A stretch of 35,662 nucleotides of DNA from assembly GCA_034189135.1 (NCBI GenBank), contig JAXHVO010000033.1, positions 1 to 35,662 on the forward strand, in the 5' to 3' direction. Of this stretch, positions 1-35,662 are shown piece after piece (positions within the stretch are counted from its first letter, which is position 1; every line of letters begins with the position of its first letter). Position numbers and translations under genes: made by a program. Origin of the DNA: Thermodesulfobacteriota bacterium. GTDB taxonomy: Bacteria > Desulfobacterota > Desulfobacteria > Desulfobacterales > JAUWMJ01. Under the pieces are notes generated by a model. It was given only the letters and a program-made list of their open reading frames with translations. It did no database searches and was not told the DNA's origin.

Positions 1-41
1 ATGGATTTGGTCGCAGAACAGTAATTTTAACACAATAATAC

Positions 42-108
42 CCCTTAAGGGGTTATCAGTATCGATGCCCTTATAGGGCTTTATGCAAGCCTCCGGCTGG
101 GCCGGAGG
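42..108. other. three consecutive hairpins before the fold-back element
   Basis: Three inverted repeats follow each other: CCCCTTAAGGGG (42-53), GCCC/GGGC around TTATA (67-79), and an 8-bp GC-rich stem CCTCCGGC/GCCGGAGG with a TGG loop (90-108). There is no T-tract directly after the last stem, so it is not a textbook intrinsic terminator. It could be the 3' end of an upstream transcript. The short open reading frame at 1-24 (ending TAA) may be the tail of an upstream gene, but seven codons cannot show this. Confidence 0.4.
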
Positions 109-120
109 TCATGACTAATA

Positions 121-138
121 ACTCAAGTTTTGCACCCC
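121..138 (+). repeat. left terminal inverted repeat
   Basis: ACTCAAGTTTTGCACCCC, matched by the right terminus with one T/C difference and preceded directly by TAATA (116-120). Confidence 0.8.
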
Positions 139-658
139 TTATCTACGGTGGAGCCGGAATTCTTAAGACGCCGATAGGTGTTGTAGGTGTGAATCGAGAC
201 AGTTATATTATTTTCTTCCAGGGGATATGGATTGAATCGGTTGCAGCGTGTCCGGATATTTGGGATAAAGTCTACCCGTTGCTATAGTAATTCTCATAAA
301 TATGTTCCGTTTTAAATGAGGAAACTGTCTGAGTGTATTAGAAATCGTTAAGAAAGAACTTAAGTGAAATATTGTTTATTTTTTGAAGTAGTTGTAATAC
401 CGAAATTAATTATTATAAAGACAGTTAGTTCTTTCTTTACGATTTCTTATATACGAGTTTTTCATCGTTTAAAACGGAATATATTTATGAAAAACGGTAT
501 AAACAATATAAAAGGACGGTCTATCCCAAATACCCGGACACTGCGATAAGGTGGAATAGATGACCCACATATTCCCTTACAGAAAAAAATACAACTGTCT
601 CGATTCACCTCTGATTTTATATGTTACGTGACGTCAGGGCATTGCTTTCCGCCAAACC

Positions 659-676
659 GGGGTGCGAAACTTGAGT
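659..676 (-). repeat. right terminal inverted repeat
   Basis: GGGGTGCGAAACTTGAGT, complementary to the left terminus with one mismatch and followed directly by TAATA (677-681). Confidence 0.8.
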
Positions 677-797
677 TAATAATTCATGGATCATTTCCCG
701 ATTAGTTGTAGTTAATTAAGGCAATTCAAAAGAGAAATCTTCAAGTGAGTCGCTGTGGTTTCAGAGAGTACAAGGGTTCCAGAATTAAGGGGCTCAA

Positions 798-3605
798 GTG
801 ATCCGCCGTGAAGCAGGCGGTGATAGACCGGAAAACAAAGAGAAGTCAGGTTTGCCGATGGATACGATAGAGACATATAATGCGGATTTGATCGACGCCC
901 AGTACCGTAAATGGCAGGCCAATCCGGATTCGGTTTCCCGGGACTGGCGGGCTTTTTTTAAAGGGTTTGAGATTGCCCACGGTCAGGCACCGGCCGCGGA
1001 TGCAGTCTGGGACAGGGAGCAGGTGATCAAACAGTCCCGGGTGGAGGCGCTTAAATATCGTTACCGGGATCTCGGGCACCTCCTGGCCTGTATGGACCCG
1101 CTGATTGCCTGCCCCACCGAGCATCCACTGCTCAGTCTTGAATCATTCGGCCTGACCATAGACGACCTGGAACGGAAATTTTTCACCCGGCGATTCGCCG
1201 AGACCGAACAGGCGCCCCTCAAAGAGATTATTCACCGGCTTAAAGAGACTTACTGCCGGTCCGTTGGTGTAGAATACATGCACCTGCAGGATCCTCAGGA
1301 GCGTCGCTGGTTGGAGGATCGTATGGAGCCGGTCCGCAACTGCCCGCAATTCGATGCGGTGGAAAAAATTCGAATTTTTAAAAAACTGAGTCAGTCAACC
1401 CTTTTTGAAGAGTTTTTAAATAAAAAATACATCGGTGTGACCCGCTTTTCACTGGAAGGCGGTGATGCAATCATTCCATTGATGGATGCCATTGTGCAGC
1501 GTTTGGCTGACAGGGGGGTACAAGAGATTATTCTCGGCATGGCCCACCGGGGGAGGCTAAATGTCCAGGCTCATATTCTGGGAAAAGAGTATGAACAGAT
1601 TTTTAGCGAATTTGAAAGCTGTTACAATCCGGAGGAACTGGTGGGTGACGGAGACGTTAAGTACCATAACGGCTATCTGGCAGAAATAGATACGGCACGG
1701 GGACAGAAACTAAAGATGTTTTTGGCTAACAACCCGAGCCATCTGGAAGCCGTTAACCCGGTGGTGGAGGGGATTACACGGGCCCGTCAGGACATAATGG
1801 ACGACAATGAACGGCACCGGGTTGTTCCACTACTGATACACGGTGATGCCGCATTTTCAGGCCAGGGCGTGGTGATGGAAACCCTGAACATGTCACAACT
1901 GGATGGTTATCGCACCGGTGGCACCATACATATTATTATCAACAATCAGATCGGTTACACCACCTTGCCTGAAGACGCTCGGTCCACCCGTTATTCCACC
2001 GATTGTGCCAAAATGCTGATGGTGCCCATATTTCACGTGCACGGCGAAAACCCTGAAGCAGTTGTCCATGTTGCCCGCCTTGCCGCCGACTACCGGATGA
2101 CCTTTAATAAGGATGTGGTGGTGGATGTAATCTGCTACCGAAGATACGGCCACAATGAAGGCGATGAACCCTATTTTACCCAGCCGCTGATGTACGAACG
2201 GATCCGGCAGCGACCTTCGCTGAATCGCATTTATGGAGACCGACTTCTGGAAGATGGTGTGGTTGATAAAAATCAGGTCGAAAAAATCGAAAGCAGCATC
2301 ACAAAACTGCTGGAAGAGGCATATGATGAAATTCAGGGAAGTGCCTGTCCGTTTCCCCAAGACCGTTACTACGAGAACTGGGAAGGATTTCATGGCAAAT
2401 ACTCACACCAGCCGGTTTCCACCGGCGTTAAGAAGGCCAAACTAATCAATCTGGCCCGCCGGCTAAACAGCATTCCAGCGGATTTTAACCTTTTTGTAAA
2501 ACTGGAACGTTTGCTGAATAATCGATTGGAAACAGTAAAAAATGATTCTGGAATCAATTGGGCCAACGCAGAGGCGCTTGCGTTTGCTTCTCTGGTAACC
2601 GAAGGAATTCCGGTTCGTCTGAGTGGGCAGGATTGCAGGCGCGGAACCTTCAGCCAGCGCCACAGCGTTTTGATGGATACCCAGACCGGGAAAAATTTCA
2701 TACCGCTGAATCATCTGGACAAGTCCCAGAGCGTATTTTCGGTATACAACAGCCTGCTGGCCGAGATGAGCGTTCTGGGATTTGAATACGGATATTCCGT
2801 GGCGCAACCTGCGGGATTGACAATTTGGGAAGCCCAGTTTGGTGATTTTGTCAACAACGCGCAGTCAATGATCGATCTGTTTATAGCCAGTGGCGAGGCC
2901 AAGTGGCAGCGACTCAGTGGTTTGGTGCTGTTACTGCCCCATGGGCTGGAAGGACTTGGGCCGGAGCATTCCAGTGCCCGGTTGGAGAGATTTCTGCAAC
3001 TGTGCGCCGAAAATAACATGCTGGTGTGCAACCCCACTACACCAGCCCAGTATTTTCACCTTTTGCGACGTCAGGTAAATAGCCGGGTCCGCAAACCGCT
3101 GATTGTCATGACTCCCAAAAGCCTTTTGCGGCACCCGCTGGCGGTTTCATCCCTGGATGACCTGGCATCCGAATCTTCATTCTTTCAGGAAGTGCTGGAT
3201 GACAACCTGCAACCGCAACAGGTCAAACGCATACTGCTGTGCAGCGGAAAAGTATATTACGCATTGTTGCAGAGAAGGAATGAGTTGAAAACCAGCCACA
3301 GTGGCATCATCCGGCTTGAGCAGTTCTATCCTTTCCCTGAAGCACAGATGAAAAAAACCCTTTCCCGTTACAAACAGACGCGGAAGTGGTACTGGGTACA
3401 GGAGGAGCCCGCCAATATGGGTGGGTGGCAGTTTGTTCGCAACCGGCTGGAGAAATTAATCGGGAAGCCGCTGGAATATATCGGCCGCAAACAAGCATCT
3501 ACACCGGCCACCGGCTTTCCGGCAATCTACCAGCAGCAGCAAGCGGCCTTAATCGACCAGGCCATGGGAACCACAGCGGTACACCCCAAAGGTCGGACTA
3601 AATAA
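798..3605 (+). CDS. sucA: 2-oxoglutarate dehydrogenase E1 component
   Basis: Thiamine-diphosphate-dependent E1 of the 2-oxoglutarate dehydrogenase complex. It decarboxylates 2-oxoglutarate and passes the succinyl group to the lipoyl arm of E2 in the cytoplasm. The 935-residue length fits the family. Recognisable blocks are an N-terminal segment with YRKWQANPDSVSRDWR, GDGDVKYHNGYL near residue 282, HGDAAFSGQG near 348, INNQIGYTT, and CYRRYGHNEGDEPYFTQPLMY spread around 440-460. The GTG start at 798 has an AAGGGG ribosome site at good spacing. An in-frame ATG at 858 (residue 21, MDTIETYNADL) aligns better with the usual E1 N-terminus but has only a weak site, so the start is unsettled. It is followed after 193 bp by sucB and then lpd, giving all three subunits in order. 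Confidence 0.96.
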   Translation: MIRREAGGDRPENKEKSGLPMDTIETYNADLIDAQYRKWQANPDSVSRDWRAFFKGFEIAHGQAPAADAVWDREQVIKQSRVEALKYRYRDLGHLLACMDPLIACPTEHPLLSLESFGLTIDDLERKFFTRRFAETEQAPLKEIIHRLKETYCRSVGVEYMHLQDPQERRWLEDRMEPVRNCPQFDAVEKIRIFKKLSQSTLFEEFLNKKYIGVTRFSLEGGDAIIPLMDAIVQRLADRGVQEIILGMAHRGRLNVQAHILGKEYEQIFSEFESCYNPEELVGDGDVKYHNGYLAEIDTARGQKLKMFLANNPSHLEAVNPVVEGITRARQDIMDDNERHRVVPLLIHGDAAFSGQGVVMETLNMSQLDGYRTGGTIHIIINNQIGYTTLPEDARSTRYSTDCAKMLMVPIFHVHGENPEAVVHVARLAADYRMTFNKDVVVDVICYRRYGHNEGDEPYFTQPLMYERIRQRPSLNRIYGDRLLEDGVVDKNQVEKIESSITKLLEEAYDEIQGSACPFPQDRYYENWEGFHGKYSHQPVSTGVKKAKLINLARRLNSIPADFNLFVKLERLLNNRLETVKNDSGINWANAEALAFASLVTEGIPVRLSGQDCRRGTFSQRHSVLMDTQTGKNFIPLNHLDKSQSVFSVYNSLLAEMSVLGFEYGYSVAQPAGLTIWEAQFGDFVNNAQSMIDLFIASGEAKWQRLSGLVLLLPHGLEGLGPEHSSARLERFLQLCAENNMLVCNPTTPAQYFHLLRRQVNSRVRKPLIVMTPKSLLRHPLAVSSLDDLASESSFFQEVLDDNLQPQQVKRILLCSGKVYYALLQRRNELKTSHSGIIRLEQFYPFPEAQMKKTLSRYKQTRKWYWVQEEPANMGGWQFVRNRLEKLIGKPLEYIGRKQASTPATGFPAIYQQQQAALIDQAMGTTAVHPKGRTK

Positions 3606-3749
3606 AATGAGACACCGGTGAACACAGATTATCAGGTTTTCAAGAATAAAGAACTTACTGGCAGAATCATTGGTGTCTTTGGTGATGTATCAAACGCTTT
3701 CGGTTAAGATTTCCTTGAAAAAGGTGTATAACGATTTCAGGGATTAATT

Positions 3750-3769
3750 ATCTGTGTGGATCTGTGTGT
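3750..3769 (+). repeat. tandem ATCTGTGTG repeat in sucA-sucB spacer
   Basis: Two adjacent 10-mers, ATCTGTGTGG and ATCTGTGTGT, lie in the 193-bp spacer just upstream of the sucB ribosome site. The related complement ACACAGATTA occurs near 3621. This kind of phrase recurs in intergenic DNA of many bacteria; no function is evident here. Confidence 0.3.
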
Positions 3770-3798
3770 ATCCGAACCCCATTACCTAAGGAGAAGTT

Positions 3799-5082
3799 AT
3801 GATTGTCGAAATTAAAATCCCTGGTGTTGGAGAATCGGTCACCGAGGCCGTACTTGGTCAATGGTTTAAAAATGACGGAGACTTGGTGAAAAAGGGTGAA
3901 CCGCTTTTTGTGATAGAAACGGATAAGGTCACCCTGGAGGTGGAATCCGAAGTAAACGGCGTTTTGAAGATCAAGGTGGCCGAGGGAGAGACGGTGGCCA
4001 TCGGGGCGGTGGTGGGCACCATCGATACAGGGGCGGCTCAGGACGAGGCCGCAACGCCCGAAACCCTCCCGGCTTCCGCAGAAATAGAACCGACCGAAGC
4101 TGTAAAAGCCTCTTCGACGGAAACAACTCAGTCACCAACTACCGGGCCCGCCCAATCGCCGCAGGCTGCGGCCGAGGTTATCCTTTCACCGGCAGTGCGG
4201 CGACTGGTGTCCGAAAAAGGAGTGGATGTCACCCGTATTGCCGGCACCGGACCCGGCGGCCGGGTGACCAAAGGTGACGTTTTGCTCTACCTGGAACAGG
4301 CGCTGGTTGGAAAACCGGAACAACTTCCTGCTATTTCAGAGTCCGGTGCAGCGGAGGATTTACCGGTTGCAAGAGTGGCCGGTGAGTTGACTTCCCGTAA
4401 GCCGATGACTCCCATCCGACAACGTATCGCCGCTCGTTTGCTGGAGGCCAAACAGAGCACCGCCATGCTGACCACCTTTAACGATATCGACATGAGCCGG
4501 GTGATGGCCATGCGGGCGCAGTATAAAGAGTCATTCTTAAAAAAACACGGTGTTTCCCTTGGATTTATGTCTTTTTTTATCAAGGCATGTGTTGAGGCCC
4601 TTAAAGAATTCCCTGAAATTAACGCGTTCGTTGACGGTAAAGAGTTTGTCTATCACCATTACTACCACATCGGAGTCGCCATCGGCACCGGTAGGGGCCT
4701 GGTGGTGCCGGTGGTTCGACACTGCGAAAATCTCAGTATGGCCGGGATGGAGCAGGCTATTGTTGATTATGTGGCCAAGATCAAGGAAAATCGGCTGGAC
4801 CTGGCCGATCTTGAAGGGGGCACCTTTACCATCACCAACGGGGGCGTATTCGGCTCTTTGATGAGCACGCCGATACTGAACACCCCCCAAAGCGCTATTT
4901 TGGGGATGCATCGGATTGAAAAACGACCGGTGGTGGTGGATGATGAGATTGCTATCCGTCCTATGATGTACGTGGCCCTCAGTTATGACCACCGGATTGT
5001 AGACGGTCGCGAGGCGGTCACTTTTTTAAAAAGTATCAAGGAGTTTGTGGAAAACCCCGAACGGATTATTATGGAGATTTAA
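3799..5082 (+). CDS. sucB: dihydrolipoyllysine succinyltransferase (E2)
   Basis: E2 core of the 2-oxoglutarate dehydrogenase complex. It transfers the succinyl group from E1 to coenzyme A on a swinging lipoyl arm. Residues 1-76 are a lipoyl domain with ETDKVTLEV, Lys43 being the lipoylated residue. A Thr/Ser/Pro/Ala-rich linker follows, then a peripheral-subunit-binding domain (SPAVRRLVSEKGVD ... GTGPGGRVTKGDV, about 130-165) and the acyltransferase domain ending in SYDHRIVDGREA, with the catalytic His near 398 and Asp near 402. The 427-residue length with a single lipoyl domain is typical of SucB. The ATG is preceded by AAGGAGAAG. The gene ends 2 bp before lpd, so the two are almost certainly cotranscribed. 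Sequence alone does not fully exclude another 2-oxoacid substrate, but the sucA neighbour makes succinyl transfer the likely role. Confidence 0.95.
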   Translation: MIVEIKIPGVGESVTEAVLGQWFKNDGDLVKKGEPLFVIETDKVTLEVESEVNGVLKIKVAEGETVAIGAVVGTIDTGAAQDEAATPETLPASAEIEPTEAVKASSTETTQSPTTGPAQSPQAAAEVILSPAVRRLVSEKGVDVTRIAGTGPGGRVTKGDVLLYLEQALVGKPEQLPAISESGAAEDLPVARVAGELTSRKPMTPIRQRIAARLLEAKQSTAMLTTFNDIDMSRVMAMRAQYKESFLKKHGVSLGFMSFFIKACVEALKEFPEINAFVDGKEFVYHHYYHIGVAIGTGRGLVVPVVRHCENLSMAGMEQAIVDYVAKIKENRLDLADLEGGTFTITNGGVFGSLMSTPILNTPQSAILGMHRIEKRPVVVDDEIAIRPMMYVALSYDHRIVDGREAVTFLKSIKEFVENPERIIMEI

Positions 5083-5084
5083 CT

Positions 5085-6503
5085 ATGGCCAGCACAGAAA
5101 ATTTTGACCTTGTTATCATCGGCAGTGGGCCCGGCGGATATGTGGCGGCGGTAAGGGCGGTTCAACTCGGCATGAGAGTGGCCTGCGTGGAAAAGGAAGA
5201 TCGCCTGGGCGGCGTTTGTCTGCGGGTCGGCTGTATACCAAGCAAAGCTCTGCTCGATTCCAGCGAGTATTTTCAGCTGGCAAAGAATAAGCTGTCAGCT
5301 CACGGCGTTAAAACCGGCCGGGTGTCCCTCGATCTTCCGATCATGATGGCCCGCAAGGATAAAGTGGTGGAAGAACTCACCCACAACGTTCGTCGGCTTC
5401 TGGAAAGAAATAAAATTGAAATATTCCACGGCAGGGGGAGTCTGGCAGGAGATGGCCGGGTCAAGGTTTCCCAAACCAGCGGAAAGGGAAAGGCACAGAC
5501 CCTGCAAGCCAAAACGATACTGCTTGCCACCGGCAGCGAGCCAATGACACTGCCCGGTATTCCGTTTGACGGGAATTATATCGTCAGTTCCACCGAGGCC
5601 TTGAAATTAGATACGGTACCCAAGCATTTGGGCATTGTAGGGGGGGGCTATATCGGCCTGGAACTGGGATCGGTGTGGCTGCGCCTGGGGGCTAAGGTTA
5701 CGATGATTGAAATGCTGCCGAAGATCGCCACCCTGCTGGACGGACAGGTAGGGCGTACCCTGCAGAGGATTCTCAAAAAGCAAGGCTTCGATATTCGCCT
5801 GAAAACTACAGTCACCAAAGCCAAAGTGGTAAAGGGAAAAGTCCAGGTGGCTATTGAAGCCGGCGACAAAAAAGAGAATCTTACATTTGATCGCCTTCTG
5901 GTTGCGGTGGGACGCCGGCCGCTTACCCGTGGTTTGAGCCTGGAGAAAGCCGGTGTCAGAATCGATGTGAAAACGGGTCAGGTTCCGGTGAATGAAAAGT
6001 TCCAGACCAATGTTCCTCATATTTATGCCATTGGAGATCTGATACCCGGGCCCATGCTGGCCCACACGGCTTCAGCCGAAGGGATTGCCGCGGTGGAATG
6101 CATGGCGGGACAGCCCGGTGAGGTCAATTATGACGCCATTCCAGCAATCATCTACACAGCTCCGGAAGTAGCTACTGTCGGGCTTACAGAAGAACAGGTC
6201 AAAGAGCGCGGCGTGCCTTACTGTGTCGGCACTTACCCTTTTACCGGTGCCGGACGGGCTCGCTGCATGGGTGAAACCGACGGTTTTATCAAGCTCATCT
6301 CACACAGTAAGACGGATCGTATACTGGGAGTTCATATTATCGGCGCCCGTGCGGCAGACATCATTGCCGAATGTGTGTTGGCATTGGAGTTCGGGGCCAG
6401 TTCAGAGGATATCGCACGGACCATCCACGGTCACCCGACTTTTTCGGAAGCTTTGATGGAAGCGGCGGCTGCCACTCGCAAATGTGCGATTTACTCCTTT
6501 TAG
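5085..6503 (+). CDS. lpdA: dihydrolipoyl dehydrogenase (E3)
   Basis: FAD-containing E3 subunit that re-oxidises the dihydrolipoyl group of E2 and reduces NAD+. The N-terminal FAD fold is GSGPGGYVAAVRAVQLG (about 13-29). The redox-active disulfide is Cys45/Cys50 in GGVCLRVGCIPSK. The NAD fold is GGGYIGLELGSVWLRLGAKVT, the second FAD motif is HIYAIGDLIPGPMLAHTASAEG in two blocks, and the interface active-site pair is His450/Glu455 in HGHPTFSEA. The 472-residue length is normal. It lies 2 bp after sucB, completing the E1-E2-E3 operon. The disulfide motif reads GGVCLRVGC rather than the commoner GGTCLNVGC, a mild variation that leaves both cysteines intact. Confidence 0.96.
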   Translation: MASTENFDLVIIGSGPGGYVAAVRAVQLGMRVACVEKEDRLGGVCLRVGCIPSKALLDSSEYFQLAKNKLSAHGVKTGRVSLDLPIMMARKDKVVEELTHNVRRLLERNKIEIFHGRGSLAGDGRVKVSQTSGKGKAQTLQAKTILLATGSEPMTLPGIPFDGNYIVSSTEALKLDTVPKHLGIVGGGYIGLELGSVWLRLGAKVTMIEMLPKIATLLDGQVGRTLQRILKKQGFDIRLKTTVTKAKVVKGKVQVAIEAGDKKENLTFDRLLVAVGRRPLTRGLSLEKAGVRIDVKTGQVPVNEKFQTNVPHIYAIGDLIPGPMLAHTASAEGIAAVECMAGQPGEVNYDAIPAIIYTAPEVATVGLTEEQVKERGVPYCVGTYPFTGAGRARCMGETDGFIKLISHSKTDRILGVHIIGARAADIIAECVLALEFGASSEDIARTIHGHPTFSEALMEAAAATRKCAIYSF

Positions 6504-6592
6504 ACACCAGCGGAAAAATTTCCCAGGGACGAAACGAACTAAGATGGAAAAACGAACGTTTGATTCAAATGAATATATTGAAAGTGTATCCC

Positions 6593-7672
6593 ATGAAAAA
6601 GAAATTGATTATGGCAGTTATTTTGCTCGGATTGATTGTCTTCACCGGTTGCAATTCTCCAGAAAAAGAAAAAATCGTTAAAGCCAAACCCCGTTCGGTG
6701 AAAATTACCGTGGTTGAGAGCCGCAATTTGCCGATAGTGGTCACCTCGGTGGGGAGGCTGATCCCCAATCGCGAAGTGGTCATTTCTTCGCAGGTGTCCG
6801 GAATTGTTCAGACTTATAGCGTGGATATGGGAGATACAGTGGTGGCAAATAAAATGGTGGTGGCACTCGATCCCACCGATTATCAATTGGCTTTGAGTGA
6901 GGCCAAGGCCAACCTTCTTTCGGTGAGGGCCCGCTATGCAGCTGCAAAAAACTCTTTTCTGCGAGCAGGGGAACTGCTGCCTGAAAAGGTGATTACCACG
7001 GAAGCCTATGAGAAAATCGAAGCCGAATATAAAGCCACCCAGGCGTCGGTGTCTCAGGCGGAAGCTGCAGTGGACATCAACCAAAGACGCCTGGATAAAA
7101 CCGTGATCAAGGCACCGTTTGACGCTTTTGTGACCCGGAGGCTGGTTGAGAAGGGACAGAACATCAACATTGGTGATCCGGTTATGGCCATCGCAGACAT
7201 GCGGAGCATGCGGGTGAAAATCCATGTCAACGAACAGGACTATGTCTATCTCGATAAGGATGATACGGTAGCCGTAATGGTTGAAGCCTACCCGGATGCT
7301 TCTTTTCCCGGACAGGTGGACAGGATCGGGGTCAAGGCTGATCCAAATACAAATACCTTTGAGGTCGAGATACTGGTTGCCAACTCGAACCAGTTATTCA
7401 AAGCCGGCCTGACTGCCACCGTGAACATTACCATCGATGAAATTGAAGATGCCATCATGATTCCCCAGAACTGTGTTCTGTTTCGAAAGAGCCGTAAAGA
7501 GGTTTTTGTAGTGGCAGACGGAGACCGGGCCGCGGTTCGGGAAGTCAAACTGGGCCGGGTGGATGGATCTTCCGTGCGGATAGTGAAAGGGATCGCGCCG
7601 GGTGATAAGCTGGTGACAAGCGGAGGTCAGTATCTCAAAGACGGTGACCGTGTGGTAATGGCTCACGATTGA
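6593..7672 (+). CDS. RND efflux periplasmic adaptor lipoprotein
   Basis: Membrane-fusion (adaptor) subunit of an RND-type efflux pump, linking the inner-membrane permease to an outer-membrane channel. The start chosen gives MKKKLIMAVILLGLIVFTGC, a lipoprotein signal with Cys20 as the modified residue. An in-frame ATG at 6569 is possible, and the open frame extends further upstream into lpd, but those starts would bury the signal peptide. The mature protein has the family order: a barrel-sandwich half (VISSQVSGIVQTYSVDMGD), a coiled-coil hairpin rich in Ala/Glu (about 95-165), the second half (VIKAPFDAFVTRRLVEKGQ), a beta-barrel (MRVKIHVNEQDYVYL), and a membrane-proximal domain. It is 359 residues long and lies 81 bp before the permease. 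The substrate is not readable from sequence and no TolC-like gene is nearby. Confidence 0.9.
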   Translation: MKKKLIMAVILLGLIVFTGCNSPEKEKIVKAKPRSVKITVVESRNLPIVVTSVGRLIPNREVVISSQVSGIVQTYSVDMGDTVVANKMVVALDPTDYQLALSEAKANLLSVRARYAAAKNSFLRAGELLPEKVITTEAYEKIEAEYKATQASVSQAEAAVDINQRRLDKTVIKAPFDAFVTRRLVEKGQNINIGDPVMAIADMRSMRVKIHVNEQDYVYLDKDDTVAVMVEAYPDASFPGQVDRIGVKADPNTNTFEVEILVANSNQLFKAGLTATVNITIDEIEDAIMIPQNCVLFRKSRKEVFVVADGDRAAVREVKLGRVDGSSVRIVKGIAPGDKLVTSGGQYLKDGDRVVMAHD

Positions 7673-7753
7673 TGGTGGGTGAATCGGTTTTTATACAAGC
7701 CGCAGAGCGGTTGACCAATTCCTGATAAAAACAACAAACGCAGAGAAGGAAAA

Positions 7754-10700
7754 TTGAAATTTTTTCAATATATTATTAACCGGTGGCTGATTTTTGCCCT
7801 GCTGGTGATCGCCCTTCCCATCGTGGCCGGCACATTCGCTTACCGGTCCCTGCCCAAGGAAGGTGAACCGGAAATATCGGCTCCGGTTGCCATTGTCGTT
7901 ACCCTTTATCCCGGAGCCTCTCCCAGCGAGATCGAAAGCCTGGTAACCAATCCCATGGAAGAGGCCTTAAGCGATTTGAAAGACGTGGATGAGATGCGTT
8001 CGAATTCTGCCGAAGGTGTTTCCGTGGTCGTTATCGATTTTCAAGCAGAAGCCGATCTGGAGCGTTCCCTGCAGAAGGTTCGGGAAAAGGTAACCGACGC
8101 TCGAAAAGATCTTCCCGAAGATGCTGAAGACCCGGAAGTCAACGAGATCAGTTTTTCCGATATCCCCATTATGATCGCCTCGGTGGTGGGTGATATCGAT
8201 CTGGTGAAACTTCGACGGCTTACCGAGGAAGTGGCAGACGAAATCGAACTGATGCCGGAGGTGCTGGAAGCGGATGTGGCCGGCGGTTTGATCCGTGAGA
8301 TCCAGATCTATCTGGACCCGGAACGCCTGAGCCAGTACGGATTGACCATCATGGATGTTTATCAGGCCGTGAAGCGGTCGGACATCAATATCCCCGGCGG
8401 GCAGGTGAATGTGGAGGGACGTCGCCTCCTGTTGCGGACGCTCACCGAGATTAAGAACGTCGATGATTACAACAAGGTTCCCCTGATCCGCCAGGGAGAC
8501 CGGGTGGTCTTTCTCAAGGACGTGGCCACGGTGATCGACGGCCATTCTGAAGATGTCACCTATTCCCGCGTAAACGGTGTGGCTTCGGCGTCTATTGCCA
8601 TTAAGAAACGCACCGGAGCCAATATCCTGGAAACGACTCGAAAGGTGCGCAAAAAGCTGGACGATCTGGAAAAAAGATTTCCTGCCGGTGTCCATGCCAC
8701 AATTACGGCGGAGAAGGCCAAGTTTATCAAGCAGGGTTTTGATCAGATGAACAATTCGGCGGTATTCGGTCTGATCATTGTTGTGATCGTTCTTTATTTT
8801 GCCATGGGCCTGCGAAACTCGATCATTACCGCTTTGTCGATCCCACTGTCGCTGATGCTGTCTTTTGTGTTTTTAAAGGTCTTTGGTATGTCCAACAACG
8901 ACATGGTCCGTTTCGCTCTGGTTTTGTGTATAGGGATGATCGTGGACAATGCCATTATCGTGGTGGAAAACGTGTATCACCACTACCAGCTGGGCAAAGA
9001 TCGAATCACCGCGGTCATCGAAGGCACCTCTGAAATTGCCATGCCGGTTATTTCCGCTACCTTGACCACCATGGCGGCCTTTTTACCCATGCTGCTTATG
9101 ACAGGAGTGACCGGTCAATACATGGGATTTCTTCCCAAAACCGTTTCCATCGCACTGTGTGCTTCTCTGGTGGTGGCTCTGGTGGCCAACCCTTTGATCC
9201 TGAGCATGATCATGAAGCGTACCCGTAAAGAGGGTAAAATCGTACGCCCGGAAGACGATCTTAAGCAGTTGAAGAAGTTTTATGTGCGTGCAGTCTCTTG
9301 GGCATTGAACCACCGGTTTTGGGTGATCATCATGATTTTTATCTGCCTGGGTGGAGCCTTGAGCCTGCTGGCGTTGAAAGTGGTAAAAATAGAAATGTTT
9401 CCCGACTACGATTTTGACTATATCTATATCACTGTGGAGACGCCGCGAGGAACCGAGGTGGAGATCACCGATGCGATAGCCAGAAAAGTCGAAGCCATTG
9501 TAGATCAACATGTACCGGAAGTGGCACAAGTCGTTTCCACGGTCGGTCAGCAGGGACAGAGTGCCTACGAATTCTCGATCGGTAGTACTGGGACCAAGAG
9601 CAATTTCGCCGAGATTACCGTGGAGCTGAAGGATGGGAAGGAGTTTGCCCGGGCTTCCCACCGTGAAATACAGGAACGCATCCGACCCTTTCTCCACGAG
9701 ATTCCCGGGGCGGACATCCGCTTCCGCGCTCTGCAGTGGGGACCGCCGACCGCCGCTCCCGTTCTGCTGAAAATCGTCGGTCCCAAAATAGAAGTACTTC
9801 GTCAGATAACGGGCCAGGTAAAGGAAATCATGGCAAGCATCAGCGGAGTCGTGGATATCAAGGACGATTTCAGCGATGCAGCCCCGGAACTGCGGGTGGA
9901 AATAGACCGTAAACGGGCGGCAGCCATGGGGATCCCCCTTGAATTTGTGGCGACTACCCTGCGGGGCGCCACCGCCGGACTGGATATCCGTGAATTTCGC
10001 GACGAGTTCGATGTATCCAAAAAATACGATCTCAAGCTTCGCTTTTCTCCCGAATCGAGAACCAGTCCGAGAATGCTGGAAAAGGTGAAAGTGCGTTCCG
10101 AGTCGGGTGATCTGGTTCCCTTAACCACCATCGCCAGTTATCACCAGGGAGAGGGGCTGAACAGTATCCGCCATTCCGACCGGCGCCGGATCGTCCGAAT
10201 ATCGGCCAACAACCGGGGGCGGTCCGCCGTGGAGATCACCCAGGACCTGATGAAAGAACTGAAACAGATAAAATTACCTCCGGGCTATGCCTTCGATTAT
10301 TCCGGCGAATTCGAGGAAACTTCCGAGTCGTTTGAATCTTTGGGGTTGGCCTATATTGTGGCCGCCATTCTCATTTTTACCCTGCTGGTTTCCCAATTCA
10401 ACTCCATTGCCCAGCCGTTTGCCATTCTCACGGCGCTTCCGTTGTCGATCGTAGGCGCCATGACCGGACTGGCCGTCACCGGCAACAACTTTTCCATCAT
10501 GAGTTTCATCGGTCTGGTGGGGTTAAGCGGAATTGTGGTCAACGATTCCATTGTCCTGGTGGATTGCGTCAACCGGATGCGCAAAACCGGTTTGAACATG
10601 TTTGATGCCATTGTGGCCGGTGGACAGCAACGCCTGCGACCGATCATTTCCACCACCCTCTCCACGGTGGGAGGCATACTGACTCTGACCATTACCGACA

Positions 10701-11440
10701 AGCTGTGGGAAGGCCTGGGGGTGGTGATTATCTTCGGCATTTGTTTTGCCACCGTACTGACTTTGGTGGTCGTTCCGGTCATGTACTCCCTTTTCGAGGG
10801 TGTACGTTATTATATCATTTCCGCCTTCCGTGGTCCGCGATGGAAGGAGGCACCCGTTGGACGGGTATTTTACTTTTCCCGGCGTCGTCATGCGCGAACC
10901 GGATTTTTTTTGATTGCGATTGTTCAGCTACTGATTCTTATAGGCGGTCTGGCAGTTCTGGCACCGGGATTCATCCACCGCATTGCGGGAGTCACCCTGC
11001 AGGCGCCTTCTCTGCTCAAGCTGGTCATTGAGGCGGGTGTTTTTTATATCGGTATCGCACTGGAAGCCGGAGGTGTTCTGGCGCTGCTGCTGGTTCCCAC
11101 CTGGGTCGGCCTGGTTTTCTTCATGGCCAAAAGAAGCCGTGAAGGTTATCACGTGGATGTCACCCCGGAAGGTGTTTCAGTGGGAACACCGGTGGATCGG
11201 TTTTTTATTGATAAAGAGTCCATTACCAGAATTAAAACAGCTCCATGGTTTCCCGTTATCCCATCTTTGTTTATCTACTCCGGACGCCGCAGAATTGCTT
11301 TGCGAAAATTGATAACCGCCGCCAAGGTTCCCCGGCAAAGACGTCTCTGGACATGGTTCAGGAAAAAAGCCCCGGCTCGTTCTGATATCAAAGACGGAAT
11401 GCTGGAGCTAAAGCAGTCACTGGAAAACCTGATGCAGTAG
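7754..11440 (+). CDS. RND efflux permease with C-terminal extension
   Basis: Inner-membrane proton-driven transporter of the HAE/AcrB-like RND superfamily. It starts at a TTG preceded by AGAAGGA and has the standard duplicated plan: TM1, a porter loop, TM2-6 with GMIVDNAIIVVENVYHHY (TM4 Asp-Asn pair), a second porter loop, and TM8-12 with LVGLSGIVVNDSIVLVDCVN. The relay therefore uses Asp-Asn and Asn-Asp in place of the AcrB Asp407-Asp408/Lys940 set, as in other RND subfamilies. The canonical protein ends near residue 1020. About 200 further residues add two hydrophobic segments (about 1050-1073 and 1085-1118) and a soluble tail (about 1120-1228) with DVTPEGVSVGTPVDRFFI, which looks like a small beta-rich, PH-like fold. 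At 1228 residues it is clearly longer than the usual 1030-1050. The adaptor gene lies directly upstream. Confidence 0.93.
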   Translation: MKFFQYIINRWLIFALLVIALPIVAGTFAYRSLPKEGEPEISAPVAIVVTLYPGASPSEIESLVTNPMEEALSDLKDVDEMRSNSAEGVSVVVIDFQAEADLERSLQKVREKVTDARKDLPEDAEDPEVNEISFSDIPIMIASVVGDIDLVKLRRLTEEVADEIELMPEVLEADVAGGLIREIQIYLDPERLSQYGLTIMDVYQAVKRSDINIPGGQVNVEGRRLLLRTLTEIKNVDDYNKVPLIRQGDRVVFLKDVATVIDGHSEDVTYSRVNGVASASIAIKKRTGANILETTRKVRKKLDDLEKRFPAGVHATITAEKAKFIKQGFDQMNNSAVFGLIIVVIVLYFAMGLRNSIITALSIPLSLMLSFVFLKVFGMSNNDMVRFALVLCIGMIVDNAIIVVENVYHHYQLGKDRITAVIEGTSEIAMPVISATLTTMAAFLPMLLMTGVTGQYMGFLPKTVSIALCASLVVALVANPLILSMIMKRTRKEGKIVRPEDDLKQLKKFYVRAVSWALNHRFWVIIMIFICLGGALSLLALKVVKIEMFPDYDFDYIYITVETPRGTEVEITDAIARKVEAIVDQHVPEVAQVVSTVGQQGQSAYEFSIGSTGTKSNFAEITVELKDGKEFARASHREIQERIRPFLHEIPGADIRFRALQWGPPTAAPVLLKIVGPKIEVLRQITGQVKEIMASISGVVDIKDDFSDAAPELRVEIDRKRAAAMGIPLEFVATTLRGATAGLDIREFRDEFDVSKKYDLKLRFSPESRTSPRMLEKVKVRSESGDLVPLTTIASYHQGEGLNSIRHSDRRRIVRISANNRGRSAVEITQDLMKELKQIKLPPGYAFDYSGEFEETSESFESLGLAYIVAAILIFTLLVSQFNSIAQPFAILTALPLSIVGAMTGLAVTGNNFSIMSFIGLVGLSGIVVNDSIVLVDCVNRMRKTGLNMFDAIVAGGQQRLRPIISTTLSTVGGILTLTITDKLWEGLGVVIIFGICFATVLTLVVVPVMYSLFEGVRYYIISAFRGPRWKEAPVGRVFYFSRRRHARTGFFLIAIVQLLILIGGLAVLAPGFIHRIAGVTLQAPSLLKLVIEAGVFYIGIALEAGGVLALLLVPTWVGLVFFMAKRSREGYHVDVTPEGVSVGTPVDRFFIDKESITRIKTAPWFPVIPSLFIYSGRRRIALRKLITAAKVPRQRRLWTWFRKKAPARSDIKDGMLELKQSLENLMQ

Positions 11441-11581
11441 TGATGATGGGGAACGGTTCAGGTATTTAATCAAATGGAGTAATGAAATGTTTTTATGGCG
11501 TACTATGGGCATCTTTCGCAAATAATAGCGGGAATACATTCTGATATAATAAGAAATAATTGATAAACCAGTTGAAATATT

Positions 11582-11623
11582 TTATGGTACAAAGTCGTTT
11601 ACAGACTTTGAGCCATAATTTTT
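11582..11623 (+). terminator. hairpin with T-tract after the RND operon
   Basis: TTATGG-TA-CAAAGTC pairs with GACTTTG-AG-CCATAA around a GTTTACA loop (11582-11618): 6 bp plus 7 bp separated by a 2x2 internal loop. TTTTT (11619-11623) follows. The T-tract runs directly into GGAGGG (11624-11629), the ribosome site of the next gene, so it could be a terminator of the efflux operon or a 5'-leader structure of the 118-residue gene. Confidence 0.5.
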
Positions 11624-11638
11624 GGAGGGTATAACACT

Positions 11639-11995
11639 ATGGAAAGAGCGATGTTGTGGTTTAAATGTGCCGCCATGCATGATCCGGTACGACCGGTGAT
11701 AAAAAAACAGGCGGTGATCGGCTGGGAAGCAAAGAACCGTGAAGTGGATCTGGTGATAGAGGGTCCTTTAAAGGGAGATGAGCTGTTAAAAAGGATGAAT
11801 GGATGGTTTACGGCGGATGTATATCAGGCAGTTGAAATTTTTACACGATATGGCAAACTGAAGGTCCTGGATGATTATGACCTGGTGGTGGAAACCGAAG
11901 ACATGGCACAAATGGAATCTTTATCAAAGAATCTGGCCGAGGTTTTTAAGGAAGAAGCCTGGATTGAGCACATGCCCCGTAAGAAGCTGGCATGA
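11639..11995 (+). CDS. hypothetical protein, 118 residues
   Basis: Not recognised. The start is well supported by GGAGGG nine bases upstream of ATG. The protein is soluble, with no signal peptide or membrane segment. It is mixed charged, with WFKCAAMHDPVRPV near the N-terminus (one Cys at residue 10) and an amphipathic helical look over the rest (EDMAQMESLSKNLAEVFKEEAW). It lies between the RND operon and a nitroreductase on the same strand, 48 bp before the latter, so cotranscription with the nitroreductase is plausible. No function is proposed. Confidence 0.75.
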   Translation: MERAMLWFKCAAMHDPVRPVIKKQAVIGWEAKNREVDLVIEGPLKGDELLKRMNGWFTADVYQAVEIFTRYGKLKVLDDYDLVVETEDMAQMESLSKNLAEVFKEEAWIEHMPRKKLA

Positions 11996-12043
11996 TAGCG
12001 AAAATGCAAATGATGAACGTCCAACAAATCCAAAGAGGTGTGT

Positions 12044-12697
12044 ATGGATATATTTGAGATAATGAAGCAGAGAAGAAGTGTCAGGAAATATCTTGATAAA
12101 CCCGTCTCACGCGCTGATATTGAGGATTTGATCAGATGCGCGGGGGCTGCTCCCTCCGCCATTAACCTGCAGCCCTGGGAATATGTGGTGACATATGGCG
12201 AGGAAAAAGACCGGCTGATCCGGCGTTTGAAAAAGGTTCATGCAATGAAAAACGTATCCTGTGGGCCTGGAACTTCAACCCCTCTGCCGGAAAAAATTAC
12301 CGATCGAAGTCGTCGGGCATTAAAAGTCATGGAACCTCAGATTGCAAAACTAAACATTCCGTTTAACCAATTTGTTGAAGAGGGAAGTTGTTCTTTTTAC
12401 GGCGCCCCGGTGGTGGTCATTGTCTTAATAGACAAAATCTTTCCCAAATTAAGATATCTCGATGTAGGGCTGTCTGTTTCATACCTCTTTATGGCGGCCG
12501 AAGCCAAAGGCCTTTCAACCTGCCCCGTCGGGCTCATTACTGCTTATGGTGATGACATTAAGGAAGTGTTGAATATTTCCCCGGAAAAGGAAGTCCTGCT
12601 GGCTGTCTGCCTGGGATATGAAGATAAAACCGCACCCGAGAATGATTTTAAAACCGACCGGGAGCCTTTGAACGAAATTTTAACCTGGTATGAATAA
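12044..12697 (+). CDS. nitroreductase-family FMN oxidoreductase
   Basis: Small flavoprotein of the nitroreductase superfamily, which uses FMN and NAD(P)H to reduce nitro groups, quinones or related acceptors in the cytoplasm. The N-terminal FMN-binding block is EIMKQRRSVRKYLDKPVS, followed by CAGAAPSAINLQPWEYVV. The central GLSVSYLFMAAEAKGLSTCPV and the C-terminal LLAVCLGYEDK complete the family pattern. The 217-residue length is typical. The ATG at 12044 is preceded by AGAGGTG; a GTG two codons upstream overlaps that site and is less likely. The insertion with CGPGTSTPLPEKITDRSRRA (about 70-90) is longer than in minimal members. The natural substrate cannot be told. Confidence 0.9.
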   Translation: MDIFEIMKQRRSVRKYLDKPVSRADIEDLIRCAGAAPSAINLQPWEYVVTYGEEKDRLIRRLKKVHAMKNVSCGPGTSTPLPEKITDRSRRALKVMEPQIAKLNIPFNQFVEEGSCSFYGAPVVVIVLIDKIFPKLRYLDVGLSVSYLFMAAEAKGLSTCPVGLITAYGDDIKEVLNISPEKEVLLAVCLGYEDKTAPENDFKTDREPLNEILTWYE

Positions 12698-12792
12698 TTG
12701 AATCAGGAGAAAACCAGCACAGTGACTGATACTGTATTGATAGCGGTGGATGATAAACATATGGCAAATCACTCAAAGTGGAAACGAATTAG

Positions 12793-13005
12793 GTAGAGGA
12801 TGGGAACCGACTTCATGCCGACCTCGATAAAATTTTTCAGGTCGTAATCAACCTTTTGCAGAATGCCCTGCAATACACCCTGGCCGGCGGCAAAGCTAAA
12901 GTTCTTATGGAAGCTTATCCGGAAGAGCTCAAGGCTGCGTCGGGACCGCGTTTTATGGCGATGAAATACTCGTATGGTTCATCCTGTCCGTTTGAACTTC
13001 ACTAA
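12793..13005 (+). pseudogene. histidine kinase HATPase remnant
   Basis: One open frame reads NRLHADLDKIFQVVINLL then QNALQYTLAGGKAKVLME and ends at TAA (13003-13005). This matches the N-box region of sensor histidine kinases, where an Asp-x-x-x-hydrophobic-Gln-Val-hydrophobic-x-Asn-Leu-Leu-x-Asn-Ala pattern precedes ATP binding. No start codon, phosphoacceptor domain, or G1/G2 boxes are present. The frame opens directly after a stop and its last 25 codons are unlike kinases. It is a gene fragment without its function. Confidence 0.65.
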
Positions 13006-13098
13006 ATCCTGTCTAATCTTTATATTCTCTTTCTTCCCTATTTAAAATCAGTGCTTATATTACTTTTTAAAGCAACAGAACATATTTATGGCAAACAG

Positions 13099-13104
13099 TA
13101 TAAT
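13099..13104 (+). promoter_or_regulatory. candidate -10 box upstream of msrAB
   Basis: A perfect TATAAT lies 30 bp before the msrAB start. The hexamer 17 bp upstream (CAGAAC) is a poor -35, so the call rests on the -10 and its position only. Confidence 0.3.
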
Positions 13105-13134
13105 GAGAATTCCTATAGTAAATAGGGGGTGAAT

Positions 13135-14244
13135 ATGATGAAAACTCTATTTATATTAATTACCATATTTATTTTTTCATTGATCGGATGCATGAAAGTC
13201 GATTCTGCTGAAACCGTGAAAGAAGACGGAATGGACACGCAAGATAGGCAGATTGCCATAGCCACATTTGCCGGGGGTTGCTTCTGGTGCACCGAATCGG
13301 ATTTTGAGAAGTTGCCAGGCGTGGTGAAGGTCATATCCGGTTACACGGGTGGGACAAAAGAAAATCCGTCCTATAAAGAAGTGTCTGCCGGAACGACAGG
13401 ACATGTCGAGGCGGTTCAGGTTTACTTCGATCCATCCAAGGTGTCTTACCAGGAACTGGTTAATTATTTCTGGAGGCATATCAACCCGACGGATTCAGGG
13501 GGGCAGTTTGTCGACCGTGGTCGGCAATATAGAAGTGCCATCTTTTACCACGATGAAAATCAAAGACGAATTGCAGAAAAATCAAAGGAGATGCTCAACG
13601 GATCGGGCAAATTCGATCAACCGGTGGTAACAGATATTCTCAAGTTTTTCGCGTTTTATTCGGCAGAGGAATATCACCAGGATTATTACAAAAAAAATCC
13701 ATTGAGATACAAGTATTACCGGTACAGCTCCGGCCGGGATCAGTTTTTAAAGAAAGTCTGGGGGGATGATATGAAAAAGCAAAAGTCAGGTGACCAAAAA
13801 AAATACACCAAGCCGGATGAGGAGACCTTGAAGAAAAAATTAACCCCTTTACAGTACAAGGTGACCAGGAAAAACGGTACGGAACCTCCCTTTAATAATG
13901 AATACTGGGATAACAAGAAAATGGGGATTTATGTGGATGTGGTTTCCGGCGAACCGTTGTTCAGTTCACTGGACAAGTTCAAATCGGGAACCGGGTGGCC
14001 AAGTTTTACCAAGCCCCTTGAAGCGGATAATATCGTTGAGAAGGTCGACCAAAGCTTTTTTATGACACGGACTGAAGTAAGGAGTAAAAACGGCGATTCA
14101 CACCTCGGGCATGTGTTCAATGACGGTCCGAAGCCAACCGGTCTTCGATACTGTATTAATTCTGCGGCACTTCGATTTATCCCGGTAGAGGATTTGGCCA
14201 AGGAAGGCTATGGAGAATATTTAACACTCTTTGGGGAAAAGTAA
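13135..14244 (+). CDS. msrAB: MsrA-MsrB fusion methionine sulfoxide reductase lipoprotein
   Basis: Bifunctional repair enzyme reducing both S- (MsrA) and R- (MsrB) methionine sulfoxide. [19 protein letters not shown] is a lipoprotein signal with Cys19 as lipid anchor, so it acts outside the cytoplasmic membrane. The MsrA domain has [15 protein letters not shown] (catalytic Cys49), [24 protein letters not shown] and [13 protein letters not shown]. The MsrB domain has [45 protein letters not shown] and [12 protein letters not shown] (catalytic Cys340). The usual zinc CxxC pairs of many MsrBs are absent, as in other fused forms. The ATG at 13135 follows AGGGGG. A second, selenocysteine-type MsrA follows 33 bp downstream. 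Electron delivery presumably comes from a periplasmic thiol system not in this window. Confidence 0.95.
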
Positions 14245-14277
14245 AACCTTCCAGAGATTTTTTTAAAGGAGGTCTAC

Positions 14278-15147
14278 ATGAATCGACATCAGATATGGTA
14301 CCGTGCATTTAATGATCCATTAGGCAGACGGTTTGGGAAAATAAAAATGATGGTTACCGATATGTCAAAAGCAGCTGTCTTTTTAGGGTTTGCTATCTTT
14401 CTTCAGGCCTGTGATTCGTTAACGACCACAAAGGAGATAAAAAATCAGCCGGTAGTAAAAGAAGTATCTGCGAAACAACTCGCAAAGCCGCCGGTAGATT
14501 TGTCAGCACCGGATAAGACAGAAACAGCGACTTTTGCCCTTGGGTGATTCTGGGGTCCTGACTCCCGGTTCGGGAGTATTGCGGGGGTTATCCGCACACG
14601 TGTCGGATACGCGGGAGGAACGAAAGAGGATCCCAGCTATCACAGTCTGGGAGACCACACGGAAACCATTCAAATCGACTATGACCCCACTGTTATTAAT
14701 TACCAAAAGCTGCTGGATGTTTTCTGGGATAGCCATGATCCTGTTCGTCCTTCGTGGTCCAGGCAATATATGGCCGCCATTTTTTACCAGAACAACGAGC
14801 AGAAAAGGCTGGCTATTCTTTCAATGGCCCGTGTGACCCAAAGGAAAAAAAAGCTTTACACCAAAATACTTCCCCTGACTGAATTTTATCGTGCAGAAGA
14901 TTATCACCAGAAATACAGGCTTCGATCGAATCGAGACCTCATGAAGGATTTCAACACCATGTATCCGCTGGGGGAGGATTTCATGAATTCAACGGCAGCG
15001 GCACGGATTAACGGGTATCTTGACGGTTATGGCTCGCTTGAAGGCCTTAAGAATGAATTGCCGGGTTTTGGGTTGTCTCCCGCAGCGGAAAGGAAACTGG
15101 TAGAGGTGGTGAAAAAACGAAAGGGAAAAATCGCCTGTGCACCATGA
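14278..15147 (+). CDS. msrA: selenocysteine MsrA lipoprotein (in-frame TGA at codon 90)
   Basis: Peptide methionine (S)-S-oxide reductase in which the catalytic residue appears to be selenocysteine. The gene begins at an ATG after AGGAGG. Codons 1-89 lead to ATFALG, then TGA (14545-14547), then FWGPDSRFGSIAGVI in the same frame. Normal MsrAs read GCFWG or GCFWC here, so TGA sits exactly at the catalytic Cys. The frame stays open for another 199 codons with clear MsrA motifs (VGYAGGTKEDPSY, HTETIQIDYDP, FWDSHDPVRPSWSRQY, EFYRAEDYHQKY). A 7-bp hairpin lies 13 nt after the TGA. FLQAC (Cys45) is a lipobox, although the preceding n-region is long. The only Cys after position 90 is Cys287, three residues from the end, a natural resolving cysteine. 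Residues about 235-280 form an added helical tail. The gene directly follows msrAB. A nonsense-mutated pseudogene is the alternative but explains the hairpin and the intact frame poorly. Confidence 0.85.
14561..14577 (+). promoter_or_regulatory. SECIS-like hairpin of the selenoprotein msrA
   Basis: ACTCCCG and CGGGAGT form a perfect 7-bp stem with a GTT loop, 13 nt after the TGA. Bacterial SECIS elements lie inside the coding region directly downstream of the UGA. They have a short apical loop that usually begins with G, at roughly 16-37 nt from the UGA; here the loop begins 21 nt after it. This fits SelB recruitment. Confidence 0.75.
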
Positions 15148-15326
15148 AAGTTGATTCATTAAGCTGTGATCTCTTTGCTTTTTACTCGCTGCCATGTTAT
15201 TTTGTCCCGCATGTTTTTATGTTCGTTTCGGTTTCTGTTAAGGATGGATCACAGATGTTAATAAAAATGGTTAAGCCTGATAAGGTCTGATGCGGTCAAA
15301 ATGCATATGGCCGGGTGATAATAATC

Positions 15327-16151
15327 ATGAATGATAAAGCCGTAGTAATTATAACCGGTGCATCAAGGGGGGTGGGGGCCTCGGTTGCGCGCTGGCTCGG
15401 CAGGACCGGCGCCAGGTTGGTGGTTGCTGCGCGTTCAAAGGATGGATTGCTGAAATGCGCGGGTGAGGTTGAAAAGCTGGGCGGCAAGGCCCTTGCAGTT
15501 CCCATGGATGTATCCGATCCTGTAGTCTGCCGTGACTTGGTGATAAAAACCCTTGACACATTCGGTCGTATAGACGGTGTGATAAACAATGCTGCGGTGG
15601 TCACCCCTTTGGCGTCCATTGAAAATGCGGATCCAGCGGACTGGAAACACAGCATGGGGGTCAATGTGATCGGCCCGTTCCACCTTACCAAATACTCTCT
15701 TTCCCAGCTCAGAATAAACCGGGGACGGATCATCAATGTGAGCAGCGGAGCGGCCATCCTCCCCATTGAATCCGCAGCTGCCTATTGTGCCTCAAAGGCT
15801 GCCTTGAACCATTTTACGTCTGTTCTCGCGGTCGAAGAGCCGAACATTACAACCGTGGCAATACGGCCGGGTGTGGTGGACACGGATATGCAGGCCTATT
15901 TAAGAAAAGAGGGGCCAAGGGTGATGCCCCGGAAAACGGCAAATTATTACCTGGATCTAAAGACGAAAGGGAAGCTTGAACCACCGGAGATACCGGCCAG
16001 GTCCATCGCCTGGCTGGCACTGCACGCTCCCGATAAAATGAGCGGGGCATTCAGGAGTTATGATGATGCTGATATTATCGGGCCGGCTTCGAAATTTTTT
16101 GGTGCCCCGGATAAAGAACCGGGAAAAAGTCCTGATCTAACTGCCATTTGA
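15327..16151 (+). CDS. short-chain dehydrogenase/reductase
   Basis: NAD(P)-dependent oxidoreductase of the classical SDR family. It has TGASRGVGASVA (dinucleotide-binding glycine motif near residues 9-20), MDVSDP, NNAA, NVSSGAA with the catalytic Ser, and YCASKAALNHF with the Tyr-x-x-x-Lys pair. Arg in VVAARSKDG after beta-2 suggests a preference for NADP. The C-terminal part is longer and more variable, as in substrate-binding regions. ATG at 15327 gives MNDKAVVIITGAS, the normal SDR N-terminus; an in-frame GTG at 15315 is possible but adds only MIII. It stands alone on the plus strand, 179 bp after the MsrA gene. Substrate unknown. Confidence 0.9.
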   Translation: MNDKAVVIITGASRGVGASVARWLGRTGARLVVAARSKDGLLKCAGEVEKLGGKALAVPMDVSDPVVCRDLVIKTLDTFGRIDGVINNAAVVTPLASIENADPADWKHSMGVNVIGPFHLTKYSLSQLRINRGRIINVSSGAAILPIESAAAYCASKAALNHFTSVLAVEEPNITTVAIRPGVVDTDMQAYLRKEGPRVMPRKTANYYLDLKTKGKLEPPEIPARSIAWLALHAPDKMSGAFRSYDDADIIGPASKFFGAPDKEPGKSPDLTAI

Positions 16152-16265
16152 CTTAAATCTTTTTTTTGTTTCATTTTTCTCTCTGTGGCGGATTAGGTTT
16201 TGGATGTCTGGTGCCATGGGGAACACTGTTGCAGCAAAGAATGATAAAAGACAGAGAATCAAATC

Positions 16266-17807
16266 ATGCACAATAATTTGAAATTTAATTTGCCGGACGG
16301 GTATAAGGAGCAGCAGTTGATCGAAGAATTGGTCGATCAATATACGATCAAAAAAGAGCCGGTTATTTTTGAGAGTTTTGCCATTTATGATACGTTTGAC
16401 TGGCGTTTATTTAATAAAGCACTTGTTTTGTATCGATCTGACAACAAGCTGTTTTTGCGCAAACTGGCAAAAAGTAAAATTATTCATACCATTGAAATCA
16501 AATCATTACCCGTTTTTATATGGGATTTTCCCGATGGCGAATTGAAGAAACATCTGGGGTCGATTATAAAAATGCGAGCACTTTTAAAACTTGTTGAAGT
16601 GCTTTGCCGGTCAACTACTTATCGTGTTTTGAACCAGGACGAAAAAACAGTGGCACGATTGGCCTATGAAGAGATTCTGCCGTCTGGTGAAAAAGATGCG
16701 CCAGCCTTGACTGCTCATCTGTGGTTGAAACCGGTCAAAGGATACCCAAAATATTTTCAAAACCTGACCAAACGATGCAAGGAAGCAGGATTGATAATCA
16801 GTAAAAAGGAAGACATCTATTTTAAAACCTTGGAGGTCGTTGATAAAAAACCGGGAAGCTATTCTGCAAAGTTAAATATTCAACTCGACCCTGATATGCG
16901 CTCTGATGATGCTACGAAAATGGTTTTGCGTTTTTTATTACAAGTAATGAGGATTAATGAAGTCAACATTAAAAAAGACCTGGATACGGAATTCCTGCAT
17001 GATTTCCGAGTTGCCATTCGTCGAACCCGCTCGGCTTTGGGGCAAATTAAAAATGTGTTTCCGATGGGGACGACCAACCGCTTTAAGAAAGATTTTGCTT
17101 TTGTGGGTGAACTTTCTAACCAGTTGAGGGATTTAGATGTCTATCTGCTTAAGGAGGTTGCCTACAAAGCAATGCTTCCCCCTGTCTTGCAAAATGATAT
17201 TGATCCTTTGTTTAAATATTTGCGGCAAGAACGATCAAAGGCATTACAGAACGTCCTTAACGGTTTGAGATCTGAGAAATATGTAAAAATTTTACAGCAT
17301 TGGGAAGCCTTTTTAAATGAACCGAGAGAGGATTCTACCATAGCAGCTAATGCCAATCTGCCGGTGATTTATTTGGCGCGTAAAAGAATCTATATGAAAT
17401 ATCGAGGAGTTGTAAAAGCCGGCAACCTGATCTTAGAGAACACCGAAGATGAGATGCTGCATGCCTTGAGAATTCAGTGCAAGAAATTGAGATACTTGAT
17501 GGAGTTTTTTTCCAGTCTGTTTCCTCGCAAAAAAATTAATGTTTTGATTGAGCAATTGAAGAAACTACAAGACAACTTAGGGGACTTTAACGATCTTTGC
17601 ATTCAGGAAGAATATCTTTTGAATATTACGAGGAAATTGCCCGCAACCCATCAGCAGTTAAAAAAAACACTGGTGGCAATTGGAAGTCTGATCGGCACGT
17701 TGGATAGAGAAAGACAGACGGTTAAAAACGCATTTGCCAAAACCTTCACAGCCTTTGCATCTCCTGCAAACAAAAAGTTATTCCGAGAGCTTTTCGCCTC
17801 GAAATGA
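16266..17807 (+). CDS. CYTH-like/CHAD domain protein
   Basis: The C-terminal half (about residues 215-500) is a CHAD domain: helical, rich in conserved His and basic residues, with LHDFRVAIRRTRSALGQIKN near 243 and the symmetric second half MLHALRIQCKKLRYLMEFF near 397. CHAD domains are known to bind polyphosphate and to associate with polyphosphate granules. The N-terminal part (about 1-205) resembles a CYTH/triphosphate-tunnel fold (AIYDTFDWRLFNKALVLYRS, FLRKL), but the acidic and basic tunnel residues are sparse, so catalysis is doubtful. The protein is soluble, 513 residues. The stop codon TGA is supplied by the first bases of the repeat at 17805-17948. The ParA-like gene follows 160 bp downstream, and two PPK2 genes lie 3-5 kb further on, which supports a polyphosphate role. 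Confidence 0.85.
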   Translation: MHNNLKFNLPDGYKEQQLIEELVDQYTIKKEPVIFESFAIYDTFDWRLFNKALVLYRSDNKLFLRKLAKSKIIHTIEIKSLPVFIWDFPDGELKKHLGSIIKMRALLKLVEVLCRSTTYRVLNQDEKTVARLAYEEILPSGEKDAPALTAHLWLKPVKGYPKYFQNLTKRCKEAGLIISKKEDIYFKTLEVVDKKPGSYSAKLNIQLDPDMRSDDATKMVLRFLLQVMRINEVNIKKDLDTEFLHDFRVAIRRTRSALGQIKNVFPMGTTNRFKKDFAFVGELSNQLRDLDVYLLKEVAYKAMLPPVLQNDIDPLFKYLRQERSKALQNVLNGLRSEKYVKILQHWEAFLNEPREDSTIAANANLPVIYLARKRIYMKYRGVVKAGNLILENTEDEMLHALRIQCKKLRYLMEFFSSLFPRKKINVLIEQLKKLQDNLGDFNDLCIQEEYLLNITRKLPATHQQLKKTLVAIGSLIGTLDRERQTVKNAFAKTFTAFASPANKKLFRELFASK

Positions 17808-17948
17808 GACCTTTGAAAACTGCTCAATTTTGTTCAAGTTCAAGGAAGGCGAAAATTTTAACTGCAGGAATATATGGAATATTTCGAGGATTAAAATTTG
17901 AGCTTGACACAGAAATTGGGCAAACAGGAGTGTTTTTCAAAGGTCTCA
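17805..17948. repeat. GAGACCTTT inverted repeat, copy 1 (144 bp)
   Basis: Begins TGAGACCTTTGAAAAC and ends GTTTTTCAAAGGTCTCA, near-perfect inverted termini of about 16 bp. Internal matches such as AAAATTTTAA and TTAAAATTT add further pairing. The same termini occur at 19953-20007 and 30901-30984. It fills nearly the whole space between the CHAD gene and the ParA-like gene. Confidence 0.8.
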
Positions 17949-17967
17949 AAATCATAAGAGGTACTTT

Positions 17968-18723
17968 ATGGCAACGCTGGCCCTTTACAGCAATAAAGGC
18001 GGAGTTGGCAAGACCGCGGCTGCGGTAAATTTGTCTTATCTGGCAGCACAGGGGGGTGCTAAAACCCTAATCTGCGATCTGGATCCGCAAAGTTCCGCCA
18101 CCTACTATTTTCGGGTAAAGCCTAAAATTAAGTCCCGGGCCAAGGGGTTCATTAAAGGTGGAAAGCACCTTTATAAAAGTATTAAAGGCACTGATTATGA
18201 AAACCTGGATCTGCTGCCGGCAGATTTCTCGCTACGTAATTTAGATGCCACTTTCGCTAAGCTGAGGCGTTCAAAACAGCGGTTGAGAAAAATTCTAAAA
18301 CCTTTTAAAAATCGATATGACTTAATCATTCTTGACTGTCCGGTTACCATCAGTATCCTGGCCGAGAATATACTCAACGCTGTAGACTACATCCTGGTTC
18401 CACTGATTCCAACAACACTATCCGTGCGAACTTATAAACAATTACTGTCTTTTTGCCAAAAGAACAATTATAAGACAGATAAGATTTACACCTTTTTTTC
18501 GATGGTCGATCGGCACAAGAAAATGCACCATGACCTCGTGGCGTCCGTGTCAAAGGAATTTGGTGGTGTTTTACAAAGCTATATTCCTTATTTGGCGCTG
18601 ATTGAAAGAATGGGAATTTATCGAGAACCGGTTGTGGCCTTCGCACCATCGTCAGCGGCTTCAAAATCATATCAAAACCTATGGGACAAAGTTCAAACCA
18701 TACTTTCTCCTAAGAAACGGTAA
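17968..18723 (+). CDS. ParA/MinD-family ATPase
   Basis: Deviant-Walker-A P-loop ATPase of the ParA/Soj/McdA type, a class that positions plasmids, chromosomes, carboxysomes and other cargo on the nucleoid. YSNKGGVGKTAAAVNLSYLA holds the deviant Walker A motif (Lys10 and Lys15), LICDLDPQSSAT the Walker A' region (about 34-45), and DLIILDCPVT the Walker B region. The C-terminal part (VPLIPTTLSVRTYKQL, ALIERMGIYREPVVAFAPSS) is as in ParA/Soj. At 251 residues it lacks the N-terminal DNA-binding domain of P1-type ParA. An internal basic insertion (KPKIKSRAKGFIKGGKHLYKS in two blocks, about 51-72) is notable. No ParB gene or clear parS site is nearby. The immediate upstream neighbour is the CHAD gene, so the cargo may be polyphosphate rather than DNA (inference). 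Confidence 0.92.
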   Translation: MATLALYSNKGGVGKTAAAVNLSYLAAQGGAKTLICDLDPQSSATYYFRVKPKIKSRAKGFIKGGKHLYKSIKGTDYENLDLLPADFSLRNLDATFAKLRRSKQRLRKILKPFKNRYDLIILDCPVTISILAENILNAVDYILVPLIPTTLSVRTYKQLLSFCQKNNYKTDKIYTFFSMVDRHKKMHHDLVASVSKEFGGVLQSYIPYLALIERMGIYREPVVAFAPSSAASKSYQNLWDKVQTILSPKKR

Positions 18724-18764
18724 TAAGGAAAATCTAAAAAAACAAAAAGTCATATTGTAAGGAT

Positions 18765-18884
18765 GTGACCGGCAAAGAAATCGAAAGAAAATTTTTGGTC
18801 AAAGAAGGATCCTGGCGCAACGTAAATGGAACCATATGCAAATTGATATTGATCGAAACCGTCGGCTCGCATATGCGCAATTAA
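18765..18884 (+). pseudogene. CYTH-domain N-terminal remnant
   Basis: A 39-codon frame from GTG reads VTGKEIERKFLVKEGSWR and then NVNGTICKLILIETVGSHMRN before TAA. The EIERKFLV signature near the N-terminus, followed by a Trp-Arg, is the hallmark start of class-I CYTH (inorganic triphosphatase-like) proteins, which normally run 150 residues or more. Here everything after about 20 residues is lost or unlike the family. It is a broken gene inside the polyphosphate island, 41 bp after the ParA-like gene. Confidence 0.75.
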
Positions 18885-18955
18885 GGCTGTAGTAAAATTT
18901 TCAGCCTTATCTTTAACAGTTTAAATCTTGATGGGTGGATTTTCAGGAGGACAAA

Positions 18956-19120
18956 ATGGCGAAAAAGGTAAAACGGCTTTGTAAATGGAAAGAGGAGGAT
19001 ATAGCTAAAAAATTCAATAAACTTGTAGATATCGTAAAAAATCCAACATTCGTGTGTAAAAAGTGCGGACGAGTAGCGGATAAAAAAAAATGGTTGCATA
19101 AACCCTCTAAATTAAAGTAG
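18956..19120 (+). CDS. small basic protein with a CxxC motif
   Basis: 54 residues, starting at an ATG preceded by CAGGAGG at ideal spacing. It is rich in Lys (about a third of residues) and contains VCKKCGRVADKKKWLHKP, a single CxxC knuckle plus an isolated Cys at residue 10 (RLCKW) and a His near the end. These could make an incomplete zinc ribbon. No signal peptide. Similar small Lys-rich proteins occur elsewhere in this island (19729 and the tails of the PPK2 proteins), suggesting a shared polyanion-binding theme (inference). Not assigned to a named family. Confidence 0.75.
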   Translation: MAKKVKRLCKWKEEDIAKKFNKLVDIVKNPTFVCKKCGRVADKKKWLHKPSKLK

Positions 19121-19182
19121 TATATTTTAACAATAGTATCATTTAGTAAAACTTTTCCTTTATCTGCCATAGGTACGATAAA

Positions 19183-19680
19183 ATGAAAACTCTCTATCTG
19201 GTCAGACATGCCAAATCAAGTTGGAAATATCCTCACCTGGATGATTTTGAAAGACCTCTGAACAAGCGCGGTCGCAAGAGTGCTCCGCTTATGGGGAAAA
19301 TACTTAAAAAATTAAAGGTGGCCCCAGACCTCGTAATATCCAGCCCGGCAAACAGAGCCGCAATGACAGCAAGAATCATTGCCGATAAGATCAAATATCC
19401 TCTCGATAAAATTCGATACAGTGAAGCCATTTATCATGTCAGTGCAAATGCTTTAATACATTTTATTAAACAAATGGACGATGCCGTAAATAAGGTGATG
19501 GTTGTAGGCCATAATCCGGCACTAACCGACTTGGCCAATTATTTCGGTGGTCGGTCGATCAGTAATATTCCGACCTGCGGCATATTTTGCGTGGATTTAG
19601 ACATCTCATTATGGGCAAAAATTTCTGCACACTGCGGTAAATTAAAATTTTTTGAGTTTCCCAAGAAGCATGCTTCTTGA
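19183..19680 (+). CDS. sixA: SixA-type histidine phosphatase
   Basis: Histidine-phosphatase superfamily protein of the small SixA group. LVRHAKSSW (Arg8-His9, the phospho-acceptor His) opens the protein. RPLNKRGRKSAPLMGKIL, ISSPANRAAMTARIIA and VVGHNPALTDL (His110) supply the other active-site pieces. The 165-residue length fits SixA, whose E. coli relative removes phosphate from phosphohistidine proteins. In this neighbourhood, with CHAD, CYTH and PPK2 genes, a role on phosphohistidine or on a phosphoanhydride substrate is possible. SixA-like and CHAD genes are often neighbours in other bacteria as far as I recall, but this was not checked. The start follows a weak AGGTACG site. Confidence 0.88.
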   Translation: MKTLYLVRHAKSSWKYPHLDDFERPLNKRGRKSAPLMGKILKKLKVAPDLVISSPANRAAMTARIIADKIKYPLDKIRYSEAIYHVSANALIHFIKQMDDAVNKVMVVGHNPALTDLANYFGGRSISNIPTCGIFCVDLDISLWAKISAHCGKLKFFEFPKKHAS

Positions 19681-19728
19681 TTCGCGGGGCAAGCCATATC
19701 TAAACAAACTTAAAAGGAGGTTGGAACC

Positions 19729-19923
19729 ATGGTAGAGGAAGAAGAAAAGATAGAAGAAGCCAAGAAAGAAGGGAACGAAAAAGAAAAGGCAAAGAAAAAA
19801 GAAAAAACTAAGAAAAAAGAAAAGAAGAAAGAAAAAGCTAAGAAAAAAGAAAAAAAGAAACAAAAAAAAGGAAAGGGAAAGAAAAAAGGAAAAAAGGGTA
19901 AAAAAAACAAGACAAAGAAATAG
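19729..19923 (+). CDS. polylysine/glutamate low-complexity small protein
   Basis: 64 residues with a very strong ribosome site (AAAGGAGG, then ATG), arguing that it is a real gene despite its composition. After an acidic start (MVEEEEKIEEAKKEGNE) it is almost only Lys, Glu and Gly, becoming strongly cationic at the C-terminus (KGKGKKKGKKGKKNKTKK). No hydrophobic core is possible, so it is expected to be disordered. A polycation of this kind would bind polyphosphate or nucleic acid, and Lys-rich stretches beside acidic ones are known targets of polyphosphate modification in other systems. The coding strand is almost entirely A and G. It lies 48 bp after sixA and may share its transcript. Confidence 0.7.
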   Translation: MVEEEEKIEEAKKEGNEKEKAKKKEKTKKKEKKKEKAKKKEKKKQKKGKGKKKGKKGKKNKTKK

Positions 19924-19952
19924 AATGAATATTCGCTACTGAATCGATGCCA

Positions 19953-20007
19953 TGAGACCTTTGCAGTAAACGCAGACTGCGAAACATCCCTTTTTGCAAA
20001 GGTTTCA
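19953..20007. repeat. GAGACCTTT inverted repeat, copy 2 (55 bp)
   Basis: TGAGACCTTTGCA at the left pairs with TGCAAAGGTTTCA at the right, with one mismatch. An inner CGCAGACTGCG adds a second small stem. It sits between convergent genes (19729+ and 20070-), where it could act as a two-way terminator. The shortest of the three copies in this window. Confidence 0.7.
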
Positions 20008-20069
20008 GGGCAAACGGCAATTCGACTTCATGCGGCTGGGTTATCCTTTTTTATTAAGACGGCCGTCTT

Positions 20070-20363
20070 TCAATGACTCACGGGCTCAAAAATTTCGTAA
20101 AAAGTTTTTTCTCCGAGCAGCGAATCCACTTCACCCTGAATATCCCTTCTTTCTTTGCTGCGAAACCATTTATTCCAGTCGTCTGCCGTCTCCCATTTGC
20201 TAAAAACCAGGTAATCTTCAGGATTATTGAGACTTCTTAATGTTTCGCCTGAAATATAGCCGGGTTGCTCTTTCGCACGCATACGTAATTCCGTGAGAAG
20301 AGGAATTAATTCCTCTGGATTATCGACCTTGAATTTGCGTTTGATGATAACCTGAACAGCCAT
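20070..20363 (-). CDS. antibiotic-biosynthesis-monooxygenase (ABM) domain protein
   Basis: 97-residue dimeric alpha/beta ferredoxin-like fold of the ABM superfamily. It has VQVIIKRKFKVDNPEELIPLL, REQPGY-like EQPGYISGETLRS, and DYLVFSKWETADDWNKWFRS, the usual order of beta-1, helix, beta-2 and the Trp-rich helix. Members include small monooxygenases, haem-degrading enzymes and many of unknown role. The residues needed to call a haem oxygenase are not evident. The ATG is preceded by GGGGAGGAT. It reads in the same direction as the upstream PPK2 gene (65 bp away), so the two may be cotranscribed. Substrate unknown. Confidence 0.85.
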   Translation of the reverse strand: MAVQVIIKRKFKVDNPEELIPLLTELRMRAKEQPGYISGETLRSLNNPEDYLVFSKWETADDWNKWFRSKERRDIQGEVDSLLGEKTFYEIFEPVSH

Positions 20364-20428
20364 TTTATCCTCCCCGTTTTGCTTCGATTCAAATCACTCC
20401 CTTAAGTCGTATAAATTTTCAGACATTG

Positions 20429-21421
20429 TTATCCGGGTAACACATAAGGTTCCATTAAGTGTTCTTCCATATATCTAATTTCGTCAATGCCTGATATCAA
20501 AATGTCAGGGTCGGTCTTTAGCTCCTTTTTAGGGATTCTACCTTCATATTTGATTTTTGATAAAATATACTTTATGCAGTTGAGTCTCGCCAATTTCTTA
20601 TTATCCGATCGAATGATCGTCCAGCGGGCAATCGTCCGGTTTGTTTCGTTGAGCATCTGAAACTTTCTTACCGTGTAATCATCCCACATTTCCTGAGCCA
20701 TTCTGTCAACCGGAGAAATTTTATACTGTTTTAGCGGATCTGTCTCTCTCGAGTCAAATCGCTGTAACTGTTCCTCTTTGGAAACAGAGAAGAAAAATTT
20801 GAACAGAATAATGCCGTCTTTCACCAGCATCTCTTCCAGCATGGGTACATCTTTTAAAAAGCGTTTGTTTTGCTCATCGGTGCAAAAATCCATTACAGGT
20901 TCAACCATGGCACGATTATACCAACTGCGGTCGAAAAGTACTATTTCTCCGGCTGACGGGAGGTGTTGAATATATCTTTGAAAATACCATTGTGTCTGTT
21001 CCGTATCGTCAGGTGCGACAAGGGCCACCACCCGGGTACCCCGTGGATTCAAATGCTCAATAATCCTTTTAATCGTACCACCTTTGCCCGCGGCATCACG
21101 TCCTTCAAATAACGCCAATATGCGCAGCCCATTAGCCCTGACATGCTTTTGCATTTTTAAAAGTTCGATCTGCAGCTTGTGTAACTCCTGTTCATATTCG
21201 AGGGTAAATTCTTTTACCCAAACGGCCTTACGATTTTTCTTTTTTTTCTTATCTTTATTCTTAAAGGCGGTGTGTTCGGATAATTTTTTCTTTTTTAATT
21301 TCTTTTTAGCTTTTTTACTGATGTTCTTTTTTGCCTTTGATGAATCCTTTTCCTTGAGCGAAATAGCCTTTTCTTTTTTCGGCTTTAGCCTTTTGGATTT
21401 TTTTTTATTTTCTTTTCCCAT
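20429..21421 (-). CDS. ppk2: polyphosphate kinase 2 with Lys-rich N-terminus
   Basis: PPK2-family kinase transferring phosphate between polyphosphate and nucleotides. The P-loop is FEGRDAAGKGGTIKR (about 103-117), and the second site, VLFDRSWYNRAMVEP (about 158-173), is the PPK2 Walker-B/lid signature. SVSKEEQLQRF and KQYKISPVDRMAQEMWDDY follow as usual. The conserved domain needs about 250 residues. In front of it is a tail of about 70 residues made mainly of Lys, Ser and Glu (KKKSKRLKPKKEKA ... KKAKKKLKKKKLSEH). The ATG at 21421 has GGGGGGAAAG just before it; an upstream GTG (21433) would overlap that site. The direction of catalysis (ADP or GDP phosphorylation versus synthesis) cannot be told. 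A paralogue lies 124 bp upstream on the same strand. Confidence 0.95.
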   Translation of the reverse strand: MGKENKKKSKRLKPKKEKAISLKEKDSSKAKKNISKKAKKKLKKKKLSEHTAFKNKDKKKKKNRKAVWVKEFTLEYEQELHKLQIELLKMQKHVRANGLRILALFEGRDAAGKGGTIKRIIEHLNPRGTRVVALVAPDDTEQTQWYFQRYIQHLPSAGEIVLFDRSWYNRAMVEPVMDFCTDEQNKRFLKDVPMLEEMLVKDGIILFKFFFSVSKEEQLQRFDSRETDPLKQYKISPVDRMAQEMWDDYTVRKFQMLNETNRTIARWTIIRSDNKKLARLNCIKYILSKIKYEGRIPKKELKTDPDILISGIDEIRYMEEHLMEPYVLPG

Positions 21422-21544
21422 CTTTCCCCCCACTTTGGTAATTGGATATTATTTTCGATTTGTTATTTGTTTTTTACGGCTCATCCGGGATCGGCACTTT
21501 CACGCGCTGTCAGGTAAAAAATCGGTCCGGAGTTGCCCAAGGGG

Positions 21545-22525
21545 TCATGCCAGAGATTTGCCGTATTTTTTTTGCTGTTTTTTCATTAATTTTAGTTCCT
21601 TATCCCCTGGAATAACAATATTTGGATCCGTGGTAAAATTCAGTTTGCGGTTTCTACCTTTGTAGCGCACCGCATTGAGGATCACCTTCATGGTTTCACG
21701 CCGAGCCAGATGCTTATCGTCGGATCGGATGATATACCAGGGCGACTTTTTTTTATGCGTCTTTTTCAGTAGTATATATTTTTTTTCGGTAAAATCGTCC
21801 CATAGTTCTTGAGCCTGCAAATCCACTTCAGAAAGCTTCCACTGTCTTAACGGATCATTTTTTCTTCTCTTAAAGCGCCTGAGTTGTTCTTCTTTAGTTA
21901 CTGAAAAATAGAGCTTGAGCAGGATGGTGTGGCCGGCATCTTCGATGAAATTACTTTCATACATGACGACTTTTTTCATGAATCGCCTATATTGGCCTGA
22001 AGTGCAAAATCCCATTACCGGTTCAACCATGGCCCTGTTGTACCAGCTTCTGTCAAACAAAACGATCTCGCCGGCATGGGGGAAGTGTTCGATATATCGT
22101 TTGATATGGAGCTCTGTTTTCTGTTTTTCATTCGGTTTGCCCAGGGCAACCACACGGTACCTTTTTTCATTCATATACCGGATAATACGCCGGATTGTTC
22201 CGCCTTTTCCAGAGGCATCCCGGCCATCGAAAAGAATAACCATTTTTTTTTTGGTTTTCTCCAGATGACGCTGCATCCTTATAAGTTCTGCCTGATAGGG
22301 TTTCAACTCTTCTGAATTGTAATATTTTTCTAATACTGCCTGGACTATTTCTTCTTTATCTTTCTTTTTTAAAACCTTCAGTATTTTTTGAACCCGTTTA
22401 TCAGGAGTGCTGGATTTAATTTTCGATTCGACTTTCTGAACCACATCTCTGATCTGGGCCGTCGAACCTGGTATTCTCTTTTCTAAATCCTTTTTATTAT
22501 TTTTTTTTTGTTTCGTGGGTTTCAT
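21545..22525 (-). CDS. ppk2: polyphosphate kinase 2 paralogue
   Basis: Second PPK2-family kinase: ILFDGRDASGKGGTIRR (about 94-110), EIVLFDRSWYNRAMVEPVM (about 152-170), SVTKEEQLRRFKRRKNDPLRQW and AQELWDDFTEKKY. An N-terminal region of about 70 residues (PTKQKKNNKKDLEKR ... KILKVLKKKDKEEIVQAVLEKYY) is Lys-rich but more helical than in its neighbour. It differs considerably from the downstream PPK2 outside the catalytic motifs, so the pair is an old duplication or two acquisitions. The ATG follows a modest GGAG. It lies between the HhH protein gene (91 bp upstream) and the other PPK2, all on the minus strand, likely one transcript. Confidence 0.95.
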   Translation of the reverse strand: MKPTKQKKNNKKDLEKRIPGSTAQIRDVVQKVESKIKSSTPDKRVQKILKVLKKKDKEEIVQAVLEKYYNSEELKPYQAELIRMQRHLEKTKKKMVILFDGRDASGKGGTIRRIIRYMNEKRYRVVALGKPNEKQKTELHIKRYIEHFPHAGEIVLFDRSWYNRAMVEPVMGFCTSGQYRRFMKKVVMYESNFIEDAGHTILLKLYFSVTKEEQLRRFKRRKNDPLRQWKLSEVDLQAQELWDDFTEKKYILLKKTHKKKSPWYIIRSDDKHLARRETMKVILNAVRYKGRNRKLNFTTDPNIVIPGDKELKLMKKQQKKYGKSLA

Positions 22526-22616
22526 GGCTACTCCAATTCATTTAATTTTTTCCCGTTCGAAACATTTTTAAATAAATATCCGGTAGAAAAAACCACACCT
22601 GTAACATTGCTGGTAT

Positions 22617-23192
22617 TTAAGAAGATGTGTCTCGGAGTATTTTAGAAAACGACTTAATTTCCTGGGCTAATTTTTTATAATTTTTCTTTTTCGGTTTTTT
22701 CCCTGCCTTTTTCAAAGTTAAATTCAGAGCATCGACATTTTTGATGATTTTTTTCTTAACCTTTTTAGAAAGGTCGCTCTCTTTTTTATCCAGATCCTTA
22801 AGACGAGATTTAAGTGTATTGGAACTTTTTTTAAAATCTATATATGCTGCCAGATATTTCTTTTTCCCCAAGGGCTTTAAATCTTCCCTCGCCTTTTTTA
22901 AACGCTTATTAAGAGCTTTCACTCGTTTGCGTAGATTTCGGTTGATGTCCACGACTTTCTTTTCTTTGCCGGGAGTGGTCGTTGCGGCTAACTTTTCAGG
23001 TTTTTTCCCATAATATTCAGTCACAGCATCCTTAATTAGCTTCGCATAATTTAGGCCGATGGATTCTATCTGGGCCAGCTTCTCTAAGGACGTTTCATTA
23101 AGTTGCTTGATGGTGGTGATCCCAGATTCGTTGAGCAATTTCATGCGCGAAGGACCGATGTTTTTCACCTGAGTAAGGTCGTCTTTTTTCAT
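22617..23192 (-). CDS. Lys-rich helix-hairpin-helix protein
   Basis: Residues about 3-60 contain two helix-hairpin-helix-like units (LTQVKNIGPSRMKLLNESGI and LEKLAQIESIGLNYAKLIKD), as in proteins with the HhH/DUF4332-type fold that contact DNA. Residues about 65-191 are helical and highly basic (RKRVKALNKRLKKAREDLK, KKVKKKIIKNVDALN, KKAGKKPKKKNYKKLAQ), like a histone-H1 tail. No signal peptide. The ATG is preceded by AAAGGAG. It heads the minus-strand set HhH - PPK2 - PPK2 - ABM. A DNA-binding protein able to also contact polyphosphate is a reasonable guess; no enzymatic role is visible. Confidence 0.8.
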   Translation of the reverse strand: MKKDDLTQVKNIGPSRMKLLNESGITTIKQLNETSLEKLAQIESIGLNYAKLIKDAVTEYYGKKPEKLAATTTPGKEKKVVDINRNLRKRVKALNKRLKKAREDLKPLGKKKYLAAYIDFKKSSNTLKSRLKDLDKKESDLSKKVKKKIIKNVDALNLTLKKAGKKPKKKNYKKLAQEIKSFSKILRDTSS

Positions 23193-23405
23193 GGTAATCT
23201 CCTTTAACCTCGAATTGTTTTGCTAAAACAGGAAGTTTGTGAATATTATTTAATACAGATGATCTCATGAACTTGTCAAGTCGAATCGAGTGGGGATGGC
23301 TATGTTGTTGAACTGTCAGATATATGGAGCATGCGCAAATTCAGGGACATTGATAAATCGATATGAGAAACAAATTAAAACTATTATAAAATAGGATGGA
23401 GTAAC

Positions 23406-24128
23406 ATGAAAACGATCGGTCTTTTAGGAGGTATGAGTTGGGAGAGTACGGTTGGGTATTACCGTGAGATAAATGAGGGTGTAAAAAAGTCTCTTGGGGG
23501 TTTGCACTCGGCAAAGATTATTCTTTACAGTGTGGACTTTGATCCTATCGAAAAACTGCAGCACAAAGGCGATTGGAAAGGCACGGCAAATATTCTATCA
23601 GAAGCGGCCCTTGGCATCCAGACCGCCGGTGCGGATTTTTTGCTTATTTGCACAAACACCATGCACAAAGTAGCGTCCGAGATAGAAAAGGCCATACAAA
23701 TTCCTCTGCTGCATATTGCTGATGCAACCGCAGAACTTCTAATGAGTAAGGGCATTAAAACGGTCGGCCTATTGGGCACGGCGTTTACCATGGAGCATGA
23801 TTTTTACAAAGGGCGCTTGACCGAAAAATATGGATTAGAGGTTCTTGTCCCCAATGACGCGGATAGAGATATTGTTCATCAGGTGATTTATCAGGAGCTC
23901 TGCCTGGGGCAAACGATTGGAAGCTCTAAGGCAGAGTACCTTCGAATTATCGAGCAATTATCCAACCAGGGGGCAGAAGCAGTGATACTGGGTTGTACCG
24001 AGATCGGTATGCTGGTGAATCAAACCGATACCGAAGTGGAACTGTGCGATACGACTGCCATCCATGCCGCAAAGGCGGTTGAATGGGCAATACAACCAAC
24101 TGAAAATATGACGGATTCAAAAAAATAG
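23406..24128 (+). CDS. aspartate/glutamate racemase family protein
   Basis: Cofactor-independent amino-acid racemase of the Asp/Glu racemase superfamily, YgeA/RacX-like. The opening MKTIGLLGGMSWESTVGYYR is characteristic. The two catalytic cysteines are Cys82 in CTNTMHK and Cys197 in GCTEIG. The 240-residue length fits. Both cysteines are intact, so it should be active; the preferred amino acid cannot be told from sequence. It is divergent from the HhH gene, with 213 bp between them, and stands alone on its strand. Confidence 0.92.
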   Translation: MKTIGLLGGMSWESTVGYYREINEGVKKSLGGLHSAKIILYSVDFDPIEKLQHKGDWKGTANILSEAALGIQTAGADFLLICTNTMHKVASEIEKAIQIPLLHIADATAELLMSKGIKTVGLLGTAFTMEHDFYKGRLTEKYGLEVLVPNDADRDIVHQVIYQELCLGQTIGSSKAEYLRIIEQLSNQGAEAVILGCTEIGMLVNQTDTEVELCDTTAIHAAKAVEWAIQPTENMTDSKK

Positions 24129-24450
24129 CTATCTTGTCATATCTTGTGATGGTTATCATTTTGTTTTATAAAATATTTCGTTTGATAATATAAATTTTTC
24201 CGATTTTCCGATTTCCCATAATCATAGCCGAAATCATGACTCCGTTATAATCCGATTTTTCATTCAAAACTGCCACGTGAAGATATTTTGGAGTCGGGAT
24301 AGAAAGCAATATAACTTTTAGTTGAAGTTTTTTTGCAGCGAACCAACACGGAGAAGCAGTATAGATAACTAGCGTTTTTTACAACCACTATAAAAGCTGA
24401 AATTCTTTCGCAATGAATCGACATCTTATGTTCAACGAGACAAAGAAATA
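24129..24450. other. AT-rich intergenic stretch
   Basis: No gene, clear hairpin with T-tract, or repeat shared with the rest of the window is visible in these 322 bp. The promoter of the following small-gene pair lies just beyond it. Confidence 0.5.
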
Positions 24451-24479
24451 TTTACACATTAACCTAAATAGGTTATCAT
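24451..24479 (+). promoter_or_regulatory. promoter with embedded dyad for the small-gene pair
   Basis: TTTACA (24451-24456) and TATCAT (24474-24479) are 17 bp apart, a good sigma-70-like pair. Inside the spacer lies TAACCTA-AA-TAGGTTA (24460-24475), a perfect 7-bp dyad overlapping the -10, as expected for an autorepressed operator. The predicted transcription start is at about 24486, the A of the ATG itself, so the transcript may be leaderless. Confidence 0.6.
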
Positions 24480-24485
24480 ATATCT

Positions 24486-24728
24486 ATGCCTGAATATAAC
24501 TATACGGAATATTTTGAAAATGAGGTATTACGAAAACGGCCTTATTTGAAGAAAGAGTGGTGTATTCAGGTTATAGAAAATCCCATCAAGGTTGAACGTC
24601 AAGAACATAACCGTTTTCGATTTTGGGGAGAAATCGAAGAACTTGGTGGACGTATATTAAGAGTAGTGACGCTTGATGATAAGCTGACTATTCATAATGC
24701 CTTCCCTGATAGGAGGTTCAGACCATGA
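24486..24728 (+). CDS. small protein, putative toxin-like partner of DUF2283 gene
   Basis: 80 residues, soluble. YFENEVLRKRPYLKKEWCIQVIENP, broken here into its N-terminal helix and turn, is followed by a beta-rich second half (RFRFWGEIEELGGRILRVVTLDDKLTIHNAFPDRRF). This pattern is familiar from small proteins encoded next to DUF2283 genes and recalls DUF4258-like RNase-fold toxins, but it is not proven. The last bases (ATGA, 24725-24728) overlap the start of the next gene, indicating translational coupling. No Shine-Dalgarno sequence precedes the ATG, in line with a leaderless transcript. Confidence 0.8.
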   Translation: MPEYNYTEYFENEVLRKRPYLKKEWCIQVIENPIKVERQEHNRFRFWGEIEELGGRILRVVTLDDKLTIHNAFPDRRFRP

Positions 24729-24943
24729 AACTAAATTATTATCCTGAAACGGATTCGCTCTATATTGACCTATCTTCTAAAACAAGCGCGGAAAGCGTTG
24801 AAATATCCGAAGGTATCGTCATAGATTATGATGAGGATGGTCATATTAGTGGGATTGACATTGATAATGCAAGTCGCAAAATTGATCTTAAAGAAATTAT
24901 TTTGAATAAAATACCCGCAAAACTTCAGACGATCACGGCTTAA
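24725..24943 (+). CDS. DUF2283 family protein
   Basis: 72-residue protein with the DUF2283 pattern: LNYYPETDSLYIDLSSK, ESVEISEGIVIDYDEDGHISGIDI in two strands, and a short C-terminal helix (DNASRKIDLKEIILNKIP). These proteins commonly accompany a small toxin-like protein, in the same order as here. AGGAGGT (24713-24719) inside the end of the upstream gene provides a ribosome site. It may act as antitoxin and, if so, bind the dyad at 24460-24475; that role is inferred. Confidence 0.88.
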   Translation: MKLNYYPETDSLYIDLSSKTSAESVEISEGIVIDYDEDGHISGIDIDNASRKIDLKEIILNKIPAKLQTITA

Positions 24944-25157
24944 TAAAAACACATCAAATCAGTTAATTTACCTGCCCGAAAAAGCCGGGGCGGTTTTCAT
25001 GTTACCCTCATCCTATATAAAACTTTGGTTCACTCAGTAACCACGATTTTCAAATTTCATTTGACAACCGCAGCATTTTCAGTCTTAATGAACATTACTC
25101 ATTTTGTTCAACCATCGGTAAACACAACCATATAACCCCAACTTTTGGAGGGGAGCC
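24944..25157. other. intergenic stretch after DUF2283 gene
   Basis: No gene. CCCG/CGGG around GAAAAAGC near 24975-24990, followed by GGTTTT, may be a weak terminator for the small-gene pair. The rest up to 25157 is featureless, and with 25226-25416 it makes a spacer of about 470 bp broken only by the leader peptide and hairpin. Confidence 0.35.
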
Positions 25158-25199
25158 ATGAAAAAATGTTTACAGAAGGTGCCGCAATACAGCCTCTAA
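25158..25199 (+). CDS. short leader peptide 1 upstream of cyclase gene
   Basis: ATG preceded by GGAGGGGAG, then a 13-residue peptide MKKCLQKVPQYSL whose TAA stop lies inside the left arm of the hairpin at 25191-25225. A related peptide (MKRYIQKVLAQSL ...) with its own hairpin precedes the second cyclase gene, so the pair looks conserved. The strong ribosome site and the overlap of stop and stem suggest a translated leader that could control the hairpin. Function unproven. Confidence 0.5.
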   Translation: MKKCLQKVPQYSL

Positions 25200-25225
25200 G
25201 GGGTCTCTGTACCTTATTAGAGGCT
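25191..25225 (+). terminator. hairpin in leader of cyclase 1
   Basis: AGCCTCTAA pairs perfectly with TTAGAGGCT (9 bp, 17-nt loop), followed by TTCATATTTTA. It may be an intrinsic terminator or attenuator located 191 bp before the cyclase gene. Confidence 0.5.
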
Positions 25226-25416
25226 TTCATATTTTAGTCCAGCAGAAGTTCCGAAGGCAGATACGGACAAACTCGAATATAAGAAATTTCTGCGCCCTTT
25301 TTCCACACACCCTCATTTAACACAAGCGATAAAAGATCTGCTGCCACACTTGCCGTGCCTTTCACCAGATCACTGCCTTTCTCCCTTTTTTTTAAGATTA
25401 TAAAAGAGGTAATTTC

Positions 25417-27306
25417 ATGAATGAAGACCAACCCAAACGCAAACTGGCCGCAATTCTCAGCGCCGATGTCAAAGGCTACAGCCGTCTCATGGGCGAGGAT
25501 GAGGAGGCCACTGTTCGCACCATCACTGCCTACCGTGAAATGATGACAGGCCTTATTAAGGAACAAAATGGACACGTGGTCGATGCAAAGGGCGACAATG
25601 TGCTGGCCGAGTTTCCCAGTGTGGTGGATGCCGTTCGCTGCGCCGTAGAGATACAAAAACAACTCAGGGTAAAAAATGACCAGCTTGCTGAAAACCGGCG
25701 GATGGAGTTTCGCATCGGAATCAATCTCGGCGATGTGATCGAAGAAGAACAGACCATCTATGGCGATGGAGTAAATGTCGCCGCCAGATTGGAAGGCCTG
25801 GCGGATGGGGGCGGCATCTGTATCTCAAGAATGGCTTTTGACAGTGTCAAAAACAAGCTGGACCTTGGCTATGAGTATCTGGGTGAGCATTCGGTCAAGA
25901 ACATTGTTGATCCGGTGCGTGTCTATAAGGTGCTGATGGAGCCCGAATATGCTGGGGAGGTGATCGGAGAGGAAAAACCGAAACCAAAACAATGGCGTTT
26001 TGCAGCCATAGTCTCAGCCGTTGTGCTAATTGTGGTGGTTGGAGCTTTTTCTGTTTGGGATTTCTATTTCCGGCCACCACCGATTGAGCCGGCCTCTATC
26101 GAAAAGATGGCCCACTTTCTTCCCGATAAGCCTTCCATTGCAGTACTGCCCTTTGACAACATGAGCGGAGACCCTGAACAGGATTACTTTGCTGATGGAA
26201 TCAGTGAAAATATCATTTCCGCCCTTTCCAGGATTTCCCAACTTTTTGTGATTGCTCGAAACTCCACATTCACTTATAAGGGCAAGCCAGTCAAAGTCCA
26301 GAAAGTGAGTGAGGAGCTTGGGGTTAGGTACGTGCTAGAGGGGAGTGTCCAGAAATCGGGCAGTCGCTTGCGGGTTACTGCTCAGCTTATTGACGCGATT
26401 AAGGGGAATCACTTATGGTCTGAAAAATATGATCGAAAACTGAACGATTTATTTGTGGTTCAAGACGAGGTCACAAAAGAAATCATCACGGCCCTTAATG
26501 TAGAACTGACACAAGGGGAGCAGGCCCGAACAGCTGCAAGAGGCACGGAAAACCTTGAAGCTTATCTGAAGGCCATGCAAGCACGTCAGAGTATATATCG
26601 GCACAATGTTGAGAGCAATGCTTTGGCCCAGCAGTTGGCGCAAGAGGCCCTTGCCCTGGACCCAAAATATGCCATGGCTAGTCGATTACTGGGCGTAACT
26701 CACATGCATGATATATTGCTAGGTAGGAGTAAATCCCCTAAAGAGTCTTTTGGCAAGGCCATAGCATTGGTGAAAAAGGCAGTCGAATTGGATGATCTAG
26801 ATGGTTATAGTCATGCCACGTTGGGTTTTTTGCTTGTCATGATACGGCAGTATGACAAGGCCGTTGCAGAAGCTGAGCAGGGTGTCGCGCTTGACCCTAA
26901 TGTTGCTGATATCTATGGATGGTTGGGCATGATATATAGGTATGTGGGCAGGTGGGAGGACGCCATTACGGCATATGAAAAAGGGATACGCCTTAATCCT
27001 ATCCCTCCAAATTTTTACTTGTTCGGGATAGGTTTGGCCTACGCTTGGACGGGACGGTATGAAGAGGCAATAACAGAATTGAGAAAAGCGATTTACAACG
27101 AGCCTGATTCACCATATAGTCGCCTGTATGCGACTGCGGCTTATAGTATGGCCGGACGAGATGATGAAGCTCGGATTGAGGCAGCTGAACTGCTGAGGAT
27201 AAATCCCAAGTTTTCTCTCAAGAAATGGGGAAAGAGTCTCAAATATAAGAATCAAGATGATCAAGATCGATTAATGAGTGCCTGGAGGAAAGCTGGGCTA
27301 AAGTGA
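25417..27306 (+). CDS. class III nucleotide cyclase with TolB-like and TPR domains
   Basis: Membrane-anchored signalling protein of 629 residues. Residues about 8-170 are a class III adenylate/guanylate cyclase catalytic domain: LSADVKGYSRLMGEDEEAT (metal Asp17), KGDNVLAEF (Asp60), INLGDVI, and DGVNVAARLE (Asn120, Arg124). The catalytic set looks complete, and the domain is of the type usually called adenylate cyclase. One transmembrane helix lies at about 193-218. Residues about 238-375 form a TolB/FlgO-like domain (KPSIAVLPFDNMSGDPEQDYF, RYVLEGSVQKSGSRLRVTAQ). The rest is TPR-like repeats (YDKAVAEAEQGVALDPN, WEDAITAYEKGIRLNP, YEEAITELRKAIYNEPDS). A modest AGAGGT precedes the start. The N-terminal 170 residues are nearly identical to those of the next gene. 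Confidence 0.93.
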   Translation: MNEDQPKRKLAAILSADVKGYSRLMGEDEEATVRTITAYREMMTGLIKEQNGHVVDAKGDNVLAEFPSVVDAVRCAVEIQKQLRVKNDQLAENRRMEFRIGINLGDVIEEEQTIYGDGVNVAARLEGLADGGGICISRMAFDSVKNKLDLGYEYLGEHSVKNIVDPVRVYKVLMEPEYAGEVIGEEKPKPKQWRFAAIVSAVVLIVVVGAFSVWDFYFRPPPIEPASIEKMAHFLPDKPSIAVLPFDNMSGDPEQDYFADGISENIISALSRISQLFVIARNSTFTYKGKPVKVQKVSEELGVRYVLEGSVQKSGSRLRVTAQLIDAIKGNHLWSEKYDRKLNDLFVVQDEVTKEIITALNVELTQGEQARTAARGTENLEAYLKAMQARQSIYRHNVESNALAQQLAQEALALDPKYAMASRLLGVTHMHDILLGRSKSPKESFGKAIALVKKAVELDDLDGYSHATLGFLLVMIRQYDKAVAEAEQGVALDPNVADIYGWLGMIYRYVGRWEDAITAYEKGIRLNPIPPNFYLFGIGLAYAWTGRYEEAITELRKAIYNEPDSPYSRLYATAAYSMAGRDDEARIEAAELLRINPKFSLKKWGKSLKYKNQDDQDRLMSAWRKAGLK

Positions 27307-27339
27307 GGCCAGTCGAGGTAATACATTCTGAGGGAAACC

Positions 27340-27435
27340 ATGAAAAGATATATACAGAAGGTACTGGCACAAAGCCTCCGAGGCACCATTATGCCTCCTT
27401 GGAGGCTTTTGTATTTTAGGGCCTTACCGAGCTAA
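27340..27435 (+). CDS. short leader peptide 2 upstream of second cyclase gene
   Basis: ATG after GAGGG-AAACC, reading MKRYIQKVLAQSLRGTIM and on to TAA at 27433-27435 (31 residues). Its first 13 residues match leader peptide 1 (MKKCLQKVPQYSL) at about half of positions. The hairpin at 27372-27408 lies within the peptide's own coding sequence. The conserved part is the N-terminus and the hairpin; the longer C-terminus results from the loss of the in-stem stop. Confidence 0.45.
   Translation: MKRYIQKVLAQSLRGTIMPPWRLLYFRALPS
27372..27420 (+). terminator. hairpin between the two cyclase genes
   Basis: AAGCCTCC pairs with GGAGGCTT (8 bp), with an inner AGGCA/TGCCT stem, followed by TTTTGTATTTTA. 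It has the shape of an intrinsic terminator for the upstream cyclase gene and sits 54-80 bp before the next start. It corresponds in position to the hairpin at 25191-25225. Confidence 0.65.
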
Positions 27436-27489
27436 CTTTTCCATACCTATTTCTGTATTCCGCTTTCACCGTTTTTAGGAGGTGATTCC

Positions 27490-30400
27490 ATGACTGAAGA
27501 GCGAGCCAAACGCAAACTGGCCGCCATTCTCAGCGCCGATGTCAAAGGGTACAGCCGCCTCATGGGCGAGGATGAGGAGGCCACTGTTCGCACCATCACC
27601 GGATACCGCGAGGTGATGACCGGTCTTATTAAGGGACAAAACGGCAGGGTGGTGGATGCCAAGGGTGACAATGTGCTGGCCGAGTTTCCCAGTGTGGTGG
27701 ATGCCGTTCGCTGTGCTGTAGAGATCCAAAAACAACTCAAGGTAAAAAATGACCAAATTGCTGAAAACCGGCGGATGGAGTTTCGCATCGGAATCAATCT
27801 TGGCGATGTGATCGAAGAGGAACAGACTATTTATGGAGATGGGGTGAATATTGCTGCTCGATTGGAGGGTCTGGCGGATGGCGGAGGAATCTGCATTTCA
27901 AGAACAGCCTTCGACCAGGTTAAGAACAAGCTGGAACTCGGTTATGAGTATCTGGGTGAACATTCAGTTAAGAACATCGCTGAGGCAGTTCGGGTCTATA
28001 AAGTACTCTCAAAGACTGAATACGCAGGCAAGGTCATCGGCGAAGCAAAGCTAAAACCAAAGCAATGGCGATGGGCTGGGATTGGTGCAGTGGCTATACT
28101 CATCATCGTGGCAGGTGTCTTTGCAATTTGGAACTTCTATCTCCGCCCAGATGTCGAGCCTGCCTCTGTGGAAAGGATGGCATATCCCCTGCCAAAAAAG
28201 CCTTCCATAGCAGTGCTGCCTTTCGACAACCTCACTGGTGACTCCCAGCAGGAGTATTTAAGTGACGGGATGACCGAGGAGATCATCATAGCTCTCTCCA
28301 AGGTTCCCTATATGTTTGTGATCGACCGCCACTCCACGTTTAGCTACAAGGGGAAGCCGGTGAAGATTGCCCAGGTGGCAGAGGAGTTGGGCGTGCGATA
28401 TGTGTTGGAGGGCAGTGTCCGCAGGGCTGATGACCGGGTACGCGTAACGGTCCAGCTGATCGATGCGATCAAGGGGCATCACCTCTGGGCGGAACGATAC
28501 GAGAGGGAGCTGAAAGACACCTTTGCACTGCAAGATGAGATCACGAGGAAGATCCTGTCAGCACTGGATGTGAGGTTGACAAGGGGGGAACAAGCCAACA
28601 CAGCGCGTAAAGTTACGGGCAACCTCGAAGCCTATCTCAATGCCTTGCAAGCCCATTGGTATATACACCACCATAGGAATAAAGAAGGGCTTCTTCAGGC
28701 TCGGAAGCTGGCAGAGCAGGCCATAGCCCTGGACCCCGAGTATGCAAGACCATACATTACCATGGCAGGCTGCCATATCAGTGAGATTTGGTTTGGCTTG
28801 AGCAAATCCCCCAAGAAATCTCTTGAGCAGGCTCTCCAATTGGTCCAAAAGGCCATTTCCATAGATGAGTCCAACCCGAGCTGCTACAGGAAATTGAGTG
28901 CTATCTACATGTCTAAAAGGCAGTATGAGAGGGCCATTGCTGAAGCGGAGCGGGCTATCGCCCTTGATCCAAATGGGGCCGATGCCCATTCACAGTTGGG
29001 GATTGCACTGGTCTACTCTGGCAGGCAGCAGGAAGCCATCGCGCCTTTAGAAAAGGCGATTCGCATCAACCCTCTCCCTCCTTCCTTGTATTTCGGTCGC
29101 TTAGGCGTTGCCTATCGCGATACGGGACGCTATGAGGAGGCGATTGCACAATTTAAGAAAGCCATTAATCTCGCACCCGACGCTTATATTCCCCACCTTT
29201 TTTTGGCCTCGACGTATAGTTTAGCAGGCCTTGATGAGGAGGCCCGTACTGAAGCATCAGAAGTGCTCAGAATACAACCCAAGTTCTCGCTCGAACGTTT
29301 TAAAAAGAGACTCTTTTACAAAAATAAGGCCGATAAGGAGCTCGTTATTGGCGCCTTGCGAAAGGCTGGTCTTCCCGAACAACCACCACTCCCCCTCCCT
29401 GACAAACCCTCCATTGCCGTGCTGCCATTCACAAACATGAGTGATGACCCCAAGCAGGAGTATTTCAGTGATGGGATTACTGAATCCATTATTACGGCTT
29501 TGTCAAAAGTGGAGAAACTATTTGTGATTGCCCGCAACTCCACCTTTACCTATAAAGGCAAGCCGGTGAAAGTTCAGCAGGTGGCCCAGGACCTTGGCGT
29601 ACAGTACATATTGGAGGGGAGCGTTCAGGAATCCGCCGGTCGTATCCGGATAACCGCACAGTTGATTGACGCTCGAAAGGGCCATCACCTGTGGGCTGAA
29701 CGGTATGATCGTAGTTTGAAAGAAATATTTGATCTTCAGGATGAGATTACCATGAAGATCATTACGGCCCTTGAGGTGAAATTGACTGAAGGTGAGCAGG
29801 CTTTGGTAGCTGGTAGCGGGACAGATAATCTCGATGCATACTTAAAAATCCTGCAGGCACGTGATTTGAAACGGCACCAAACTGTTGAAAATAATTATAG
29901 GGCCCGGCAGCTTGCCAAGGAAGCCATTGCGCTTGATCCCGGGTATGCACAAGCCTATCGGTGGTTGGGCGGAACGCACGTCATAGATGTGTGGTTGAGC
30001 TCCACCCAATCGCCTCGAGAGTCTCTAAAAAAAGCCATGGAGCTCGCTCAAAAAGCCATATCCCTGGATGACTCCCTGGGAGGTGCCCATGGTCTGTTGG
30101 GCAATATCTATATCATGAGAAGGGATTATGAAAAGGGCATTCGGGAAGTACAGCGGGCGGTTGATCTTGAACCGAACGGCGCTGACGCCCATGTATTTTT
30201 GGGTATGGGGCTTAAATATGTAGATAGAGCAGATGAGGCCGTTGCGATCCTTAAAAAAGCCATACGTCTGGACCCACACACGCCGGGCTGGTATATGCAC
30301 ATTCTAGCTTCGGCCTATAGAGATATTAGCAGGTATGAAGAAGCAATGAAATGGGGTGAGAAAGCGGTTCAGCAGAATCCCAAAAATGTTCTTTCTCGTG

Positions 30401-30582
30401 TGATACTTTGCAGCATTTACAGCCTGGCAGGCCGAATGCATGAAGCCCGTGACCAGGCCAAAGAAATTATGACAATCAATCCCAAGTTTTCTGTGGAGCA
30501 AGTCGCAAGAACAGACCCGCAAAAAAACAAAGATGTGAAAAAGCGTTATATTGATGCTTTGCGCAAAGCAGGATTGAAGTGA
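27490..30582 (+). CDS. class III nucleotide cyclase with duplicated TolB-like/TPR modules
   Basis: 1030-residue relative of the preceding gene. The cyclase domain (about 8-170) keeps Asp17 (LSADVKGYS), KGDNVLAEF and DGVNIAARLE. A transmembrane helix follows at about 193-218. A first TolB-like domain spans about 236-370 (KPSIAVLPFDNLTGDSQQEYL, RYVLEGSVRRADDRVRVTVQ), then TPR-like repeats to about 620. A second TolB-like domain spans about 636-770 (DKPSIAVLPFTNMSDDPKQEY), followed by more TPRs to the end. The second half resembles the C-terminal half of the upstream protein more than its own first half in places (LFVIARNSTFTYKGKPVKVQ), suggesting recombination between the two genes. Very strong ribosome site (AGGAGGTGA). 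The likely role is to sense a cell-envelope or periplasmic state and make a cyclic nucleotide; the signal is unknown. Confidence 0.93.
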   Translation: MTEERAKRKLAAILSADVKGYSRLMGEDEEATVRTITGYREVMTGLIKGQNGRVVDAKGDNVLAEFPSVVDAVRCAVEIQKQLKVKNDQIAENRRMEFRIGINLGDVIEEEQTIYGDGVNIAARLEGLADGGGICISRTAFDQVKNKLELGYEYLGEHSVKNIAEAVRVYKVLSKTEYAGKVIGEAKLKPKQWRWAGIGAVAILIIVAGVFAIWNFYLRPDVEPASVERMAYPLPKKPSIAVLPFDNLTGDSQQEYLSDGMTEEIIIALSKVPYMFVIDRHSTFSYKGKPVKIAQVAEELGVRYVLEGSVRRADDRVRVTVQLIDAIKGHHLWAERYERELKDTFALQDEITRKILSALDVRLTRGEQANTARKVTGNLEAYLNALQAHWYIHHHRNKEGLLQARKLAEQAIALDPEYARPYITMAGCHISEIWFGLSKSPKKSLEQALQLVQKAISIDESNPSCYRKLSAIYMSKRQYERAIAEAERAIALDPNGADAHSQLGIALVYSGRQQEAIAPLEKAIRINPLPPSLYFGRLGVAYRDTGRYEEAIAQFKKAINLAPDAYIPHLFLASTYSLAGLDEEARTEASEVLRIQPKFSLERFKKRLFYKNKADKELVIGALRKAGLPEQPPLPLPDKPSIAVLPFTNMSDDPKQEYFSDGITESIITALSKVEKLFVIARNSTFTYKGKPVKVQQVAQDLGVQYILEGSVQESAGRIRITAQLIDARKGHHLWAERYDRSLKEIFDLQDEITMKIITALEVKLTEGEQALVAGSGTDNLDAYLKILQARDLKRHQTVENNYRARQLAKEAIALDPGYAQAYRWLGGTHVIDVWLSSTQSPRESLKKAMELAQKAISLDDSLGGAHGLLGNIYIMRRDYEKGIREVQRAVDLEPNGADAHVFLGMGLKYVDRADEAVAILKKAIRLDPHTPGWYMHILASAYRDISRYEEAMKWGEKAVQQNPKNVLSRVILCSIYSLAGRMHEARDQAKEIMTINPKFSVEQVARTDPQKNKDVKKRYIDALRKAGLK

Positions 30583-31131
30583 AGTATACTTGCCATAAGG
30601 TGATCAAGCCTTTCCGCTGCTTGACCATGTATGGTGGGATTGAAAGAATCCTATAGTAAAATGAAAGCTTTTTCAATGCTAAAGCAATATACCTAAGCTA
30701 TAAAAAATTCTGACCTGCGTAAGTAGCAGAAAAAGCAAAATATAACGGTATAAAAGTGATGTTTTTTTCAGGGAGATCAGCATACGAACGAGTGGAAAAC
30801 ACCAGACCTTTCCGGCAGTTCGGGTAATTATGCAAACAAAGATGCATACTTTTCAGCCTGCCCGAAGATCCGCTTTTCACCTCTATCGAATTGATAAGAA
30901 GAGACCTTTTAAAAACGGCATTTTATGAAGTCCGGGATTTTCAACTTGACCCCGAACATATATTGCCATTTTTCAAAGGTCTCAATAAGTAACAACCAAA
31001 AGAGGAGTCAGGTCGTCGAGATGTTCAATTCCGTATTAATCTTAATACATATCTGTCCAGGCTAATCGAAATGATGCAATTAACCTGCCAGAGGGCCGGG
31101 ATCAAACATTACCGATTAACCTTCATCACAT
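30583..31131. other. non-coding stretch with small inverted repeats
   Basis: 549 bp between the cyclase gene and the convergent GAF gene. TCAAGC/GCTTGA around CTTTCCGCT (30604-30624) is a small hairpin without a T-tract. The third GAGACCTTT repeat lies at 30901-30984. An open frame of 60 codons on the minus strand (30698-30880) has no ribosome site and no recognisable family, so it is not called as a gene. Confidence 0.5.
30901..30984. repeat. GAGACCTTT inverted repeat, copy 3 (84 bp)
   Basis: GAGACCTTTTAAAAA at the left and TTTTTCAAAGGTCTC at the right form the same inverted termini as copies 1 and 2. The middle (GTCCGGGATTTTCAACTTGA) differs from the other copies. Confidence 0.75.
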
Positions 31132-31743
31132 TTAATCCAAATTGGAAGGTACACTCATGGGAACTCCCTCATAAGGAGTCCTTCTTTTGGATCGTCGAGA
31201 CTGAACTTCCTTCATCGTTTTCAAAACTTCAATGCTACTTTTTAATCCTTTAACATACCTGGCCATGTTTATAGCCCCTCCGGCTATTTGGGCCAGTGCC
31301 TGAACGAAATTCACATCATCCATCGTGAACTCCAAGGGTTCGGATGCATAAACCCGCACAGCCCCGATTAAATTGCCCCCGACAATGATGGGCACCGAGA
31401 GTATGGAGGATATTCCTTCTTTCTGAGCTTCTTTTGGATACTGGATTCTGGGATCATCCATCACATCATAAATTGCCACCGGTCCATCCTCCAACGATTG
31501 GGCAATGGAGTGCAATGCACTCAAAGGTCCTTTGTTTATATACTCATCACTCAACCCGAATGAAGTGGCCAGCTGCAGTTCATTTGTTTTCCGATTGAAC
31601 AAAAACAATGAACAACCTTTAACAGCCAAAGCTGTTTTAATGCTTTCTACTGTCATTAAAGCAACTTCTTCCGGGTCTTTGGAGTGAGAGATTGCCTTTG
31701 CAACCTTAAGCATGGTTTCATAGTTGATGACTTGTTTTTCCAT
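31132..31743 (-). CDS. GAF domain protein
   Basis: 203-residue soluble protein dominated by one GAF sensor domain (about 10-165): MLKVAKAISHSKDPEEVALM, GCSLFLFNRKTNELQLATSFGL across two blocks, SLEDGPVAIYDVMDDPRIQYP, EGISSILSVPIIVGGNLIGAVRVY, DVNFVQALAQIAGGAINMAR. No output domain is attached; the C-terminal 35 residues are basic (KEVQSRRSKRRTPYEGVP). Stand-alone GAF proteins bind small ligands or act as partners of kinases. AAGGAAG precedes the ATG. A response-regulator remnant lies 118 bp upstream on the same strand, suggesting that a signalling locus was once larger here. Confidence 0.88.
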   Translation of the reverse strand: MEKQVINYETMLKVAKAISHSKDPEEVALMTVESIKTALAVKGCSLFLFNRKTNELQLATSFGLSDEYINKGPLSALHSIAQSLEDGPVAIYDVMDDPRIQYPKEAQKEGISSILSVPIIVGGNLIGAVRVYASEPLEFTMDDVNFVQALAQIAGGAINMARYVKGLKSSIEVLKTMKEVQSRRSKRRTPYEGVPMSVPSNLD

Positions 31744-31860
31744 GATTTATCTTCCTTTGTTTATTTATTTTGGCTTTAAAGATGAAGTTAATCAGGTATT
31801 TTCTGTTTTTTTTCTGAGGTCGCGACAAATTTAAAGCCATGAAAAGCACTTCAATCTCTG

Positions 31861-31995
31861 TCAATTCTCAGGATTTTTATAAGTGCTTTCAAAAAGGAGT
31901 TTAAGCCGGGCAATAAGCTCCTCATTGGAAAAGGGTTTAGAAATATAACGCATTGCTTTTATTAATAATTGTCTCCTTTTTTGCTGCAGATGAGT
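31861..31995 (-). pseudogene. response-regulator receiver domain remnant
   Basis: A 44-codon frame on the minus strand, opening directly after a stop, reads KAMRYISKPFSNEELIARLK then LLFESTYKNPEN and stop. This is the C-terminal end of a CheY-like receiver domain, where the conserved Lys-Pro of Y-I-x-K-P-F precedes the last helix. The phosphoacceptor Asp and everything before are missing. No start codon with a ribosome site is present. Confidence 0.65.
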
Positions 31996-32486
31996 TTAAT
32001 TTGAAGGATAGCTTATTGAGACTCCCAAAAGGATGTAGTAACTCCCGTTAGGAGATTGGTATGCACAATTTGAGAGGTTTCTCCATTGAATTTTACCTGA
32101 TTGTTAGGTTAAAGTTAAGGAAAACCAGTATCTTTCAGAGGGGAAAACATTTAGAGGTTTAGCATAGATTTAACGAAGGGTAGAAACTGCCAAAAATAAT
32201 TAAGATAAGTAATGGTTGGAGATTGAGCTTCATGTGAGCACAATATTATAGTTTAAATATTATGGACCACAATGTAATGTCAAGAAAATTCAGACTATCG
32301 ATTTATTTAGATTACTTCAGTGCAGAAAACAACCACGATAATTAACGATTCAGATGAAAAATTGGTTTTTCTCAGGGCCGGGGATTTTCTGCCAATATCA
32401 AAGTTCTACAGAAGGTTGTAATATCATTTAGATCAGCACACTTTGTCTAGTTGATTTGGGATTAACCCGCCTAATCGTTTCCTTCA
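31996..32486. other. AT-rich non-coding stretch
   Basis: 491 bp with no supported gene, no repeat shared with the rest of the window and no clear terminator. AT-rich throughout. Confidence 0.5.
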
Positions 32487-33650
32487 TTATTTCAAAAGAT
32501 GCGTCTGGCCTGTTCGAATTGCATCGAAATAAAGTTTTCCGGTCAACAATAATTTCCCCACTTTGCCCTTTTTTCTGTCCATTATAATATCAACAAGTTC
32601 TTCACGTGTTTGTGGCGGTATGACTTCGGCAGGATTTTTCACCAGGGATATGGATTCAGTCGGGCAGTTAGACACACAAACGCCGCATCCGAGACAACGG
32701 TCTGTGTTTACCACCGCATACTGTTCTTTTTCAGCAACGATCACCGCACCGACCTGGCAGCTTTGTTCACAATTGCCGCATCCTTCGCATGTGTTCTCGT
32801 CCACCACCGCATGAAAATTTGTGGCCCAAAAATCCAATGGCTTTGGCAGGATCTTATGCATGTATAACATTCCACAGCAGCACCCGCAACATGAGCAGAT
32901 AAACTCCGCTTTTTTTGTATTTGACGGCTGAAGAACCAGTCCTTCTTTCTGATTCTGTTCGATAATCGACATTGCTTCGTCTCTGGTGATTTTCCTGCCG
33001 ACGCCGTTTGCCAGTACCATCTGGGCCATGTCACCTATAGCCAGACAGGTTTCTTTTCGGTCCGTTACCTTGCAGGGCTTGCCTCCCATTGATTTTTTTT
33101 TGCGGCAAATACATTCCAAAATGACAAAGGGGGCTTCAGCCTGTTGCAGCAGGGTGGTTACTTCATCAAAAGTGCTTACCTGGTGCTGCGGGTGGATACT
33201 TTTGGCAACGGGTATGGTACGCATCTGTGGGAGTTCGGTACTTAAAAATTCGATACCGAAATTCCTGTCCGAGGTATACTTATTGAAGTCCTTTATAAAT
33301 TCCGGGGTTAGGCGATCAAGTTGTAATTCGTACATCCCCACCACCAGAGGTGCATTGCAGTAATGCTTTTTACCGTTTTTAATTTTATACTCAATTCCAC
33401 CCTTTTTTTGAATACGAGCAAGAATTTTCTCCAGTTCTTCAGGGGATTCAACCAGATGTTCGACTTTGCTATAAATAATCTTAAGTGATTCAAATTTGTA
33501 GCTTAAAAAAGAGGCAATCTCAGCCTCTTCAGGTGTAAAAATGTGTTTCAATATTTTTATCTCAACACCTGTTTTGGTCGCCGGAAACCCGACCGCTTGA
33601 CTATTCAGGTGTTTTTGCAGTTTGCTATAAACCTGATCATTTTGCTTCAT
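32487..33650 (-). CDS. ferredoxin-domain (2x 4Fe-4S) protein with extra Cys clusters
   Basis: 387-residue cytoplasmic iron-sulfur protein. Two ferredoxin-type motifs lie near residues 287 and 318: CEGCGNCEQSCQVGA and CLGCGVCVSNCPTES, enough for two [4Fe-4S] clusters. Upstream are two further Cys groups: CICRKKKSMGGKPC (about 178-192) and the dense CSCCGCCCG (about 249-257), seen in a family of otherwise uncharacterised ferredoxin proteins of anaerobes. The N-terminal 150 residues look like a winged-helix domain (FTPEEAEIASFLSYKFESL, ELEKILARIQKKGGIEYK). No signal peptide. AGAGGTG precedes the ATG. No partner dehydrogenase gene is adjacent, so its redox partner is unknown. Confidence 0.9.
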   Translation of the reverse strand: MKQNDQVYSKLQKHLNSQAVGFPATKTGVEIKILKHIFTPEEAEIASFLSYKFESLKIIYSKVEHLVESPEELEKILARIQKKGGIEYKIKNGKKHYCNAPLVVGMYELQLDRLTPEFIKDFNKYTSDRNFGIEFLSTELPQMRTIPVAKSIHPQHQVSTFDEVTTLLQQAEAPFVILECICRKKKSMGGKPCKVTDRKETCLAIGDMAQMVLANGVGRKITRDEAMSIIEQNQKEGLVLQPSNTKKAEFICSCCGCCCGMLYMHKILPKPLDFWATNFHAVVDENTCEGCGNCEQSCQVGAVIVAEKEQYAVVNTDRCLGCGVCVSNCPTESISLVKNPAEVIPPQTREELVDIIMDRKKGKVGKLLLTGKLYFDAIRTGQTHLLK

Positions 33651-34012
33651 GCGGCACCTCTTTCATAATAAGAGTAATGGGTGAGAAAAAGATATGTCCT
33701 TATCGAATTGGGAACAGGCTTGTCAAGAGAGATAGTCGGAACAATAAGAAGTTAGCCATAGCAAATATTCCATTTGCTTTTCTATTTTATTTCATTAGTG
33801 TTTGGTTCCCTTGGTATTCCTCCTCTCTTAATTAATGTTACAATGGATGATGTTCATGTTCGGTTTTTGCTTATTTAAAATCCTTTGACGAGTTACGGAA
33901 GTAAAAGATTCATAGCCACTGCATAGAATATCTAAAATACCGCTAAATTGAGAGATTACCAACTATCACCTATTTTGTGATATCACCTTATCCGGCAATA
34001 TCACAGCAATTT
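33651..34012. other. intergenic stretch with a hairpin next to the lipoprotein gene
   Basis: 362 bp, AT-rich. TGTGATAT (33976-33983) and ATATCACA (33998-34005) form an 8-bp stem with a 14-nt loop just beyond the stop of the minus-strand lipoprotein gene, a possible 3'-end structure without a convincing T-tract. TATCACCT occurs twice nearby (33964 and 33981). The promoter of the ferredoxin gene should lie in the left part. Confidence 0.4.
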
Positions 34013-34696
34013 TTATTGCATATCTTCTTTGCTTGGGTTCTTCCACGGCGGTAATGTCCTGTTTTCAATATTATAATCCGATAAATAATGATATTGTTTT
34101 TTAAATAGTGCAATATCATTTTTAAACATGTCTTTAATTTCTATTACAAATGTACCACCAGATGCACCAACTGCAGCTTGATCTATTAGCGGTATGACTA
34201 TTCCGGCACGCAACTCATCATCACGTGTCCTTTTCTTTACATAAGCTTCTATATGACCTAAATAAATTATTTTATTAGCTTCAATTTCAAACGTACTGTA
34301 AATCGGTATTGCAAAAGTACCTCTTACTGGGAATATTCCGCTTTGCGCAAAAAATTCTCTGAGTTTATATTTTCCAGGCGGCAGTTGGAAGCTGATAAGA
34401 TACTCATTATATTCATTTTCTACCTCCCTATATTCCCCATCAACTTTAAATGAATATTTCTTATTACCTCCTTTGTCATTTTGCCAAACAAAAACATACA
34501 TAATCTTGGGCTGATAACTGGGTTTGTATTTGTTTGCGACTTTTACTGTAAATATTGCAATAGACTCTTGTGATATATCTATTGCGTTAACATTCTGATT
34601 GAGAGCAGATGGTTTAATAGTTGCACAACCTGCAAACATAAAAACAAAAAGAAGAAAAGCGTAAAAAACATTGTAACTTCCACATCTAACTTTCAT
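34013..34696 (-). CDS. hypothetical lipoprotein, 227 residues
   Basis: No named family recognised. VFYAFLLFVFMFAGCATIKP contains a lipobox (FAGC), so the protein is a lipoprotein of the cell envelope. The mature part is beta-rich: YQPKIMYVFVWQND, NEYLISFQLPPGKYKLREFF, TFEIEANKIIYLGHIEAYV. The LPPGKYKL and IYLGHIE phrases recall small DUF2846-like envelope proteins that have a carbohydrate-binding-like beta-sandwich, but this is only a resemblance. GAGGAGG precedes the ATG. It lies 66 bp downstream of another lipoprotein gene on the same strand and is probably cotranscribed with it. Confidence 0.8.
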   Translation of the reverse strand: MKVRCGSYNVFYAFLLFVFMFAGCATIKPSALNQNVNAIDISQESIAIFTVKVANKYKPSYQPKIMYVFVWQNDKGGNKKYSFKVDGEYREVENEYNEYLISFQLPPGKYKLREFFAQSGIFPVRGTFAIPIYSTFEIEANKIIYLGHIEAYVKKRTRDDELRAGIVIPLIDQAAVGASGGTFVIEIKDMFKNDIALFKKQYHYLSDYNIENRTLPPWKNPSKEDMQ

Positions 34697-34762
34697 AAAA
34701 TTCCTCCTCTTAATTTTCCGTTAAATATCAATTGCTGTTTTTGTCTCAATTTTTATCGATAT

Positions 34763-35503
34763 TTATTTACGTTCTAAATCTCTTTGCATGTCTTCGATTA
34801 GTCTAATGCATGATGCTTTAACCGCTTCGGTGAGGGACTGTCTCATTAAATCCGGATGGCCGCAAAGCTCAGATAGAGAATGTGAATGTACTGAATTTTC
34901 AGCTGCACAACAGAATACCGGCTGATTCCATAAAATTATTTCATTGGATGTTACGAGAGATGCTTTGATCAAAAGCTTGGGCCGCATTTTACGATCAAGG
35001 TAATTTTGATTAAAACCGTAATTCATAATTTGGAACTTAAACTCAGCATCTCCTTCTGAAGAAACCACAGAATTAAATATATTTGATTTTTTCAACTCAT
35101 TTTCAAATTGCTCTTTCAAAATCGAATCTATCGAAGTTCCTGACATCGCATATGTTCTTCTTAATGCAAATTCCCTTGATGCTTGATCAAGGCCTTCGGC
35201 AATTGCCGTTATTAAAAGCGAAGACGAACTCGAACTGTAAGTCCTTCGGCGTTGTTGAAAATAACAATCCATTTTTTTGGGTTTTTGGATTTCTGAGTTG
35301 ATGCAAACCGAATGGATAGAAGCCACTTTGTCTTTTGTAAGCGGTACCCCCTGACATGCAGTTAAAGAGGCGACGATACACAAAAGGACAACATATTTTA
35401 TATAGTCATTGTAATTTTTCCCAAACAATAGAACCCACCAGTTTTTTTGTATTGGGTTGCGCTTTGCCTCTAAACTCACACTGTAGGCATGACAACTGTT
35501 CAT
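34763..35503 (-). CDS. hypothetical lipoprotein, 246 residues
   Basis: Not assigned to a named family. An unusually long N-terminal part (about 34 residues) precedes YVVLLCIVASLTACQG, which has a lipobox (LTAC), so the true start may be further in than the ATG at 35503, although that ATG has a good AAAGGAGG site. Mature features are SIHSVCINSEI, a Ser run (YSSSSSS), DSILKEQFENELKKSNIF and EFKFQIMNYGFNQNY, a layout like lipoproteins related to the FlgO/LpoB-type fold. Several Cys (FCCAAEN, LCGH) occur late in the protein. First of two adjacent lipoprotein genes. Confidence 0.75.
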   Translation of the reverse strand: MNSCHAYSVSLEAKRNPIQKNWWVLLFGKNYNDYIKYVVLLCIVASLTACQGVPLTKDKVASIHSVCINSEIQKPKKMDCYFQQRRRTYSSSSSSLLITAIAEGLDQASREFALRRTYAMSGTSIDSILKEQFENELKKSNIFNSVVSSEGDAEFKFQIMNYGFNQNYLDRKMRPKLLIKASLVTSNEIILWNQPVFCCAAENSVHSHSLSELCGHPDLMRQSLTEAVKASCIRLIEDMQRDLERK

Positions 35504-35643
35504 CGCTTTCCTCCTTTGTCTAATTCGATTAAAAATTTAGGTAGTGTCGATCCATAAATAGACAAATTTACTACTGAACGACAGGTCAAAATAAGATGCC
35601 GGTTCAGAATAGTACAAAGTCGGGATCGAATTCGTTCCGAAAA

Positions 35644-35657
35644 TGAGCATATGCTCA
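35644..35657. repeat. 14-bp perfect palindrome at window edge
   Basis: TGAGCATATGCTCA is a perfect palindrome, followed by AAAATT at the end of the window. It could be an operator for whatever gene follows. A shorter CGCATATGCG occurs at about 18868-18877 within the CYTH remnant. Confidence 0.45.
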
Positions 35658-35662
35658 AAATT

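Follow-up and report, generated by a model that had tools for sequence, protein, structure and literature searches.

Methionine sulfoxide reductases of the MsrA type act through a catalytic residue that attacks methionine-S-sulfoxide, and bacterial SECIS elements follow the rule of a G in the apical loop. The apical-loop rule is also given in a figure legend of PMC2398784. MsrA with selenocysteine (Sec) at the catalytic position is a listed selenoprotein family, with PF01625/COG0225 and a GUFWG/H motif, in the available excerpts of PMC2398784, PMC13188914 and PMC9312934. Its closest described member is CoMsrA of Clostridium oremlandii (PDB 4LWJ, 4LWK, 4LWL, 4LWM and 4U66). According to excerpts of PMC4479559, CoMsrA is reduced by glutaredoxin but not by thioredoxin, and can dimerise through its catalytic residue. 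Its active site is described in an excerpt of PMC4333827 as comprising Tyr47, Glu55, Gln89, Tyr90, His137 and Tyr140.

The locus studied here lies in a window of 35,662 nucleotides, which is an entire contig (G000:C33) of a 4.63-Mb genome in 140 contigs, 95.5% complete. On the forward strand at 14278-15147, following a Shine-Dalgarno-like AAGGAGGT at 14266-14273, 4 nt upstream of the ATG at 14278, a frame of 289 residues is interrupted at codon 90 by a TGA (14545-14547, forward strand), which we read as Sec at the catalytic position of the G-U-F-W-G motif (in full, ATFALG-U-FWGPD). The frame continues for 199 further codons to a TGA at 15145-15147. With the TGA read as Sec, the MsrA catalytic domain PF01625 matched residues 83-218 (14524-14931, forward strand; E=9.4e-42), and the C-terminal helical domain PF20939 (MsrA_helical), whose full name is “Selenoprotein methionine sulfoxide reductase A, helical domain”, matched residues 233-268 of the read-through protein (14974-15081, forward strand; E 8e-6; score 26 bits, the cut-off being 23.7). 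The preliminary description of this DNA had placed an in-frame TGA at the MsrA catalytic Cys, with MsrA motifs continuing over the next 199 codons; the domain matches, which span the TGA, and the TGA found in relatives agree with that placement. It had also foreseen that conventional annotation would split the gene, and open reading frame (ORF) calling with table 11 did yield two pieces, one of 89 aa at 14278-14547 and one of 125 aa at 14770-15147. An AlphaFold model of the protein (mean pLDDT 86.7) has the CoMsrA fold with its helical domain, and its best PDB match is CoMsrA 4LWJ (E 4.4e-22, 46% identity, TM 0.90 by target length). When the CoMsrA active-site residues were mapped by hand onto an alignment of 29 rows (A1), their columns were invariant, that of Tyr140 nearly so. 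We put at roughly 0.93 the probability that 14278-15147 is a Sec-MsrA gene whose UGA is read as selenocysteine; the product is a predicted CoMsrA-type peptide-methionine (S)-S-oxide reductase. The terminal TGA at 15145-15147 was considered as a second Sec codon and judged an ordinary stop; TGA ends 34 of 94 TGA-MsrA genes, counted with L180 excluded.

Evidence for this reading came from the conservation of codon 90. Among 101 distinct helical-domain MsrA genes, assembled by dropping duplicates (loci whose DNA near the site was identical) and partial genes (matches that stopped short of query residue 235), the codon was TGA in 95, TGT in four and TGC in two. The preliminary description had proposed that close homologues with a sense codon other than Cys and no hairpin would indicate a nonsense mutation; in the relatives the codon is always TGA or Cys. 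By record title, these relatives belong to Thermodesulfobacteriota, Chloroflexota, Synergistota and other taxa. A species-genome collection scanned with the protein yielded 41 loci, of which 28 have the helical domain (22 with TGA, six with Cys), and all 13 plain MsrA loci (L053-L065), matched in the catalytic part only, have Cys at the Sec position. All 51 long matches (E<=3.2e-87) in a class draw of 389 genomes contain TGA; they come from 50 genomes, including the one studied here. So does every one of the 28 matches that reached E<=1e-60 in a phylum draw of 395 genomes, with two TGA codons in one of these matches; the two draws overlap, 2 phylum-draw genomes being common to both. A fragment in G275 (model positions 21-124, one TGA) was left uncounted, the match in G186 (model positions 106-254, stop-free inside) does not reach codon 90, and in a later batch three of 27 new loci (L161, L162 and L177) were duplicates, leaving 24. 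Additional recoding was considered for relatives with internal TAG or TAA codons (G072, G244 and G061) and was rejected, as reading ends at those stops; the frames of the corresponding loci (L102, L113 and L109, respectively) end there, 190 codons past Sec. In a separate case, L180 (G737:C238), a second TGA occupies a Trp codon two codons 3′ of the Sec codon, an error or a sign of decay. In L051, the Cys form of Halanaerobium salsuginis, the helical-domain MsrA frame runs on into an MsrB-like part.

Additional evidence came from the RNA downstream of the TGA. The preliminary description had reported a perfect 7-bp stem with a GTT loop beginning 13 nt past the TGA, and the coordinates were confirmed: a SECIS-like hairpin, ACTCCCG-GTT-CGGGAGT, occupies 14561-14577 on the forward strand, with arms at 14561-14567 and 14571-14577, the loop at 14568-14570 and a 13-nt spacer at 14548-14560, which places it at positions 17-33 counting from the T of the TGA. 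Across the seven hairpin pairs of 94 distinct TGA sequences, 87.8% of cells were standard-paired and 58 double-sided changes were seen, as against 21-61% and 0-16 in a control with the 3′ arm slid by 1-3 bases, although the cells are not independent since the 94 sequences are kin. Among the compensatory changes are A-T in place of C-G at pair 18-32 and G-C in place of T-A at pair 19-31. The apical loop is GTT in 90 of these sequences and GTA in four. All four inner pairs were standard in 79 of the 94 TGA sequences but in none of the six Cys sequences; the other 15 TGA sequences lack at least one standard inner pair.

Because dinucleotide shuffling of segments of 40, 46 and 86 nt showed no excess of folding (z -0.42, -0.89 and -0.50), the hairpin was assessed by synonymous recoding. 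The energy of bases 15-36, a stretch set from the hairpin that the preliminary description had named, was lower in the window than in recoded sequences (p=0.0015, z=-3.9), and p<=0.05 was reached in 83 of 95 TGA genes, against one of six Cys genes; in the other 12 TGA genes the hairpin was non-significant. No hairpin signal was found at the matching place in the Cys-type MsrA part of the neighbouring MsrAB (p 0.62) or in the third MsrA of the genome (p 1.0), and no Rfam family matched the hairpin region. Since synonymous redraws rarely equal the hairpin energy in TGA genes, protein constraint does not account for the conservation of the hairpin. The case for the hairpin rests on this conservation; the single sequence alone would not have convinced us. 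Several features by which a bacterial selenoprotein is recognised are found here: a hairpin just 3′ of the UGA, with a G in its loop, is conserved along with the UGA, and Cys homologues are found at the Sec position (six of the 101 helical-domain genes and 13 of 13 plain MsrA genes). Two of the Cys genes, L033 and L043, are sister MsrA genes of Dehalococcoidia with TGC at the Sec position. L033 retains a 12-bp hairpin and is the one Cys gene with a significant signal, while L043 is not significant. L033 probably reflects a recent change from Sec to Cys, its hairpin being a putative fossil SECIS.

The genome encodes the selenocysteine machinery, the absence of which (of selB or selC) had been named beforehand as grounds for abandoning the interpretation. 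It has selA on contig C37 (603.9 bits), selB on C140 (374.6 bits), selD on C62 (378.9 bits; itself with an in-frame TGA, read GSGUASK) and a tRNA-Sec on C30 (75.4 bits), with the anticodon UCA according to ARAGORN. Among 14 control genomes, the cut-off was exceeded by one for selA, two for selB, two for selD and five for tRNA-Sec, so the tRNA model is the least specific of the four. SelB was sought in 52 genomes, comprising G068, G186 and the 50 that gave long matches; it exceeded its cut-off in 45 of them, and in 28 of the 29 of high quality. It fell below in G091, G196, G262, G355, G374, G387 and G388, of which G091, 97% complete, is the sole high-quality genome. The conserved codon, the covarying hairpin and a genome that has selA, selB, selC and selD together support the overall interpretation as a selenocysteine MsrA. 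The genome also has a glutaredoxin-like gene with a TGA in its active site (GKNTUPFT; C128:5233-5409, L158). Reportedly, going by the title of a 2011 study by Kim, a selenoprotein glutaredoxin reduces selenoprotein MsrA.

Three other explanations for the TGA can be weighed against decoding as Sec. As the assembly is a draft of 140 contigs, an ordinary Cys-MsrA might be suspected in which the TGA arose by nonsense mutation or by a sequencing error. However, 95 of 101 relatives, which span several phyla, have the same TGA, with the hairpin conserved, and the frame is intact, with the active-site residues conserved; because the TGA is conserved, we regard this explanation as refuted, its probability being close to nil. 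Alternatively, the TGA could be a real stop, in which case the gene would give an 89-residue lipoprotein plus a separate truncated MsrA with its start at 14770. While this would match the ORFs called with table 11, the second ORF has no catalytic residue and misses the beginning of the domain, and protein conservation is continuous across the TGA; we consider two separate products extremely improbable.

A third possibility, that the UGA is decoded as Cys and not as Sec, is raised by a second selB (C62, 303.5 bits, 29% identical to the first), which has a UCA tRNA just upstream (G000:C62:115833-115922; the whole tRNA and selB locus spans G000:C62:115833-117874, in L005, L013 and L149:2334-4381). 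The tRNA has U73, A1:U72, an 8-bp acceptor stem and a long variable arm, and its T-stem is compatible with 4 bp plus a bulged A. In an excerpt of PMC7609411, the features of the C62 pair are given for selC* tRNA-Cys together with selB* in Desulfobacterales and Syntrophobacterales. The selC*-type tRNA also goes by the name tRNA-ReC. A 2018 study by Vargas-Rodriguez, listed among the references of PMC8762117, is said, by its title, to concern a set of this kind. The pair on C62 resembles this known set, and its identity bases fit a reading as Cys. Decoding as Cys would also be in keeping with the C-terminal R-x-G-x-x-R stretch, which SelB* keeps as SelB does, and with the activity of CoMsrA after a change of Sec to Cys, though the Sec form is 20-fold more active (excerpt of PMC4479559). 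On the other side, both ARAGORN and the Rfam tRNA-Sec model (53.4 bits against a cut-off of 47) call the C62 tRNA a tRNA-Sec. Moreover, a second SelB-like match of at least 220 bits was found in only seven of 52 genomes (the one studied here, G109, G153, G227, G229, G034 and G245), a count that may be low because genes can be missing from drafts; the single-contig genomes G134, G351 and G352 each have one such match and keep the TGA. Finally, a gene needing just Cys would be expected to have TGY, as six relatives do. Given the rarity of the second SelB and this expectation, exclusive decoding as Cys is very unlikely. Since the genome has a selC*/selB*-like set, some Cys insertion at the msrA UGA, and with it dual decoding, is possible in principle. 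Such insertion probably does not explain the retention of the UGA, because the second SelB occurs in so few genomes and is absent from G134, G351 and G352. A cysS* gene directly after selB* was considered and rejected, the two following ORFs being HGD-D and BcrAD_BadFG. Elsewhere in the genome, a protein of 761 aa at C27:31833-32738 (L153:1066-3351, minus strand) looks from its sequence like a fusion of a cysteine synthase with a CysRS domain; a normal CysRS is encoded on C129.

If the UGA is read as Sec, where does the enzyme act? The N-terminus carries a predicted lipoprotein signal peptide (14278-14412, forward strand), found by pattern match, with the lipobox L-Q-A-C ending in Cys45 (codon 14410-14412) and Asp next. 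The segment AIFLQAC fits the lipobox pattern, which is of the PROSITE type, and the n-region is long, about 30 residues. From this pattern match, MsrA is quite likely to be lipid-anchored. The strict pattern was matched by 38 of 95 TGA genes, or by 41 with His permitted at -2. At the other end of the protein lies a candidate resolving residue, Cys287 (codon 15136-15138, forward strand), which the translation confirms as the sole Cys after codon 90, near the C-terminus, as initially noted. The tail that holds it was modelled at low confidence (pLDDT under 50), so the AlphaFold distance between Cys287 and Sec90 was uninformative. A Cys within the last 15 residues was found in 17 of 93 TGA relatives, counted without L118 (165 codons past Sec) and L180 (second TGA). 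Within the seven-member clade of the window, only L078, of the same genus, is without it; outside that clade in the tree it is present in L039, L041 and L077. Among loci outside the tree it occurs in L165, L168, L170, L171, L174, L178, L185 and L186, and the tail is of the C-P form in five of these eight. This distribution is consistent with repeated gain or loss and fits a resolving role, to which, for Cys287, we give about an even chance.

We propose the following mechanism. UGA90 would be decoded as Sec by tRNA-Sec(UCA) and SelB, directed by the hairpin 13 nt 3′ of it, and the precursor, after export, would receive a lipid anchor on Cys45 and face the periplasm. Sec90 would then attack the Met-S-sulfoxide of oxidised envelope proteins, yielding methionine and a selenenic acid on the enzyme. 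In the clade of the window, Cys287 may resolve this intermediate as a selenosulfide, to be reduced by an envelope thiol donor, while relatives without a tail Cys would operate in the 1-Cys manner of CoMsrA. The R-sulfoxide would be handled by MsrAB next door. Glutathione and glutaredoxin are not expected outside the cytoplasm; if the anchor is real, another electron route would therefore be needed, and selenium would serve to repair proteins beyond the cytoplasm. One doubtful combination, taken as a whole, is a periplasmic Sec-MsrA with a lipid anchor, a resolving tail Cys (making it a selenosulfide 2-Cys variant) and a dual-decoded UGA, read as Sec through tRNA-Sec and SelB while selenium lasts and as Cys through the selC* tRNA and SelB* in selenium shortage. 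If dual decoding does occur, envelope repair would go on more slowly in selenium shortage instead of the enzyme being truncated. This genome is a natural test case for the backing up of a selenoprotein by a Sec-like tRNA-Cys with SelB*.

The gene directly upstream, at 13129-14244 on the forward strand, encodes an MsrA-MsrB fusion with a Cys catalytic codon (13279) and a lipobox-like SLIGC. Lipobox-like motifs are present in both neighbours, LQAC in MsrA and LIGC in MsrAB. Because MsrAB ends 33 nt before the MsrA ATG at 14278, the two genes are probably co-transcribed as one operon; a promoter and terminator scan of 12700-15350 gave no excess over shuffles. The preliminary description had called a lipid-anchored form beside an MsrAB fusion unusual. 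The lipobox itself is not, occurring in 38 of 95 TGA genes, but the neighbour is: a complete MsrAB fusion adjoins the gene at only two of 77 loci (the window and L106), 69 of which had at least 1.2 kb of upstream sequence. The largest cluster of neighbouring ORFs is Msr, including the MsrAB of the window, at 12 of 101 loci, with 11 of 13 ORFs upstream on the same strand; this count is a lower bound, as MsrB also lies beside L028 and L049, and L051 is a fusion. The next cluster (10 loci, mixed positions) appears by reading to be sensor-kinase-like. Among neighbours of the 101 loci, with clusters judged by reading, no recurrent gene was recognised as a redox partner or electron donor. One DsbD-type membrane protein is encoded in the genome, on C130, and no link between it and msrA was found. 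Other observations in the window concern an open stretch at 12799-13002 (forward strand), between a nitroreductase gene and MsrAB, which translates to DGNRLHADLDKIFQVVINLLQNALQYT... and reads like a fragment of a histidine-kinase ATPase, with no complete such gene there; two tandem adenylate/guanylate-cyclase and TPR proteins of 629 and 1030 aa (25417-30582, forward strand); and two adjoining PPK2 polyphosphate kinase genes (20429-22525, reverse strand).

The preliminary description had recognised that selenocysteine MsrA was known before, and the gene belongs to this already known family, listed in selenoprotein catalogues (excerpts of PMC2398784, PMC13188914 and PMC9312934). Novelty may lie in the predicted export and lipid anchoring, combined with a tail Cys whose role is likewise predicted. 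Among the titles listed by a literature search that covered few subscription papers, and hence gives weak evidence of novelty, none concerned a lipid-anchored Sec-MsrA, and the word lipoprotein is absent from PMC13188914 and PMC9312934. Table 11 ORF calling splits the present gene, and genes of its kind occur in 50 of the 389 class-draw genomes, the present one included.

Compared with the Sec-MsrA proteins of the Global Ocean Sampling and prokaryotic catalogues, the likeness is at the level of the family, as judged from the descriptions in the excerpted sources (PMC2398784, PMC13188914, PMC9312934). The selC* tRNA-Cys and selB* described in the excerpt of PMC7609411 have a counterpart with the described features in this genome, and action of that set on msrA is hypothetical. 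The adjacent MsrAB has in common with the Sec-MsrA the repair of Met-sulfoxide and a lipobox-like N-terminus, as well as its location, but differs in its Cys catalytic residue, its fused MsrB and its non-significant hairpin. The closest parallel is with CoMsrA, which has the same GUFWG motif, PF01625 and helical domains and Sec, with 46% identity over 204 alignment columns and a like fold. One important difference is that CoMsrA has 209 residues, Sec at position 16 and no Cys (excerpt of PMC4479559), whereas the protein of the window has a predicted lipobox signal peptide, for which CoMsrA has no room because of the position of its Sec, and a tail Cys. With Cys287, the protein of the window departs from the 1-Cys property of CoMsrA, a property that we do not count as defining the family.
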